Shown here: positions 1 to 58,786 of the stretch, piece after piece | Numbering within the stretch: the first letter of the stretch is position 1 | How the letters are laid out: each line of letters starts with the position of its first letter | Assembly: GCA_947629415.1 (NCBI GenBank) | Contig: CANRDP010000003.1 | Coordinates: forward strand, 1 to 58,786 | From: an uncultured Bacilli bacterium | GTDB lineage: Bacteria; Bacillota_I; Bacilli_A; RFN20; CAG-449 | Reading direction: 5' to 3' | DNA: 58,786 nt | Made by a program: the position numbers and the translations under genes | Notes under the pieces: model-generated | The model's database searches: none | The model's input: the letters and a program-made list of their open reading frames with translations, nothing else | What the model was told of the DNA's origin: nothing

Positions 1-49
1 TTTTATTGTTTTTTAAAACAAATAGTTCCTGCATAAATTCGATTTTTCT

Positions 50-78
50 TTGGTTTCATTTTAAGATAAGTATATAAT
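50..78 (+). promoter_or_regulatory. Putative sigma-A promoter of pepV
   Basis: A TTGGTT hexamer (50-55) and TATAAT (73-78) are separated by 17 bases, about 20 bases upstream of the pepV start. The -35 is a weak match, so this rests mainly on the -10 and the spacing. Confidence 0.4.
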
Positions 79-99
79 AAAAGACATAGGAGAATTGCA

Positions 100-1470
100 A
101 TGATTGATTATAAACAATTGGTGAAAGCACATAAGAAAAATGTCGTGGAAGATTTGAAAAAATGGATACAAATACCTTCCGTTTATGATGAAAATACAAA
201 AGATAAAAATCATCCTTTTGGAAATGAAGTGGCAAAAGCATTGGAATATATTGCTCAATTAGGAGAAAAAGAAGGATTTGAAGTTGATCGATGTGATGGA
301 TATTGCACGGAAATTTCTTATGGAAAAGGGGACATCATTGGTATATATGCACATTGTGATGTTGTTCCCGTTTCTGGAACATGGAAATTTCCTCCTTTTT
401 CCGGGGAAGTTTTTGAGGACAAAATGTATGGACGCGGTACTTCGGATGATAAAGGACCCGCGATGGCTGCTTTTCATGCTCTTTGTGCTTTAAAAGATGC
501 TGGAAGAATTGAAGGATATCAGGTCCGTTTAGTTATCGGCGGAAATGAAGAATCGGGATCTGCCTGTTTAGATTATTATTTTCATAAATTAAAAAAGCCT
601 TATCCAAAATATGGATTTACTCCGGATGGAGATTTCCCTTTAATTTATGGTGAAAAAGGAATTGCAAACTACAAAGTGGAACAGAAGTTGGATTTACCAT
701 TTCTTTCGTCATTACACGGAGGAACTGCTCCGAATAGTGTGTTAGATCATGTTTCGGCAGACATTGTGACAAACGATAATATTGCAAAAGCGGTGAAAGC
801 ATATTTCGGCGCAACAGAATGCGAATATAGTTTAGAAAATAATGGTGAGGGATCTTATCATTTGGAAGTATTCGGAAAAGCTGCACATGGATCGCAACCT
901 AATTTAGGAGTAAATGCAGCATTGGTTTTATTGCGCTTTTTGTCTTTCTATTTCTTGGATGTACGTCTTAGCAATATCGCACAAAGTTATTTTGATGGTG
1001 ATGGTACAACATTGGGAATTTATCATGAAACAAAATTGCTGAAAAATACTACGATTAATGTCGGCTTGATGGACTATAAAGACGGAATTCTTACATATGT
1101 GGTTAATTTCCGTTATCCTGAGAATGTTCAACCGAAAAAAATTATTGAAAAATTGAATAAAATGAATTTGGGAACGCACACATTGCTTTCTTCTTGCAAA
1201 CCTTTACTCGTTGATCCTTATGGACCGATGGTACGAACGCTTTTAAAAGTTTATCAGGTGGAAACAGGAGATGAAAAGACTCCGATAATGACAATCGGGG
1301 GAGGAACCTATGCAAAAGAAAGTAAAAATACAATTGCTTTTGGTTCTCATTTTCCGGGAAGAGATGATCGAATTCACAATTCCGATGAAACGATTCATTT
1401 GGATGATTTAATTGATTCTATGGCTATATATGCGCATGCTATCGATGCTTTGGGAAGATTATGCGATTAA
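100..1470 (+). CDS. pepV: Dipeptidase PepV (M20 metallopeptidase)
   Basis: This is a cytoplasmic zinc dipeptidase that releases amino acids from dipeptides with broad specificity. The M20 signature is complete: the HCD zinc ligands (His85, Asp87), the bridging Asp in GRGTSDDKGP (about 111-120), the catalytic Glu-Glu pair (150-151), Asp176 in TPDGD, and the C-terminal metal His in the FPGRDDRIHNSDE segment. The 456-residue length fits PepV enzymes (about 465). AGGAG sits 8 bases before the ATG. The gene overlaps trmB by 10 bases and leads a run of genes that includes another peptidase, which suggests peptide-based nutrition. Family assignment is firm; the exact dipeptide preference cannot be read from sequence. 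Confidence 0.93.
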   Translation: MIDYKQLVKAHKKNVVEDLKKWIQIPSVYDENTKDKNHPFGNEVAKALEYIAQLGEKEGFEVDRCDGYCTEISYGKGDIIGIYAHCDVVPVSGTWKFPPFSGEVFEDKMYGRGTSDDKGPAMAAFHALCALKDAGRIEGYQVRLVIGGNEESGSACLDYYFHKLKKPYPKYGFTPDGDFPLIYGEKGIANYKVEQKLDLPFLSSLHGGTAPNSVLDHVSADIVTNDNIAKAVKAYFGATECEYSLENNGEGSYHLEVFGKAAHGSQPNLGVNAALVLLRFLSFYFLDVRLSNIAQSYFDGDGTTLGIYHETKLLKNTTINVGLMDYKDGILTYVVNFRYPENVQPKKIIEKLNKMNLGTHTLLSSCKPLLVDPYGPMVRTLLKVYQVETGDEKTPIMTIGGGTYAKESKNTIAFGSHFPGRDDRIHNSDETIHLDDLIDSMAIYAHAIDALGRLCD

Positions 1471-2081
1471 GAAAAAGAAAATGGATGGATTCTCTTCTGG
1501 AAGAAAGTGCCTATCTTCTCAAAGAAGATGATGTTGAAGAATTTTTGAAGAGAACACAAAATCTTGTTTTGGAAATCGGTTCCGGAAAAGGAAAATTTCT
1601 CTTGGAAATGGCAAGAAAAAATCCGGAATGTGAATTTTTAGGTGTAGAAATACAACGTTCCGCATTGGCAATAAGTATAAAGACCATCGGTGAAGAAAAA
1701 AGAAATAATTTGCATTTCATTTGCTCGGATATACAAAAATTATTTTTTAAATTTTCCGATGAAAGTTTGAATGCCATTTATTTGAATTTTTCTGACCCAT
1801 GGCCAAAAAAAAGGCAACAAAAACGTCGTTTGACTTATCCTTCTTTTTTAAAGGAATATTATAGATTATTAAAAAGAGGAGGAAAATTGTATTTTAAAAC
1901 CGATAATGAGGATCTATTTTCGGATAGTCTACATTATTTAAAAGATTCTTCTTTTATTCTCGAATCGATGACAATGGATTATAATGGAGAAGATTCAATG
2001 GATGCATTGACGGATTATGAAATAAAATTTCGCTCACAAGAGAAAAAAATTACTCGTTTTGTGGCAAGAAAAGGAGAATGA
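1461..2081 (+). CDS. trmB: tRNA (guanine-N7)-methyltransferase TrmB
   Basis: TrmB uses S-adenosylmethionine to make m7G46 in the variable loop of tRNAs. The N-terminus MRLRKRKW is the typical TrmB start. The SAM-binding motif LEIGSGKGKFLLEMA lies near residues 36-50. The family hallmark SDPWPKKRQQKRRL, which holds the tRNA-binding and catalytic Asp, lies near residues 111-124. The 206-residue length is normal. The start lies inside the end of pepV, so translational coupling is likely; the ribosome binding site (GGGAAG) is weak. Confidence 0.95.
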   Translation: MRLRKRKWMDSLLEESAYLLKEDDVEEFLKRTQNLVLEIGSGKGKFLLEMARKNPECEFLGVEIQRSALAISIKTIGEEKRNNLHFICSDIQKLFFKFSDESLNAIYLNFSDPWPKKRQQKRRLTYPSFLKEYYRLLKRGGKLYFKTDNEDLFSDSLHYLKDSSFILESMTMDYNGEDSMDALTDYEIKFRSQEKKITRFVARKGE

Positions 2082-2082
2082 T

Positions 2083-3129
2083 ATGGATAAACAATTACTT
2101 GAAGATTTAACTCAGCTTTTCGGCCCTTCCGGGCACGAAGAAGATGTTGCCAAATATCTTAGAAAAAGATATGAAGAAATGTCACTTGAAGTACAACGGG
2201 ATCCTTTTGGAAATATATATGGAATAAAACATTCCAAGAAGAAAAATACAAGAAGAGTACTTCTTCTATCCCATATGGATGAAGTAGGATTCGTGGTTAC
2301 CGGATTTTTGGAAAATGGCTGTGTGAAAGTTTCTCCATTAGGAGGATTCAATGTGGAAACGATCCTAGCTTCCCGAGCAATATTAAAAAAACAGAACGGA
2401 GATTTTTTATATGGTACGGCTTCAGCCTTGTCTCCACATTTATTTCAAGGAAAAGAAAATGAAAAAACATCGATTGAAAATATGAGTTTTGATTTTGGAT
2501 TTCTTTCCAAAGAAGAGGCAAAAAAGGAGATTACTATCGGAGATCCGATTCTTTTGGAAGGGAAATTTTCTTTTTTGAATCACGGAAAAAGAATATTATC
2601 AAAAGCTTTGGATGACCGAATGGGACTTGCTATGGGAATAGAAGCCGTAAGAAATGTGCAAAAAGAATTACCTTACGAGTTATATTTAGGCGGAAGTATG
2701 CAGGAAGAAGTCGGACTTCGCGGAGCACATTCCGCCGGGGAATTCGTTCATCCGGATTTAGCAATTGTCGTGGATTGTTCTCCGGCAACCGATCAGGAAG
2801 AAGGCTCTTTAGGAAAAGGGGTTTTACTGCGGGTATTTGATCGATCTATGATTGCAAGAAAAGAATTAATTGCTTTTCAAAAGAAGTGTTTGGAAGAAGT
2901 GCAGGTCCCTTATCAATATTATATCGGTAAAGGTGGTACCGATGCCGGGGATTTACACCGTGTTCGGGAAGGAATCCCAACACTGACGTATTGTTTATGT
3001 GCTCGGGCAATTCACACTCCCTCCAGTGTTTTGGATGTGAGTGATTTTGAAAATGCTGTTCGAGGATTAACGCATATTTTGGAATCTTTAGAGGAAAAAG
3101 ATTTGGCAAATTTTCGCTACGAAAATTAG
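2083..3129 (+). CDS. M42 family metallo-aminopeptidase (glutamyl aminopeptidase/endoglucanase M type)
   Basis: This is a co-catalytic metal peptidase of the M42 (tetrahedral aminopeptidase) family, which trims N-terminal residues from short peptides in the cytoplasm. It shows the metal ligands in SHMDEVGF, ALDDRMG and MQEEVGLRGA (the Glu-Glu pair), then VVDCSPATD and the C-terminal GGTDAGDL and AIHTPSSV blocks. I start it at 2083, where AAGGAG precedes the ATG by a good distance; an upstream TTG at 2059 would overlap trmB and lacks a site. The gene follows trmB by one base. Substrate preference among M42 members is uncertain. Confidence 0.9.
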   Translation: MDKQLLEDLTQLFGPSGHEEDVAKYLRKRYEEMSLEVQRDPFGNIYGIKHSKKKNTRRVLLLSHMDEVGFVVTGFLENGCVKVSPLGGFNVETILASRAILKKQNGDFLYGTASALSPHLFQGKENEKTSIENMSFDFGFLSKEEAKKEITIGDPILLEGKFSFLNHGKRILSKALDDRMGLAMGIEAVRNVQKELPYELYLGGSMQEEVGLRGAHSAGEFVHPDLAIVVDCSPATDQEEGSLGKGVLLRVFDRSMIARKELIAFQKKCLEEVQVPYQYYIGKGGTDAGDLHRVREGIPTLTYCLCARAIHTPSSVLDVSDFENAVRGLTHILESLEEKDLANFRYEN

Positions 3130-3142
3130 AAAGAGGTAAATT

Positions 3143-4243
3143 ATGTTGGAAGTAGAAAAGAAAGCAAAAGGATTGATTCATCGCTTAACAAATGAAACTT
3201 TTCAATTTGATCCGCGATTAAAGGAAGGTTTTTTTACCGCGAACTATTTTTTGAAAACAAGAAAAATCGTCATGGAAAATATTCCGAATCAGAAAGTGAC
3301 CATGCAATTTTTCCAAAGAGAAGATGATGTCATGCTTTGTGGGATAGATGAAGCAATTGCTTTAATTCAGTGCTTTGCAGAAAATCCTGAAAATTTGGAA
3401 ATCGAAGCATTAAATGATGGTGATATGATTTCCAACGGAGAACCGGTATTGAAAATAACAGGACGATATGAAGATTTCGGTTTTTTGGAAAGTATGATTG
3501 ATGGAATTTTGGCACGTCGCAGTTCTGTGGCAACCAATACTTATCGAGTTTTGAAAGCCGCGAATGGGAAGGCCGTTATCAATATGGCCGATCGTCAGGA
3601 TGAATATCATACCCAAATCGGAGATGGTTATAGTGCTTATGTTGCGGGATTAAAGCTTGATTCTACCGATGCCATGGGCTATTGGTGGGGTGGAAAAGGT
3701 ATGGGAACAATGCCTCATGCTTTGATTCAAATCTGCGGAGGCGATATTTTAAAGGCTGCGGATTTTTATCTGAAAACATATCCCCAGGAAAAGGTCACGG
3801 CATTAATCGATTATCATAATAATGTTGTTGCGGATTCACTTATGATTGCTCGTCATTTGAAAGAAAGATTAAATGCGGTGCGAATCGATACTTCCAAATC
3901 CTTGATTGACCATTATTTTGATGATAAAGATACATCATCTTTTGATCCACACGGAGTATGCAAAGAATTGGTTTTTGCGCTACGAGAAGCATTAGATAAA
4001 GAAAACTTTACTTATGTGAAAATTATTGTTTCCAGCGGTTTTGATGCCAAAAAAATTCAAGAATTTGAAAATGCACATGTTCCCGTGGATACTTATGGCG
4101 TAGGCACAAATTTAGTGAAAATTTCCGTTGGTTTTACCGGTGATCTTGTGGAATTAAACGGAAAAAGCGAGGCAAAAGAAGGAAGAAAAAATGTTTTTTC
4201 CTCTCGATTGGAAAAAGTAAAATTAAACAAAAGAGAAAAATAA
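3143..4243 (+). CDS. pncB: Nicotinate phosphoribosyltransferase
   Basis: This enzyme joins nicotinate to PRPP to give nicotinate mononucleotide, the entry step of NAD salvage. It is the short form (366 residues) found in many Bacillota and archaea. Family blocks visible are the N-terminal FDPRLKEGFFTANYFLKT, the GLKLDSTDAMGYWWGGKGMGTMPHA stretch (roughly 170-192), and the C-terminal VDTYGVGTNLVK phosphate-binding loop. AGAGG precedes the ATG. It follows the M42 gene by 13 bases and is probably cotranscribed with it. Confidence 0.92.
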   Translation: MLEVEKKAKGLIHRLTNETFQFDPRLKEGFFTANYFLKTRKIVMENIPNQKVTMQFFQREDDVMLCGIDEAIALIQCFAENPENLEIEALNDGDMISNGEPVLKITGRYEDFGFLESMIDGILARRSSVATNTYRVLKAANGKAVINMADRQDEYHTQIGDGYSAYVAGLKLDSTDAMGYWWGGKGMGTMPHALIQICGGDILKAADFYLKTYPQEKVTALIDYHNNVVADSLMIARHLKERLNAVRIDTSKSLIDHYFDDKDTSSFDPHGVCKELVFALREALDKENFTYVKIIVSSGFDAKKIQEFENAHVPVDTYGVGTNLVKISVGFTGDLVELNGKSEAKEGRKNVFSSRLEKVKLNKREK

Positions 4244-4330
4244 AAATAATTTCCAGAGAAAAATTTTTTGAGGATAACATAATCGTTATAATAAAAAATT
4301 AAACCTAAGCACAAGAAAATGAAAATGACC

Positions 4331-4358
4331 TTACAAACGAAAAAAAATATTTTATAAT
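4331..4358 (+). promoter_or_regulatory. Putative sigma-A promoter of pfp
   Basis: TTACAA (4331-4336), a 16-base spacer and TATAAT (4353-4358) lie 24 bases before the pfp start, downstream of the pncB stop. A second TATAAT at 4287-4292 has no well-spaced -35. Confidence 0.45.
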
Positions 4359-4382
4359 GAAAAAAGAAGGAGATCAAACAAT

Positions 4383-5606
4383 ATGAAAAATATAATTGTC
4401 GGTCAGTCTGGTGGCCCAACATCTGTCATTAATTCTTCTTTGTTAGGTGTATTTAAAACTGCGAAAGATTTGAAATGTGACAAAATTTACGGAATGGTTC
4501 ATGGAATTAAAGGTTTATTGGATCGAGATGTCGTGGATTTAAGACAACAAATCAAATCGGATTTAGATATGGATTTATTGAAAAGAACTCCATCTTCTTT
4601 TTTGGGATCTTGCCGTTATAAATTGCCGGATATTGAAGGTAATGAAGAAACTTATGAAAAGATTTTCAAAATTCTGAATGAATTGGAAATTTATGCTTTC
4701 TTTTATATCGGTGGAAATGATTCCATGGATACAATCAAAAAATTATCGGATTACGGTGAAAAAATCAAAAGCCCGATTCGTTTCATGGGTGTTCCGAAGA
4801 CAATCGATAATGATTTGGCCATGACGGATCATACTCCGGGTTATGGAAGCGCCGCAAAATATATTGCTGCAACCATGAAAGAAATCATTTGCGATGGTTT
4901 GGTTTATGATTATCCAGTTGTTACCATTGTGGAAGTTATGGGAAGAAATGCCGGATGGTTAACGGCGGCAGCGGCTTTGGCAAAAGGTGAGGATTGCAGT
5001 GGTGTCGATATGATTTTCTTACCTGAAATACCATTTAACATTGATTTATTTTTGAAAAAGACCGGAGAATTGTTAAAAGAGAATCGCTCAATTGTTATTG
5101 CTGTTTCCGAAGGTGTGAAAGTAAAGGATGGCCGATATGTTTGTGAATTAGCGGATCATGTAGAATACGTGGATTCCTTCGGTCATAAACAACTATCCGG
5201 GACCGCTCGTTATTTAGCTTCTCGTGTAGCAACTGCCTTTAATGTAAAGACAAGAGCAATTGAATTATCATCCTTACAGCGATGTGCGGCACATATGACT
5301 TCTCGAATTGATATTACCGAGGCATTCAATACCGGTGGTGCGGCAGTGAAAGCAGCTTTGAATGGATTATCCGGACATGTGATTACTTTAAAAAGAGTCA
5401 GTGAAGATCCCTATATGTGTATTACCGAACCTGCGGATGTTCATTATATCGCCAATGTCGAAAAGAAAGTACCTTTGGAATGGATCAGCGATGACGGAAC
5501 CTTTGTCAAAGAGGAACTTGTTCATTACATTCGCCCTTTGATTCAAGCGGAAATCGCTCCATTATGGGTTGATGGATTACCAAGACATTTGAAATTAGTG
5601 AAATAA
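4383..5606 (+). CDS. pfp: Pyrophosphate-dependent 6-phosphofructokinase
   Basis: This phosphorylates fructose 6-phosphate to fructose 1,6-bisphosphate and is the committed step of glycolysis. The N-terminal GQSGGPTSVINSS loop is the phosphate-donor site. GGNDSMD at about residues 112-118 replaces the GGDGS of ATP-type enzymes, and the PKTIDND motif carries the Lys that marks pyrophosphate-using members of the family. The 407-residue length fits PPi-PFK rather than the 320-residue ATP-PFK. The start is set by GAAGGAG upstream of the ATG. It is followed by a strong terminator, so it is likely a single-gene unit. PPi use is inferred from the diagnostic residues. Confidence 0.9.
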   Translation: MKNIIVGQSGGPTSVINSSLLGVFKTAKDLKCDKIYGMVHGIKGLLDRDVVDLRQQIKSDLDMDLLKRTPSSFLGSCRYKLPDIEGNEETYEKIFKILNELEIYAFFYIGGNDSMDTIKKLSDYGEKIKSPIRFMGVPKTIDNDLAMTDHTPGYGSAAKYIAATMKEIICDGLVYDYPVVTIVEVMGRNAGWLTAAAALAKGEDCSGVDMIFLPEIPFNIDLFLKKTGELLKENRSIVIAVSEGVKVKDGRYVCELADHVEYVDSFGHKQLSGTARYLASRVATAFNVKTRAIELSSLQRCAAHMTSRIDITEAFNTGGAAVKAALNGLSGHVITLKRVSEDPYMCITEPADVHYIANVEKKVPLEWISDDGTFVKEELVHYIRPLIQAEIAPLWVDGLPRHLKLVK

Positions 5607-5617
5607 AAAAAGCTCAT

Positions 5618-5648
5618 AAAAAACCACGAAAAAAATCGTGGTTTTTTT
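5618..5648 (+). terminator. Rho-independent terminator after pfp
   Basis: The inverted repeat AAACCACG / CGTGGTTT, with a short A-rich loop, is followed directly by a run of T. It lies 12 bases after the pfp stop. Confidence 0.85.
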
Positions 5649-5783
5649 AAAATGTATCATAAACTTAAAAAAAATAGCGAAAAATATTTTTAGAAAAAAA
5701 GACATCAAAAAAAAGAAGGAACAAAATTTTTTGTATTGGAAACAAGTTTCCGAAGATTTTACATATTTTATATTGGTGATTCA

Positions 5784-7040
5784 ATGAAAATCTATTTTAT
5801 CGGTATCAAAGGAAGCGGTATGGCAAGTTTGGCCTTACTTTTAAAGCAAGACGGGTATTTTGTTTTTGGAGAGGATGTCTCGGATTTCATATCAACTCAG
5901 GAAGAATTGGAAAAAGAAAATATTTCCATTCTTCCCTTGAATAGTTTTCCAAATATCGATGCGGATTTTTTTATTGTGGGACATGCTTTTGAAGACACAA
6001 AAAAAATATTGGAAGAGCAAAAAAAGAAATATACTTTTTATAATCGTTTTTTGCAAAGCTATTTAAAAAAAGAGCCGGTCATTTCCATTGCAGGAAGCCA
6101 TGGTAAAACAACATGTGTCGGGTTGATTGCACATCTTTTGGATGCATCTTTTTTAAGAGGAGACGGACATGCGAAACGAAGAAAGAGTAAATACTTTTTT
6201 TTGGAATCCTGTGAATACAAAAATCATTATTTTGCTTATTCTCCAAAAGAAATTATTTTATTAAATGTGGATTATGATCATGTTGATTTTTTTAAGAGCA
6301 GAGAAGAATATGAAGAAAGTTTTCGCATTTTTTTAAAGAAAGCAACATCCGTTTATTTACCATATAAAGAAAAACACTTGTTATCTCCTTTTCACCATGC
6401 GATTACCTTTGGTGAAGAAGATGAGGCTACTTATTCTTATAAAAATATTACCATGAATGAAAAAAATTTGAATTTTTCCATTTTTTATCGAGGAAAAGAA
6501 GTAGAAAGAATTCATACCATACTGAAAGGAAAACAATTTATCCCTTTATTAACGGTTTGCTATGCGTTTTGTAAAGAACATCTGGAAATTTTTCCAACGG
6601 ATAAAATGGATACTTTTTCTTTGGCTTCCAGACGATTTAATATTGAAAAAGTAGAAAATCAAATTCTTATTGATGATTATGCCCATCATCCCAATCAGAT
6701 CCGTCTGCATTATGAAAATCTTTGTTATTTATATAAGAAAAGAAAGAAAATCGCTATTTTTGAAGGAGATCGTTATTCAAGAGTTTTTGCATTGAAAAAA
6801 GATTTTGAAAAAGTATTGTCGCTTTTTGATGAAGTATATCTATTTCCTTTGGCAAAAATGCAAGAAAATGAAGGAAAAGACGATCGTATTCTTCATATAA
6901 AAAACGCAAAATATATTTTATCGATAAAAGAAATTCTTTCCCGATGGGATTTTCAAAAAGAATATGTCTTTTCTTTTATGTCTTCAAAGGAAATGAAAAA
7001 AGAAAAAGATATCTTGAAAAATGCAATACAAAAAAAATAA
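5784..7040 (+). CDS. murC: UDP-N-acetylmuramate--L-alanine ligase (MurC-type)
   Basis: This is a Mur ligase of cell-wall precursor synthesis, adding L-alanine to UDP-MurNAc with ATP. It has the N-terminal nucleotide-binding motif GIKGSGMASLALL, the P-loop AGSHGKTT (about residue 100), the DYDHVDFF block of the central domain, and the C-terminal DDYAHHP and EGDRYSR motifs typical of MurC. At 418 residues it is somewhat shorter than most MurC (430-460). I chose the ATG at 5784 with GGTGA upstream; a longer reading frame from a TTG at 5736 would add 16 residues before the conserved start. No other mur gene is close by. Mpl-type recycling ligase is a less likely alternative. Confidence 0.85.
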   Translation: MKIYFIGIKGSGMASLALLLKQDGYFVFGEDVSDFISTQEELEKENISILPLNSFPNIDADFFIVGHAFEDTKKILEEQKKKYTFYNRFLQSYLKKEPVISIAGSHGKTTCVGLIAHLLDASFLRGDGHAKRRKSKYFFLESCEYKNHYFAYSPKEIILLNVDYDHVDFFKSREEYEESFRIFLKKATSVYLPYKEKHLLSPFHHAITFGEEDEATYSYKNITMNEKNLNFSIFYRGKEVERIHTILKGKQFIPLLTVCYAFCKEHLEIFPTDKMDTFSLASRRFNIEKVENQILIDDYAHHPNQIRLHYENLCYLYKKRKKIAIFEGDRYSRVFALKKDFEKVLSLFDEVYLFPLAKMQENEGKDDRILHIKNAKYILSIKEILSRWDFQKEYVFSFMSSKEMKKEKDILKNAIQKK

Positions 7041-7044
7041 TAAA

Positions 7045-7068
7045 AAAGCGGTTTTTCATAACCGCTTT
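7045..7068. terminator. Bidirectional terminator between murC and ackA
   Basis: A perfect 9-base stem, AAAGCGGTT / AACCGCTTT, with a 6-base loop and A/T flanks serves the two convergent genes on either side. Confidence 0.85.
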
Positions 7069-7087
7069 CTTTAAAAAAAGATATGTT

Positions 7088-8284
7088 TTAGATATTTAAT
7101 AATCGAACGACATCCCGGGCAATCATTACTTCTTCATCGGTAGGAATTACTACGACTTTGATTTTACTATCGACGGCAGAAATGATACTTTCTTTTCCAC
7201 AGGCACTGTTATTTAATTCCGGAGCCAATTGGACGCCCAAAGCATCTTTAATTTGATCGCAGATCATTGCACGATATTCGGGAGCGTTTTCACCAACACC
7301 GGCAGAGAAAATAATCAAATCACATCCACCGAGTCGGACATAATATTGACCGATGTAATCGGCAATACGACGAATATACATTTTTATGGCCAATTGGGCT
7401 CTTTCATTTCCTTCTTGTGCCGCGGCAGTAACATCCCGACTATCATTGGAAACACCGGAAATTCCTAGTAATCCGGATTTTTTATTGAATTCTTGATAGA
7501 TATCTTCCGCGGATTTTCCGGTTTGGCGAACAAGATAAGGCATGACGGAAGCATCAATATCACCGGTTCTTGTTCCCATCATAACACCGGCAAGAGGAGT
7601 TAATCCCATTGAGGTGGTAACGCATTTTCCGTCTTTGATGGCACATAAGGAAGCACCGGAACCAATGTGGCAAGAAATAATTCGTGGATTTTTGATTCCT
7701 TTAAGATATTTCAGTCCTTCTTGAGAAAGATATTTATGTGAAGTACCATGGGCACCGTATTTCCGCACCATATATTTTTCATAATATTCATAAGGACAAG
7801 CATACATGTAATCTTCCGGTTCCATGGTTTGATGGAAAGCCGTATCAAAAACAGCAACTTGTTTTACTTCGGGTAAAGCCTCTTTAAAAGCACGGAAGCC
7901 AACCAAATGCGCGGCATTATGTAATGGTGCCAAAGGAATTAAAGATTCAATGATTTTTTCGGTTTTATCATCAAAAACCGCGGAATCACTAAAATAATGT
8001 CCTCCTTGAACAATTCGATGACCGACGCCTTTTATTTCCGATAAACTGCGAACAATACCTTGTTCAACTAAAGAATCCAGAAGCATATTGACGGCTATAC
8101 CATGATCTTTGATGGGACAGACTACCTCGGATTTTTCTTTTCCTGTCGGTTTTAAAATAAAACGACCACTGGGTTCTCCGATTCTTTCCAAAAGGCCGGA
8201 ACAAATAACTTTTTCTTCCGGCATCTCATATAGTTTAAATTTTAAAGATGAGCTACCGGCATTTACTGCAAAAACTTTTGACAT
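7088..8284 (-). CDS. ackA: Acetate kinase
   Basis: AckA interconverts acetyl phosphate plus ADP with acetate plus ATP, the energy-yielding end of acetate fermentation. Visible motifs are the N-terminal VNAGSSSLKFKLY, the catalytic region around FDTAFHQTM, GAHGTSHKY, the glycine-rich SCHIGSGASLCAI, and TRTGDIDASV. The 398-residue length is exactly typical. I start it at the ATG at 8284, 7 bases after AAGGAG; the in-frame ATG at 8290 lies too close to that site. No pta lies next to it, so phosphotransacetylase must be elsewhere. A consensus-like promoter lies just upstream. Confidence 0.96.
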   Translation of the reverse strand: MSKVFAVNAGSSSLKFKLYEMPEEKVICSGLLERIGEPSGRFILKPTGKEKSEVVCPIKDHGIAVNMLLDSLVEQGIVRSLSEIKGVGHRIVQGGHYFSDSAVFDDKTEKIIESLIPLAPLHNAAHLVGFRAFKEALPEVKQVAVFDTAFHQTMEPEDYMYACPYEYYEKYMVRKYGAHGTSHKYLSQEGLKYLKGIKNPRIISCHIGSGASLCAIKDGKCVTTSMGLTPLAGVMMGTRTGDIDASVMPYLVRQTGKSAEDIYQEFNKKSGLLGISGVSNDSRDVTAAAQEGNERAQLAIKMYIRRIADYIGQYYVRLGGCDLIIFSAGVGENAPEYRAMICDQIKDALGVQLAPELNNSACGKESIISAVDSKIKVVVIPTDEEVMIARDVVRLLNI

Positions 8285-8308
8285 ATACATTCTCCTTGTA
8301 ATAATTTC

Positions 8309-8337
8309 ATTTTAATATAAGTTTTTTTCGATGTAAA
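8309..8337 (-). promoter_or_regulatory. Sigma-A promoter of ackA
   Basis: On the minus strand TTTACA (8337-8332), a 17-base spacer and TAAAAT (8314-8309) lie just upstream of the ackA ribosome binding site. Confidence 0.6.
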
Positions 8338-8350
8338 GAAACGATAAAAC

Positions 8351-8401
8351 TTCATAAAAAATTTATGCCTTAATTTACTTTTAAAAAAAATTTTTTATGA
8401 A
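8351..8401. repeat. 14-bp perfect inverted repeat between ackA and the VanZ-like gene
   Basis: Arms 8351-8364 (TTCATAAAAAATTT) and 8388-8401 (its exact reverse complement) enclose a 23-base loop. The stem is nearly all A/T, so it would be a weak terminator for the upstream minus-strand gene, or a structure in the ackA leader region. Confidence 0.5.
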
Positions 8402-8404
8402 AAA

Positions 8405-8890
8405 TTAAAATTTCCATCGCTTTTTCAAAATAAGAAAAAAGAAAAGAAAAAGCAAAGTAGCAAGAAAAAATCCTGAACTATCCAGTGCCACATCGGAAAA
8501 AGATGGAAAGCGATGAACTGCGATATTTTGAAAAAGGAATTCGGTCAAAAATATAAAAATCATTCCGCTTCCGACATGAAAAAAAAGAAAAATAGGAAAA
8601 GTTTTTTTCTTGAAAACGGAAAGATAAAAATAAAAGGATATACTCCCCAGAAGAAAGAAATATCCGAAATGACCGATTCCTTTTCGCACGAAAATTTTAA
8701 AAGATAAATCGCAAGGTAATTTTTTCTTAAAAATCAAGTAAAAGAGGACAGAAAGAAGTAACCGAAATGTATTGGATGAATTTGCGGATACTTTTCCGTC
8801 TTTTAAGGATTCGTAACTGAAAAAAAAGAGAAGGAAAATGTAAATGCTTCCGAAAATTATTCGAGAAAAGAAATAAATTTTTTTTGACAT
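8405..8890 (-). CDS. VanZ-like membrane protein
   Basis: This is a 161-residue membrane protein with about four hydrophobic spans (roughly 7-25, 38-54, 71-91 and 98-115) plus a final C-terminal span. It carries the VanZ-family pattern: a FVRKGIGHFGYFFLLG stretch in the middle and a Glu/Gln-containing span leading to RFPSFSDVALDSSGFFLA. VanZ homologues are tied to low-level teicoplanin resistance in enterococci, but the biochemical role of most is unknown. It lies upstream of ackA on the same strand with 120 bases between. A second VanZ-like protein is at 35605-36111. Confidence 0.75.
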   Translation of the reverse strand: MSKKIYFFSRIIFGSIYIFLLFFFSYESLKDGKVSANSSNTFRLLLSVLFYLIFKKKLPCDLSFKIFVRKGIGHFGYFFLLGSISFYFYLSVFKKKTFPIFLFFHVGSGMIFIFLTEFLFQNIAVHRFPSFSDVALDSSGFFLATLLFLFFFLILKKRWKF

Positions 8891-9059
8891 ATCACTTTAT
8901 TCTATTTCTTTTCTTTTTTTTGGTGATTTTTTTCTTTGTATTTGATGTTCTTTGATAAAGAATTCATGAAAATAGAGTTAAACTTTGAAAAGAATTTATT
9001 TTTTCCATTTGCTTTGGTAAAATAATTATGGCATGAGCCTTTACTTAAGGAGCAATGAA

Positions 9060-10925
9060 ATGGCATTTGGAATTTTATATGATTTCTTAATGGGACAAAC
9101 AATTGAAGCTTACAAATATTTTGGCGCACATTTTGAAGAAAGAAACGGAACAAAAGGTGTCGTATTTCGTACCTATGCTCCGATGGCAAAAGATATTTCG
9201 GTAATCGGGGATTTTAATGGTTGGAATCCGATGGTACATCGCATGACTCGTGTGGATGAATCGGGTGCTTATGAGGTATTTGTTCCTAATGTAGAAAATT
9301 ATGCTTCTTACAAATTTCATATTTGCGGAGCAGATGGAATCTATCGTGATAAGCAGGATCCATTTGGCTTTTTCAGCGATTTAAGACCGATGACATGTTC
9401 TCGGGTTTTCAATATCAATGATTTTGCTTGGCATGATGATGAATTTATGAAAAAAAGAACACGGAATTTTGATAAACCGGTGTCCATATATGAGATGCAT
9501 CTGGGTTCTTGGCTTGGAGCTTTGCAAGATCGAAATCTTTCTTATGAAGAAATTTGCGATAAATTGATTCCTTATCTTTTGGAACATGGCTACACCCATG
9601 TGGAACTGATGCCGGTTACCCAATATCCTTTTGATGGTAGTTGGGGATATCAGGCTACCGGATTTTATGCCGTTGATTCTCGATATGGAAATCCTTTCCA
9701 ACTTATGAGTTTTGTGGATCGTCTTCATCAGGTGGGAATCGGTGTCATTTTGGATTATGTGGTCGTACATTTTGCTACGGATTCCTATTCTTTGGAAAAA
9801 TATGATGGCACGAATCTTTTTGAATATTCGGGTGAAAATGAATATTCGCAATGGGGAAGTAAATTATTTGATTTGGGAAAAGATCCGGTTCGTAGTTTTC
9901 TGATGTCCGGGGCAAATTATTTTCTCGATTATTTTCATTTTGACGGAATTCGTTTTGATGCGGTTTCCAATCTTATTTATTGGGGAGGAAATTCCAATCG
10001 GGGAACGAATGACGGTGCAATTGAATTTATGAAAAGATTAACCGGGAAATTACATATTGCCCATAATTCCTGTATGCTTATTGCCGAAGATTCTTCCGAT
10101 TTTCAAGGCGTAACAAAAGATTTGGAATTCGGAGGATTGGGATTTGACTATAAATGGGATCTCGGTTGGATGAACGATACACTGAAATATTATGCCAAAG
10201 ACCCGATTTATCGTGGCTATCATCACCATCAAATTACTTTTTCTATGGCATATTTTTATTCGGAAAATTTTTTGTTACCTTTGTCGCATGATGAAGTGGT
10301 ACACGGAAAAGGGACAATCATCAATAAAATATTCGGTGATTACGATGCAAAATTTGCACAAGTAAGAAATTTATATACTTATCAATTCTCTCATCCGGGC
10401 AAAAAATTGAATTTCATGGGAAATGAATTGGCTTCTTTTGATGAATGGTCGGAAAAAAAGTCCTTACCTTGGGTTTTGAAAACATTCCCCAAGCATGATT
10501 CCATAAGACGCTTGGTAAGGGATTTGAATTTAATTTATCGTTCGGAGAAAGCCATGTATGTGGAAGAATATAATCCGATTCATTTTCAATGGTTGATGGC
10601 GGATAATACGACACAATCCATCTATGCATTTCAACGCTCTTATCAAGATGAAAATATTCGGGAAACTTTGGTTTTTATCTTTAATATGACACCGAATTTT
10701 TATGAAAATTACGATGTTGGAATCTGTGAAGAAGGTACATATGTGGAAATTTTTAATTCGGATAAAGATGTCTATGGCGGATATAATCAATATAACGGAT
10801 TACCTTTGGTAGCCTCCAGAGGAAATTGCTTTAATCAACCATATAAAATTACGATTAAATTGGCTTCTTACGGAGCTATGATTTTCAAAATGACAAAAAT
10901 TTTAAAAGATAAGTATAAAAATTAG
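9060..10925 (+). CDS. glgB: 1,4-alpha-glucan branching enzyme
   Basis: GlgB cuts alpha-1,4 glucan chains and rejoins them as alpha-1,6 branches during glycogen synthesis. An N-terminal CBM48-like region (VFRTYAPMAKDISVIGDFNGW) precedes a GH13 barrel with WGYQATGFYAVDSRYG, the nucleophile region DGIRFDAVSNLIYWGG, the acid/base LIAEDSSDF and PLSHDEVVHGKG. The 621-residue length is typical. I start at the ATG at 9060, 8 bases after AAGGAG; an ATG further up at 9033 has no good site. It runs into glgP after 19 bases. Confidence 0.95.
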   Translation: MAFGILYDFLMGQTIEAYKYFGAHFEERNGTKGVVFRTYAPMAKDISVIGDFNGWNPMVHRMTRVDESGAYEVFVPNVENYASYKFHICGADGIYRDKQDPFGFFSDLRPMTCSRVFNINDFAWHDDEFMKKRTRNFDKPVSIYEMHLGSWLGALQDRNLSYEEICDKLIPYLLEHGYTHVELMPVTQYPFDGSWGYQATGFYAVDSRYGNPFQLMSFVDRLHQVGIGVILDYVVVHFATDSYSLEKYDGTNLFEYSGENEYSQWGSKLFDLGKDPVRSFLMSGANYFLDYFHFDGIRFDAVSNLIYWGGNSNRGTNDGAIEFMKRLTGKLHIAHNSCMLIAEDSSDFQGVTKDLEFGGLGFDYKWDLGWMNDTLKYYAKDPIYRGYHHHQITFSMAYFYSENFLLPLSHDEVVHGKGTIINKIFGDYDAKFAQVRNLYTYQFSHPGKKLNFMGNELASFDEWSEKKSLPWVLKTFPKHDSIRRLVRDLNLIYRSEKAMYVEEYNPIHFQWLMADNTTQSIYAFQRSYQDENIRETLVFIFNMTPNFYENYDVGICEEGTYVEIFNSDKDVYGGYNQYNGLPLVASRGNCFNQPYKITIKLASYGAMIFKMTKILKDKYKN

Positions 10926-10944
10926 GAAAGGAAACAAGCTTACC

Positions 10945-13356
10945 ATGTTTAAAAATGTAGAAAATTTTAAAAAAGAATTTAAAAATCGTGCCATTACAAA
11001 GTACGGAAACGATTATAAAAAGTGTCATATTACCGAATTGTACGATATTCTCGGCAGTATGGTCCGGGATTATACTTCTTTTGATTGGAAAGAGTGTAAA
11101 GAAATTACCAATGAAAACAGAAATAAACAATTAGTCTATTTTTCCATGGAATTTTTAATCGGACGATTGCTTGTTAATAATATGCAGAATCTTGGTATTT
11201 ACGAAGTGGCAAAACAGGGACTTAAAGATTTGGGAATCGATATAAATGCTTTGGAAGAACAAGAATCCGATGCCGGATTGGGAAATGGCGGATTGGGTCG
11301 TCTTGCCGCTTGCTTTTTGGATTCGATTGCATCTTTGGGTTATCCGGGGCATGGAAATTGTATTCGTTATCAATATGGTTTTTTTCGTCAAAAAATTGTC
11401 GATGGAAAACAGGTGGAAGTTCCGGATCAATGGTTGAGTAACGGAAATGTATGGGAAATATATAAGCCGAAGCATGCCGTGGATGTTCAATTTTACGGTC
11501 AAGCGGAAACATATCAAGATAACAACGGACAAATTCGCTCTCGCACGGTAAATGCCATGCATGTGAAGGCAGTTCCTTATGATATGCCGGTTATCGGATA
11601 TCGCAATCAAGTGGTAAATACATTACGACTCTGGAGTGCGGAACCGAGTGATGATAATCTTCCCAGTGATATTTCTTTCAGCGAATATCTTGCTGCCATT
11701 CGTGAGTTATGTCATGGTTTATATCCGGATGATTCTACCGAACATGGTCGTATATTACGTTTAAGACAGCAATATTTTTTAGTCTCTGCCGGATTACAAT
11801 CTACCTTAAGAACGCATAAAAGAGTTTATGGTACTTTTGCAAATTTGAAAGAAAAATATGTGTTTCAATTAAATGATACGCATCCGATTTTGGCAATTCC
11901 GGAATTAATGCGATTGCTTATGGATGAACATGGCTTTGGTTGGGATGAAGCTTGGGATCAAGTGAAAAATTCTATGGCCTATACAAACCATACCATTATG
12001 TCGGAAGCATTGGAAAAATGGCCGGTGAATTATGTAGCTACTTTAGTTCCCCGTGTTTTTATGATTATCGAGGAAATCAATCGTCGTATGATTTTGGATT
12101 TACGGAGTAAAGGATATGATGATGATTTTATTCAACGCGTAAAAATTATTAAAGATGGTATGATTTATATGACAAATTTAGGCATTCACACTTGTTTTTC
12201 CGTGAATGGCGTTGCAAAACTTCATACCAAGATTTGTTGTGAAGATACTTTCCATGATTTTTATGTCTTATACCCGGAAAAATTCAATAATAAAACAAAT
12301 GGAATTACCCATCGTCGTTGGTTCTTATATGCCAATCCGGAATTGGCAAGTTATGTGACGAGTCTAATCGGGGATTCTTGGATTCTTCAACCGGAAAATT
12401 TGATAAAACTTTTGGATTATCAAGATAATGAAGAGGTTTTAAAGAAATTAAATACCATTAAACATCACAATAAAATTGCTTTGGCGGATTATATTTATCG
12501 CAATTCGGGTATTTCGGTAGATAGTAATTCGATTTTCGATACCCAAATTAAACGTCTTCATGCTTATAAGCGTCAATTGATGAATGTTTTCCGAATTATT
12601 TATTTTTATTTGAATATAAAAGAAAATCCGAATTTCAAAATTGAACCGAGAACCTTTATCTTCGGTGCCAAAGCTGCACCAAGTTATGTTTTGGCAAAGA
12701 AAATTATCGAATTAATCAATGCTGTCGCCGAAAAAATCAATTCGGATCCGGCAGTAAATCGATTTATGCGTGTGGTATTTATCGAAAATTATGGTGTTTC
12801 TTCTGCAGAAATGATTATTCCGGGTAGTGATGTATCGGAACAAATATCTACTGCAGGTAAAGAAGCCTCCGGGACAAGTAATATGAAATTCATGATTAAT
12901 GGTGCTTTGACTCTTGGAACTCTGGATGGCGCCAATGTGGAAATTGTCGATTTGGTCGGAAAAGAAAATGCCTTTATTTTCGGATTGAAAGATTATGAAA
13001 TCACCGAATTGAAGCGATCGGGATTATATTCTCCTTGGGATTTGTATCATTCGGATTATTGGATACGTCGGATTATGGATTCGTTAGTTGATGGAACTTT
13101 CGAAGAAAATCGTGATTGTTTCCGAATGATTTTTGATGAAATCATGTATCGGAATGATGAATATTTTTCCTTGAAAGATTTCTATTCTTATATCGACGCT
13201 ACATTCCAGACGGAAGAACATTATAAAAATCCATTGAAATGGGCAAAAAGTGCCTTAATCAATATTGCACATGCCGGATATTTTTCTAGTGATCGTACGA
13301 TTGAACAGTATGTGCAAGATATTTGGAAATTGAAAAAGATATATATGGAGAAATAA
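10945..13356 (+). CDS. glgP: Glycogen/starch (maltodextrin) phosphorylase
   Basis: This PLP-dependent GT35 enzyme phosphorolyses alpha-glucan chains to glucose 1-phosphate. The N-terminal FSMEFLIGRLL, the DAGLGNGGLGRLAACFLDS block (about residues 107-125), and the PLP-lysine region EQISTAGKEASGTSNMKFMINGA near the C-terminus are all intact. The 803-residue length is normal. Its pairing with glgB, without glgC or glgA nearby, makes this a branching-plus-mobilisation unit; glucan synthase genes should be elsewhere or absent. GGAAA precedes the start. Confidence 0.95.
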   Translation: MFKNVENFKKEFKNRAITKYGNDYKKCHITELYDILGSMVRDYTSFDWKECKEITNENRNKQLVYFSMEFLIGRLLVNNMQNLGIYEVAKQGLKDLGIDINALEEQESDAGLGNGGLGRLAACFLDSIASLGYPGHGNCIRYQYGFFRQKIVDGKQVEVPDQWLSNGNVWEIYKPKHAVDVQFYGQAETYQDNNGQIRSRTVNAMHVKAVPYDMPVIGYRNQVVNTLRLWSAEPSDDNLPSDISFSEYLAAIRELCHGLYPDDSTEHGRILRLRQQYFLVSAGLQSTLRTHKRVYGTFANLKEKYVFQLNDTHPILAIPELMRLLMDEHGFGWDEAWDQVKNSMAYTNHTIMSEALEKWPVNYVATLVPRVFMIIEEINRRMILDLRSKGYDDDFIQRVKIIKDGMIYMTNLGIHTCFSVNGVAKLHTKICCEDTFHDFYVLYPEKFNNKTNGITHRRWFLYANPELASYVTSLIGDSWILQPENLIKLLDYQDNEEVLKKLNTIKHHNKIALADYIYRNSGISVDSNSIFDTQIKRLHAYKRQLMNVFRIIYFYLNIKENPNFKIEPRTFIFGAKAAPSYVLAKKIIELINAVAEKINSDPAVNRFMRVVFIENYGVSSAEMIIPGSDVSEQISTAGKEASGTSNMKFMINGALTLGTLDGANVEIVDLVGKENAFIFGLKDYEITELKRSGLYSPWDLYHSDYWIRRIMDSLVDGTFEENRDCFRMIFDEIMYRNDEYFSLKDFYSYIDATFQTEEHYKNPLKWAKSALINIAHAGYFSSDRTIEQYVQDIWKLKKIYMEK

Positions 13357-13357
13357 A

Positions 13358-13378
13358 AAAAATTCATAAGAATTTTTC
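13358..13378 (+). terminator. Weak terminator after glgP
   Basis: AAAAATTC, a 4-base ATAA loop and GAATTTTT form an AT-rich hairpin immediately after the glgP stop. It lies between convergent genes. Confidence 0.5.
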
Positions 13379-13381
13379 GTT

Positions 13382-13813
13382 CTAGTTTTTTTTCAAAAAA
13401 TCTTGTTCACTATATAGAAGATAATGATGTTTTTTTAGATATTCGGTAGTTATTCCTTGCCCTGAAATTTTCTTTCCCTGAAAATTTCCATCATGGATAA
13501 AATGGACTCCGCAGGAAGGAGAATTCTCTTTTAAAATACAAAAAAGAGGATTTTCTTTCTTTGCAATTTCCAGTGTTTTTTCGGCACCATGAAGAAAAAA
13601 AGCAGTTACATCACTTCCGGATTCGGAAATGACTTTTGTTCCTTTTCGCTCACTTTTATTTCTCGGTGTAGGAAGACCACCGAATTGCTCGGGACAAATG
13701 GGAATCAAAATATATTTTTTCTTCAATTCGAATATTTTGGGTTCAAGATTGGATTTTCCGTCATATCGGCAAGGATATCCCAATAAACATGCACTTACTA
13801 AGATTTTTCGCAT
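13382..13813 (-). CDS. DUF523 family protein
   Basis: This is a 143-residue cytoplasmic protein of the DUF523 family. It shows the conserved N-terminal LVSACLLGYPCRYDG, the central CPEQFGGLPTPR, and the KENSPSCG motif followed by GKKISGQGITTEYLK. The several invariant cysteines suggest a metal or redox role, but function is not established. GAGGAG precedes the ATG. It is divergent from the YgjP-type gene, with overlapping promoter elements in the short gap. Confidence 0.85.
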   Translation of the reverse strand: MRKILVSACLLGYPCRYDGKSNLEPKIFELKKKYILIPICPEQFGGLPTPRNKSERKGTKVISESGSDVTAFFLHGAEKTLEIAKKENPLFCILKENSPSCGVHFIHDGNFQGKKISGQGITTEYLKKHHYLLYSEQDFLKKN

Positions 13814-13827
13814 GAAGCTTTCTCCTC

Positions 13828-13862
13828 TTTCTTATTTTTATTATAACATATATAATAAAATC
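13828..13862. promoter_or_regulatory. Overlapping divergent promoters (DUF523 / ygjP-like)
   Basis: The 49-base gap holds TATAAT on the plus strand (13851-13856) only 6 bases before the plus-strand ATG, and TATAAT on the minus strand (13845-13840) facing the DUF523 gene. The plus-strand -35 is poor. The geometry predicts a leaderless or nearly leaderless plus-strand mRNA. Confidence 0.45.
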
Positions 13863-14504
13863 ATGGAAAAAAAGGTTATTGCAAATGTACATGGCAAAGT
13901 AGTGAATGTCGTTATAAGAGAAACGGCCTCTTTTTTAAAAACAAGTCATTATTCTTATGGACAAATTTATATTTCTTGTCCGTTTTCTACTTCTATTGTT
14001 ACCATTGAAAAATATTTAAATCGAGTTTATACCGAAAAAATTATTCAAAAATTTCCGAATGAATTTTTGTATGGAAAAGATTTTTGCTATGTTCTGGGAG
14101 AAAAAAGGCGATTGATTCGACCTTTTTCTTACCAAATTCCCGAAAAAAAGGACTTGATTGTTCGGAATGATGAAGAACTACAAAAAAAATTGGAGAAATT
14201 TGCTTTGGATATTTTCACTTCACGTGTACATTTCTATGAAAAAGAAATGAAAACCTATTCTCATCAAGTGAAAATTACGACAATGTCTGCGGCACGAGGA
14301 AAAAATTACATTCGCAAGAAATTATTGACCTTTCATTGGGAATTGATTCATTTTTCGGTATACTTATTGGATGCGATTGTCATCCATGAATTGAGTCATG
14401 ATTTTGTTCCCAATCATTCAAAAAAATTTTATGAAATTCTTTATCGTTTTTGTCCCGATTATGATGAACGTTTAAAAAAGATAACTTTTGGAGTGAAACA
14501 ATGA
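13863..14504 (+). CDS. YgjP-like (DUF45/M48-type) metallopeptidase-fold protein
   Basis: This is a 213-residue protein of the YgjP/SprT-like group. It has the zinc signature VIHELSHDFVPNHSKKFYEIL (HELSH with a downstream His about 8 residues later) and the family TTMSAARGKNYIRKKLLTFHW segment before it. These proteins have a gluzincin-like fold, but no substrate is known for most. The start at 13863 follows a TATAAT by only 6 bases and has no Shine-Dalgarno. Longer in-frame starts would run over the beginning of the divergent DUF523 gene. It overlaps the next methyltransferase gene by 4 bases. Confidence 0.8.
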   Translation: MEKKVIANVHGKVVNVVIRETASFLKTSHYSYGQIYISCPFSTSIVTIEKYLNRVYTEKIIQKFPNEFLYGKDFCYVLGEKRRLIRPFSYQIPEKKDLIVRNDEELQKKLEKFALDIFTSRVHFYEKEMKTYSHQVKITTMSAARGKNYIRKKLLTFHWELIHFSVYLLDAIVIHELSHDFVPNHSKKFYEILYRFCPDYDERLKKITFGVKQ

Positions 14505-15211
14505 AAATTACCTCGACAGCAAATTCACATATTAAAGAAATAAGTCTTTTGCATAAGACCGGAGAAAGAAAAAAGCAAAAATTTTTTCTTGTTCAGGGTG
14601 AGGATTTTCTTGCCCCGGCACTTCAAAGCGGACTTGCATTGGAAGTTTTTTCTTTAAAAGAATTGGATACACAGGGAATACCTTTAACGCTTATCGATAC
14701 AAAAGTCATGAATAAGCTTTCCCTTTATGAACAGAGTGTTGCACCGATAATATTGTGCAAATATCCTGAAAAAGAAAAAACAAAGGGAAAGAAGATGATT
14801 TATCTTGATGGTATACAAGATCCCGGGAATGTGGGAACAATTCTTCGTACCGCATGTGCATTCTCCTATGATAAAGTTTATTTATCTCCTACTTGTGCTT
14901 CCTTATATTCTGCAAAAACTTTGTCTGCCACAAAGGGAAGTATTTTTCAAATCGATTGCTATGAAGATGTGACACTAGATTCTATAATCGATAAAAATAT
15001 GGAAATCATTGTCACTTCTTTACGGGATGCCGAAGATTATAAAAAAATAGAAATAAAAAAACCATTTCTTTTGATCTTCGGTAATGAAGGAAGGGGAGTC
15101 AGTGAAAACGCATTGAAAGTTGCTACAAAAATCGTTAAAATAAAGATGGATTTTATGGAATCTCTGAATGTTGCTGTTGCGGCAGGAATTTTGATGGAAA
15201 GGTATCGCTGA
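14501..15211 (+). CDS. TrmH-family (SpoU) RNA 2'-O-methyltransferase
   Basis: This SPOUT-class enzyme methylates ribose 2'-OH in rRNA or tRNA using SAM. It has the N-terminal substrate-binding domain (NSHIKEISLLHKTGERKKQ), then the three SpoU motifs: LDGIQDPGNVGTILRTA, FGNEGRGVS and MESLNVAVAAGILM. The 236-residue length is typical of the YsgA/RlmB-like group. It overlaps the upstream gene by ATGA and shares one base with the downstream hydrolase, so it is part of a coupled four-gene unit. The specific nucleotide target is not readable. Confidence 0.9.
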   Translation: MKITSTANSHIKEISLLHKTGERKKQKFFLVQGEDFLAPALQSGLALEVFSLKELDTQGIPLTLIDTKVMNKLSLYEQSVAPIILCKYPEKEKTKGKKMIYLDGIQDPGNVGTILRTACAFSYDKVYLSPTCASLYSAKTLSATKGSIFQIDCYEDVTLDSIIDKNMEIIVTSLRDAEDYKKIEIKKPFLLIFGNEGRGVSENALKVATKIVKIKMDFMESLNVAVAAGILMERYR

Positions 15212-15927
15212 TGAAGAAACGCATAGTTCTGCTTGTTCATGGCTTTATGGTTCATGATTGGCATGATTTCGGACTTTTTAAAAAATATATGGATGAACAT
15301 CCGGTGGAAAATACAGAGTTTGAACTGGTTTATTTATATGATCGGGAAAAAAGCAAAACTTCCAAACCCAAGGCTATGGTGGAAACTTTAAAAAAGATTG
15401 TGCAAGAAAAGCAAAAAGAGGATTATGATATTCTTCTATGCGGATATTCTTTTTCCTGCGGAATTGTTGCCAAAGTCGCACAAGAGACTCATTGTTCGGG
15501 AGTGATTTATTTATCTCCGACAGTGAGTTTATTTAAAACAAAATTATTTTGGATTCATTTGAAAAATGCTTTTAAGGTTTTAAAATTACGTTTGAAAAAG
15601 GGAAAAGAAAAAGCAGAAAAGATTATGAAAAGAACAAAAACAAAGGGAGTCGTTTCTCTATCGTATCATATTTCGTTATCGATGATAAAAACAAAAAAAT
15701 ACTATAAATCTTCCGTTCCTTATTTGCTTTTCAAAGGAAGTGCGGATGAATATTCTTTAGACAAAGATCTTTATTATATTGCCAAGAAATCGACTGCAAA
15801 GCAAGCAAAAACGGTAACGGTTCATGGCCCGGATTGGAATCATTTTTATATCCTTTTTGAAGAGTATTTAACAAAAGAACCCATGAACGAAATTTTAGCT
15901 TTTTTAAGGAGAATTCCTCATGAATAA
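15211..15927 (+). CDS. Alpha/beta-hydrolase fold protein
   Basis: This is a 238-residue cytoplasmic protein with the alpha/beta-hydrolase plan: LLVHGFMV near the N-terminus (oxyanion HG), a nucleophile-elbow-like LLCGYSFSCG near residue 90, LLFKGSADEYS (acid region), and a terminal His in DWNHFYILF. The middle is rich in Lys and may form a lid. It could be a small esterase or thioesterase. Substrate is unknown. Its start overlaps the TrmH stop by one base. Confidence 0.65.
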   Translation: MKKRIVLLVHGFMVHDWHDFGLFKKYMDEHPVENTEFELVYLYDREKSKTSKPKAMVETLKKIVQEKQKEDYDILLCGYSFSCGIVAKVAQETHCSGVIYLSPTVSLFKTKLFWIHLKNAFKVLKLRLKKGKEKAEKIMKRTKTKGVVSLSYHISLSMIKTKKYYKSSVPYLLFKGSADEYSLDKDLYYIAKKSTAKQAKTVTVHGPDWNHFYILFEEYLTKEPMNEILAFLRRIPHE

Positions 15928-17149
15928 ATTGAAAAGTGCTTGGATTCTATCTCTTCTTTTTCTTCCTTTGGCAGGATGTTCTTCTTCGGAGAAAAATACC
16001 ATCGGATTTCACTATTATTATGATGATTCCACGAAAACATGTCTTATCGGTGCTCGCCCGGGATTTAATTTGGAACACGCCAAAATCGAAGAATATTTTC
16101 TTAGAGAAGATGAAAACGGAAATGAAATAAAATATGCCATCACGGGAATTTATATTTCCGATAACGATCAGGATTATTTTTTGAAAGATAATTCTTTTAT
16201 TCAGACATTGGAAATCGAAAATTCTTTTATTACCACACTTCCTTATGATATTTTCCGAAATTCATCGTTGCAAGAAATCGATCTTTCAAAAGCAACGAAT
16301 TTACAATATATCGGGGATCATGTTTTTGAAAGCAGCGCTTTGAAAAAAATTACCTTACCTCCGAATTTACTTCAAACATATAAAGGAGTATTTGCCTCTT
16401 CGCAAGTGGAAGAGGTTACTTTCCCGAATACATATGAAAAAATGGATATTGATACATTTTTTAATTGTGCTCATTTAAAAGAGGTGAATTTCGGAGAAAG
16501 TATAAAAGAGATTTCCGGTTCATGTTTTGAAAAAGCATCTTCACTTAGCAAGGTGCTTGCTCCGAATGTCGACACCATCGATTCTTATGCTTTCAAAGAT
16601 ACGGAAAATTTAAAGGAATTTTCTTTTGAATTTGTAAAAAATATCGGCGATTATGCTTTTTATCGATCGGGTATTTCCACAGTAAATTTAAAGGATTGTG
16701 TTCTTGGCAGTCATGTTTTTCGCGAATCGAAAGTTACCACGGCTTCGTTAGAGAATGTAGAAAAATTACCTTACAAAACTTTCGGAGATTGTGAAAATTT
16801 AACATCGGTCGTATTAAAAGGAAAAGTCGATCAGATTGGACCTTCGGCATTTAAAAATACGGCAATAGAAAAAATTGATCTTCCGAATTCGGTAACTTTT
16901 ATCGGAAGTGAAGCTTTTTCCTCCAACCGAAAATTGTGTCAGGTGAATTTATCTTCTTCGCTAGAAAGTATTTCCACGGATGCATTTTATTCGTGTGAAG
17001 CTTTAAATGAAGTGCAATTTCCTAATTCATTAAAAAGAATCCGTGATGGAGCGTTTTTGAAAACAGGTTTAAAAAACGTACAATTGCCGAAATCCGTGGA
17101 ATTATACGGTAAATGTTTTGAAGACAATTGTATCATCGAAAGAATCTAA
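15920..17149 (+). CDS. Leucine-rich-repeat (LRR_5/BspA-like) lipoprotein
   Basis: A 409-residue surface lipoprotein. The lipobox LAGC puts the lipid-modified Cys at residue 20. The rest is made of about twelve degenerate 22-24-residue BspA-type repeats with the pattern of an I-x-x-x-A-F turn and L-x-x-V-x-L-P strand (for example IGDHVFESSALKKITLPPN and IGPSAFKNTAIEKIDLPNS). Such proteins usually bind host or bacterial surface partners; the ligand is unknown. AAGGAG sits 9 bases before the ATG, and the gene overlaps the hydrolase by 8 bases. Its stop overlaps the stop of the convergent ttcA gene. Confidence 0.85.
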   Translation: MNKLKSAWILSLLFLPLAGCSSSEKNTIGFHYYYDDSTKTCLIGARPGFNLEHAKIEEYFLREDENGNEIKYAITGIYISDNDQDYFLKDNSFIQTLEIENSFITTLPYDIFRNSSLQEIDLSKATNLQYIGDHVFESSALKKITLPPNLLQTYKGVFASSQVEEVTFPNTYEKMDIDTFFNCAHLKEVNFGESIKEISGSCFEKASSLSKVLAPNVDTIDSYAFKDTENLKEFSFEFVKNIGDYAFYRSGISTVNLKDCVLGSHVFRESKVTTASLENVEKLPYKTFGDCENLTSVVLKGKVDQIGPSAFKNTAIEKIDLPNSVTFIGSEAFSSNRKLCQVNLSSSLESISTDAFYSCEALNEVQFPNSLKRIRDGAFLKTGLKNVQLPKSVELYGKCFEDNCIIERI

Positions 17150-17988
17150 TCTTCTTTCTTTTTATCGTAATCATCAAGGAAAGTGATTTTTTCCTTTCCT
17201 TTTTTATAGCCGAGAATTTTTTCCAACACAACATTTGTGGTACTTTTGAAGATATTTTTTTCTACCTGAGGATTGTAATTTAAAAGATCGTGAATTAATT
17301 TTTTTGTCTCGGCACGCTTGGAATTTCCGATATGATCTTCCGAGCCGAGATTTTCTTCCGTGAATTTACAAGCACATTGAATGAATTCCAAGTGATGATA
17401 ATTTTTCCATCCGATAATATCTTTTTCGCGGATACAATACATCGGACGAATTAATTCAAGTCCGGGGAAATTCGTACTATGCAGTTTGGGAAGCATCGTT
17501 TGAAACGAACCGACATTTAATAAATTCATCAATGTAGTTTCGATGACATCATCATAATGGTGTCCCAAAGCAATTTTATTGCAACCTAAATTTTGTGCAA
17601 TATGATAAAGAGCACCCCGTCGCATTTTCGCACATAAAAAACAGGGACTTTTTTCTTGTGCATTGGCAATTTTAAAGATATCGGTTTCCACAATTTCCGC
17701 GGGAATAGAAAGTAGATCTAAATTTTTTCGAATTAAATTTAAATTTCTTTCATTATAGCCGGGATTCATAACGATATACTTTGCTTCAAATTGAAAATCC
17801 GAATGTTTCAAGAGTTGTTGAAAAAGTTTTGCCATCAACATTGAATCTTTTCCGCCGGATATACAAACCATAATTTTATCTTCTGGTTGAATCAATTGGT
17901 ATTCTTTGCAGGCTTTTACAAAACGAGACCAAAGTCGCATCCGAAATTTTTTGGTAATGGATTGCTCCAGATCATTTAATTCCCGCAT
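17146..17988 (-). CDS. ttcA: TtcA-type tRNA 2-thiolation protein (PP-loop ATPase)
   Basis: TtcA uses ATP and an Fe-S cluster to convert C32 of certain tRNAs to 2-thiocytidine. The PP-loop SGGKDSMLMAKL lies at residues 44-55, the CxxC pair in SPCFLCAKMRRGAL follows, and GHHYDDVIETTLMNLL is typical. The 280-residue length fits. The AAAGGAG site is clear. It overlaps tcdA by 13 bases, so two tRNA modification genes form one unit. Close paralogues with other thiolation targets exist, so the base modified is inferred from family. Confidence 0.85.
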   Translation of the reverse strand: MRELNDLEQSITKKFRMRLWSRFVKACKEYQLIQPEDKIMVCISGGKDSMLMAKLFQQLLKHSDFQFEAKYIVMNPGYNERNLNLIRKNLDLLSIPAEIVETDIFKIANAQEKSPCFLCAKMRRGALYHIAQNLGCNKIALGHHYDDVIETTLMNLLNVGSFQTMLPKLHSTNFPGLELIRPMYCIREKDIIGWKNYHHLEFIQCACKFTEENLGSEDHIGNSKRAETKKLIHDLLNYNPQVEKNIFKSTTNVVLEKILGYKKGKEKITFLDDYDKKKED

Positions 17989-18707
17989 AAAGAAGCTCCT
18001 TTTTCCTTGATGAGATCTTTTATCACTTCACTGGCCAAAATTAAACCCATGACGGAAGGAACAAAGGCAATACTGGAAGGGTAAATATGATGATTTTCAT
18101 CGTAATCAAATTCTTTTCGTGCATTACTTTCTTTGGAATAGACAACTTTTAACGAATCAATATTTTGCTTTTTTAATTCTTGTCGCACTCGCTTTGCTAA
18201 AGGACATACCGATGTCTTAGAAATATCGGTGACTTCAAAAGCTAGCGGATCCAGTTTATTTCCGGCACCCATAGCCGAAATAATGGGAATATGATTCTTT
18301 TTGCAAAATGTAATTAAGGAAATTTTGGATTTTAAGGAATCGATGGCATCAATCACATAAGAAACCATCGAGAAATCTATCGGAGAATCTTCCTCATAAA
18401 AAAGATCATAAGTTTCTACGATTAATTTCGGATTTATTTTCAAAAGATGCTCTTTCATAACTTCCACTTTTTTTCTTCCCAGCGTTTCATGATTGGCAAT
18501 CAGTTGACGATTTATATTACTCAAAGTGATGACATCAAAATCAACCAAAAGAACTTTACCGATTCCGCTGCGCACTAAAGCATCGATGGCATGACCACCG
18601 ACACCTCCCAAGCCAAAAATGGCGACGGATTTTTGTGATAAATATTTTACATTTTCAGTTCCAATTAATTGCTCGGTACGGGAAAATTGTGTCTCTTTCA
18701 TAGTCAT
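17976..18707 (-). CDS. tcdA: tRNA threonylcarbamoyladenosine dehydratase (TcdA/CsdL, ThiF-like)
   Basis: TcdA is an E1-like enzyme that uses ATP to cyclise t6A37 to ct6A in tRNAs. It has the adenylation-fold glycine motif IFGLGGVGGHAIDALVRSGIG, DFDVITLSNINRQ, the DAIDS block and SAMGAGNKLDP, then the C-terminal VPSVMGLILASEVIK. The 243-residue length is typical. I start at the ATG at 18707; a second ATG two codons on is possible, and a TTG at 18737 is not supported. No strong ribosome site is seen. Confidence 0.88.
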   Translation of the reverse strand: MTMKETQFSRTEQLIGTENVKYLSQKSVAIFGLGGVGGHAIDALVRSGIGKVLLVDFDVITLSNINRQLIANHETLGRKKVEVMKEHLLKINPKLIVETYDLFYEEDSPIDFSMVSYVIDAIDSLKSKISLITFCKKNHIPIISAMGAGNKLDPLAFEVTDISKTSVCPLAKRVRQELKKQNIDSLKVVYSKESNARKEFDYDENHHIYPSSIAFVPSVMGLILASEVIKDLIKEKGASLCGN

Positions 18708-18772
18708 TATTCTATCATTTCTTTCTTTTTTACACAAGAAAAGATGTAAAGGAAAAAATAAGAAAAAATCGA

Positions 18773-20068
18773 TTAAAATTCTTTTTTTTCATAATTTTTT
18801 CTCAATCCTTTCGGATAGTGATTTTTTGCAATACCCTGGTGAATTTTGGTGATGGCAAAAGGAAGTTTTTTATAAGATAAAATTGCATAACCATCCGGTG
18901 CCTCTAATTTTAATGGATTTCCGGCTAAATACGATTGCATATCTTCCACAGGAATCGGAAGAGAATAGGGTAATATTTTAGAATATCGAGAAATGGCATG
19001 ATCATAGATAAATCCGAGTTTTTTATCATAAGATCCTAAAATTAATCCTTTCCGTATTACTTTTAAATAGGAAATTTCTTCTTGAAAAGAACAAAGGGTA
19101 TATCTTTTTTGATTTTCGTAAACATAGCCGTCAAAAGGAAAGATAAATGATGGCATTGGAATGCTCTTTTGTTTTTTTAAATAATTTCTTTCCTCTTTTA
19201 ATGGTTTTTGTATTAATCCGAAGAAATGCCCTTCACCTTCAAATAAAAAAGGAAAAAGATGAATGGTTCCTTTTAATGTTCCTTCATAAAAAGACGGAGA
19301 ATTGACTAAAGGAATAAGTTCTGCATCTTTTTTTGTAAGAAGATAACGAATCACATCTTCATCTTCTTCTTCCGAAAAAGAACATGTGGAATATAAAAGT
19401 TTTCCTCCCGGAGCAAGAAAATCATAAGCTTTTAGAATCATTTCTTTCTGAATAGAGGCCAATTTTAAGACCTTTTCATAGGACCAATCTTCCTCCATTT
19501 TTTTATCTTTTCGAAACATGGCACTGCCGGAACATGGTGCGTCCAAAAGAATTTTGGTGAAAGTATTTTTATAATTATCGGGGAAAGACAAGAAATCATT
19601 GTTGGTCACGATGATGTTTTTTCGACCATATTTTTCAACTTGTGAAGAAAGCGTAAGTGCTCTTGAATAAGAGCGTTCATTGGATACAATCATTCCTTCG
19701 TTTTGCATTAAAAAGGAGGCATGAAGACTTTTTCCTCCCGGAGCGGCACATGCATCAAGATAAAGATCTTCTTTTGTCGGATGTAAAAAATAATTTGCCA
19801 TCATGGCACAGGGTTCAAAAAGAATATAGGCACCGAGATCAAAAAGATAATGTGCTCCCGGAGTGTTTTGATTTTTTTTATATATAAAAGCATTTTCTAC
19901 AAAAGGATGAGGCTTCAAATATGGAAAAATACTTTTTATTTCCTGCGAGGATATTTTTTCTTGATCGAGATATAAACCTTGTGTCGGTTCTTGAAAACTT
20001 GCTTGGTTCAACAATTCGATTTCTTTTTTGGATAAATAATGGAGATGATTTAAAAAATTTTCTTTCAT
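18773..20068 (-). CDS. rsmF: RsmF-like rRNA (cytosine-C5)-methyltransferase
   Basis: This is a NOL1/NOP2/Sun-family m5C methyltransferase of rRNA. It has SAM motif I DACAAPGGKSLHASFLM, the motif IV DAPCSGSAMFR with the catalytic-cycle Cys, and the motif VI YSTCSFSEEEDEDV with the second Cys. A C-terminal RNA-binding (PUA-like) extension fits the RsmF group: 431 residues with a terminal Gly-Leu-Arg-Lys tail. It is complete and looks active, unlike the RsmB-like protein at 50245. It is divergent from pdp. Confidence 0.88.
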   Translation of the reverse strand: MKENFLNHLHYLSKKEIELLNQASFQEPTQGLYLDQEKISSQEIKSIFPYLKPHPFVENAFIYKKNQNTPGAHYLFDLGAYILFEPCAMMANYFLHPTKEDLYLDACAAPGGKSLHASFLMQNEGMIVSNERSYSRALTLSSQVEKYGRKNIIVTNNDFLSFPDNYKNTFTKILLDAPCSGSAMFRKDKKMEEDWSYEKVLKLASIQKEMILKAYDFLAPGGKLLYSTCSFSEEEDEDVIRYLLTKKDAELIPLVNSPSFYEGTLKGTIHLFPFLFEGEGHFFGLIQKPLKEERNYLKKQKSIPMPSFIFPFDGYVYENQKRYTLCSFQEEISYLKVIRKGLILGSYDKKLGFIYDHAISRYSKILPYSLPIPVEDMQSYLAGNPLKLEAPDGYAILSYKKLPFAITKIHQGIAKNHYPKGLRKNYEKKEF

Positions 20069-20090
20069 GAAAATATACTATCCTGCGGTA

Positions 20091-20119
20091 TTTAAAAAGT
20101 AAACGAAAACAAGTATAAT
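20091..20119 (+). promoter_or_regulatory. Putative promoter of pdp
   Basis: TATAAT (20114-20119) is preceded by TTTAAA (20091-20096) with a 17-base spacer; only the -10 is a strong match. Confidence 0.4.
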
Positions 20120-20142
20120 ATAAAAAACAGGAGAATACTTTT

Positions 20143-21447
20143 ATGCAAATGCAAGAAATTATATCAAAAAAAAGACATGGCGAAAAATTGCTTGATGAGG
20201 AAATCGCTTTTTTTATAAAAGAATATGTGAAAGGAACCATACCGGATTATCAAGCATCCAGTTTTTGTATGGCTGTTTGTTGTAATGGTATGGATGCGCA
20301 TGAAACGGCCGTTTTAACCGATTGCATGATGCATTCCGGAGATGTGGTTGATTTATCAAAAATTCCCGGTGTTAAGGTCGATAAACATTCCACGGGCGGA
20401 GTGGGAGATAAAACTTCCTTGGTTCTTGGCCCTTTAGTGGCTTCCGCGGGAGTCAAATTGGCGAAAATGTCCGGGCGAGGACTGGGATTTACCGGTGGAA
20501 CTCTTGATAAGATGGAGTCTATTCCGGGAATGCGCATTGATTTGACACAAGAAGAATTTTTTAAACAAGTAAGTACGATTGGTATGGCAATTATCGGACA
20601 AACGGGAAATCTTGTTCCTGCAGATAAAAAATTATATGCTTTGCGGGATGTCACAGGAACGGTGGATTCGATACCTCTTATTGCAAGTTCCATTATGTCG
20701 AAAAAGTTGGCCTCCGGATCCGATAGCATTTTATTGGATGTAAAATTCGGTTCGGGAGCTTTTATGAAGACAATGGAAGATGCTCGTTTATTAGCAAAAG
20801 CAATGGTCAAAATCGGAAATTCCTTAAAGAGAAATACCAAGGCTATATTGACGGATATGAGTCAACCCTTGGGACTTGCTGTCGGCAATATTTTGGAAGT
20901 AAAGGAAGCGATTGCTACTTTAAAAGGGAATGGACCAAAAGATTTTGTCGAACTTTGTTTATCCGCGGGATCGATTATGTTAGTGCAGGCAAATGTGTGT
21001 CGAACAAAAGAAGAAGCAAGAAAAATTTTGGAAAAGAATTTGAATTCCGGTCTTGCTTATAAAAAGTTTTTGGAATTCGTCGAAGCCCAAGGTGGCGATA
21101 TTTCTTATATTGAACATCCGGAGAAATTTGATGTGAGCAAAAACATTGTGGAAGTAAAGGCGGAAAAAGAAGGCTATTGCCATGAAATTACGGCAATTCA
21201 AATCGGTCTTGCGGCTATGCATTTAGGTGCCGGAAGAGCAACAAAAGAAGATTCCATCGATTATACCGCAGGAATTGTTTTGAATAAAAAAGTAGGTGAT
21301 AAAGTTTTAAAAGGAGAAACTTTAGCAACAATATATACTAATAAAAATATTTTTGATGAAGAAATTCGTATGGTAAAGGAAGCTTTTATATTACAAAAAG
21401 AACAACCGGAATTTCTTCCGATTGTTCGTGATATTATCGAAGAATAA
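20143..21447 (+). CDS. pdp: Pyrimidine-nucleoside phosphorylase
   Basis: This enzyme splits uridine, thymidine and deoxyuridine with phosphate to give base and (deoxy)ribose 1-phosphate. It has the family signature SGRGLGFTGGTLDKMESIPG (about residues 110-129), the phosphate-loop region KHSTGGVGDKTS, and the C-terminal domain MHLGAGRATKEDSIDYTAGI. The 434-residue length is exactly typical. CAGGAG precedes the ATG. It stands alone here; nucleoside uptake and deoC genes are not adjacent. Confidence 0.95.
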   Translation: MQMQEIISKKRHGEKLLDEEIAFFIKEYVKGTIPDYQASSFCMAVCCNGMDAHETAVLTDCMMHSGDVVDLSKIPGVKVDKHSTGGVGDKTSLVLGPLVASAGVKLAKMSGRGLGFTGGTLDKMESIPGMRIDLTQEEFFKQVSTIGMAIIGQTGNLVPADKKLYALRDVTGTVDSIPLIASSIMSKKLASGSDSILLDVKFGSGAFMKTMEDARLLAKAMVKIGNSLKRNTKAILTDMSQPLGLAVGNILEVKEAIATLKGNGPKDFVELCLSAGSIMLVQANVCRTKEEARKILEKNLNSGLAYKKFLEFVEAQGGDISYIEHPEKFDVSKNIVEVKAEKEGYCHEITAIQIGLAAMHLGAGRATKEDSIDYTAGIVLNKKVGDKVLKGETLATIYTNKNIFDEEIRMVKEAFILQKEQPEFLPIVRDIIEE

Positions 21448-21453
21448 TTTATT

Positions 21454-22134
21454 TTATCGGGATTCGACTTTTTCCTTTTTCCATTTGGCTTTTATTTCTT
21501 CCAGATGATCGAAAAGTAAAAATAAATAACCGATAATGACGAAAGCTGCAATCAAACCGAAGAGCCATAAGAAAAATCCACCATAACCCAAAGTATCAAT
21601 ATCTAAGAAAAAATAAGGATAAACGATTTCGGTCGTGGCATGATTGACAATTAAGCCGCGGATTACGATAAATGCAACATAAATTAAAGGCATAATTAAT
21701 GATATTAAAGGGTAATACCATTTTGTTTTCTTATGCTCATAAAAGAAAATCCAATCGGCGAAAAACATTAAGGGCAAAAAGACATGTAAAGTTAAATTAT
21801 TTAAAGATGTAAAATAATCTTCTATAGGATTTAATCTTGCCAAAAATAAATTATAAACCAAGAAAGTAACAAGAATCATGATAAGACACATGAACTTGAA
21901 TTTTGGTGCGAAATTAATCGGACCATCTTCTTTTTTATTGGCTTTTTTCATCACATGTACAAGTGAAGCAAACATAAATCCAAGACAAATATAATTGCTT
22001 AAATTCGTGTAGTAAACATAAAAATTGGCCTGAAATGATTTTGCAAAAAGACCAAGACCTGCCAAAACTCCCACGACTCCGAGTGTACAATAAATGGTAA
22101 GAAATAAAATTTGAATGTTGCGGTTTTTTATCAT
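21454..22134 (-). CDS. Pr6Pr-family (FAR-17a/AIG1-like) membrane protein
   Basis: This is a 226-residue integral membrane protein with six predicted spans and a basic C-terminal tail. It shows the family features FYVYYTNLSNYICLGF, a conserved His in LTLHVFLPLMFFADW, and YPYFFLDIDTLGYGGFF near the end. Eukaryotic relatives include fatty-acid ester hydrolases; the bacterial function is unknown. It lies 10 bases downstream of a marR gene on the same strand, so its expression is likely controlled by that regulator. Confidence 0.75.
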   Translation of the reverse strand: MIKNRNIQILFLTIYCTLGVVGVLAGLGLFAKSFQANFYVYYTNLSNYICLGFMFASLVHVMKKANKKEDGPINFAPKFKFMCLIMILVTFLVYNLFLARLNPIEDYFTSLNNLTLHVFLPLMFFADWIFFYEHKKTKWYYPLISLIMPLIYVAFIVIRGLIVNHATTEIVYPYFFLDIDTLGYGGFFLWLFGLIAAFVIIGYLFLLFDHLEEIKAKWKKEKVESR

Positions 22135-22144
22135 ATTTTCCTCC

Positions 22145-22591
22145 TTAATTAACCTCTTTCTCTATGTTTTTCAGATTTTGTTCGATAAGATGAAGCGATT
22201 TATAGAGATTATTCCTCCAAATAGGATTTAAAGAATCTCCGGCTTTTTCAAATATCAATTGAATTTTTTCGGAAATATATTTTCCTTTTTCTTTTCCTTT
22301 TTCGGTCAAACGATAAAGATTTTTATAAATTTTTTCTTCTTTACGAACAAGATAAACATAATCTTTCCGTTCTAAATCTTTTAGAGTTCTTGAAATTGCT
22401 GCTTTATCCTCATTACATAAATTGGAAAGATTTTTCGCATTTATTCCTTCCTCTTCATAAAAAAGATAATAAAGGCACTGTACTTGGTTTCCTTTTAAAC
22501 CGATTTCTTTCATTTCCGTGCTTTTTATTTTTTGAATCAGACGATAAAGGGAAGTGATAAGCGAAGTAAATTCAATATATCTTTCCTGCAT
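22145..22591 (-). CDS. MarR-family transcriptional regulator
   Basis: This is a 148-residue winged-helix regulator. The DNA-binding core (INAKNLSNLCNEDKAAISRTLKDLERKDYVYLVRKEEKIYKNLYRLTEKG) contains the recognition helix and a basic wing, followed by a long C-terminal dimerisation helix. GAGGT sits 7 bases before the ATG at 22591; a GTG at 22600 is less likely. It is followed by the Pr6Pr-family gene and preceded by a perfect inverted repeat that overlaps its promoter, consistent with autorepression. Confidence 0.85.
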   Translation of the reverse strand: MQERYIEFTSLITSLYRLIQKIKSTEMKEIGLKGNQVQCLYYLFYEEEGINAKNLSNLCNEDKAAISRTLKDLERKDYVYLVRKEEKIYKNLYRLTEKGKEKGKYISEKIQLIFEKAGDSLNPIWRNNLYKSLHLIEQNLKNIEKEVN

Positions 22592-22621
22592 GAACAACAC
22601 CTCTTTTCAAAAGTAGCATAT

Positions 22622-22645
22622 AAATTGTTGATATGTCAACAATTT
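22622..22645. promoter_or_regulatory. Candidate MarR operator
   Basis: A perfect inverted repeat with 10-base arms (AAATTGTTGA / TCAACAATTT) and a 4-base centre lies 31 bases upstream of the marR start. On the minus strand it includes TTGACA (22639-22634), a consensus -35, so a bound dimer would block RNA polymerase. Confidence 0.65.
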
Positions 22646-22718
22646 TTTTTAATAAATTTCTTTCTTATTCTTTGGTCTACTTTTTTTCCTCTTTTCATAT
22701 TTTTAAGCGGGTGAGATA

Positions 22719-23876
22719 ATGAAATTTTTAAAATTCTTTACGATTTTCTTTTTAATTTTTGGATTTCTCATAACGCCGAATACCTTCTATGTTCATGCCG
22801 ATGTGAATTTGGATTTACATGCAACTTCCGCGGTTTTAATGGAACCGATTTCAAAAACGATTCTTTATGAAAAGAATAAAGATCAAAAATTATATCCGGC
22901 TTCTATGACAAAAATGATGGGACTCACACTGGCGTTGGAGGCAATAAACGATGGTCGTATAACTTGGGAAGAAGAAGTGACGGTCAGTGAGTACGCTTCC
23001 AGTATGGGAGGTACGCAAATATATCTTGAGCCGAATGAGAAAATGTCGGTTCGTGATTTATTTAAAGCGGTTGCCATCAATTCCGCGAACGATGCGATTT
23101 GTGCACTTGGAGAGCATATTTTTCATTCTCCGAATGCTTTTATTGATGAAATGAATCAAAGAGCAAAAGATTTCGGAATGGTGAATACTTCTTTTAGAAA
23201 TGCGACGGGTTTTGATGATGAAAATCATTATACTACGGCATATGATATGGCTTTGCTGGCATCTCATTTGGTGTCGTATGGAAATCAGATTTTGCAATTT
23301 ACTTCCATGAAAGAAGGATATGTAAGAGAAAATAGTGAAAAGCCTTTTTGGCTCGTCAACACAAACAAACTTCTAAGATATTATGATGGAATGGATGGCT
23401 TGAAGACCGGATATACATCAAAAGCAGGTTATAATCTTTCGGCGACGGCAAAACGAAATGGTGTCCGTCTTGTCAGTGTCGTCATGAATTTAGATACTAT
23501 TGCCCATCGTTCTCAAGATACGACAAGATTATTGGATTATGGATTTTCTTTATTGCATAGAGAAACTCTCTTTCAGAAGGGAGATGTTATATCCGATGTA
23601 ACTTTAGATACGATAAAAAAAGACAAAATTCAGGCTGTCGTGGAAGAAGATGTCGATATTCTCTTATTTAAAGATGAAAGAAAAGAGGATGTTGTTATGA
23701 CGTTCGATCTTTATGTTCAAAGACCCCCGATAGAAAAAGATCAGGAAATCGGATTATTAAAATTGGTAACACCTTCCAAAAGGGAATACCAATATAAGAT
23801 TTATAGCAACAAAGAAGTGGAAGAATTATCGTTCTTCGATCTGGTCGTAAATTATATTATGGAATTCATCTTATAA
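22719..23876 (+). CDS. dacF: D-alanyl-D-alanine carboxypeptidase (PBP5/DacF type)
   Basis: This is a secreted penicillin-binding protein that trims the terminal D-Ala from peptidoglycan stem peptides. An N-terminal signal sequence (about residues 1-27) precedes the catalytic domain, with SxxK as SMTK (about 61-64), SxN as SAND (about 115) and KTG in DGLKTGYTSKAG. A C-terminal beta-rich domain and a final hydrophobic helix (FFDLVVNYIMEFIL) follow. The length of 385 residues suits DacF. In Bacillus dacF sits directly ahead of spoIIA; here it is in the same direction but separated by about 6 kb. Confidence 0.9.
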   Translation: MKFLKFFTIFFLIFGFLITPNTFYVHADVNLDLHATSAVLMEPISKTILYEKNKDQKLYPASMTKMMGLTLALEAINDGRITWEEEVTVSEYASSMGGTQIYLEPNEKMSVRDLFKAVAINSANDAICALGEHIFHSPNAFIDEMNQRAKDFGMVNTSFRNATGFDDENHYTTAYDMALLASHLVSYGNQILQFTSMKEGYVRENSEKPFWLVNTNKLLRYYDGMDGLKTGYTSKAGYNLSATAKRNGVRLVSVVMNLDTIAHRSQDTTRLLDYGFSLLHRETLFQKGDVISDVTLDTIKKDKIQAVVEEDVDILLFKDERKEDVVMTFDLYVQRPPIEKDQEIGLLKLVTPSKREYQYKIYSNKEVEELSFFDLVVNYIMEFIL

Positions 23877-23895
23877 AGAAATTTTATCTTTCCCA

Positions 23896-23920
23896 ATATG
23901 CCTTTCAAAGGCATATTTTT
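23896..23920 (+). terminator. Rho-independent terminator after dacF
   Basis: ATATGCCTTT and AAAGGCATAT form a near-perfect stem followed by TTTTT, 20 bases after the dacF stop. Confidence 0.85.
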
Positions 23921-24003
23921 CTAAAGGAAAATGAAAAAATGATTTAACTGCAGTTTTTTTCTTATAAATGGTATATTATTAAATCATATATGAGGTTTTG
24001 AAA

Positions 24004-25764
24004 ATGAATGAGGATGCTTTATTGGAACCGAGAAAAGCATATGAAGAAATGTGCGATCTTCATCGTCAAAATAGTGAAAAATTTTTTGATGATCTGGTAA
24101 TGAAATCGGGAATTTCTGTAGAGGAAAATAAGAAAACAATTGCAGAATATAAAAATATTTGCAAGCAGTATACGTTGGAAACAAAAGAAAACAATAAAAT
24201 TAAAAATATTCGAAGATTAATTCTTTTTCTCATTATTCTTTTTCTCATTTTCTTTTTTCTTTTCCTTTTTTTCGGATTCATGAATCAATCGATAAATGTT
24301 CTCCATATCGTTCTCAGTGCTTCTTTTCTTGCTATCGGTATCGTCTTAATTTGTCTTGTGCGAAATAAAATTAATAAGATGATTTCAGGGAAGAATCTCA
24401 TTTTGAAAAAATTGGAAAGTCAAATGCAACAAAAAAAGAACGAAGGTTACAAACAATTGCAACCTTTAAATGAACTTTATGATTGGAATATGCATACAAA
24501 AATTATCAATGAAACCATTCCTTTACTTCATTTAGATGAAAATTTTCATGTGGAGAGATACCAATATATGGTGGAAAAATACGGATTAAAAGACAATAAT
24601 GATCCAAAAAAATCCACGGTATTCGTTCAATCCGGATCCATTTTGGGAAATCCGTTTTTGTTACAAAAGAATTTTATTCAAAGTATGGAAAAAGTGCCGT
24701 ATACCGGATCTTTAACGATCACCTGGAGTGAGATGGTCCATGAAAAAGATCGGACTCGAATGGTACATCGATCACAAACATTGATGGCTACAATTTGGAA
24801 AGATGCTCCCACCTATACTACGGAAACTTGGCTTATCTATGGAAATGAAGCTGCACCGCATTTGACTTTTTCCCGTGCTCCTTCACAAAGCAATACGATG
24901 AGTGAAAAGGAAATGGAAAAATATGTGAAATCTTTCGATAAAAAATTGGATAAAATGGTACAAAAAGATATGGATGATCCGATTGGTGAGCAATTTACAA
25001 GACTTGCAAATGAAAAATTCGAAGCTCTTTTTCAAGCATTTGATCGAAATGATGAAATGGAATTTCGTTTATTATTTACACCATTGGCACAGAAAAATAT
25101 GTTGGATTTAATTACCACGAAAGAACCTTATGGTGATGATTTTTATTTTATAAAAGATTTGAAATTGAATTATATAAAAACAAAGCATGCACAATATCAT
25201 GATTACATCGGATCTCCGAAAAGTTTTATGGATTATGATTATGAACATGCACGACATCATTTTATCGATTACAATGTTCATTATTTCCAATCTTTATTTT
25301 TTGATCTTGCACCTCTTATTTCCATTCCTTTATATCAGCAGACAAAAACAACGGAATACATTTATAAAGAAGAGTACAAGAGTAATGTATCAAGCTACGA
25401 GCATGAAGTTTTGGCTAATTCTTTTCCCATCAATCTTTTGAAACATCCTTCCAGCGGAACAAAAGTCATTTTGAAAACGGAATTTCTTAATAAAGAAGAA
25501 GATGAGGATCAAGTGCTGGTCCATGCCTATTCTTTCCGAGTAGAAGATCACGTGCAACATGTTTCCGTATTTGGACAGGACGGAAAATATCATCATGTTC
25601 CGGTGCATTATAAGGAATTTATACCGGTTTTAAAAGATAGTAAAATAATAGTGAAAAATTATAAAAAAGATGTAAACGACAATAAAAATGGAAACACTTC
25701 ACAAAAGAACAATAAAAATGTTACAATATACGAAAGAGGATTAGCCGCTTTTCTTCAAAAATAA
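24004..25764 (+). CDS. Conserved membrane protein linked to LemA, function unknown
   Basis: I do not recognise this 586-residue protein with certainty. It starts with an acidic helix-rich region, then has two close hydrophobic spans (about residues 74-96 and 100-121) with a short turn between, and a long soluble C-terminal part of some 450 residues. That part has a beta-rich stretch (PYTGSLTITWSEM, TYTTETWLIYGNEAAPHLTF) and a charged tail. The layout recalls DUF3137-like membrane proteins that often sit beside LemA. GAGG precedes the ATG at 24004. The LemA gene follows after 20 bases, which suggests that they work together. Confidence 0.6.
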   Translation: MNEDALLEPRKAYEEMCDLHRQNSEKFFDDLVMKSGISVEENKKTIAEYKNICKQYTLETKENNKIKNIRRLILFLIILFLIFFFLFLFFGFMNQSINVLHIVLSASFLAIGIVLICLVRNKINKMISGKNLILKKLESQMQQKKNEGYKQLQPLNELYDWNMHTKIINETIPLLHLDENFHVERYQYMVEKYGLKDNNDPKKSTVFVQSGSILGNPFLLQKNFIQSMEKVPYTGSLTITWSEMVHEKDRTRMVHRSQTLMATIWKDAPTYTTETWLIYGNEAAPHLTFSRAPSQSNTMSEKEMEKYVKSFDKKLDKMVQKDMDDPIGEQFTRLANEKFEALFQAFDRNDEMEFRLLFTPLAQKNMLDLITTKEPYGDDFYFIKDLKLNYIKTKHAQYHDYIGSPKSFMDYDYEHARHHFIDYNVHYFQSLFFDLAPLISIPLYQQTKTTEYIYKEEYKSNVSSYEHEVLANSFPINLLKHPSSGTKVILKTEFLNKEEDEDQVLVHAYSFRVEDHVQHVSVFGQDGKYHHVPVHYKEFIPVLKDSKIIVKNYKKDVNDNKNGNTSQKNNKNVTIYERGLAAFLQK

Positions 25765-25784
25765 GGCGATATAAGGAGGATATT

Positions 25785-26444
25785 ATGGCAAATGAATTAG
25801 ATGAAAAAACCGGTGTTGTATATGAAAAAGGACGGGATATTCATGTTATTGATCAACAAATTCAAGTAAAAGTTGGTGCCGGTTCTATTGTTTTTCAGGT
25901 ACTTTTATGGGTTTTGGGTATTCTTCCCGGAATTATTTTTTTGTTCATGAAAATCAATGCTGGAAATTATTTGAGTAAATTGCAACAAAAAGTACAACAC
26001 GATGCTTCTCAAATCGATAATTATTTGGAGCAAAGAGTTGTGATTCTTCAAAATGTAGCGAAATTGCTTGATAAAGCAATCGATCTTGATAAATCCACTT
26101 TCAGCGATATCGCTGCTTTACGTTCCGGGAATCGGGCGAATTCTTTAAATAATGTCGCAACAAAAGTAGAGGATGTAAATACCAAAATCAATTTTGCCGT
26201 CGAAAGATATCCCGATCTTAAAGCACATCAAGAAATTGCTGATGCCATGCAACAAAATTCTTATTTGCAAAAAGAAATTACCGCGGCAAGAGAAACCTAT
26301 AATGACACCGTCAATCAATGGAATCGCGACATTTTTTCTTGGCCGACGAAAATGATCGTTGCATCCAAACGAGGTTATACCACCAGAATTCCTTTTACCG
26401 CTTCTTCGGAAATTAAGGAAAGATCAAGAGAAGTTTTCTTTTAA
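25785..26444 (+). CDS. LemA family protein
   Basis: This is a 219-residue member of the LemA family, membrane-anchored coiled-coil proteins of unknown role. One hydrophobic span (about 34-56) follows a short N-terminal region. The conserved LQQKVQHDASQIDNYLEQR and the four-helix coiled-coil core continue to YNDTVNQWN and FSWPTKMIVASKRGY near the C-terminus. The ribosome site AAGGAGG is strong. It follows the large membrane protein closely. Confidence 0.88.
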   Translation: MANELDEKTGVVYEKGRDIHVIDQQIQVKVGAGSIVFQVLLWVLGILPGIIFLFMKINAGNYLSKLQQKVQHDASQIDNYLEQRVVILQNVAKLLDKAIDLDKSTFSDIAALRSGNRANSLNNVATKVEDVNTKINFAVERYPDLKAHQEIADAMQQNSYLQKEITAARETYNDTVNQWNRDIFSWPTKMIVASKRGYTTRIPFTASSEIKERSREVFF

Positions 26445-26584
26445 AAAAGAAAAAAGAAATTGAGAATTTATTTTCTTATTCTACGAATGGGAAAATGAAA
26501 TGAAAATAGTGATTTGAATTTCACTTAATGGATTACAAAACAGGATAATCATTTATTTATAGAAATATTTACTATAAAAATGGA

Positions 26585-29509
26585 TTATCTTTTTTTGTGC
26601 CTATATTTAACTATAAGAAAGCCGATTCCTATGATGATTACAGATGCAGTAGGAACAAGAATGGCTACCCATATTAAATTTTCTTGATTTGATGAATTTT
26701 CAAGGATGATTTCAAAAGTAAGTTCTGTAGTTTCATAATTACTTGCATCCTCTCCAATATATATTGCTTTTGCCACCATTTTGTTTCCGACAATTTCAAT
26801 ACTTTCATCTTCCCAGATGAATCCTGCTGGAAGCGTGATATCCGCTAAAGTAGAGGCATTTTCTTCATGATGAATGGTGGTCTCCACATCAGGTTTTTCG
26901 GCTTTTGTAATCGTAAAATGAAGCACTTTTGTACCTTTATAATTATGGATCCCTTGAATAATGATTGTAGCCGTTCCGGCATTGACGTTATTTTGATATT
27001 CTACCACGTAATCAAGATCTTTAATCAAGGTATATGTTCCGTCTTGAGCAGTAATTGAGGGTGTTTTTTCTTTTCCGTCATAAACATAAAATTCTACTTC
27101 AAGTGTTAATTCCGTTATTAAGGAAATTTCAAATTGCTTTTCTTTAATGATGGTGATTTCTATCTCCGTATTGGTATAATTATGACCATCTTCTCCGATA
27201 TAAACTGCATTTGCTTTAAAGATATCACCGGTAATTTCTTGATTTTGATCTTTCCATATCCAATTTTCACAATTCAAAGGAATTTGATTGAGGGTTTTAA
27301 TTTTATTGCTGACATTTATAATGGTATCTGGTATTTCTTCAGGATAAGTAGCTTTTTGAATGGTAAAGGTTTTACGGATTTCATTACAAAAGTGACCTTC
27401 CCCTTTGATGATTATGGTCGCTATACCTGCCTCGACATTATTTTGATAGGTTAAAAGATAATCGATTTCTTCATATAATGGATTATTTTCATAAGTAATT
27501 TGAATGCTCGGAATAATGGGGTCACCATTATAAATATAATTACCAAAAATTTCAATTGTCGCATTTGCGATAGGAATACTATCCGGGAAATCTTGATCGA
27601 GTTTATTGATATAAAAATCGCAAGTAAGGACTTCATAAAAATCCTGATCCGTTCCGATATATTTTAAAGAAACAGGATATTCCGTCTGTCCATAGTCTAA
27701 TTTTTTATTTTCATCTACCCAAGTCCAATCATCAGGAATAGAAATATCATATAAATATTCGATATCATTATAAACCGTCAAAGTACCACTTAGTGCTCCG
27801 GGAGGAAGATGAGCTTTTTTGACTTCAAAAGTTGTCGTGCGGATTCCTTTATAATCCTCTATACCTATAATTTCTAATGTCGCTATACCCGGAGAGGTAA
27901 TTTGTGGTACTTTTAAAGTATAGTCTTGCTCTTCCTTAAGTAGTATATCATCAAAATAAACCTGAACTTCGGGAATTAAAGGCTTATCTTTTTCATAATA
28001 GAGCACTCGATTTTTCATTTCGACCCGTGCATAACTTAAATCATGAGCTTCTTCCGGTTTCGCTTTCCGTTCGATGGTATTGGTGATGGCTCTTATTTTT
28101 GCACTTCTATTCGTGGTTTTGAAGTTTGTCCATTTTCCGTTTTCAAGATAATAAGTCATATCATTCGTGGAGGCATAATTATCTTGAGCACATCTTACCG
28201 AAATAGGGGTATTGGATTTTGTTTTACATCTTATCACAACAGAAAAATATTCTCCTTGTTCTAAATTTAGCGGTTGATTTAAATCAATGGTATGCATTCC
28301 CATTTCATCCACATGAGTATTACTATCATAAGCAGGGGTATTTTGTTCCGGTATATTCATGGCATCATAAATGTTACAGGGATTTGCATTTAAATTTTTA
28401 TAAATCTTAACATTAACATCTAAATTATTTTCTGGAGTATAGATCATTACCGCCTTTAATTGTTCTTGTTTCGTCGGAGAGGATCGTTTTGCTTCATAAA
28501 TCGCTCCTTGGGCTTCACCGCCGAATTTATTCATATCCATAGTGATATTGCCATCATAATAATAGATATTTTGATAGTCTTTTCGCATGGCAATATCAAC
28601 AGAATAAAGACCTCCGATAGGCTGTTCATAAGAAATATAATAAGCTGTGGTGTTATTCATCATATTAGGATTCGTTTCATTTCCCCAGCTGTTTTTGATA
28701 ATCCACGCTCCGTCATTCAGAGGATTTTTCGGCTTAAAATCGGAACTTTTTATCGTATCATCCCAACCAATAATGAGAGATGTATGATTGGATGAAGCAC
28801 TGGGATCAAAGTAGATATAATCTTTTGGAGCACTATAATTAAAAGTAACGGCACCATACTTTAAAATAGCTTTTTTAATAGCTTCTTTCTCATTATCGAT
28901 ACTTTGATAACTTTGCACATAGTATTTCGATTGTTTGAGTTTACTTTTAATGGTATCATCCGATACCGATGAATGGAAATTATTTTCATCTAAAAGAGTA
29001 TATCCTTGAGTCATGATGGAAAAAGCGTTTGGAGAACCGGTATCACCTTGATTCCAATGTCCATAACTATAAGTATCATTGGTAGTTAAAAAAAGAGGAT
29101 CCTGACTTCCATCCCGGGTATGTCGATTATAAGAAGCAATTGTTTCATCAAAATCCAATTTTTCTTTTGTCGCATCTTTATCGATACCCTTGCGGAGGAT
29201 GTTTGTTTCCGCGGCACCGACCGCGGCAAAAACCCAACAAGTATTTTTGGTGTATTGATTTCTTGTCGGGGTGATATAGTTAAATTCTCTTCCATCAAAT
29301 TCCGTTAAATTGGTTGCCCAATAATTTAATTGTTCATCATCTGCTTTTTGCAAATCATCGAGTTTTGCCGGTGGAGTTTCATCTATTCTTCTTACTTGTT
29401 TTTTTGCTTCTTCAAGCATATTTATCGAAGAAGATGAAAAAATACTTGTTCCGGATATAGAAAAACCAAGGGAACAAAAGATCATCATAGCGAATAAGTA
29501 TTTTTTCAT
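26585..29509 (-). CDS. Secreted, membrane-anchored papain-like (C1) cysteine protease with tandem repeats
   Basis: A 974-residue cell-surface protein. A signal peptide (MKKYLFAMMIFCSLGFSISG) leads to a C1 peptidase domain. The oxyanion Gln and catalytic Cys lie in NQYTKNTCWVFAA, the catalytic His in SSNHTSLIIGWDD and Asn in IIKNSWGNE. A lectin-like jelly-roll region follows. Three copies of an IxxYxNNxxAGxATIIIxGxxxYxG-type repeat alternate with three copies of an IxIPxxWxWxDxxxxx..YIGxDxxxY-type repeat, and a C-terminal span ends in RHKKR. The start is uncertain: AAGGAG lies 15 bases before the chosen ATG and abuts another in-frame ATG at 29524. It is convergent to lemA. Substrate is unknown. 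Confidence 0.85.
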   Translation of the reverse strand: MKKYLFAMMIFCSLGFSISGTSIFSSSSINMLEEAKKQVRRIDETPPAKLDDLQKADDEQLNYWATNLTEFDGREFNYITPTRNQYTKNTCWVFAAVGAAETNILRKGIDKDATKEKLDFDETIASYNRHTRDGSQDPLFLTTNDTYSYGHWNQGDTGSPNAFSIMTQGYTLLDENNFHSSVSDDTIKSKLKQSKYYVQSYQSIDNEKEAIKKAILKYGAVTFNYSAPKDYIYFDPSASSNHTSLIIGWDDTIKSSDFKPKNPLNDGAWIIKNSWGNETNPNMMNNTTAYYISYEQPIGGLYSVDIAMRKDYQNIYYYDGNITMDMNKFGGEAQGAIYEAKRSSPTKQEQLKAVMIYTPENNLDVNVKIYKNLNANPCNIYDAMNIPEQNTPAYDSNTHVDEMGMHTIDLNQPLNLEQGEYFSVVIRCKTKSNTPISVRCAQDNYASTNDMTYYLENGKWTNFKTTNRSAKIRAITNTIERKAKPEEAHDLSYARVEMKNRVLYYEKDKPLIPEVQVYFDDILLKEEQDYTLKVPQITSPGIATLEIIGIEDYKGIRTTTFEVKKAHLPPGALSGTLTVYNDIEYLYDISIPDDWTWVDENKKLDYGQTEYPVSLKYIGTDQDFYEVLTCDFYINKLDQDFPDSIPIANATIEIFGNYIYNGDPIIPSIQITYENNPLYEEIDYLLTYQNNVEAGIATIIIKGEGHFCNEIRKTFTIQKATYPEEIPDTIINVSNKIKTLNQIPLNCENWIWKDQNQEITGDIFKANAVYIGEDGHNYTNTEIEITIIKEKQFEISLITELTLEVEFYVYDGKEKTPSITAQDGTYTLIKDLDYVVEYQNNVNAGTATIIIQGIHNYKGTKVLHFTITKAEKPDVETTIHHEENASTLADITLPAGFIWEDESIEIVGNKMVAKAIYIGEDASNYETTELTFEIILENSSNQENLIWVAILVPTASVIIIGIGFLIVKYRHKKR

Positions 29510-29528
29510 ATAGAGTCTTAACATCTCC

Positions 29529-29543
29529 TTACACATAGTGTAA
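29529..29543. promoter_or_regulatory. 15-bp palindrome at the protease ribosome binding site
   Basis: TTACAC-ATA-GTGTAA is a perfect inverted repeat. On the minus strand its last bases form the beginning of the AAGGAG site, so it could be an operator or a small stem that hides the ribosome site. Confidence 0.45.
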
Positions 29544-29554
29544 CATTGCTTCAT

Positions 29555-29851
29555 TTTTTAAGCAACCAATAGAAATCATGGAAATTTATCTTCATGAGAA
29601 ATTTTCGATATGCTTAATATTTTCTTTACAAAATATTGGATAAATGAAGTCGTTTTAAAAAATCGATAAGAATTTTAAAAAACTCTTATCGACAGTAAAA
29701 AAATGACTTTGTCGAAGAACTTCATTTTCTTTAAGGAAAATAAAAAATAATTGGCTGAAAATGGCGAAAAATAGAGTTTTTTAGATGTTTTGTCGAACAT
29801 ATTTTTTTCCTTTTTTTTCTTGTTATAATGTTTTCCATGGAGGAAAATCAA
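29555..29851 (+). promoter_or_regulatory. Leader region of the spoIIA operon
   Basis: This 297-base gene-free stretch lies between the divergent protease and spoIIAA. It holds a 14-base inverted repeat with one mismatch (29663-29676 and 29679-29692, TCGATAAG core), and a candidate sigma-H promoter at 29733-29762 (AAGGAAAA and GCTGAAAAT, 13 bases apart, imperfect). TATAAT at 29824-29829 close to the start lacks a clear -35. Sigma-H control is known for spoIIA in Bacillus; here the assignment is tentative. Confidence 0.3.
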
Positions 29852-30205
29852 ATGGAAAGCAAGATACGAATCACACCCTTTGAAGACGGACTTGTTATTA
29901 AATTTTCCGGCGAACTGGATTCTTCGAAAACCATGTTATATCGAGATAAAATTCATCGCGAAATGACATCCAGCGGGCCGAGATTTTTGTTGTTTGATTT
30001 AAAAGATTGTTCCTTTTTGGATTCAGCGGGAATCGGATTGATTTTAGGACGATTCAATGAAGTGGAAAAAGTTGCTGGAGGATGCGGCTTTATTCATCTT
30101 TCTCCTTATGCACGAAAAGTAATCAAAATCAGCGGGCTTTTTTCCGTGATGAAAGAATATAGTTCCCTTATGGAATTTCGAAAAGATATGGGGGTAAAAT
30201 TATGA
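29852..30205 (+). CDS. spoIIAA: Anti-sigma F factor antagonist SpoIIAA
   Basis: SpoIIAA is a STAS-domain protein. Its unphosphorylated form displaces sigma F from SpoIIAB in the forespore. The phosphorylatable Ser lies in the loop CSFLDSAGIGLILGR (about residues 53-67). GGAGG is 8 bases before the ATG at 29852, which gives 117 residues, the exact usual length; the upstream ATG at 29828 has no site. It overlaps spoIIAB by 4 bases. Confidence 0.95.
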   Translation: MESKIRITPFEDGLVIKFSGELDSSKTMLYRDKIHREMTSSGPRFLLFDLKDCSFLDSAGIGLILGRFNEVEKVAGGCGFIHLSPYARKVIKISGLFSVMKEYSSLMEFRKDMGVKL

Positions 30206-30648
30206 ATAAAATGGAATTACGTTTTTCCGCGACCTTAGCAAACGAATCCCTTGCCCGTACCGCTGTTAGTGCTTTTATTGCACCATTAAATCCAAGCTTA
30301 GAAGAAATTGGAGAAATCAAAACAATGGTTTCGGAAGCTGTTTCCAATGCAATTATTCATGGTTACGGATTTGATTCTGCAAAAGAAGTGATTTTAAGAT
30401 GTGAATTAGACCAATCGGTATTGACATTGGTGGTCATCGATTACGGAAAAGGAATTGAAAATATCGAAAATGCAAAAAAACCGCATTATTCTTCTCGACC
30501 GGATTTAGAACGTGCCGGAATGGGATTGACCATTATGGAGACTTTGGCGGATTCTTTTACCATTCGATCGGTTTTAGGTATGGGTTCCAAAGTGATTATC
30601 CGAAAGGAAATCCTTTCTGAGGAAACCTATGAAAAAGAGGGAGTTTGA
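30202..30648 (+). CDS. spoIIAB: Anti-sigma F factor SpoIIAB (serine kinase)
   Basis: SpoIIAB binds and holds sigma F, and phosphorylates SpoIIAA with ATP. It is a GHKL ATPase with the N-box SEAVSNAIIHGYGF, the G1 region VIDYGKGIENI, and the G2 region ERAGMGLTIMETLADSF. The 148-residue length is typical. GGGGGT precedes the start, which overlaps the spoIIAA stop. It overlaps sigF by 20 bases. Confidence 0.95.
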   Translation: MNKMELRFSATLANESLARTAVSAFIAPLNPSLEEIGEIKTMVSEAVSNAIIHGYGFDSAKEVILRCELDQSVLTLVVIDYGKGIENIENAKKPHYSSRPDLERAGMGLTIMETLADSFTIRSVLGMGSKVIIRKEILSEETYEKEGV

Positions 30649-31354
30649 TTCTAACGAATTACTGAAAAAAGCACAGAAAGGAGATGAAAAAAGTTTTACA
30701 TTACTTTTGAAAATGCATGCCCCGTTGGTGCAATCCTTATTGAATCGATATACGATACGTTTTGAGGAAGCAGAAGATCTGAAATCCGCGGCAACCATGG
30801 GATTAATCAAAGCAATTCAAGGATTTAATCTTTCTTTGGGCTTTGAATTTTCCACTTATGCGGTTCCTTTGATTCTTGGCGAAATAAGAAAATATTTTCG
30901 CGATAATAAATTATTGTCACCGACTCGATCGGCACGGGAAAATTATCATAAAATTTTATCTTTACACGAGGAAAATATTTTTTCTCTTTCTCTTGAAGAA
31001 ATCGCTCAAAAAACTTCCTTGAGCAAAGAGGAAGTATTGGAAGCATTTGAATCTAATGGAAAACTTACTTCATTGGATGAAGCCGTCGATGAAGAGGAAA
31101 ATTTAACTTTACTTGATATGATCGGAGAAAATGATGTCTCGGAAAAAGATTATTATGATTTAAAAGAAGCAATACAATGTCTTTCGAAAAAAGAACAGTT
31201 ATTTATTGAAATGCGTTTTTTTCAGGGACGATCGCAAAAAGAAGTCGCCGAACGATTCTTTATGAGTCAGGTTCAGGTTTCCCGATTTGAAAAAAAGATT
31301 TTACTTTCTTTAAAAGAGAATATTCTTCATTTACCTTCACACACTAATGTGTGA
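30629..31354 (+). CDS. sigF: RNA polymerase sporulation sigma factor F
   Basis: This is a sigma-70 group 3 factor that starts forespore transcription. Region 2 (EEAEDLKSAATMGLIKAIQGFNLSLGFEFSTYAVPLILGEIRKYFRD) is intact, region 3 follows (FSLSLEEIAQKTSLSKEEV), and region 4 has the helix-turn-helix GRSQKEVAERFFMSQVQVSRFEKKIL. Its place after spoIIAB identifies it as sigma F rather than sigma G. TGAGGA precedes the ATG. spoVAC follows with a start only 10 bases after its stop codon. Confidence 0.94.
   Translation: MKKREFDSNELLKKAQKGDEKSFTLLLKMHAPLVQSLLNRYTIRFEEAEDLKSAATMGLIKAIQGFNLSLGFEFSTYAVPLILGEIRKYFRDNKLLSPTRSARENYHKILSLHEENIFSLSLEEIAQKTSLSKEEVLEAFESNGKLTSLDEAVDEEENLTLLDMIGENDVSEKDYYDLKEAIQCLSKKEQLFIEMRFFQGRSQKEVAERFFMSQVQVSRFEKKILLSLKENILHLPSHTNV
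31337..31354 (+). promoter_or_regulatory. Hairpin at the sigF-spoVAC junction
   Basis: TCACAC / GTGTGA with a 6-base loop spans the sigF stop codon. Its right arm reaches into the GAGGTG ribosome site of spoVAC, so it could limit spoVAC translation until ribosomes finishing sigF open it. Confidence 0.4.
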
Positions 31355-31364
31355 GGTGTCAAAA

Positions 31365-31823
31365 GTGGAAGAAGAAAAATATCAAAAAATTGTTTCGATG
31401 CATCGACCGAAGGTTCCGACATTAAGAAATACTTTTCTTTCATTTCTTTCCGGAGGACTTATCGGTACTTTTTGTGAAGGCATGAACGAACTCGCTATTC
31501 ATGTTTTTCAGTTTGAAAAAGAGGATGCATCTTTTTTTGCTACCATGATGGTTGTTCTTGTGGCAAGTAGTCTTACTTTTTTCGGCGTTTATAATAATAT
31601 CAGTCAAAAATGCGGTGCCGGTTTATTTTTACCGACATCGGGATTTGCCAATTCCTTGACTTCTTCGGCAATGGAAGGAAGAAGTGAAGGATTAATTGGC
31701 GGAATCGGAAGCATGATGTATTCTTTGGCCGGAAGTGTTTTAACCTATGGATATTTTATTGCTTTTTATTTTGCAACGATTTATTTTTTATTGAATTTGT
31801 GGGGGATAAACCCATGGCATTAA
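31365..31823 (+). CDS. spoVAC: Stage V sporulation protein AC
   Basis: SpoVAC is a forespore inner-membrane channel component for uptake and release of calcium dipicolinate, and may act as a mechanosensitive channel. The 152-residue protein has the family HRPKVPTLRNTFLSFLSGGLIGTFCEG start, several membrane spans, and the conserved FLPTSGFANSLTSSAMEGRSEGLIGGIGS. I choose a GTG start at 31365, 7 bases after GAGGTG; an ATG at 31347 would overlap sigF and lacks a site. It is followed by spoVAD with a 10-base overlap. Confidence 0.93.
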   Translation: MEEEKYQKIVSMHRPKVPTLRNTFLSFLSGGLIGTFCEGMNELAIHVFQFEKEDASFFATMMVVLVASSLTFFGVYNNISQKCGAGLFLPTSGFANSLTSSAMEGRSEGLIGGIGSMMYSLAGSVLTYGYFIAFYFATIYFLLNLWGINPWH

Positions 31824-32806
31824 CAATTCTTTTGAAAAAATGTTATCTTTTGCAAAGTGCTGCGGTGGCAACAAAAGAAGAAACAAAAGGTACTATCGGT
31901 ACATATTTGGATTTCATTTATCCGGATCTTTTTGCCGGGGAAAAAACATATGAATCCGCGGAGCAGGCAATGTGTAAAAAAGCAATAGAAATTGCAAAAA
32001 GCAAAGCGAAATTGGATGAAAAGAAAATCGATATCGCTTTTGGCGGTGATTTACTTAATCAAATTTTCATATCTTCATCCGTTTCCATGGAATTTTCTTA
32101 TGCTTTCGGGGGAGTCTATGGAGCTTGTTCGACATCTATGCTTTCTTTGGCATTGGCAAGTGTTTTTGTTTCTTCCGATTACGCTTCGTATGCTTTGGCT
32201 TTTACTTCTTCGAATTACGGAAGTGCGGAACGTCAATTTCGTTATCCCACTTCTTACGGAATAAAAAAGAAAGAGACGACGACATTAACCGTTTCCGGTG
32301 CCGGAGCGGCGATTGTAACCAAAAAGAAAACCGATATTAAAATCGTAAGTGCCACTTTTGGAAAAGTTTATGATTCCTGTACTTATGATGTCTCCGATAT
32401 GGGAAGCATTATGGCACTAGCCGCTTATCATACGATTGAAGATCATTTGAAATATCGAAATCAGAATTTTGACGATTATGATTTGATTTTGACCGGAGAT
32501 TTATCTCTTATTGGTTCCGAAGTATTGAAAGATCTTTTGGAAAGGAAGAATCTTTCGATGTTGGAAGATGCAGGAAATTGGGTATATAATCCGAAAAAAA
32601 GAAAAAAATTTTCCGGTGGAAGCGGTTGTGCCTGTCTTGCACTTTCAGCATATACAAAAGTTGTTGCGGAATTGAAAAAGGGAAACTATCGGCATGTATT
32701 ATTGGTAGGGACGGGTGCTTTACATAGTAAAGTTTCCGCATCGCAACAAAAAAATATACCGGTAATTGCTCATGCGGTAGAACTAAGAAAGGAGACACAA
32801 AAATGA
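31814..32806 (+). CDS. spoVAD: Stage V sporulation protein AD
   Basis: SpoVAD is a thiolase-fold protein that binds dipicolinic acid on the spore inner membrane. Recognisable parts are GGDLLNQIFISSSVSMEF, GVYGACSTSMLSLALAS, TSSNYGSAERQFRYPTSYG and the C-terminal GGSGCACLALSAY. At 330 residues it is near the usual 338. GGGGGAT precedes the ATG at 31814. The 4-base overlap with spoVAE shows coupling. Confidence 0.95.
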   Translation: MALTILLKKCYLLQSAAVATKEETKGTIGTYLDFIYPDLFAGEKTYESAEQAMCKKAIEIAKSKAKLDEKKIDIAFGGDLLNQIFISSSVSMEFSYAFGGVYGACSTSMLSLALASVFVSSDYASYALAFTSSNYGSAERQFRYPTSYGIKKKETTTLTVSGAGAAIVTKKKTDIKIVSATFGKVYDSCTYDVSDMGSIMALAAYHTIEDHLKYRNQNFDDYDLILTGDLSLIGSEVLKDLLERKNLSMLEDAGNWVYNPKKRKKFSGGSGCACLALSAYTKVVAELKKGNYRHVLLVGTGALHSKVSASQQKNIPVIAHAVELRKETQK

Positions 32807-33153
32807 ACTATTTTTTGGCCTTTCTTTTTTCCGGAAGTGTTTGTGCACTTGCGGAAATTCTTTATGATCATAGCAAATGGACTCCCGGACATATTGTTAC
32901 TTTATTTGTTCTTGTCGGTGCCGGATTATCTTTCTTTAACTTATATCAACCTCTTTTGGATATTTTCGGTGGTGGAGCTTCGACCTTGATTATGAATTTC
33001 GGTCATCTTTTATATCAAGCGGCAAAAGAAGGCGCGGATTCGGGGAATTATCTTCATATTTTTTCTTCCATGTTGATTTCATCATCGGGAATTATTACTT
33101 TTGCCACGATTTTATCTTTGATTTTTGCAATAATCCGGAGACCACGACCATGA
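32803..33153 (+). CDS. spoVAE: Stage V sporulation protein AE (AEb type)
   Basis: This is a small membrane protein of the SpoVA dipicolinate channel. In its 116 residues it has three or four spans, the conserved CALAEILYDHSKWTPGHIVTLFVLVGAGLSF and a Gly-rich FGGGASTLIMNFGHLLYQ. It overlaps spoVAD and spoVAF by ATGA at both ends. Only this AEb-type form is present; the soluble SpoVAEa is absent. Confidence 0.92.
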   Translation: MNYFLAFLFSGSVCALAEILYDHSKWTPGHIVTLFVLVGAGLSFFNLYQPLLDIFGGGASTLIMNFGHLLYQAAKEGADSGNYLHIFSSMLISSSGIITFATILSLIFAIIRRPRP

Positions 33154-34520
33154 AAGGAAAGACTTTATTACATCAGTTTGAAACACAAATCGATTTAAAA
33201 AAGAATTTTGATATTTTAAAAAGAGAATATCAATCTCCTTTTTTGCATATTACGATGTATTATCTGACAAGTTTGCTGGATCTTTTTCAGTTTAATTTTC
33301 TTTTGGAGGAATTAAAAAATGCTTCCTCGTATGTCGATATTATGAATAAAGCCGGATTTCCTTCGGTTTCCGAAATAAAAAAAGAAGAAGATGCCGTCTT
33401 TTTTCTTTATAGCGGTGCCGTGATTCTTTTTTTTGAAGAAGAAGATATTGTTTTAAATTGTGATATCCGTTCCTATCCGTCAAGAGGAATAAGTGAACCG
33501 GATGCGGAAAAAGCGGTTCGCGGTTCCAGAGACGGTTTTACGGAAAATATTATCGTAAATGTCGCTTTGATGCGAAGAAGAATCAAAGATAAAGATTTAT
33601 GTATGGAGCATTTTATCTTGTCGGAAAAATCTCGCATGTCCGTTGTTCTTTGTTACATGAAAAAGAAGATCGATCTTCAGGTAATTTTCGAAATTAAAAA
33701 GAAATTTCAATCGATGGAATTGCATTCTTTAATTATGTCGGATCGGGCTTTGGAAGAAAAAATGTTTTCACAGGGAAAAATGATTTTTCCTTTGGTAAGA
33801 TATACCGAACGACCAGATGTTGCCGCGATTCATGTTCTGAATGGAAAAGTGGCTATTTTTGTCGATACTTCTTCATCCTGTATTTTGACTCCGGTGACAC
33901 TTTTCGATCATGTAAAACATGTGGAGGAATATCGAGAAACACCGGTTATCGGAAGTTTTACTCGTTTTTTGCGATCGATAGCTATTTTTCTTTCGATTTT
34001 TCTTGTACCTGTTTTTTTATGCCTTCTTACCGATAAAGATATACAAAACGGATTTCTTTATTTTGATTTTACCAGTGAAAATTCTTATCCCATTTTTCTT
34101 CAGGCCCTCATTGCTTCTGTTTTAATGGAAATTTTTCGAATTGCTTCCATTCATACTCCGAATGCCTTATCCTCGGGTATTTCTTTAGTGGCAGCGATAA
34201 TTCTAGGACAAATCAGTATGGATTTGGGCTTATTTTTACCGGAAATTCTTCTTTTTGTTGCGATTTCTTCCATTTGTTCTTTTGCTACACCTTCTTATGA
34301 ACTTTCTTTGGGAAATAAATTTCTTTCTTTTCTTTTTCTTCTTCTTTCGGGAATTTTCGGTTTTGAAGGTTTACTTTTCGGTGTAATCGTTTTCTTCTGT
34401 TACTTGGTTTCCATCAAAGTTTTTTCGGTTCCATATTTATATCCGATTTGTCCTTTCGATGCAAAAAACTTTTTGAATGTTTTTACAAGAAAAAATGCGC
34501 GGAAGAAGAAAAATTTATAA
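33150..34520 (+). CDS. spoVAF: Stage V sporulation protein AF (GerA-like)
   Basis: SpoVAF resembles germinant receptor A subunits and helps dipicolinate release. A soluble N-terminal part of about 265 residues contains the hallmark YPSRGISEPDAEKAVRGSRDGF (residues 109-130). About five membrane spans follow, and a basic tail (RKNARKKKN) ends the protein. Its 456 residues are a little shorter than usual (about 490). It ends the spoVA string; spoVAA and spoVAB are not present, a reduced set also seen in Clostridia-like genomes. Confidence 0.93.
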   Translation: MKGKTLLHQFETQIDLKKNFDILKREYQSPFLHITMYYLTSLLDLFQFNFLLEELKNASSYVDIMNKAGFPSVSEIKKEEDAVFFLYSGAVILFFEEEDIVLNCDIRSYPSRGISEPDAEKAVRGSRDGFTENIIVNVALMRRRIKDKDLCMEHFILSEKSRMSVVLCYMKKKIDLQVIFEIKKKFQSMELHSLIMSDRALEEKMFSQGKMIFPLVRYTERPDVAAIHVLNGKVAIFVDTSSSCILTPVTLFDHVKHVEEYRETPVIGSFTRFLRSIAIFLSIFLVPVFLCLLTDKDIQNGFLYFDFTSENSYPIFLQALIASVLMEIFRIASIHTPNALSSGISLVAAIILGQISMDLGLFLPEILLFVAISSICSFATPSYELSLGNKFLSFLFLLLSGIFGFEGLLFGVIVFFCYLVSIKVFSVPYLYPICPFDAKNFLNVFTRKNARKKKNL

Positions 34521-34578
34521 TTATCATTTCTACGAAAAAAATCTTTTCTTTTTCTTTCCGCTTTGCTATATTTTTTTT

Positions 34579-34664
34579 AGGGTGCTTGCCGGAAAGCAGG
34601 CTGAGATAGTTCCTTCTTCGGAACGAACCGAAACTTGATCTGGGTAATGCCAGCGGAAGGAAAA
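34579..34664 (+). ncRNA. TPP riboswitch (THI element)
   Basis: The thi-box consensus is clear: GGGTGCT at the 5' stem, AGGCTGAGAT (34598-34607), a variable P3 hairpin with CCTTCTTCGG, then CTTGATCTGGGTAATGCCAGCGGAAGG (34634-34660). It precedes a terminator and thiT, so it turns thiT off when thiamine pyrophosphate is plentiful. Confidence 0.94.
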
Positions 34665-34677
34665 ATTTTATTTTTTC

Positions 34678-34709
34678 ACTTTTCCGTTTTTGGCGGAAAA
34701 GTTTTTTTT
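34678..34709 (+). terminator. Terminator of the TPP riboswitch expression platform
   Basis: ACTTTTCCG and CGGAAAAGT form a perfect 9-base stem followed by at least seven T. It lies between the aptamer and the thiT ribosome site, the usual arrangement for transcription attenuation. Confidence 0.9.
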
Positions 34710-34723
34710 GAAAGGAGTCTTTT

Positions 34724-35566
34724 ATGACAAAACGTTCAAAAACCATCTCACTTATGACCGATATGGCGCTTTTTGCCGCGCTGGGTTTTGTCCTTGATTT
34801 TTTGCAAGGATTTATTTGTGATTTCTTACCTTTTTGGCCGAACGGAGGGAGTGTTGGTGTCGCCATGTGCGCTACATTTTTATTTTCTTATCGCTATGGA
34901 ATCTGGGGCTTATTGTGCGGTCTATTGACTGGACTTTTAACAATGCTCGGCGGTGTTTATGTTTCCGGATTGGCTGTTAATCCTTTTCAAGTGTTTTTGC
35001 AACTGGGATTAGATTATTTCTTGGCATGGACTTTTGTCGGATTGGCCGGATTTTTTATGCCTCTCATCGTGAAAAATACGAAACATAAATATTTATGGAT
35101 TGTTCTTGGCGTTGTGGCTGGTGGCTTTGGCAAGTATTTATGCCATTTTTTGGCCGGAATGATTTATTGGCCTACCGAAGATAAAATGGGTAATTTCTTA
35201 TATTCTCTTCTTTATAATGGTTCTTATATGTTACCAAGTATTTTACTTTGTGCGGTTGTTATGGTTCTTGTATCCATGAAAGCACCGAGTTTATTGAAGA
35301 CCAAATATCAAGAAACGGTTTTGGAAAAAAAGACCTATTTTTATATGGACTTTTCTTTTTGGACCATTCTTGCTTCTTTGGCCGGATTCTTTTATTGCCT
35401 ATATCTTTATTGCACATCGATTGAAATTACTTTCGGAGAAGAATTTCATGCGGATGACAATATGCTCTTTTTCATGATATTATTCTTCCTTATTGCTTTG
35501 TTGGGATTTATACAATTCCTTCGAAAAATAAACGGAAAAAAGAATTCGGCGAATCTTCCGGAATGA
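34724..35566 (+). CDS. thiT: Energy-coupled thiamine transporter ThiT (S component)
   Basis: ThiT is the thiamine-binding membrane subunit that works with the shared ECF energising module. The first 190 residues have about six spans with the family features LDFLQGF, WPNGGSVGVAM, LSF-like SYRYGIWGLLCGLLTG and the LDYFLAWTFVGLAGFF stretch, then a GKYLCHFLAGMIYW block. The protein is 280 residues long, about 90 more than usual, with two extra hydrophobic spans (about 207-228 and 243-262). The TPP riboswitch upstream confirms the substrate. AAAGGAG precedes the ATG. The ECF ATPase genes are not in this window. Confidence 0.88.
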   Translation: MTKRSKTISLMTDMALFAALGFVLDFLQGFICDFLPFWPNGGSVGVAMCATFLFSYRYGIWGLLCGLLTGLLTMLGGVYVSGLAVNPFQVFLQLGLDYFLAWTFVGLAGFFMPLIVKNTKHKYLWIVLGVVAGGFGKYLCHFLAGMIYWPTEDKMGNFLYSLLYNGSYMLPSILLCAVVMVLVSMKAPSLLKTKYQETVLEKKTYFYMDFSFWTILASLAGFFYCLYLYCTSIEITFGEEFHADDNMLFFMILFFLIALLGFIQFLRKINGKKNSANLPE

Positions 35567-35604
35567 AATAAATTTTATCGTGAACAATAGATAAAGGAGG
35601 ATTT

Positions 35605-36111
35605 ATGAAAAATAATATTCTTTTTTATCTACACCGAATGAGTGCCATTCTTCTTACGATTCTTATTTTTTGTTTCAGTCTGATGTCGGGAAGAATGTCA
35701 TCAAATTATTCTTCGCATGTTGCAGATTTTATTCAAAAATTTTTTCTGAAAACTCCCATGCCTGCTTTTTCATCGGTTTCTTTAATAAAGACGGCAGAAG
35801 AAATTGCTTTTGAGCGATTTATAAGGAAAGCCATCGGGCATTATTTTCTCTTCTTTCTTCTTTCGTATTTTATGACGATGAGTTATCTTTTGAAAAAGTA
35901 TTCCTGGCAATTTGCATCATTAAAAACTTTATTCTATGGTTTATGCATCTCCTTTTTGAGTGAGTTCGTGCAATGCTTTCCCATGGCACGAGGTCCATCC
36001 TTCGGGGATGCTTTTCTTAATTTTTCAGGATATGCTTCCATGACATTTCTTTTAATATTTTTTTATCGGAAAATAATTTTTCGGAAAACAAAGTATATTT
36101 TTCATCACTAA
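35605..36111 (+). CDS. VanZ-like membrane protein
   Basis: This 168-residue protein has an N-terminal span (about 12-29), a FIRKAIGHYFLFFLLSYF span, a short third span ending in SEFVQCF, and a final span. The VanZ pattern RKxxGHxxxFxLL and EFVQ...RGPSFGDAFLNFSGY is present. AAAGGAGG precedes the ATG. Its function is unknown; the same family occurs at 8405-8890 in this window. Confidence 0.78.
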   Translation: MKNNILFYLHRMSAILLTILIFCFSLMSGRMSSNYSSHVADFIQKFFLKTPMPAFSSVSLIKTAEEIAFERFIRKAIGHYFLFFLLSYFMTMSYLLKKYSWQFASLKTLFYGLCISFLSEFVQCFPMARGPSFGDAFLNFSGYASMTFLLIFFYRKIIFRKTKYIFHH

Positions 36112-36140
36112 GTGTCCATTGTATTTATGGAGGAAAAAAT

Positions 36141-36326
36141 ATGAACTATCGAAGCCTAAGTGATGAAGAAATGCAAAATATTAAAGGAGGAGAAGCCATA
36201 ACCATCGGTGTCGTCATGGCCGTTTTGGCAACGGCGATTGTCGCTGTTGTGGTTTATCGACTTTTTATGTCAAATTCGGGAACCACGACCCTCCCGGGAG
36301 GTTTTAAATTTACTTGGGATGACTAA
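36141..36326 (+). CDS. Double-glycine leader peptide (bacteriocin- or pheromone-like)
   Basis: This is a 61-residue peptide. The first 17 residues fit the double-glycine leader consensus LSxxExxxIxGG (LSDEEMQNIKGG), which is cut after GG by C39-type ABC transporters. The 44-residue product would have one strongly hydrophobic helix (ITIGVVMAVLATAIVAVVV) with no cysteine, and ends in a polar tail (GFKFTWDD). GGAGG is ideally placed before the ATG. No exporter or immunity gene is next to it. It overlaps the radC start by 8 bases. The role (bacteriocin, signal or membrane peptide) is unproven. Confidence 0.65.
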   Translation: MNYRSLSDEEMQNIKGGEAITIGVVMAVLATAIVAVVVYRLFMSNSGTTTLPGGFKFTWDD

Positions 36327-37020
36327 AATTGCACAGATACCGATAGAAAAAAGGCCAAGAGAAAAGGCATTTCAATTCGGTATTTCTTCTTTGTCCGATG
36401 TGGAATTATTGGCACTTTTACTGTCGAGCGGAACTAAGAATTGCTCGGCTCTGGATCTTGCTTACGAACTCTTTTATCGCTATGGATCTTTTCGTGGTTT
36501 ACAGATGGTGGATGTATGGGAATTATCCAAAATCAAAGGAATCCAAAAAGCCAAGGCTTCCCGAATTGCTGCGGCTTTTGAACTTTTACGGCGATTTGAA
36601 TCCGAACGGGATAAAGAAAAAATTCGAATAACTTGCCTTGAAGATGCAATTCGTTTATTGCTTCCGAAATGTATTGGAAAACAACAAGAGCAAGTTTTTT
36701 TGATATTATTGAATCCCTCCTTTGAATTTTTAAGATTGGAAAGACTTTTCGTCGGAACAAAGGAAAGTGTTTCCTGTTCTCCAAAAGAAATCTTGATGGC
36801 CATTATCCGTTCCGGGGCATCCAAAGTCTATATCGGACACAATCATCCTCTCGGTCTTCCTTTACCTTCAAAAGCAGATCAAGAGGTTTCTAAGACATTA
36901 TTTTATTATCTTTCTACCTGTGATATTGAACTTTTGGATTCTTTAATTATCGGGGAAAAAGAAAGTTATTCGATTCTGAAAAGAAAAACATTTTTAAATG
37001 AAAAAATTTTAAATTCATAA
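36319..37020 (+). CDS. radC: RadC family JAB-domain protein
   Basis: RadC proteins have an N-terminal helix-hairpin-helix region (SLSDVELLALLLSSGT ... LSKIKGIQKAKASRIAAAFEL) and a C-terminal JAMM metalloprotease-like domain, here with the zinc signature GHNHPLGLPLPSKADQE. The old link to DNA repair is not well supported and function is unclear. I start it at the ATG at 36319, which matches the conserved family start (KRPREKAF) and overlaps the peptide gene; no strong ribosome site exists, so translation may depend on coupling to the peptide gene. The length is 233 residues, typical. Confidence 0.88.
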   Translation: MTKIAQIPIEKRPREKAFQFGISSLSDVELLALLLSSGTKNCSALDLAYELFYRYGSFRGLQMVDVWELSKIKGIQKAKASRIAAAFELLRRFESERDKEKIRITCLEDAIRLLLPKCIGKQQEQVFLILLNPSFEFLRLERLFVGTKESVSCSPKEILMAIIRSGASKVYIGHNHPLGLPLPSKADQEVSKTLFYYLSTCDIELLDSLIIGEKESYSILKRKTFLNEKILNS

Positions 37021-37035
37021 AAAAATGTTTTTTCG

Positions 37036-37608
37036 TCATAAAGAAAGAGAACACACGAAAATTCCAAGGATTGCCGAAATAAGAATAAAGGGCAGAGCTT
37101 TTAAATCTTTTTTTGTTTCTTTTTTATAAAGATGAAGAATAAAAATCAAAAGTAAAAACAAAAGAAGCGAGGTAAAATCAAATTGAAAATTCGGAGAAAA
37201 TCGGATATCTATGAGATCACGTATCATCAAAAGACCGGTCGTAAGAATCAAAGAAATAATGGTTGGTCTTATTCCTTCCAAAGCACTTTTCACATGTCGA
37301 TTTTCCAAAAAATGAGATAAGAATTTAGCAAGAATAAAAATAATAAGAAAAGAAGGAAGAACCACACCGAAAGTAGCAACAATACTACCGAAGAAACCTC
37401 CATTTGTCGCTCCGATAAAAGTAGCCATATTGATGGCAATAGGGCCAGGTGTCGATTCACAAACACCAATCAAATCGTAAAGTTCAGTTTCTTCTAACCA
37501 CTGATGTTGTAGGACGGTTTCTTTTACCAGAGGAATCATGGCATATCCTCCTCCGAAAGTGAAAAGTCCGATCTTGAAAAATTCCAGGAAAAGCAGCAGA
37601 TAAATCAT
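37036..37608 (-). CDS. chrA: Chromate transporter family protein (ChrA half, second gene)
   Basis: This is a 190-residue membrane protein of the CHR family (short-chain type, working in pairs). It has the signature FTFGGGYAMIPLVKE near the N-terminus and the CESTPGPIAINMATFIGA block, with about six spans. It overlaps the upstream chrA half by 4 bases. CHR proteins export chromate or related oxyanions; physiological substrates in anaerobes are often uncertain. Confidence 0.88.
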   Translation of the reverse strand: MIYLLLFLEFFKIGLFTFGGGYAMIPLVKETVLQHQWLEETELYDLIGVCESTPGPIAINMATFIGATNGGFFGSIVATFGVVLPSFLIIFILAKFLSHFLENRHVKSALEGIRPTIISLILTTGLLMIRDLIDIRFSPNFQFDFTSLLLFLLLIFILHLYKKETKKDLKALPFILISAILGIFVCSLSL

Positions 37609-38204
37609 TGTTTTTTACCTCCTGCTTTCAATGAGAAAACGATGAAACCGAGCAATGCCGAGGCTAAAATATAAAATATGGAAGAAAAATCAATTGAAAA
37701 AATATCAAAAATAATCATGAGAAGAAATACAAGAGAAAAAAGAAGACAATGAAACCAGGTTTTTTTCATTTTTTTCAGCATGGAATAACCGGCACGGAAA
37801 ATCAAAATGGAAACAGCAACTTTAATACCGACAAAAGCGTATTGAATAATTTGAAATTGCATGAATTGATCAAAAAATAGTGAAATAAGGTAAAGAAGGA
37901 TTAAAGAGGGGAGAACAACACCGAGAGTACTTAAAAGAGCACCGAAAAATCCTCCTTTTTTGTAGCCGATGAATGTAGCCGCATTGATAGCGATAGGCCC
38001 CGGTGTCGATTCCGCGATGGCAATGATTTGAATTAATTCTTCATCTTCAATCCATTTCTTGTTTTCAACCAACTCTTCGCGCAGATTGGAAATCATCGCA
38101 TAACCACCGCCAAAGGTGATGATACCGATTTTAAAAAAAGTCAAAAAAAGACTTTTTACCGATAAATTCTTTTGAATTGGAGATGGTGTTTTTTCTTCTT
38201 CCAT
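37605..38204 (-). CDS. chrA: Chromate transporter family protein (ChrA half, first gene)
   Basis: This is a 199-residue CHR-family membrane protein that pairs with the next gene. It has ITFGGGYAMISNLREEL and AESTPGPIAINAATFIGY, the two conserved CHR motifs, and about six spans. I start at the ATG at 38204, preceded by AAAGG; an upstream reading frame to 38294 adds 30 unconserved residues. Its upstream side faces the inverted repeat that bounds the defence cassette. Confidence 0.87.
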   Translation of the reverse strand: MEEEKTPSPIQKNLSVKSLFLTFFKIGIITFGGGYAMISNLREELVENKKWIEDEELIQIIAIAESTPGPIAINAATFIGYKKGGFFGALLSTLGVVLPSLILLYLISLFFDQFMQFQIIQYAFVGIKVAVSILIFRAGYSMLKKMKKTWFHCLLFSLVFLLMIIFDIFSIDFSSIFYILASALLGFIVFSLKAGGKKQ

Positions 38205-38311
38205 AAAAGTTACCTTTTGAGCTTTAAATTTATCATATCTATTTTTGGAAAAACAAGCAAGTTTATTCTTTGCTATGCTAGAAAACAAAATCAAATTAGT
38301 ACGAACAAATA

Positions 38312-38383
38312 TAGTAATTACACATGAAAATTAAAAGAATATACAAAAATATGTTTTTCATGCAAAAATCATCAAAAACAAAC
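38312..38383 (+). repeat. Left copy of the 72-bp inverted repeat
   Basis: It begins TAGTAATTACAC and ends with AAAAACAAAC, and matches 48630-48559 on the other strand at 71 of 72 positions (the mismatch is position 11). It also has its own imperfect dyad: CATGAAAA near one end and TTTTCATG about 40 bases on. Confidence 0.95.
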
Positions 38384-38589
38384 GTCTTAAAAATGCATTT
38401 TCAATTGAATCACCGAATGTTACATTTCAAAGTAATACGAATCGGCTTACATTTTACGTTTTTTTCGATGATAACATTTATTTTGGCGTAGAATTTACTT
38501 TTAAAATAATAGAAAATTAATTTCTATTGAAAACTTTTACTAATTTTGAAATAGTTTTCATTATAGTGAAAACTTTTTCTTAATAAAGA

Positions 38590-39086
38590 AATTAAACCTT
38601 TTTATGAATCTAATTTAATTAAGATTATTGTCGGTATAAGATGATGTGGTAAATCGGTTATATTAGAACAAGTCATGTCCGAAATAAAAAAGAGAAGTGA
38701 TAATATTATTTATTTAAATTTTGAAAATGAGATAATACTTGAGCAATTTAAGAAAGCTCGTGATGTTATCAAGTATGTTTTAGAAAATAAAAAAGAAGGA
38801 AAATGTTATCTTTTTTTCGATTAGATTCAAGAAATGAAGCAGTAATCTAAGGTATGTAAATGATAAAAAAATTGATTTTTTAGTTTCGAAAGAGGGATAT
38901 CAATATTACATTCTAGTTTCCTTCAGTGTTATTGATCCAAAGACGAAAGAAAGAGAATTATCTTTATTTTATTCATTAGATAATTCTATTCAAAAGATTT
39001 TAATTACGAATGATGATGTAGATTTTTCTACCTCGACAATAAGACATATAAAATTAAAAGATTTTCTTTTAATGGGAAGTCTATAA
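38590..39086 (+). pseudogene. Degraded AAA+ ATPase with DUF4143 C-terminus
   Basis: Read in one frame, the 5' part gives IIVGIR-stop-CGKSVILEQV, a Walker A motif interrupted by TGA in place of an Arg codon, then DNIIYLNFENE and a Walker B-like YLFFD-stop-IQE with TAG in place of a Glu codon. After a large internal loss, another frame gives KIDFLVSKEGYQYYI and KILITNDDVDFSTSTIRHIKLKDFLL, which match the C-terminus of this ATPase family. Two stops, a frameshift and a missing middle show that it is dead. The rest of the 38205-39127 gap has only the repeat and AT-rich sequence with promoter-like TATAGT near 38564. Confidence 0.8.
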
Positions 39087-39127
39087 TAAGAGTCATTTAA
39101 ATGAACAAGTATTTTTTATAGTGAAAA

Positions 39128-40405
39128 TTATTTGTCGGATTTTTGCATTAAATCCTCCAAAAAATAAAGTTGATAGAAAAATCCTTCTAACATTTTTACA
39201 GGGATACTATTTCCAGCCATACGGATTATTTTATCTTTAGAGAATAATTTTCCTCTTTTTCCATTCATTATGTTATGCTCTATAAGAGTTTCATAATCTT
39301 TGTCGTTAAAGCCCATAAACAAGAGACATTCACGTGGGGTTAAGTATCTAAAATGACTTTTACCTCTTTTGTTGCAATTATAATAAATATTTCCAGAATT
39401 AGGATGTCGATCTTGCTTGGTGGTAATTGTACGAATAAATTCCTCACTAGTTAAATGACCACTTTCATCGATGATTTTAGGATTTTCGTTCCAAATTCTT
39501 CTTCTAGATGGAGTATCATTTGGCGTGGATTCAAACATCTCATTTTCGTATTTTGTTTCGTTAGTTCGTAATAAATTCTCAATTGTTATTTTTTTATAAT
39601 AGCTTGATTCTTCGTATTTTTTAACAATATATTCTTCATTTTCCCCCCAAGAATTAAAGAATTCTTCAACTTTAGCAGCCAATTTCTTATCATCTCCAAC
39701 ATAAACACTTAACATCAGTAATCTTGGTCTATTTTGTGGAATTCCATAATTTCTAGCATTTACAGGCAAATATTTGCTAATATATCCTAATTCCTTTAAA
39801 TTATTAATCCACTTATTGAAATTATTGATATGTCTTTTTGAAAGTAAAGTTGGGACATTCTCCATGATTAAATAACGTGGAAGAGATTTTCCACATGATT
39901 TCATTTCCGCAAGAATTCTGCCAACTTGCCATAGTAAACTAGATCTGCTTCCCGAGCCTTCTTCTATTCCTTTATTATAGCCGTGAAAAGCACCAACATT
40001 TGATAAATCTTGGCAAGGGAATGAATAAGTAAGTAAATCGGTATCTTTAGGCATATTTCTTCCTTCGATTTTACATATGTCAGTTAAATTTTTTGTTCTT
40101 TTAATGGATGTATATATGCGTTTTAACATCTCATCACTATATCCCTGTAATGTCTTTAACTTCATTGGACTTTTTCCATCACCACTTAAAGTATAATGAC
40201 TTAATTTTTCAAGAATAATTTCTTTAGACATTTTTGAAATCGAAGGCAATATATTTGTCCCTTTATGCATTGCATCATAAGCAACAGATGCATGAATATC
40301 CCATTCACAAGTTGCTTGTACTTTAATTTTAATACCGATATTTTGAAGTGCTCTTGCTTGACTTCCAATACCACTAAAAAATTCGACTATTTTTAATTCT
40401 TTCAT
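39128..40405 (-). CDS. C5-cytosine DNA methyltransferase
   Basis: This enzyme transfers a methyl group from SAM to cytosine in DNA. Motif I is FFSGIGSQARAL (residues 9-20), motif IV has the catalytic Cys in SFPCQDLSNVG (Cys131), motif VI is MENVP (182-184), motif VIII is QNRPR (225-229), and motifs IX-X near the end are RYLTPRECLLFMGF and MAGNSIPVKML. The target-recognition region lies between about 235 and 345. It is the last gene of the operon, 55 bases after the AIPR gene, with no clear ribosome site. It likely protects host DNA from the nuclease of this system. The recognised sequence is unknown. Confidence 0.93.
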   Translation of the reverse strand: MKELKIVEFFSGIGSQARALQNIGIKIKVQATCEWDIHASVAYDAMHKGTNILPSISKMSKEIILEKLSHYTLSGDGKSPMKLKTLQGYSDEMLKRIYTSIKRTKNLTDICKIEGRNMPKDTDLLTYSFPCQDLSNVGAFHGYNKGIEEGSGSRSSLLWQVGRILAEMKSCGKSLPRYLIMENVPTLLSKRHINNFNKWINNLKELGYISKYLPVNARNYGIPQNRPRLLMLSVYVGDDKKLAAKVEEFFNSWGENEEYIVKKYEESSYYKKITIENLLRTNETKYENEMFESTPNDTPSRRRIWNENPKIIDESGHLTSEEFIRTITTKQDRHPNSGNIYYNCNKRGKSHFRYLTPRECLLFMGFNDKDYETLIEHNIMNGKRGKLFSKDKIIRMAGNSIPVKMLEGFFYQLYFLEDLMQKSDK

Positions 40406-40460
40406 AGTTTTGTTTCGATTCTAAAATTACATTATTGAAATTTAATGTGCTTAATAGCGA

Positions 40461-42569
40461 TTAATCAATTAATACGCCAACATCACCTAATTTTTCACGA
40501 ATTTTCCAAATCAATTTGGCCTGTTTAGATGAGGGGAATTTGGGCATTTTTGTATCAAAGGTAGTGGGGATTTGTAATAAACTAATTTCTGTAGGAGATA
40601 ATATTTTTCTTTTTAATCCTTCGTCTAATAAACGTCTCCAATAAGGGGCACCTAAGTTAAATATTTCAGTTTCGATATTTACATCTTTTAAAAGTTTATT
40701 ATCTTTTGTTTCAGAACGGGATTGTTCTTCAATTAGGCTCTTGTTTAATAAGGATTTGCAAAATTCATCAGTAAATTGATATTTTATTTGTTTGTAATTA
40801 ATCCATGTAGCTTCTTTTTTACATTGTTCCATACCATTGCCACCTAGATTTTGAATATATTCGAATGTTATTTGAGCTAACCGTTCGATTTCTGCAACTA
40901 GAGATGGATATAATTTTTGTTTTTTCCAAATTAAGTTATAGTCTAGGCATAATTCATTTGGAATTAAAGAAATTAATTTTGAAATTGTATAAGATACCAC
41001 GCCTGCTTTAACATATGTTTCAGTAATATACCATGAATTTGAAGCATTTTTAACAATTTTATCAGTTTCTTTGAATAAAATGGCATAACATATGCAGTTT
41101 TTAAAGAATTGGTCGTTGATACTTTCTGGTGATTTTTGATATTTTTCATCAATATATTCAGCAAAGAAAGACATACATTTTTCAGAACCTTTACATACTT
41201 GATCAGGTCTTAGTAATTCTGCAGAAACGAAGTATTTAGATAATTCTTCCTTTTTGATTACTTGATTCTTTGGATATTTTTTAGCAAAGTTGTCTTTTTC
41301 GCTCTTTTTTAATAATTTAAATTGTTCTTGTCCATATTGACCTCGTGATCGTTCATAAAACCATAATGTATTATTAATAGAATCTTCTTTCGCAGGTGCT
41401 TGATTCTTTTTTGCTAAAGCTTCAAATGCACGATGGAATGGATGATTAGAGAATAAATCAGAATCTTTTATTTTATTTTGACTATTTGCATATTTTGAAA
41501 TATTTTGAATCATCGTGTCATAATCATCATTTTTAACAACGGTTAATTTCATAGGAACAAAAATGTTATCAAGTGACATTTTATCTTTTAAAGCTGCAGA
41601 AGTTAATGAAGCGGTGGTTTGACCACCATTGATGATTTGTAAATCCGTAATTCTAGTAATTTTATGATTATCGTCGGATAAGGTAATTTCGGATGCGGTA
41701 CAAGCAATCCCATTATTATACGTAAAGAACTTTGTCGGTTCATTTTTAATTGTTAAACGAATTCCTTTATTGATTTTGCCTCGATTGCTTAAAAATGTAC
41801 GAACATTGCCCTCTAATAATCTTGATCCATGTTCAAAATAAATCTTATGAAGCAAATTTCCTGGAACAATTGCTAAATAGGCATCATAATCTAGATTTCC
41901 ACTCATTTCAGCCTTAATACAGGGGATTCCATCAACTCCATATTTATTAGTTTCGATTACAATAGGTTCTCTTTCCCGGCCCGATTGATATAAGTCATAA
42001 AATCTATATAGTGACCAAATATCCATTTCTACTTTTTTATCATGAAAAATTTCAAAAGGAAGAGTTTTAACCCTTTCGCTTAATCTTTTGTTTGTAATTA
42101 TGATGAGTTTTATTCGATCAATTGATTCATTTGATTCTAAATCAACATAATCTATTTTTAATCTTCTTCCAATATCTTTACCTACTAATAAAAGATTATC
42201 AGTTATATCAAAATATTTATCTAATTGGTTATCATAGGCTTCATCCAAAAAATTTATCATTCTTTGCATAATTTGTTTAATTAGAGTCATCGTAATTGTT
42301 TCATTTGTATTGTCTATAAATTCGCTAGAAATTAAAACTAGGGATTTATCGGATTCATCAAAAGCATATGCATCAAAAGACATGATTTTTTGATTTCTAC
42401 ATTTTTTTTGCATTGGAGCAATTTCGGGGTTTACAACTAAACTCATATCAACAAGTCTTTGAATGGTATCGTTTAAAAAATACTCATCAGGAGTGGTTCC
42501 TTCAATTTGAGCATTAATATCAATATCTTCCAAAAATTCTTTTTCAAATTCTTCATATGTTTGATTCAT
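40461..42569 (-). CDS. AIPR (abortive infection phage resistance) family protein
   Basis: A 702-residue protein of the AIPR family. The conserved core is intact: RLLEGNVRTFLSNRGKINKGIRLTI, then FFTYNNGIACTASEI, and the strong LQIINGGQTTASLTSAAL motif (roughly residues 255-335). An N-terminal region has features of a nuclease-like domain (VLISSEFIDN), and the C-terminal third is helical. AIPR proteins are linked to phage defence and in some clusters to restriction, but their activity is not well defined. It begins 3 bases after the PD-(D/E)XK gene. Confidence 0.88.
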   Translation of the reverse strand: MNQTYEEFEKEFLEDIDINAQIEGTTPDEYFLNDTIQRLVDMSLVVNPEIAPMQKKCRNQKIMSFDAYAFDESDKSLVLISSEFIDNTNETITMTLIKQIMQRMINFLDEAYDNQLDKYFDITDNLLLVGKDIGRRLKIDYVDLESNESIDRIKLIIITNKRLSERVKTLPFEIFHDKKVEMDIWSLYRFYDLYQSGREREPIVIETNKYGVDGIPCIKAEMSGNLDYDAYLAIVPGNLLHKIYFEHGSRLLEGNVRTFLSNRGKINKGIRLTIKNEPTKFFTYNNGIACTASEITLSDDNHKITRITDLQIINGGQTTASLTSAALKDKMSLDNIFVPMKLTVVKNDDYDTMIQNISKYANSQNKIKDSDLFSNHPFHRAFEALAKKNQAPAKEDSINNTLWFYERSRGQYGQEQFKLLKKSEKDNFAKKYPKNQVIKKEELSKYFVSAELLRPDQVCKGSEKCMSFFAEYIDEKYQKSPESINDQFFKNCICYAILFKETDKIVKNASNSWYITETYVKAGVVSYTISKLISLIPNELCLDYNLIWKKQKLYPSLVAEIERLAQITFEYIQNLGGNGMEQCKKEATWINYKQIKYQFTDEFCKSLLNKSLIEEQSRSETKDNKLLKDVNIETEIFNLGAPYWRRLLDEGLKRKILSPTEISLLQIPTTFDTKMPKFPSSKQAKLIWKIREKLGDVGVLID

Positions 42570-42572
42570 TTG

Positions 42573-43493
42573 CTAATTCTCCTTATTTTTTTCTATCATA
42601 GATAGGGATAATTCATATTGAACTTTGATTATTTCTTTGGGTAGATCTATCATTTTTATACGTGGGAAATTTTTATCTACTAAATATGAATCTCTTTCAA
42701 CAAAATTATAAACGTAATTGTCATAAATTTCATTATACGAATAACCAACTTGTTTAAGTTTTTCAAAGAATATGTCTTTTTCTATTTCATACTGTAACTC
42801 ATTTGTAATTTCTAAAATAAGATTATTTAGAGTAACTCCATTAAAGCTAGAACTCATTTTTTCAAATTGATACACCACAAGGTGACCATCAAGTTCACTA
42901 TCTAGTTGCTCTAAAGAAGAAATGGTAATAGTATTTTTAAATGTGCTAATTGCTTTTATTTCATACCATTCGTTTTTAATTGAAAAATCCTTATGTGTGG
43001 GTTCTGGTCCACTCCAACCATTTAGACCGTCAGTGATATTATAGTTTTTAAAGATAAATTCTTTTAGAAACATCAACTCACCGATTAGACCAATGACTTC
43101 GTTTTCAGATAAAATTTTTTTATTTCCTGTAAACATCTTTTTCCATTGATTATAGCGATTAATAATTTCCATATAACCATTATCGTTTTCTCCAGTAAAT
43201 TTTTCTGTTTCAGTGATAATATCTTCACAAAAATGATAAAACAGGGAATTATTTTCTTCCGAATTAAAGGAAAATAAAATGGAGTTACCTTGACTTGTTT
43301 TAATTTGTTTGATTTCGATAAAATTAGTGCTTAAAACTTTTGTTGGAACAAAATTCCCATTATATCTTAAAGTTAAATATCCTTTTTCATTTTTGCCTAA
43401 ATATAACTCTAATGGATGGCTTTCACTAACTCTAATATAAGTTGAATTTTGGTTAATAGATTCTAATTTAGCTTTAATATTTTCTAATTCCAT
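42573..43493 (-). CDS. PD-(D/E)XK motif protein (DUF4420)
   Basis: This is a 306-residue protein of the DUF4420 family, a predicted restriction-endonuclease-fold protein. The family pattern is visible: VIGLIGELMFLKEFI (the helix with Glu), then GWSGPEPTHKDFSI and WYEIKAI, giving the D...ExK active site (Asp in HKDF, Glu and Lys in EIK). I choose the ATG at 43493, which has GAGG 9 bases upstream and follows the Z1 stop by one base. It is the best candidate for the DNA-cutting subunit of the cluster. Confidence 0.85.
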   Translation of the reverse strand: MELENIKAKLESINQNSTYIRVSESHPLELYLGKNEKGYLTLRYNGNFVPTKVLSTNFIEIKQIKTSQGNSILFSFNSEENNSLFYHFCEDIITETEKFTGENDNGYMEIINRYNQWKKMFTGNKKILSENEVIGLIGELMFLKEFIFKNYNITDGLNGWSGPEPTHKDFSIKNEWYEIKAISTFKNTITISSLEQLDSELDGHLVVYQFEKMSSSFNGVTLNNLILEITNELQYEIEKDIFFEKLKQVGYSYNEIYDNYVYNFVERDSYLVDKNFPRIKMIDLPKEIIKVQYELSLSMIEKNKEN

Positions 43494-43494
43494 A

Positions 43495-46263
43495 TTATTC
43501 TTCCTCGGACTGATTTTCATGATCTTTATCATAATAATCTACAGTTCTATTCACGGTATATATAATTGATTTTTTTGTTGCATCATTATCTCTTTGTGGA
43601 AATCCAATAGCATATCCAACTAGATATGAATATTTGCGTGTTTTTAATTCATTTAATAAATTAATTATATCTTTTCCTTCATCCAACCAATTTTTATCGG
43701 ACACAAATAATTCTTCATCTATCCCTTTAGGACGTTTAGGATGAATGAAATAAATAATTAATAAGGGATTTCTTCCTTTGATTAAATAGTCTTGTGCTTT
43801 TGTATGAGTTAAAGGAATCTCTTCTTCTTTTATTCCATATTTAGTATCCGACCTACCACCTAGTCTAAGTCTATGTCTACTCATTCTAATGCAGTTTTCA
43901 CGAACATCAAAAATTCTACCAACAAGAGGGATATCGATTTTTAAATTTTCAAATTTAAATTTTTCAGAAGCATCACCTCCGATGACTAAAACATCAAAAA
44001 AAGGTAGGTTTTGCTCCTCTTTTGATAAAAGCCCTTTGATTTGCTCTTGATCAAAATAAGTATTTCCTTCTTTAGGAATGATTACTGAATCGATTAATTC
44101 TTTCACAAATCTAAAAGAGATATTTCTAAAATAGGGATGATTTTTAATGTTATCATCTTTTTGTGAAATATCGATATTATTTAAAAATTCAAACGTTTTT
44201 TCTATATTAAATTCATTTTCATCTAGATTTCTTGTGAGATAGGGCGTTTCAAACAAACTTCCATAAAATGATTTAATGACTGATTTTACTTTTGTGCTTC
44301 TCATTTTATTAGCTGCAGTGATGCCTAAATCAACAGATTCATTTAATACACGAATACCAAATTCTATAGGTTTTTTCTTTTCCTCACTCATAGTTTTAAT
44401 GTCTTGTTTTAATGCCTCGATAGATTCATTAATATATTGATAATAATTATAGGAATCTTCACTAACCCAAATTCTACATAAATCCCCATATCCATCTCGA
44501 TAACCAAACCATCGACCCATTTGCATTAGCACGTCAAAAGTAGAGGTGTTTCGATAAAAATAACTTGTCATTAACCCTTCTAAAGTTAAGCCTCTAGAAA
44601 GTGCTAATCCTCCAACTGCAATTACTCTTAGTCCTTTTTTTGCTTCATTATAATTTAATTTAGATGAATTTCTAGATGAATTTACAACAATGACTTCGAT
44701 TTTAGCTATAGATTCATATAATTGTCCAAAAACTTTCTCCCAAGTAATATCAATATTATCTATATCTAATTGTTTTAAGAAATGCACATTAAAAGTATCT
44801 TGTAAATCCTTAATATTTTGATTAGTTAAAGCTATTTTCATTGGAAGTTTATATGTTTGTTTAACTGATCGTTTGATTTGAACATAATAATCTTTAGCTA
44901 TATCACAAATAACTTCTTGTACTTTAATAAATCTTGACATATTGATTAACATAGAACGATGTGTGTTTTTATTGATATCTCTTAAATCTCTTATAGCATT
45001 AGCAATAAGAAATGTTCGAATTGATTCATAAAAAGAATCAAATAGTTTAGCACCATCCCATTCTTTTCTATGCTTTAAGGGAAAAATTTCATCGTTATAA
45101 TCTTTTATAAAGCGAATGTTATTATTGGATTCAACAAAATATTTTCTAGGTCCACAATAATTGCTTGGTGCATTTAGTGCGAAAATAAAGTCTTTTGGAA
45201 ATAAATCATCCTTTTTCATTTCATCTTCTTCACTATAACTAATGAACACATTAGCAAATGGGGTAGCGGTGAATCCTACATAGCTGCTTTTTGTGAATAA
45301 AGATAATATTTTTCTAATATGTTTATTGATTTTTGTAGGATCCTCATCCTCTTTGTTTGTATTAATCGATGCGTTATCTGCTTCATCATCAATGATTAAT
45401 GCAGGGTAATTAATTGTTTCTTGACCTGGATAAGTGTTAATTCTTTTCAATGATGAATATATTTTTCTTAAAACACTGACATTTTTCTTAAGAATAAAAA
45501 TTAATGGTTCAGAAGAGTAATTACTTAATTTATATGTAGTATTTTGATCATCAGTACTCACAAAATCTTTTCCTCTGCTAGTAAAGGCTTTTGGTGTTTT
45601 TTCACCTCTTCCAACACCAACTTCAACTCCATTTAAACTATCCCAACCAATAAATCCTTCTTCAACTCTTTGTTGAGTCTGTCTTCTTAGGCTTTCAATT
45701 GTTCCAGTTAAAATAAAAATCACTCGATATCCAGCATCTGCGGCTTTTGTTATTAATCCGATGTAGTTGGATGTTTTTCCTGATTGAACATCACCGACAA
45801 CTAAACCTCTTACTGAAAATGTAGCATCTTCATTGGGATTACCTAAATGTGACATCAAAGTGAATAATGTTTTATCTAAAGTGTTAATGACATTATCTGT
45901 AAAATTTGGTTTATTCGTTAAATAATTCTTATATCTCTCCCAATAATAAGGATTAAAATCTTTAGAATTTTTTAAATTTTCATACCATTTGTCATCATGC
46001 TCATAGTCACCTAGAATAATACTTCCTTCTTCTTGATAAACAGAATATAGGGATTTGATTTTATTTAAAAGATAATTCTTTTCCTTTTCATTTAAGACAA
46101 AATTTGGAAGCTCTTGAAAAAATCGATTATGCGATTGCTCTATACAATTTTTAATAAAATCTTCCGTAATTCTAAAATTCGGATTACACATTTGTTGTAC
46201 ATCACATTGTGTTTTAAAATCTTTTATATAAATATCAAAAATTTCATCTTTAGTTTGATTCAT
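43495..46263 (-). CDS. Z1-domain superfamily II helicase/ATPase
   Basis: This 922-residue protein has a helicase core. Walker A is GDVQSGKTSNYIG (residues 157-169), Walker B is IIDDEADNAS (DDEAD at 292-296), and motif III is GFTATPFANV (332-335). After it comes the Z1 domain, with VGGLALSRGLTLEGL, then LMQMGRWFGYRDGYGDLCRIW with the conserved Arg residues. It is long but of normal family size. GGAGA precedes the start; the gene overlaps the ATPase gene upstream by 14 bases. It is expected to move on DNA and act with the nuclease and the GHKL protein. Confidence 0.92.
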   Translation of the reverse strand: MNQTKDEIFDIYIKDFKTQCDVQQMCNPNFRITEDFIKNCIEQSHNRFFQELPNFVLNEKEKNYLLNKIKSLYSVYQEEGSIILGDYEHDDKWYENLKNSKDFNPYYWERYKNYLTNKPNFTDNVINTLDKTLFTLMSHLGNPNEDATFSVRGLVVGDVQSGKTSNYIGLITKAADAGYRVIFILTGTIESLRRQTQQRVEEGFIGWDSLNGVEVGVGRGEKTPKAFTSRGKDFVSTDDQNTTYKLSNYSSEPLIFILKKNVSVLRKIYSSLKRINTYPGQETINYPALIIDDEADNASINTNKEDEDPTKINKHIRKILSLFTKSSYVGFTATPFANVFISYSEEDEMKKDDLFPKDFIFALNAPSNYCGPRKYFVESNNNIRFIKDYNDEIFPLKHRKEWDGAKLFDSFYESIRTFLIANAIRDLRDINKNTHRSMLINMSRFIKVQEVICDIAKDYYVQIKRSVKQTYKLPMKIALTNQNIKDLQDTFNVHFLKQLDIDNIDITWEKVFGQLYESIAKIEVIVVNSSRNSSKLNYNEAKKGLRVIAVGGLALSRGLTLEGLMTSYFYRNTSTFDVLMQMGRWFGYRDGYGDLCRIWVSEDSYNYYQYINESIEALKQDIKTMSEEKKKPIEFGIRVLNESVDLGITAANKMRSTKVKSVIKSFYGSLFETPYLTRNLDENEFNIEKTFEFLNNIDISQKDDNIKNHPYFRNISFRFVKELIDSVIIPKEGNTYFDQEQIKGLLSKEEQNLPFFDVLVIGGDASEKFKFENLKIDIPLVGRIFDVRENCIRMSRHRLRLGGRSDTKYGIKEEEIPLTHTKAQDYLIKGRNPLLIIYFIHPKRPKGIDEELFVSDKNWLDEGKDIINLLNELKTRKYSYLVGYAIGFPQRDNDATKKSIIYTVNRTVDYYDKDHENQSEEE

Positions 46264-47740
46264 AGAGTTTCTCCTTAATTAACGCTAGAATGTTTTCGTT
46301 ATTAAATGGCTCATAAGTTTTTAATAATTCGAATATTTTTTCATCATCAAATTGAAATTTGCGTCTAAAATAGTTAATTTGATTTATTCCTACTATGATG
46401 ATAGAGTCTAAAGCATTTTGTGATTGCTCTAAGTCTATTTTTCTATTACACATTGAATTATAAATATCATTATAGGGAATAGAAGATGAAATAATATCCA
46501 ATAAACGAATTATTTTTGCTTTATCTTTATCTTCAAAATCATTGATAAAATTCTTTACAAAATTAGAATCTGTATTAATAAAAAACATTTCTTTTTGCTC
46601 CCTATTTAGTCTTTTATTCCAAATTTTATTGTCATCCTTTTCTAAATTTAGGCGAGCTCTTTTAGAATTTTTGCTTTCAGATTTAGTTCGTACATCACTT
46701 ACAGCCTTTTTTAAATGTTGTAAAAATGATATTGGAATATTAGCATTTTGTTTTTTAATATCGATACCCCATTCTTCATCTAAGGAATTTGGGATATCTA
46801 CCATTATTCTTCCATATTTATATAGTTCAGAATTTAAGTTTGTAGATGCTAATTTAAACCATGTTCCATAGGTAATTAATCGATTATTTCGGTAGATATA
46901 AAATCCTTGTCCTTTTCTAAAAGAATCTATTCCTCCTAATTTTTCAATGTCTTCGTCGGATAAATCCGTAGTATGGGGAAGAATAACTTGTTGAACTCTA
47001 ATATTTTTACCATTATACTTTATATATTTTTCTTTGAATATATCGCTTTTTGGGTGATTTTCTAAAAAAGGATCCAATCCTTTAACTTTATCTTCATTAA
47101 TATAAATTTTTAGCGGAGAAAAGGGCTTGTTTAAGAATCTATGGAAGACTAATGCGATATGATGTTCCATATTTTCTACTTCTTCTTGAAGTGCTGGAAT
47201 AATAAGTCCGTCCTTCTTTTTGCTGATAATATCAAATTCTTGCCAAATAACTAAAGTTCCACTTTTTAAATCATTTAGCATATCAATTTTAGGTAATTTT
47301 TTGATTTCATCTTCGTCTAATTCTAGACAACACCAACTTTTTTCTTTTGTAGCGTAATCTAAGTCCCACATTAAAACAGAAATTATTTCATTCTTTTTTG
47401 ATGCTACAATTAATTTTCTGCATTGAGATAGGGAAGCGGATTTTAAACCAAGTCCAAATCTTCCTAAATCTTCGCTATTATATTCTTTTTTTGATCCATA
47501 TTTCATTGCATTTATTAATTCATCACGATTCATACCATCCCCATTATCAAAAAAAACAACGCTTATATCGTTAGGATTAATGGGTGTAAATATTTTTATT
47601 TCTGTTGCATGCGCAGAAATGGAATTATCAATAATATCTGCGGCCGCGGTTTCAAAACTATACCCAATAGAACGCATTGAATTCATCAAAATGCTAGGTT
47701 CTGGATTGTTTAAAATTCTTCTTACCATATCCTTCTCCAT
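46250..47740 (-). CDS. GHKL (MORC/MutL-like) ATPase of the defence operon
   Basis: A 496-residue protein with an N-terminal GHKL ATPase fold: the N-box AADIIDNSISA (about residue 35), the G1 motif FFDNGDGM (about 64-71) and G2 motif LGRFGLGLKSAS (about 93-104). A second S5-like domain and a helical C-terminus follow. This resembles prokaryotic MORC-type proteins that cluster with Z1 helicases and methylases. AAGGT lies 6 bases before the ATG at 47740; starts at 47755 and 47725 are possible. It is first in the operon. It may serve as a DNA-clamping ATPase. Confidence 0.85.
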   Translation of the reverse strand: MEKDMVRRILNNPEPSILMNSMRSIGYSFETAAADIIDNSISAHATEIKIFTPINPNDISVVFFDNGDGMNRDELINAMKYGSKKEYNSEDLGRFGLGLKSASLSQCRKLIVASKKNEIISVLMWDLDYATKEKSWCCLELDEDEIKKLPKIDMLNDLKSGTLVIWQEFDIISKKKDGLIIPALQEEVENMEHHIALVFHRFLNKPFSPLKIYINEDKVKGLDPFLENHPKSDIFKEKYIKYNGKNIRVQQVILPHTTDLSDEDIEKLGGIDSFRKGQGFYIYRNNRLITYGTWFKLASTNLNSELYKYGRIMVDIPNSLDEEWGIDIKKQNANIPISFLQHLKKAVSDVRTKSESKNSKRARLNLEKDDNKIWNKRLNREQKEMFFINTDSNFVKNFINDFEDKDKAKIIRLLDIISSSIPYNDIYNSMCNRKIDLEQSQNALDSIIIVGINQINYFRRKFQFDDEKIFELLKTYEPFNNENILALIKEKLYESN

Positions 47741-47801
47741 ATGAGTACCTTGCATATTTTCAAAAGAAAAACTTGTACTTCACTAATAGAAATGTAACAC
47801 A

Positions 47802-47816
47802 CTTTTGATACAAAAG
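47802..47816. promoter_or_regulatory. Candidate operator of the defence operon
   Basis: CTTTTG-ATA-CAAAAG is a perfect 15-bp palindrome about 62 bases upstream of the first gene of the operon. It is well placed for a repressor, but no regulator gene lies in the cassette. Confidence 0.45.
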
Positions 47817-48029
47817 CGAGAAAATTATATTGAGGTGTGGAATTAAACAATATTCTTGAATTCTATTGTTTTTGCAAGCTTTTTTAAGAAAATTAAGATA
47901 GATTTGAACAATTGTTTATATTTTTATTTCTTCATATAACCACTTTATTTGTGCTTTATCAAACTTACATTGAAAGACTTTTGGATTTTGTTGCTTAGCA
48001 ATTTTAATATTTTGTCTTTATTTTTGTTA

Positions 48030-48466
48030 TCTATTAAACCACGCGGAAATATTGCTACACTAAACATCTACGATGTCTTTAGCTCCATTTGCTTATATTC
48101 TAATCCTATTTCTTTAAAAGAAAGCAAAATTCCCGCGGCTACTCATATTCTTACTTATCTTGATTTGAATAATAAAATTATTCCCGCGGATGATGATTTA
48201 CATACTCAAGTCAAAACCTCGGAACTGATTATTAGAAGAAAGGAAATTATGTATTTCATGTTGAAGATAAAATCCCCTAAAATTCTACTATTATTAATAA
48301 TATTCTTGTAACTTTTTATAAATTTACTAATGTAATCTTTCAAGATACGAAATAGATATTGATTCAAAAAAGATTCAAACAAAAACCAGTTGAAAGTTTC
48401 TCATTACTGTTATCAGCGATGTCATCAAAAGAATTGATGAACGATTTACAAGAACCTAAAGTTTAA
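48030..48466 (+). pseudogene. Decayed coding remnant, family not recognised
   Basis: One frame reads GNIATLNIYDVFSSICLYSN, then ISLKESKIPAATHILTYLDL and IPADDDLHTQVKTSELIIRR, and has a composition like a real protein. After a frameshift near 48280 a second frame gives NILVTFYKFTNVIFQ, a stop at 48349, and a further stretch KPVESFSLLLSAMSSKEL ending at 48466. I cannot name the family. Stops and a frameshift mark it as broken. Confidence 0.5.
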
Positions 48467-48558
48467 TAATTACTTCAAAGTGTTGATGTTTTTTTAAATG
48501 CCTTTGATTTTCAAAACCAAAAATATAGTGCCCTAATCCTTGGTTTAGTTTAAAAAAA

Positions 48559-48630
48559 GTTTGTTTTTGATGATTTTTGCATGAAAAACATATTTTTGTA
48601 TATTCTTTTAATTTTCATGAGTAATTACTA
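48559..48630 (-). repeat. Right copy of the 72-bp inverted repeat
   Basis: Its reverse complement matches the left copy (38312-38383) at 71 of 72 positions. It ends 67 bases before the gluconate 5-dehydrogenase start. The identity stops sharply at both edges. Confidence 0.95.
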
Positions 48631-48697
48631 AAAAAACACCTTTATTTTTTTGCAAAACATGGTAAAATAAATATTAGATAAAAAGGAGATATTTTTT

Positions 48698-49498
48698 ATG
48701 AAAATGGATGATTTCCGATTGGATGGGCGAGTGGCCCTTGTGACAGGTGGTTCCTATGGTATTGGATTTGCCATTGCAACTGCTCTTGCCGAAGCGGGTG
48801 CGAAAATTGTTTTTAATGATCGCAAACCGGAATTAATCGAAAAAAGTGTTGCCGAATATAAAAAATTAGGCATTGAAGCACACGGATACATTTGTGATGT
48901 AACCGATGAAGATGCAGTAAAAGAATTTATTGCCAAAGTAGAAAAAGAAGTTGGAACAGTTGATATTTTGGTCAATAATGCCGGAATTATCAAAAGAATT
49001 CCTATGATTGAAATGTCTGCGGCGGATTTCCGTCAAGTTGTCGATATCGATTTGAATGGACCATTTATTATGGCCAAGGCAGTAATTCCCGGAATGATCA
49101 AGAAAGGTCATGGTAAAATTATCAATATTTGTTCCATGATGTCGGAATTAGGCCGTGAAACCGTTTCCGCTTATGCCGCGGCAAAAGGCGGATTGAAAAT
49201 GCTGACGAAAAATATTGCTTCGGAATACGGACAATATAATATTCAATGCAATGGTATCGGTCCCGGTTATATTGCAACACCTCAGACGGCACCATTAAGA
49301 GAACGTCAGGCGGATGGTTCTCGTCATCCGTTTGATTCCTTTATCGTTGCGAAGACTCCGGCAGAACGTTGGGGTACACCGGAAGATTTGCAAGGACCTG
49401 CGGTTTTTCTTGCTTCCGATGCTTCAAATTTCGTGAATGGTCACATTCTTTATGTGGATGGTGGAATTCTCGCATATATAGGTAAACAACCACAATAA
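48698..49498 (+). CDS. Gluconate 5-dehydrogenase (SDR family)
   Basis: This short-chain dehydrogenase interconverts D-gluconate and 5-keto-D-gluconate with NAD(P)H. It has the cofactor motif TGGSYGIGFAIA (residues 17-28), NNAG, the catalytic Ser in ICSMMSELG and the YAAAK pair (Tyr157/Lys161 region). The segment GYIATPQTAPLRERQADGSRHPFD and the C-terminal HILYVDGGILAYIGKQP are characteristic of the gluconate 5-dehydrogenase branch. The 266-residue length fits. AAAAGGAG precedes the start. No hexuronate or gluconate genes are adjacent because the defence cassette interrupts its upstream side. Confidence 0.88.
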   Translation: MKMDDFRLDGRVALVTGGSYGIGFAIATALAEAGAKIVFNDRKPELIEKSVAEYKKLGIEAHGYICDVTDEDAVKEFIAKVEKEVGTVDILVNNAGIIKRIPMIEMSAADFRQVVDIDLNGPFIMAKAVIPGMIKKGHGKIINICSMMSELGRETVSAYAAAKGGLKMLTKNIASEYGQYNIQCNGIGPGYIATPQTAPLRERQADGSRHPFDSFIVAKTPAERWGTPEDLQGPAVFLASDASNFVNGHILYVDGGILAYIGKQPQ

Positions 49499-49509
49499 AA
49501 AAAGAAAAT

Positions 49510-49536
49510 AAGGCCGTCGGAAGAAGACGGTCTTTT
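49510..49536 (+). terminator. Rho-independent terminator after gluconate 5-dehydrogenase
   Basis: AAGGCCGTC and GACGGTCTT form a stem with one G-T pair, then a T run. Confidence 0.8.
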
Positions 49537-49618
49537 CCTTAAAAGTTTTCTTTTTTATTTGCATTAAAATGAAAAATCGTATATAGTACTCTATTATTAG
49601 GATGATTAGGAGAAAAAT

Positions 49619-50137
49619 ATGATCAACATAACATTAATCGGCCAAGACATTTATTTAGCTTCCCGAATTGAAAAAGGGATGCTTTCTTCATTGGCGAAAC
49701 TTTATGAAGTTCATGAAGACGAAATTATTGTTAGTGCTCAAGAATCTTTCCTATATCATGACGGAGTAGAACAGACATCTTACCAAATTCTTGTTCGCGT
49801 GGAAGCAGAAAAAAAATATGAACCATTAGAAAAAAATGTGGCGAAATATCTTTTGAAATACATGCAAGAATATGCCATTCATACTCGGTTATATTTTCTT
49901 TATTTTGAATCTTCGCATTATTACGAAAGAATTCATCCGGATTATCCTCTTTATCTTTCGGAAACAAATTTGGTGAATCTTGAAGATGACGAAGATTATG
50001 AGGATAATGAAGAAATTTATGAAGGAGATATTTTCAAAGATTTTGCGAATCGTGAAAAAGAACCGGAAAATGAATTTGACGAAGAAGAAGAGCATGATTG
50101 CAGTTGTGAACATTGTAATCATTCTAAACATTCTTAA
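49619..50137 (+). CDS. Acidic protein with a Cys/His-rich tail, function unknown
   Basis: I do not recognise this 172-residue protein. The first 120 residues look like a small globular alpha/beta domain. Residues 121-155 are dominated by Asp and Glu. The end, HDCSCEHCNHSKHS, has a CxCxxC cluster with flanking His residues that could bind zinc or another metal. AGGAG precedes the ATG. It precedes the RsmB-like gene by 107 bases in the same direction. Confidence 0.7.
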   Translation: MINITLIGQDIYLASRIEKGMLSSLAKLYEVHEDEIIVSAQESFLYHDGVEQTSYQILVRVEAEKKYEPLEKNVAKYLLKYMQEYAIHTRLYFLYFESSHYYERIHPDYPLYLSETNLVNLEDDEDYEDNEEIYEGDIFKDFANREKEPENEFDEEEEHDCSCEHCNHSKHS

Positions 50138-50244
50138 ACTTACTTACTTCCATTCTTCCAATTTAAAGCCATTTGGAAAGGGAAATCATTCTATGATACG
50201 ACAATGAACGTGTATTATTATGGAAACTGCGAGGTGATGCGATT

Positions 50245-51528
50245 ATGGCTATACTTGAACAAGCTTATGGTTATTTAAGCCGAATCATGAGTAAAGAGGA
50301 AACTTTCGTAACGATTATGAATCGTTCCATTCCCAATGCGGGTTTATCCTCAGAAGATACGACACTTCTTCGAGATGTATTGAAATCCGCGGTAAACAAG
50401 TATTATTTTTTACGATTTGAAGTTCGGAAAGGTGCCCAGGAAATCGAATTGGAATCCGAAGAAACCAATGTTTTGATTTTGGGTCTTGCCTTTATTCATT
50501 ATGTGAAAAATGTCGATTTTGATTTGGTGATGAAATTCTTTGAAGAAGAATATGGTTCTTTACCTTTACGAATTTCTTTAGATCAGATCAAACAAATTTA
50601 TTCAACTATTGGAGATCATCCTATGGATTTGCCAAGTCGTGTGGAGGAGGTAATTTCCAAAAAAGTATCGCTCAAATATTCTTATCCGGAGTGGATTGTC
50701 AAAATGATGTTTAAACATTTCGGCGTAAAGAATACTTTTCGCAGCGCGGCATCTTCTCGTCATGGTATGCCGATTGTAATTAATACAAATGATATGAAAT
50801 TAAAAAATGAAGAGTTGGATGAAACTTTATATAGCAAAACAAAATTTTCTTCAAGAGCATATAATTATCTCGGAAAAGAAAAAATTATTCAGCAATCTTT
50901 ATTTAAATCCAATAAAATTTTTGTGGAAGATGAAGCAGAACAAATGCTCATCAATCTATTAGATCCCCAGCAAGGAGAAAATCTCTTGTGCATTGATGAC
51001 AGCCGTGGAATTATGGCTCTAGATGCTTGTTTGCGGATGAATGATATGGGAAAAGTAAATGCGGCATGTAGTGATTTGATTGCTTTAGAAGCGGCGAAGA
51101 ATTTAACAAGACGTTTCGGAGTCAAATCGGTTGCACCTTTTGAATCCAATGCCAAATTACTGATTACTCATGTTGAGCCGAATACTATGGATAAGGTTCT
51201 AGTCGTTCCGAAATCTTCCGAGATCGGTTTAGTAAGAAAACATCCGGATGTATTATTGACTTTAAAACGCGGGGATTTAGATGGAATTATTGAAGAAGAA
51301 GTACAATATCTTGAGGAAGCAAAACAATTTGTTAAACCGGAGGGAATACTTTTATATTCTGTTTTCACTTTGAATAAAAAAGAATCCGAAAATATTATTC
51401 ATGAATTTTTGGAAAAGAATCAAAACTTTGAACTGATCGAAGAAAAACAAATTTTTCCCTTTGAAGGACCTACCGATGGTTTCTATTATGCAAAAATGAA
51501 AAAAACTGAAGAAAAAAATGAAAACTAA
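50245..51528 (+). CDS. RsmB-like protein lacking catalytic motifs (probable pseudoenzyme)
   Basis: This 427-residue protein has the RsmB architecture: an N-terminal NusB-like helical domain (about 1-140), the linker SLKYSYPEWIVKMMFKHFG, and a Rossmann-type C-terminal domain ending with FPFEGPTDGFYYAKMKK. In true RsmB motif I is DxCAAPGGK, motif IV DAPCSG, and motif VI YSTCS. Here the same positions read CIDDSRGIMAL (249-259), VPKSSEIG (321-328) and YSVFT (371-375), so both catalytic Cys and the SAM-binding glycines are gone. It sits just before rlmN with an 11-base overlap, where rsmB normally sits. It may act as an RNA-binding assembly factor rather than a methyltransferase. Confidence 0.8.
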   Translation: MAILEQAYGYLSRIMSKEETFVTIMNRSIPNAGLSSEDTTLLRDVLKSAVNKYYFLRFEVRKGAQEIELESEETNVLILGLAFIHYVKNVDFDLVMKFFEEEYGSLPLRISLDQIKQIYSTIGDHPMDLPSRVEEVISKKVSLKYSYPEWIVKMMFKHFGVKNTFRSAASSRHGMPIVINTNDMKLKNEELDETLYSKTKFSSRAYNYLGKEKIIQQSLFKSNKIFVEDEAEQMLINLLDPQQGENLLCIDDSRGIMALDACLRMNDMGKVNAACSDLIALEAAKNLTRRFGVKSVAPFESNAKLLITHVEPNTMDKVLVVPKSSEIGLVRKHPDVLLTLKRGDLDGIIEEEVQYLEEAKQFVKPEGILLYSVFTLNKKESENIIHEFLEKNQNFELIEEKQIFPFEGPTDGFYYAKMKKTEEKNEN

Positions 51529-52567
51529 CCTTTATGGCAAAACATTGATTCAACTGGAACAAGAGATGATACAAGAAGGACAAAAGTCCTATCGTGCCAA
51601 GCAACTTTTTACTTGGATTTATGAAAAAGAAGCAAAATCGTTTGATGAAATGACGGATGTTTCTCTTTCTTTTCGTCTTGTTTTGAAAGAAAAATATTGC
51701 CTTGAGAAACCGAAAATTTTTTTGGAACAAAATTCCAATGATGGTACGAAAAAACTTTTACTTGAAATGAGTGACGGGGCAAAAGTGGAAACGGTTTTAA
51801 TGCGATATAATTACGGAAATGTTGCTTGTGTTTCCAGTCAAGTCGGTTGTAACATGTCTTGTACGTTTTGTGCTTCCGGGCTTTTGAAAAAAGTACGTAA
51901 TTTAAAAATCGAAGAAATGGTCGGACAAATTCTTGTTTTAAATGATCTTTTAAAAGAAGAAGGAAAAGCGGAAAAAATCACACATGTGGTTGTGATGGGG
52001 ACCGGTGAACCATTTGATAATTATGAAAATGTGATTTCTTTTATCCGTATTATCAATGATCAGAAAGCATTGGCCATCGGAGCACGACATATCACGGTTT
52101 CTACCTGTGGTATTCCCGAAAAAATCCGACAATACGGAAAAGAAGGTTTGCAAGTTAATTTAGCTATTTCTTTACATGCCCCAAATGATGAACTCCGTTC
52201 CAAACTGATGCCCATCAATCGTGCTTATCCTTTAAAAGAGTTGATTGCCGCGGTAAAAGATTATATTCAAAATTCCGGTCGTCGGGTGACATATGAATAC
52301 ATTTTATTGAAAAATGTAAATGATTCGATGCAAGATGCGGATGAATTGACAAAACTTATTGCTCCTACCTTTGCCTATGTCAATTTGATTCCTTATAATG
52401 AAGTAAAAGAAAATTCTTTTAAAAGAGCAGAGGATAAAAGTGTAAAGGCATTTATGGATCGATTGGTGAAAAACGGAGTAAATGTAACGATTCGCAAAGA
52501 ATTCGGCAGTGATATTGATGCCGCGTGCGGTCAATTGAGAGCAAAAAGTGAAGGAATATGCAAATGA
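51518..52567 (+). CDS. rlmN: Dual-specificity RNA methyltransferase RlmN
   Basis: RlmN is a radical SAM enzyme that methylates C2 of A2503 in 23S rRNA and A37 in some tRNAs. The radical SAM cluster CxxxCxxC is Cys111, Cys115, Cys118. GGTGEPFDNYENV and the methyl-carrying Cys337 (DAACGQL) near the C-terminus are intact. The 349-residue length is typical. It overlaps the RsmB-like gene by 11 bases and the phosphatase gene by 4. Confidence 0.96.
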   Translation: MKTNLYGKTLIQLEQEMIQEGQKSYRAKQLFTWIYEKEAKSFDEMTDVSLSFRLVLKEKYCLEKPKIFLEQNSNDGTKKLLLEMSDGAKVETVLMRYNYGNVACVSSQVGCNMSCTFCASGLLKKVRNLKIEEMVGQILVLNDLLKEEGKAEKITHVVVMGTGEPFDNYENVISFIRIINDQKALAIGARHITVSTCGIPEKIRQYGKEGLQVNLAISLHAPNDELRSKLMPINRAYPLKELIAAVKDYIQNSGRRVTYEYILLKNVNDSMQDADELTKLIAPTFAYVNLIPYNEVKENSFKRAEDKSVKAFMDRLVKNGVNVTIRKEFGSDIDAACGQLRAKSEGICK

Positions 52568-53307
52568 AAGCATGGCAATTTTATTATAAGACCGATATTG
52601 GAAGAATAAGAAAAATCAATGAAGATAATGCTTATGCTTGCCAAAATAATGCCGGAGATATTTTGCTTCTTTTATTGGATGGGATGGGTGGCCATCAAAA
52701 AGGTGATGTTGCCAGTAAATTGGCTTTGGATTTTATTAAACAAGAGTTTTTGAAACGGAATAATCCGTTTACCAACAATTTTTTAATGAAACATTGGTTC
52801 ATCACTACCATACGAAATGCCAATAATCATGTGAATAAAATTGCTTCCAAACAGGAAAATATGCATGGAATGGGAACAACATGCGTCGGTGTATTGATCA
52901 GTAACGATAAAACACTTTTTGTAAATGTCGGCGATTCCAGAGGTTATGTTTATGTAAATAAAAAATTGACACAAGTAACCGAAGATGAAACCTACGCAAA
53001 TTTTTTATATCGATCTGGAAAAATAAAAAAAGAAGATGTGGAAACACATGCTAAACGAAATATTTTGACAAATGCTTTGGGAGTTTATCCGACACTTTCG
53101 GTAACACCGACATTTTGGAAAGATCCTTATGAGCGTATCTTACTTTGTTCGGACGGATTATATACTATGGTAAAAAAAGAAGAGATGGAAGAAATCTTAA
53201 AAAAATCCGCGCCTTTGGCAATTCTTGCACAAGAATTGATTGATATGGCAAATAAAAACGGTGGGAAAGATAATATCGGTGTATTGATATGTGAGGTGGA
53301 AAAATGA
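52564..53307 (+). CDS. stp: PP2C-type Ser/Thr protein phosphatase
   Basis: This metal-dependent phosphatase reverses the action of the Hanks-type kinase encoded next. It shows the PP2C motifs TDIGRIRKINEDN, LDGMGGHQKGDVAS, GDSRGYV and GGKDNIGV with the metal-binding Asp residues. The length is 247 residues. I start at the ATG at 52564, 8 bases after AAGGA; an ATG at 52558 is too close to that site. It overlaps the kinase by 4 bases. Confidence 0.94.
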   Translation: MKAWQFYYKTDIGRIRKINEDNAYACQNNAGDILLLLLDGMGGHQKGDVASKLALDFIKQEFLKRNNPFTNNFLMKHWFITTIRNANNHVNKIASKQENMHGMGTTCVGVLISNDKTLFVNVGDSRGYVYVNKKLTQVTEDETYANFLYRSGKIKKEDVETHAKRNILTNALGVYPTLSVTPTFWKDPYERILLCSDGLYTMVKKEEMEEILKKSAPLAILAQELIDMANKNGGKDNIGVLICEVEK

Positions 53308-54194
53308 GTAATGAAATTCAAACTGGCGATATTCTGGATGAACGTTATCGTATCAATAAGTTAATCGGTGAAGGAGGTATGGCTCTTGTCTACGAAGCTT
53401 ACGATATGATTACCAAAAAGAATGTGGCAATTAAAATTATTCGGGAAGAAACGATGAAAAATCCTTTGAATTTGACTCGTTTTGAACGTGAGGCCCGTGC
53501 TGCGGCAAGTTTATCAAGTCCGAATATTGTTCGAGTTATTAATCTTGGAACGCATAAAGGAAGACCTTATATGGTAAACGAATTGGTTTCCGGTGAAACT
53601 TTAAGAGAACGAATTACCAAAATGGGAAAAATCGGCTTTTTGGAAGCGGTGGAATATATGTATTGGCTTACTTCTGCGGTGATGGATGCACATCGACATA
53701 GCGTGATTCATCGGGATATTAAACCTCAGAATGTTTTCATTACACCCGATGGTACGGTGAAATTGGGAGATTTTGGAATTGCTACTTTCCAAAACCCGAG
53801 TGCACGTCTTACTCGTTCCGAAGTGGTTGTGGGTTCGGTACATTATTTGGCTCCGGAAATTTATAAAGGAGGACAAGCCACACCGCAATCGGATATTTAT
53901 GCTTTGGGAGTCACTTTTTTTGAAATGATTACCGGTCGCGTTCCTTTTGACGATGAGAATGCTTATTCGGTTGCGTGGAAACATGCAAATGATAAATTTC
54001 CGTCTGCTAAAAAATTCAATTCCAAGACTCCGACAATAATCGATAAAATCATTCAAAAGGCTTGTGCCAGAGATTTATCCAAGCGCTATGCGACTGCTTT
54101 TGATATGCGAAAAGATTTGGATCGAATTCGTCAGGAACCCATCTTAATTAAGAAAAGATCTTTTTTTGAGCGACTTTTCTCCAGGAATCGATAA
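53304..54194 (+). CDS. prkC: Hanks-type Ser/Thr protein kinase without PASTA domains
   Basis: The kinase domain is complete: Gly loop IGEGGMALVYEA (about 21-32), Lys44, HRDIKPQN (Asp138), DFG (156-158), SEVVVGSVHYLAPE and SDIYALGV. It ends after the kinase domain with a short basic tail (SFFERLFSRNR). The membrane span and extracellular PASTA repeats found in PrkC/StkP, which make those about 600-650 residues, are missing; the whole protein is 296 residues. No frame continues into a PASTA region, because rsgA starts at the stop. It is thus probably soluble or peripheral. Confidence 0.9.
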   Translation: MSNEIQTGDILDERYRINKLIGEGGMALVYEAYDMITKKNVAIKIIREETMKNPLNLTRFEREARAAASLSSPNIVRVINLGTHKGRPYMVNELVSGETLRERITKMGKIGFLEAVEYMYWLTSAVMDAHRHSVIHRDIKPQNVFITPDGTVKLGDFGIATFQNPSARLTRSEVVVGSVHYLAPEIYKGGQATPQSDIYALGVTFFEMITGRVPFDDENAYSVAWKHANDKFPSAKKFNSKTPTIIDKIIQKACARDLSKRYATAFDMRKDLDRIRQEPILIKKRSFFERLFSRNR

Positions 54195-55058
54195 ATGATT
54201 GTTGAAGGCAAAGTTCTTTCTTTTACCGGCGGATTGCTCGGTGTATATTATCAGAAACAAATTTATTTTTGTGTTCCCAAAGGTATTTTTCGATCAAAAA
54301 AATTAAAACCTTGTGTCGGGGATTTTGTAAAATTCGATCCCGAGAAAAAAATTATTATGGAAATCTTACCAAGAAAAAACGAATTTCAGCGTCCTCTTAT
54401 CAGTAATTTGGATCATGCTTTCGTGGTTCAATCGTTGAAAAATCCTTCTTTTTCCCGAGAATTATTGAATATTTTTCTATCCTTTTTAAACGGATATTCG
54501 GTAAAAACTTCCATTATTTTTACCAAAACGGATTTGGTGGAAGGAGAATACACTTCGTTAAAAGAAGGGTATGAAAATATGGGATATGATGTCTATTTCT
54601 TTTCCGATAGAAATGGTAAAGGAAAAGAAGAAATTTTTAAAACCTTGCACGGCACCATTGCTTTTCTTGGCCAAACCGGTGCGGGTAAATCGTCCTTGAT
54701 AAATGCTTTGCTTCCCAATGCTTCGCAACGAATCGGTGAAGTTTCCAAAGCTTTGGGACGAGGAAAGCATACCACGACTTCCAGTGTACTTATTCCTTTC
54801 CAAGATATGTTTCTATGTGATACTCCGGGATTTTCCAGTGTGGAATTGAATTGTTTTAAAGAAGATTTGGCACACACCTATCCGGGTTATGCACCTTATG
54901 CATCACAATGTTATTTTCACGATTGTTTGCATTTATCCGAGAAAGGATGCAAAATTCATGAAGCACTTCAAAGTGGCATACTTTTAAAAGAAGATTATGA
55001 AATTTATCAAAAATTATTGGTAAGTCTTCCTTATAGAAAGGATCGGTATACGAAATGA
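54195..55058 (+). CDS. rsgA: Ribosome small subunit-dependent GTPase RsgA
   Basis: RsgA is a circularly permuted GTPase that helps late 30S maturation. The G4 motif TKTD (110-113) comes before the P-loop GQTGAGKS (159-166) and G3 DTPGFSS, which shows the permutation. An N-terminal OB-fold and a C-terminal zinc knuckle (CYFHDCLHLSEKGCKIHEAL) are present. The 287-residue length is typical. It starts directly after the kinase stop. Confidence 0.96.
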   Translation: MIVEGKVLSFTGGLLGVYYQKQIYFCVPKGIFRSKKLKPCVGDFVKFDPEKKIIMEILPRKNEFQRPLISNLDHAFVVQSLKNPSFSRELLNIFLSFLNGYSVKTSIIFTKTDLVEGEYTSLKEGYENMGYDVYFFSDRNGKGKEEIFKTLHGTIAFLGQTGAGKSSLINALLPNASQRIGEVSKALGRGKHTTTSSVLIPFQDMFLCDTPGFSSVELNCFKEDLAHTYPGYAPYASQCYFHDCLHLSEKGCKIHEALQSGILLKEDYEIYQKLLVSLPYRKDRYTK

Positions 55059-55708
55059 TTAAAATAGCACCTTCATTACTTTCCTGTGATTTACTTCATA
55101 TTGGTGAGGAATTAAAAAAAATGGAACAAAGTGGCGCAGATTATGTTCATATTGACTGTTTTGACGGTCATTTTGCACCGAATATTGCTTTTGGACCTGA
55201 TTTTGTCAAAGCGATAAAAAAGGGAACTTCACTTCCTTTGGATGTTCATTTAATGTTAGAGAATCCCTTGCGTTTTGTATCTTCTTTTCTTGATGCCGGG
55301 AGTGATTTTTTAACTTTTCATCAAGAAGTCATTTCTCAACAGGAATTTGCAAGTCTTTCCGCGAAACTTCATTCGCGGAAGGTGAAAACCGGATTGTCTT
55401 TAATGCCTATTACTCCGATAGAAAAAATAAAACCTTATTTAAAAAATTGCGATCTTGTTTTGGTTATGTCGGTAATGCCCGGATTTTCGGGACAAAAATT
55501 TCAGGAAAATGCTTTGCAAAGGATAGCGGATCTGAAAAAAGAAAGAGAAGAAATGCATGCTTCTTTTCTTATTGAAGTCGATGGTGGGGTAAACGATACA
55601 AATGCTTTTTCTCTGATAGAGAGCGGTGCGGATATTTTGGTATCCGGGAGCTATCTTTTTGAAGGAAATATGAAAGATAAAATAGAAAGAGTGAAACGAT
55701 ATGAGTAA
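55055..55708 (+). CDS. rpe: Ribulose-phosphate 3-epimerase
   Basis: Rpe interconverts ribulose 5-phosphate and xylulose 5-phosphate. It begins with KIAPSLLSCD, has HIDCFDG and DVHLMLENP with metal and catalytic residues, VMPGFSGQKF (phosphate loop) and EVDGGVN. 217 residues, normal. Overlaps rsgA by ATGA, and thiN by 8 bases. Confidence 0.96.
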   Translation: MIKIAPSLLSCDLLHIGEELKKMEQSGADYVHIDCFDGHFAPNIAFGPDFVKAIKKGTSLPLDVHLMLENPLRFVSSFLDAGSDFLTFHQEVISQQEFASLSAKLHSRKVKTGLSLMPITPIEKIKPYLKNCDLVLVMSVMPGFSGQKFQENALQRIADLKKEREEMHASFLIEVDGGVNDTNAFSLIESGADILVSGSYLFEGNMKDKIERVKRYE

Positions 55709-56327
55709 AGTAATTCTTGTGACGGGTTCTGCGGATGAAAACCTTGTTTCTTCCTATGCTTCTTTTCCTATGATTGGTGTGGAAAAGGGGAATGAAATTC
55801 TTTTGAAACAAAATTTAAAACCTTTCTATGCTTTGGGAGATTTTGATTCGTATAATCGTGAAAATATTGCCAAAATATTACCATCGGAAAAAATCATTAC
55901 TTTAAAGCAGGAAAAAGATGAATCGGATACCGAGGCTGCATTGAAGTTTGCCATCAATCATTTGGGTGCAAGCGAAATCGTGATCTTGGCATCTTTATAC
56001 GGACGTTACGATCATAGTCATGCTTTATTGTTGCTCTTAAGAAAATATCGAAAAATACATCTTCAAATTGAAGATGCTCATAATCGGATATTATATTTTG
56101 AAAAAGGAAATCATATTATATCTCAAGAAGAATATCCATATATCGGATTATTCGGATTTCCGAATGCTGTCGTGACGATGGAAAATACCAAATATCCAGT
56201 GAAAAAAATGAAATTGTCTTTCTGTGAAGTCAAAGCGATTTCCAATGTCATTCAGTCCAGAGTATCGCTATTTACGGTCCATAAGGGAAGTGTTTTGGTC
56301 GTTTTATCTCGGGATAAAGGAGTATAG
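55701..56327 (+). CDS. thiN: Thiamine pyrophosphokinase
   Basis: ThiN pyrophosphorylates thiamine with ATP to yield TPP, the signal for the riboswitch at 34579. The motifs GDFDS (about 46-50), KDESDTEAALKFA and LYGRYDHSHA are conserved. The length is 208 residues. It is the last gene of the kinase-rsgA-rpe-thiN run common in Bacillota. Confidence 0.93.
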   Translation: MSKVILVTGSADENLVSSYASFPMIGVEKGNEILLKQNLKPFYALGDFDSYNRENIAKILPSEKIITLKQEKDESDTEAALKFAINHLGASEIVILASLYGRYDHSHALLLLLRKYRKIHLQIEDAHNRILYFEKGNHIISQEEYPYIGLFGFPNAVVTMENTKYPVKKMKLSFCEVKAISNVIQSRVSLFTVHKGSVLVVLSRDKGV

Positions 56328-56328
56328 A

Positions 56329-56994
56329 ATGCGTTTTTTCATCGCGTATCTCGTCTTTTTTGTATTATTTCTTTTGATTCTTGTCATAGGATTTAAAACA
56401 TATCATTTTTATAAAAAAGAAAAGTATTCCTTTTTGAAATTTTTTCCCAGTGAATTGGAAATCGAAGAAACGTTTCCTTATTGGCGAATTACTTTAGCGC
56501 TTTTTTCCTGTGCCGGTTTGTTTTTTCATGCGGATTTTTTCTTATTGGAGCCATCCATTCATGTACCGGTGACTTTTTCATATATTCTCGGAATTTTATT
56601 TATGATAAGTGATCTTCTTCTTTTTCCTTTGATGATTTTAAAACCGGCAAGTTCTTTGAAAAAACATATTGTGATTGCATCTTTTTTTCTTGCGGTGCAA
56701 TGCTTGAGTAATTTATCCGGTGTTTTTTATATTTTAAGAAGCGATACTTCCTTCGTTTTGGGTATTGTCCTTTTTTCTTTCGTATTTTTTGCGGAACTCA
56801 TCAGTCTTTTTCTAAAAGATTTGCTTTCTTGGTCTGCAATGAAAAAAGTAGAAACCGAAGACGGAAAAATAAATTATGTGCGTGGAAAATGGAATGCACT
56901 GGCTTTAAGAGAATGGCTCTTTTTCTTTGCGCTTTTTCTTACCAATTTCCTTTTCTTGCTTTTTCGTTTCGTCAGTGAATGGAGTGGAAATTAA
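56329..56994 (+). CDS. Multi-pass membrane protein, unknown function
   Basis: I do not recognise this 221-residue protein. It has about six hydrophobic spans (roughly 4-23, 57-72, 82-104, 115-135, 141-160 and 198-216) with a charged segment (MKKVETEDGKINYVRGKWN) before the last span. I start at the ATG at 56329, with AAAGGAG upstream, directly after thiN, rather than further up inside it. Confidence 0.75.
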   Translation: MRFFIAYLVFFVLFLLILVIGFKTYHFYKKEKYSFLKFFPSELEIEETFPYWRITLALFSCAGLFFHADFFLLEPSIHVPVTFSYILGILFMISDLLLFPLMILKPASSLKKHIVIASFFLAVQCLSNLSGVFYILRSDTSFVLGIVLFSFVFFAELISLFLKDLLSWSAMKKVETEDGKINYVRGKWNALALREWLFFFALFLTNFLFLLFRFVSEWSGN

Positions 56995-57000
56995 AATAAA

Positions 57001-57025
57001 AAAAGGACTTCCGTCCTTATTTTTC
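57001..57025. terminator. Bidirectional terminator between membrane gene and rpmB
   Basis: AAGGAC, a TTCC loop and GTCCTT, with A run on one side and T-rich sequence on the other, serve the two convergent genes. Confidence 0.8.
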
Positions 57026-57028
57026 TTT

Positions 57029-57226
57029 TTAATTTGCGGCTTTTTCCGCTTTTCGTAATGTTTTGATCGCCCGCGCCGATAATTTAAGTCTTACATCGCG
57101 ACCGTCAATATTTACTTTGACCGATTGGAGATTAACATTCCACTTACGACGTGTGGCAATAAGAGAATGGGATCTTTTATTTCCACTTAATGGATGTTTT
57201 CCTGTTAATGGACAAACTCTGGACAT
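57029..57226 (-). CDS. rpmB: 50S ribosomal protein L28
   Basis: A 65-residue ribosomal protein with the L28 pattern: SRVCPLTGKHPLSGNKRSHS, TRRKWNVNLQ and LKLSARAIKTLRK. GGAGG precedes the ATG at 57226. The zinc-binding CxxC pairs of some L28 proteins are not present (only one Cys), so it is the zinc-free type. Confidence 0.96.
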   Translation of the reverse strand: MSRVCPLTGKHPLSGNKRSHSLIATRRKWNVNLQSVKVNIDGRDVRLKLSARAIKTLRKAEKAAN

Positions 57227-57417
57227 CTTCCTACCTCCTTCATGGCATTTCGTACCTAAATAATATAGCATGGAAAAAAAGGGATTGCAAATCTTTTTTT
57301 ATCACATTTCTACCGAAAGGGTAAAGCAGAAAGAAAAGCGGATTTTCTTTTCTTTTTAAATAGGAAAGAAACAAAAAAGATTTTATTCGGTGAAAAAGGA
57401 AGATATAAGGTGATTTC

Positions 57418-57447
57418 TTGACACTTTCAAAAGCAAAAGATTATAAT
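57418..57447 (+). promoter_or_regulatory. Sigma-A promoter of the last membrane gene
   Basis: TTGACA (57418-57423), an 18-base spacer and TATAAT (57442-57447) are both exact consensus hexamers, about 58 bases before the start of the gene at 57506. The rest of the 57227-57505 gap shows nothing else notable. Confidence 0.7.
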
Positions 57448-57505
57448 TGATACATAATTTCCGAAGGAAAAAAATAAATAAAATAAAGAATGGAGGTCAA
57501 CACTT

Positions 57506-58675
57506 ATGGCACAACACGTTCAAAAAAAGAAGCAAAGTGTCAATTTATCCGTTGCGATTACTTCAACGATTTTTTCATTGATACCTGTCATTATTCTTCT
57601 TATCATCGGGACATCTACTTTCGAAACTCCTTATGGCATTTATGCTCTCAGTACTTTCGGTATGGTAGTTTATTTTTCTTTTCTTTTTGCTATGCTCGCT
57701 TGGAGAAATAAAATCCTGTATCTTATTTGGGATGGCATCAATATTGCGGCAGCTCTTGGATTTATCCTTTATTCTTATATAAATTCTTCGTATCAGGAAG
57801 GATTATTATTGCATCTTTCTGCTGCTTTCTTTTTGATTTTATCTTTCTATCAAATGGCGGATGCGGATCAAAAGGATAGTTATTATGCTCTTTATCTTGT
57901 TCCTTTGCTTTTTGATATTGCCGGTCTTATTTTTGTCTTATGGTTTATTAATGTTCATATGAATGTCGTTGTCCATATTGTTTTGGTAACGATTTTCAAT
58001 ATATTTAATCTTGCTGTTTTCTTCCTTCCGGCGCTAGTAAAACTCTTTTCAAATCGAAAAGAGTATTTTTCCGGATTAAGTAATAAATGTGTAGAATATG
58101 ATGAAGAAAGCGAAGAAGAGAAAAAAGAACGGAAAGAAGTTCAAAAATATTTGAAAAACGAAAAGAACAAACAAAAAAATACGGTGACAAATAATTCTTC
58201 TGTTTTTGTGGATAGTGGCACAAGATGGAGAGTGGCTCCGATTATGATTCGCGTATGGCGACATGAAATTCTGGAAAAATTCAATAAGGTAATTGATCAT
58301 GTCAACCTTGAAATCAAATCAAATAATTTCGAAATTGATCATCCATCGAATAAGGAATATTATGATAATGCTGTTAAATCCAATAAACAATTGGAAAAAG
58401 GATGTAAATATTTAAGAAAACATTATGCCATTATGAAGAAAAATATTGATGCATTGGAAAAGAAAGTTTTTACTGCAGAGGATTGTTATAAGAAGTATAC
58501 ATATAGTATTCTTGACGGAAAATGGAAAGTAAAATCATCGGACGAAAAATTACCGCATTTGGATTTGCTATATGCCGAAGTATATTTTACCACGATTACG
58601 CAATATGGCGGGAAAAATAAATATGTATTTCATTTTGATGGTGAAAATAATGTTTCTTTACCGGAAATAAAATAA
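57506..58675 (+). CDS. Membrane protein with long cytoplasmic C-terminus, unknown function
   Basis: I do not recognise this 389-residue protein. The N-terminal half has six or seven hydrophobic spans (from about 15 to 180). A strongly charged linker (about 195-225, rich in Glu and Lys) leads to a soluble helical domain of about 160 residues. A Trp in the middle (TRWRVAPIMIRVWRHEIL) and a GGKNKYVFHFDGENNV end are notable. GGAGGT precedes the ATG and a consensus promoter precedes it. Confidence 0.75.
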   Translation: MAQHVQKKKQSVNLSVAITSTIFSLIPVIILLIIGTSTFETPYGIYALSTFGMVVYFSFLFAMLAWRNKILYLIWDGINIAAALGFILYSYINSSYQEGLLLHLSAAFFLILSFYQMADADQKDSYYALYLVPLLFDIAGLIFVLWFINVHMNVVVHIVLVTIFNIFNLAVFFLPALVKLFSNRKEYFSGLSNKCVEYDEESEEEKKERKEVQKYLKNEKNKQKNTVTNNSSVFVDSGTRWRVAPIMIRVWRHEILEKFNKVIDHVNLEIKSNNFEIDHPSNKEYYDNAVKSNKQLEKGCKYLRKHYAIMKKNIDALEKKVFTAEDCYKKYTYSILDGKWKVKSSDEKLPHLDLLYAEVYFTTITQYGGKNKYVFHFDGENNVSLPEIK

Positions 58676-58683
58676 AGAAATCT

Positions 58684-58709
58684 TCTGAGTTGTTATACTC
58701 AGATTTTTT
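58684..58709 (+). terminator. Rho-independent terminator after the last membrane gene
   Basis: TCTGAGT and ACTCAGA form a 7-base stem around TGTTAT, followed by a T run. Confidence 0.8.
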
Positions 58710-58786
58710 CTTTAACTAGGAAATTGTATTTTAATGAAAAAGACAAAAAAAGAACTCAAAGATGAGTTGAAAAAATAAAAAAAATT

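Follow-up and report, generated by a model that had tools for sequence, protein, structure and literature searches.

This locus raises the question of what becomes of a short hydrophobic peptide that carries a double-glycine leader and is encoded immediately in front of radC. The stretch of DNA analysed (58,786 nucleotides, hereafter the window) contains the following features around the peptide gene:

35605..36111, + strand: gene of a VanZ-family membrane protein, the upstream neighbour (Pfam VanZ over cut-off; 3 genomes)
36129..36133, + strand: Shine-Dalgarno sequence GGAGG, 7 nt 5' of the peptide ATG, read by eye
36141..36326, + strand: peptide precursor gene, ATG start, 61 aa plus stop (from the ORF list)
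36141..36191, + strand: 17-codon double-glycine leader MNYRSLSDEEMQNIKGG, identified by the consensus positions -12, -8, -7, -4, -2 and -1
36192..36269, + strand: predicted transmembrane helix, residues 18-43, at the start of the mature peptide (AlphaFold2 helix 18-43; hydropathy)
36276..36320, + strand: conserved C-terminal hairpin, residues 46-60, with the motif PGGFKFTW (model strands 46-51 and 55-60)
36319..37020, + strand: radC (Pfam RadC and UPF0758_N over cut-off)

The leader reads L(-12), E(-8), M(-7), I(-4), G(-2) and G(-1). Leu at -12, Glu at -8 and the hydrophobic residues at -7 and -4 agree with the double-glycine pattern, for which GG, GA or GS was accepted at the cleavage site of C39-processed peptides; the accessible part of PMC6363468 gives the ComA leader consensus as Leu(-12)-X3-Glu(-8)-Leu(-7). 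The assignment to the C39 type made in an earlier, sequence-only reading was thus borne out, as was its prediction of a hydrophobic product of 44 residues, the length that a putative cut after GG would leave. The AlphaFold2 model of the peptide (pLDDT 85.5, pTM 0.45) has a short helix at residues 8-13 in the leader, the long helix 18-43 and the hairpin 46-60. Among 42 aligned relatives the best 19-residue hydropathy averaged 2.66, and the C-terminal flank was more positive than the N-terminal one in 37 of the 42. The radC ATG (36319-36321) and the peptide stop (36324-36326) give the overlap noted earlier, which amounts to 8 nt. The closest purine-rich stretch ahead of radC (GGGAGG, 36296-36301) ends 17 nt upstream of its start, so that the earlier remark on a possible coupling of peptide and radC expression is fair. 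The tight overlap with radC is also kept across the order. Elsewhere in the window, SpoVAD- and GerA/SpoVAF-like genes (31799-34520, + strand) suggest that the host probably forms spores, and an Mza-type anti-phage defence locus occupies 39128-47755 on the - strand (a C5 methylase, then MzaB-, MzaC-, MzaD- and MzaE-like proteins).

Relatives of the peptide were present in 55 of the 58 nearest genomes, and profile A1 matched 61 of the 62 genomes of the window's order within a class sample of 394 genomes (counted from the match table). Named records matching the peptide are uncultured Erysipelotrichaceae, Erysipelotrichales or Bacilli. Across the order the gene is mostly single-copy and usually stands immediately 5' of radC. 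Neighbour clustering recognised radC adjoining the peptide in 44 of the 55 loci; the script missed the window's own radC, where ORFs overlap, so that the true count is at least 45, and radC was not recognised beside the peptide in 10 loci, the window excluded. In 37 of the 44 radC-recognised loci, radC starts between -10 and +3 nt from the peptide stop. The valS gene lies upstream of the peptide in 43 genomes, and no recurring small gene was noted beside it in the neighbour clustering. pN was lower than pS in all 15 comparable pairs, which were saturated. The recurrence in the nearest genomes, the pN<pS pairs and the maintained radC spacing confirm that the peptide ORF is real and conserved and did not arise by chance. 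Conservation reaches at least 90% among the 42 relatives at leader residues E10 and G17 and at each of P52, G53, G54, F57 and W59. The leader pattern is kept in relatives, but the exact GG is not: it occupies the aligned cleavage site in 33 of the 55 loci and in none of the 14 loci of family f4, in which position -2 is Val, Pro, Ser or Cys although a C39 protein is present. The cleavage rule may be shifted in this family.

No exporter had been seen near the peptide gene, and this holds, the C39 gene of the relatives being located at another locus. The 90.6%-complete assembly of the window's own genome yielded no C39 protein and no ybeY either. Since ybeY, which adjoins the C39 gene in relatives, is missing too, the gap is uninformative and the conclusion that the peptide has no partner was rejected; the proposed pairing of peptide and C39 protein would rest on the relatives. 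A search with the 404-aa C39 protein of genome G002 gave no match in five genomes (run without a positive control). A C39 gene was present in 53 of the 58 relatives, genome G034 having the peptide and no C39 match. The C39 ORF encodes 382-447 aa in 44 of these 53 genomes and 120-176 aa in families f2 and f3, where it consists of the C39 domain alone, without a membrane domain; two of the 53 genes run off the end of their contigs, and a frameshift interrupts another. In the alignment rows covering the sites, the catalytic Cys and His were found in 53 of 53 proteins and the Asp in 51 of 53.

By contrast with this intact peptidase domain, the Walker A or signature pattern occurred in 0 of 41 C39 proteins of the order (the alignment held 41 of the 44 proteins of 382-447 aa, three near-duplicates being left out). 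Relative to the exporter of family f20, the proteins of the order are missing the ATPase half as well as two stretches of cytosolic loop, at about 250-265 and 345-372, which we take to contain the coupling helices. One C39 protein of family f8 matched ABC_membrane over cut-off, and the partner profile aligned to PCAT1 residues 11-447 (E 2.3e-25). The AlphaFold2 model of the partner (pLDDT 86.8, pTM 0.82) shows the C39 domain plus six long helices, and its best Foldseek matches were PCAT1. The gene is directly 5' of ybeY in many genomes of the order; a merged ybeY/cdd cluster lies beside it in 42 of 53 loci, some of them cut by contig ends, and the identity of YbeY was confirmed by a Pfam match in 5 of 5 proteins tested. 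An origin of the short C39 proteins as fragments of incomplete assembly was rejected, as many genomes share the same length and neighbours for them and particular loop stretches are absent. The C39 partner of the order is thus mostly a shrunken exporter, in which a C39 domain is joined to an ABC membrane domain of six helices and the ATPase is missing, although an ATPase encoded by another gene could drive it. The C39 exporter for which the sequence-only reading had proposed a genome search was absent from the window's own assembly, and relatives have the C39 protein as a peptidase, usually not as an exporter; the two conditions that would have refuted that reading, concerning GG conservation and the exporter, thus gave a mixed outcome. 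Genome G047 contains, in addition, a second, full C39 exporter (L073) with an adjoining ORF that resembles a radical-SAM maturase by eye.

Weaker A1 matches were obtained in families f20 and f25, which we infer to be Erysipelotrichales-like, and here too the peptide is encoded 5' of radC, in the order seen in the window; in some of these loci the two are separated by a small gene that looks SPOR-like by eye but has no match in Pfam. The seven f20 C39 exporters that were read are full length, with Walker A in 7 of 7 and a signature off consensus, and at least six of the seven lie just upstream of ybeY. Among the matches listed for the class sample, peptide and C39 protein were found in the same 17 f20 genomes. 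Some f20 genomes, namely G186 (L363), G282 and G341, carry the peptide beside radC in tandem.

In f25, leader and peptidase vary together. Thirty of the 37 matching genomes were read at the peptide locus, the seven weakest being left out. The peptide carries a leader in 13 of the 30 loci, and a small C39 ORF (115-145 aa) was found in 9 of these 13; it is leaderless in the other 17, with a C39 ORF in 0 of 17, a count weakened by the divergence of such small ORFs, which can be missed. Fisher's exact test gave p 5e-5 by genome, an optimistic value because related genomes are not independent, and p 0.002 by genus (5/6 vs 0/9), which relatedness also makes optimistic. The exceptions with a leader and no C39 match are G317, G436, G465 and G488; in the leaderless G451 and G462 a weak C39-like match, either partial or broken, was not counted. 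All six C39-only ORFs read in f25 were directly upstream of ybeY. Where the C39 gene has been lost, the leader has been lost as well but the mature part persists by radC, which indicates that selection acts to retain the mature part.

These data bear on the possibility that the peptide is a small membrane protein that is never cleaved, its leader-like N-terminus being retained by descent while the C39 protein of the ybeY locus cuts something else. The replacement of GG by VG, PG, SG or CG in all f4 loci, the existence of leaderless forms and the lack of linkage between the peptide and peptidase genes would all fit. However, the strong conservation of E10 and G17, the joint loss of leader and C39 in f25 and the shared presence of both genes in f20 argue against it, and we regard it as unlikely.

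Similar arrangements were found in the mycoplasma-like genomes, read with TGA as Trp; families f11 and f22 are presumably mycoplasmas. A C39 protein is again encoded next to ybeY, immediately 5' of it in f11 and separated from it by no more than one small ORF in f22. Both f22 proteins had Walker A, and the single one tested for ABC_tran proved to contain it. Both f11 proteins tested (L193 and L195; about 615 aa) lacked Walker A and an ABC_tran match, apparently another loss of the ATPase. Profile A3, built from 21 f22 sequences, matched 153 of the 320 genomes of the mycoplasma-like order, 131 of them in f22, and at least four f22 genomes were unmatched. Of the 30 f22 loci read, 11 have the peptide immediately 5' of rplU (gaps of 71-215 nt); at several further ones rplU stood a few genes off or was not seen. 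The peptide is upstream of rplU in 5 of the 5 f11 loci read, with one gene between in two of them; some f11 peptide matches are weak (E up to 0.005). The peptide matches in G193, G294 and G454 fall within longer frames and seem to be due to chance. Pairwise comparison linked profiles A1 and A2 (98.7%, E 3.8e-16), A1 and A3 (96.4%, E 1.3e-9) and A2 and A3 (96.0%, E 4.7e-9), the shared leader contributing to these scores. A tree built from the C39 and membrane domains placed the forms of the window's order and of the mycoplasmas together (support 86/93) and did not join f20 to them; its branches are long and its support modest. In the very small genomes of family f17 (L186, L187, L190), a full C39 exporter occurs near rpsU with small GG peptides of its own beside it, and this was treated as a separate system.

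The presence of full exporters with ABC_tran in f20 and f22 also favours an ordinary bacteriocin of class II, or a peptide pheromone, that a C39 exporter would both cleave and export, as do the canonical leader, the tandem copies in f20 and weak matches to models of lactococcin and of class IIb bacteriocins. All NCBIfam and Pfam leader-model scores, however, were below the curated cut-offs; the Pfam search with 42 peptide members gave weak matches only, and the family libraries hold no model for the peptide. A bacteriocin would not be expected to be order-wide, mostly single-copy and syntenic at a housekeeping locus, nor to persist in leaderless versions as in f25. There is no dedicated exporter in the peptide gene cluster, the ATPase is absent from all 41 C39 proteins of the order, and the mature part is conserved, not variable as in a pheromone. 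We consider this explanation quite improbable, and, while the earlier interpretation is partly supported overall, a secreted bacteriocin is unlikely. The proposal that the gene acts chiefly as a short upstream ORF, controlling radC through its translation, would account for the overlap or near-overlap in most loci, but it is very improbable given that the amino-acid sequence itself is conserved, that radC was not recognised at 10 of the 55 loci (window excluded) and that the gene is near rplU or elsewhere in mycoplasma-like genomes. Two further identities were considered and disfavoured: a type IV pilin-like or Flp-like peptide, which has a similar hydrophobic stretch, since the Glu at +5 expected of type IV pilin-like peptides is missing by eye, and a competence peptide, a competence-only role being argued against by the family members in mycoplasma-like genomes.

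The reading we favour, and hold to be moderately probable, is that a double-glycine precursor is clipped by the ATPase-less C39 peptidase of the ybeY locus to give a peptide that is inserted into the membrane and not pumped out. The peptide would be translated tightly with radC, and an acidic leader would retain the precursor in the cytosol until, most likely, the C39 cysteine peptidase removes that leader in the cytoplasm. As the C39 protein of the order has no ATPase, it probably clips the leader rather than exporting the peptide, and its membrane helices may aid insertion. The mature peptide, a transmembrane helix and a short C-terminal hairpin, would stay in the membrane. Its N-terminus would probably face outward, and its C-terminus, which is basic and bears the hairpin, would probably lie inside. 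Lineages that possess a full exporter may export the mature peptide instead.

On a broader scale we tentatively suggest, at somewhat less than even odds, that a single family of double-glycine peptides has been maintained beside radC or near rplU since the common ancestor of the Erysipelotrichales-like and mycoplasma lineages as the substrate of the C39 protein at the ybeY locus, that the exporter was stripped and then lost together with the leader, and that the mycoplasma members are missing substrates. If this is true, a stripped exporter has turned a secreted peptide into a membrane component in several lineages; a peptide exporter and its cargo could then become a non-secretory system for membrane-peptide maturation. 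Each intermediate state would still have living examples: a complete exporter, one lacking its ATPase, a peptidase by itself, and neither peptidase nor leader. A description of the peptide family or of an ATPase-less C39 exporter was not found in the literature searched, which covered few subscription papers.

Among known systems, the PCAT1-type transporters (PDB 4ry2, 6v9z) are similar in their C39 domain with Cys, His and Asp and in the six-helix ABC membrane domain. They differ from the proteins of the order, which have no nucleotide-binding domain and shortened cytosolic loops (41 of 41 examined), and from the C39 domain that occurs alone in f2, f3 and f25. According to the accessible part of PMC6363468, LahT150 is likewise a C39 domain without ATPase that cuts GG leaders, with similar leader recognition; it was made in the laboratory by truncating a full exporter, whereas the truncation reported here is natural. 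The lactobin A/cerein 7B family (class IIb, TIGR03949) shares the leader and hydrophobic core (18.8 bits, cut-off 21.5), but unlike it the window peptide has fixed synteny and an order-wide distribution. The available text on MAM of Faecalibacterium (PMC12184118) and HetC of Nostoc (PMC10986499) describes PCATs that serve envelope structure or differentiation and not killing; these transporters are presented as PCATs, unlike the ATPase-less form of the order, and HetC needs its ATPase (PMC10986499). Finally, JCVI-syn3A protein 0401 is described in the accessible part of Breuer et al. 2019 (PMC6609329) as sublancin-transporter-like with a C39 domain, and the mycoplasma-like genomes have such a protein by ybeY, a likeness that rests on the published description of 0401. 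The same text considers 0401 removable on transposon data, which argues against strict essentiality in JCVI-syn3A, and proposes a lipoyl-peptide role, different from the one suggested here. It also states that no double-glycine peptide is known for 0401 or, citing Dirix 2004, for other mycoplasmas; the peptide family supplies concrete candidate substrates for the mycoplasma C39 proteins and makes that question testable.

Follow-up and report, generated by a model that had tools for sequence, protein, structure and literature searches.

The window, by which we mean the whole stretch of 58,786 nucleotides analysed here from an uncultured Bacilli bacterium, carries an RsmB-like gene directly upstream of rlmN, which is the arrangement usual for rsmB in Bacilli and Clostridia (Table 1). 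In most bacteria the product of rsmB is an enzyme that methylates ribosomal RNA. The reading frame of the gene in the window runs from ATG to TAA with no internal stops, a plausible ribosome-binding site (GAGGTGA) is located a few bases 5′ of the ATG, and adjacency to rlmN was present in every relative of the order for which the fetched stretch was long enough. Just upstream of the gene lies a defence-like island (39128-47755, minus strand), with matches to MzaB and MzaC, a C5 cytosine DNA methyltransferase-like ORF and two further ORFs inside it. An intact gene for an RsmF-like enzyme is present separately in the window, as had been reported in an earlier note on this DNA. Four members of genus g4 in the window's own family (L018, L025, L026 and L027) encode, besides the RsmF-like protein and the degenerate RsmB relative described below, an extra short PF01189 protein of approximately 306-313 amino acids with a strong match, which could in principle take over an m5C site.

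Table 1. Features of the window and their positions, numbered from its first nucleotide.
Feature	Position	Strand	Remarks
RsmF-like m5C methyltransferase, separate gene	18773-20068	-	intact; PF01189 141.7 bits; DACAAPGGK, DAPCSG, STCS
C5 cytosine DNA methyltransferase-like ORF	39128-40405	-	defence-like island
MzaC match	43498-46263	-	defence-like island
MzaB match	46253-47755	-	defence-like island
Putative RsmB-derived pseudoenzyme	50245-51528	+	intact frame, 427 aa; degenerate in all sampled f1, f2 and f4 members
N-terminal helical domain (approximately residues 1-140)	50245-50664	+	diverged counterpart of the RsmB NusB-like domain
SAM motif I site, now LLCIDDSRGIMA (residues 247-258)	50983-51018	+	placed by alignment
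Motif IV site and flank, now VPKSSEIGLVRKHPD (residues 321-335)	51205-51249	+	Asp and Cys lost; GLVRKxPD kept
Motif VI site, now YSVFTLNKKE (residues 371-380)	51355-51384	+	Phe374 in place of the catalytic Cys; Glu380 retained
rlmN	51518-52567	+	shares 11 nt with the 3′ end of the RsmB-like gene

Judged from sequence comparison, the homology of the encoded protein to RsmB is certain. NCBIfam PRK14902 was matched over residues 6-421 with 138 bits (E 3e-40), which lies below the family cut-off of 319, and TIGR00563 with 93.5 bits, likewise below its cut-off of 269, while Pfam PF01189 (RsmB/F) gave 52.5 bits, above the Pfam cut-off of 27, over residues 265-418 only. RsmB models scored far higher than RsmF models (138 versus 44 and 38 bits), and the solved structures with the closest sequences were RsmB/Fmu-type enzymes. 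The candidate assignment as an RsmF-like m5C enzyme was rejected, as the RsmF scores were far lower and an intact gene for such an enzyme is found elsewhere in the window. Both RsmB domains were matched by profile comparison, and a structure model of modest confidence built from six sequences (pLDDT 57, pTM 0.50) had its best Foldseek matches in E. coli RsmB 1sqf and in 2yxl, which supports the fold only. Among plasmid sequences only ordinary, distant RsmB was matched. The open, full-length frame, the two-domain plan and the RsmB position next to rlmN described in the earlier note were all borne out by these results. On the grounds of homology, gene place and the trees presented below, the protein is judged to be an RsmB orthologue by descent; it is not to be filed as an RsmB enzyme, because defining features of the enzyme were tested for and were not found in it.

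Alignment with intact RsmB established that the catalytic and SAM-binding residues have been replaced. Motif I, which is DACAAPGGK in intact RsmB, reads CIDDSRGIM in the window protein, with C249, R254 and M257 in place of the Asp, Pro and Lys, while LVDAPCSGFGVIRRKPD has become LVVPKSSEIGLVRKHPD and VYSTCT has become LYSVFT. The position of the motif IV Asp is occupied by V321 and the Asp positions of the SAM site (motifs II and III) by C275 and N302. The two catalytic cysteines have given way to S324 (motif IV) and F374 (the nucleophile of motif VI), just as the earlier note had it, and the only cysteines of the protein, at positions 249, 262 and 275, are not near motif IV or VI. Within the window's family (f1) the Asp, Pro and Lys of motif I and the Asp of motif II were retained in 0 of 17 sequences. 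The wider claim that all methyltransferase motifs had been lost holds for motifs I, IV and VI and for the Asp of motifs II and III; it goes too far for one motif I glycine (G255), the G-x-x-R-x-x-P-D strip that follows motif IV, and Glu380 behind motif VI, all of which are still present, as are Gly367, Tyr371 and the C-terminal strand pair. The conserved positions (P148, N182, Y208, P334, G367, E380, F388, P405, Y414 and A416) are mostly common to intact RsmB, and the best conserved region is the C-terminal part from residue 325 to 416. Misplacement of the motifs, a refutation set beforehand in the earlier note, was checked for with alignments of different taxon sets and rejected, the placement against intact relatives being unambiguous, and the motif loss was not refuted.

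The distribution of the gene was determined in f1, in two further families of the same order (f2 and f4) and in the others (f3 and f5 to f8). It is carried by 17 of 18 genomes of f1 and by all 23 of f2, while in f4 a match at E <= 1e-20 was obtained in 200 of 224 genomes, nearly all of the matches listed being full length, and some f4 genera gave no clear RsmB-like match. Motifs were counted in 87 rows from 86 genomes of f1, f2 and f4 (G262 having been entered twice), and the homologue was degenerate in all 86 of these sampled genomes. The Asp of motif IV, the Cys of motif VI and the Asp and Lys of motif I were each found in 0 of 87 rows; a count of four key residues gave none kept in 66 rows and one kept in 21. 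These residues are kept in all 15 intact relatives, comprising nine sequences from f3, f6, f7 and f8 and six outgroup sequences, and motifs I, IV and VI are intact in 40 of 40 sequences that represent other orders within the class. Degeneracy in f4 was read in 46 genomes and would extend to the rest of the 200 matches by extrapolation only, because the search profile also matches intact RsmB. The alignment of relatives that the earlier note had called for therefore finds the degenerate motifs conserved throughout the sampled clade. Seven f4 members (L061, L065, L125, L126, L155, L156 and L179) retain the Cys of motif IV (CSKFDLIRSLPD and similar sequences) and have lost the Asp and the motif VI Cys. 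Some f2 relatives, too, have a Cys in motif IV or close to it, and in both families this residue may be a leftover of stepwise decay. Family f5 (G269-G272; L121-L123) yielded no homologue of RsmB, whether intact or degenerate, and seems to have lost rsmB; an RsmF-like match was obtained in three of its four genomes. One f4 genome that is 99% complete (G086; L129) has the degenerate gene and no strong match to RsmD, the m2G966 enzyme, so that both helix-31 methylations may be missing there.

In the RsmB tree one branch, with a support of 100, splits all degenerate from all intact forms, a split which attraction among fast-evolving rows could help to produce. In the RlmN tree f1, f2 and f4 come together, the single f6 sequence alone being unresolved among them, and a topology that makes one clade of these three families is not rejected by the RlmN data (p-AU 0.70). 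As the two trees fit, a single loss represents the simplest history. The dN/dS values of 17 close pairs of degenerate genes were approximately 0.03-0.4 (highest 0.41), mostly below 0.2 and with a median near 0.07, and are thereby in the range of those of three intact RsmB pairs (0.07-0.15); the values for RlmN were lower in most pairs. Such low ratios point to a selected protein and not a pseudogene, in agreement with the view of the earlier note that the frame is maintained and is not randomly decaying. Loss of methyltransferase activity is to be expected because the known chemistry of RsmB needs residues that are lost here, and the product of the gene is very probably a pseudoenzyme throughout the clade. 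The loss of the catalytic machinery in a protein that is under selection nonetheless suggests that the protein has a job other than methylation.

The N-terminal domain of RsmB is presumed to be its RNA-recognition part. Profile comparison relates the f1 domain to the N-domains of intact RsmB (E 8e-7; range 8e-7 to 6e-12), while Pfam NusB (PF01029), which matches the intact RsmB of f3, f6, f7 and f8, gave no match in the window protein. The Asn of the FVNGILR signature is kept in 3 of 87 rows of f1, f2 and f4, and the mean net charge of the domain is -2.0 in the degenerate forms as compared to +4.4 in intact forms from within the order and +4.0 in those from other orders. These sequences are related to one another, by which the p-values of the charge comparison are inflated in significance; for RlmN of the same loci the charge differences were much smaller. 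Loss of the domain signature, of the Asn and of the basic charge makes it less likely that the old 16S site is bound as it is by RsmB. Binding of 16S rRNA, as suggested in the earlier note, is possible but draws no support from the domain that would be expected to contact RNA. A role as a substitute for NusB was rejected, as a separate nusB frame of 148 amino acids is present.

The reading that we favour, with a probability of roughly 0.45, is that the protein acts in a methylation-independent step of ribosome assembly. A vertically inherited rsmB has lost its SAM-binding and catalytic residues, most simply once, in the ancestor of f1, f2 and f4, and the full-length protein, expected to be non-catalytic, has been kept ever since. 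Through its preserved C-terminal part it would dock either to the early 30S particle or to a partner in assembly and then act as a chaperone or checkpoint in ribosome assembly, C967 being left unmethylated or handled by another enzyme. An assembly role is favoured because the E. coli enzyme targets an early 30S intermediate, with the 17S precursor accumulating in the absence of rsmB (PMC7056703), and because NOP2 and NSUN4 have assembly roles that are independent of methylation. More tentative is the full form of this proposal, namely that an rRNA methyltransferase was turned once, clade-wide, into a factor of purely structural kind which would serve the assembly or quality control of ribosomes at the pre-30S particle and leave that particle unmethylated, much as NOP2 does in its non-catalytic role in eukaryotes. 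Against an assembly role stand the losses in the N-terminal domain and the absence of an RsmB homologue from f5, and of a clear match from some f4 genera, by which the role would be dispensable in parts of the order. The 16S helix-31 pattern had no match in 279 genomes of the order, and their rRNA genes therefore seem to be masked or unassembled.

The main and close rival, to which we assign a lesser, still considerable chance, is that of a neofunctionalised protein-protein adaptor or regulatory partner, whose dead Rossmann fold would bind another protein, either a further methyltransferase (RsmD, for example) or a protein with no link to ribosomes, and which would no longer recognise rRNA. 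Dead subunits that are paired with active methyltransferases are known in general and provide a precedent, and the joint loss of the catalytic pocket, the N-terminal signature and the net positive charge is consistent with such a function, as is the concentration of conservation in the C-terminal part. The candidate partners speak against it: RsmF was rejected as an obligate partner since the paralogue gave no strong match in several nearly complete carriers (G056, G069, G131, G261 and G262), the gene is carried by G086 despite the lack of a strong RsmD match there, and rlmN is the ancestral neighbour.

The remaining explanations have far less weight. It is improbable that translational coupling to rlmN, which the gene overlaps, is the main reason for keeping the frame, with the protein itself of little weight, even though in almost all relatives checked the gene overlaps rlmN or stops just short of it; coupling would keep an open frame and not an amino-acid sequence, and alone is therefore insufficient for a protein with dN/dS well below 1 and conserved residues across its whole length. 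Very unlikely, too, is a protein that retains methyltransferase activity through catalytic residues which have moved and so escaped the alignment. The Cys in or close to motif IV in some f4 and f2 relatives would speak for this, whereas none of the three cysteines of the window protein is near motif IV or VI, no row has the Asp of motif IV or the Cys of motif VI, and the Asp positions of the SAM site are lost. Least probable of all is a decaying pseudogene that is as yet unbroken: full-length frames in three families with dN/dS near 0.07 are unlike drift, notwithstanding protein-level evolution that is faster than that of RlmN in most pairs.

Methylation-independent assembly, the reading preferred here, may be set beside known members of the superfamily. 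RsmB itself (Fmu/Sun; PDB 1sqf/1sqg), the 16S rRNA m5C967 methyltransferase, resembles the window protein in its rlmN adjacency, its two domains and homology over the whole length, whereas the window protein is without the SAM motifs, the motif IV Asp and Cys and the motif VI Cys, and has lost the signature and charge of the N-domain. Eukaryotic NOP2/NSUN1, which belongs to the same superfamily, has a role in biogenesis without catalysis, as its catalytically dead form rescues rRNA processing (PMC9561284); it represents a functional parallel only if the proposed assembly role is right, and differs in being an active enzyme that also methylates, while in the window clade the catalytic residues are lost throughout. 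Mitochondrial NSUN4, also of this superfamily, forms a complex with MTERF4 and in it serves assembly separately from its methylation (PMC3916286), yet it differs from the putative pseudoenzyme in being an active enzyme with a known partner. Some subgroups of the Mollicutes have lost rsmB (PMC4014445), which indicates that related bacteria can do without m5C967; those subgroups no longer have the gene, whereas the window clade keeps it in a form stripped of the catalytic residues. What is unusual in this clade is that the gene persists without the chemistry, and no description of an RsmB pseudoenzyme was found in the open-access literature searched, which is no proof of absence elsewhere.

The clade comprises approximately 240 species, from which 86 genomes were read. 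As these proteins pass the Pfam RsmB/F cut-off they could be labelled as active m5C967 methyltransferases in annotation. It has long been asked whether cells keep rRNA methyltransferases because of the methyl group or because of the binding itself, and a clade in which the chemistry seems to have been removed and the protein kept represents a natural separation-of-function experiment.
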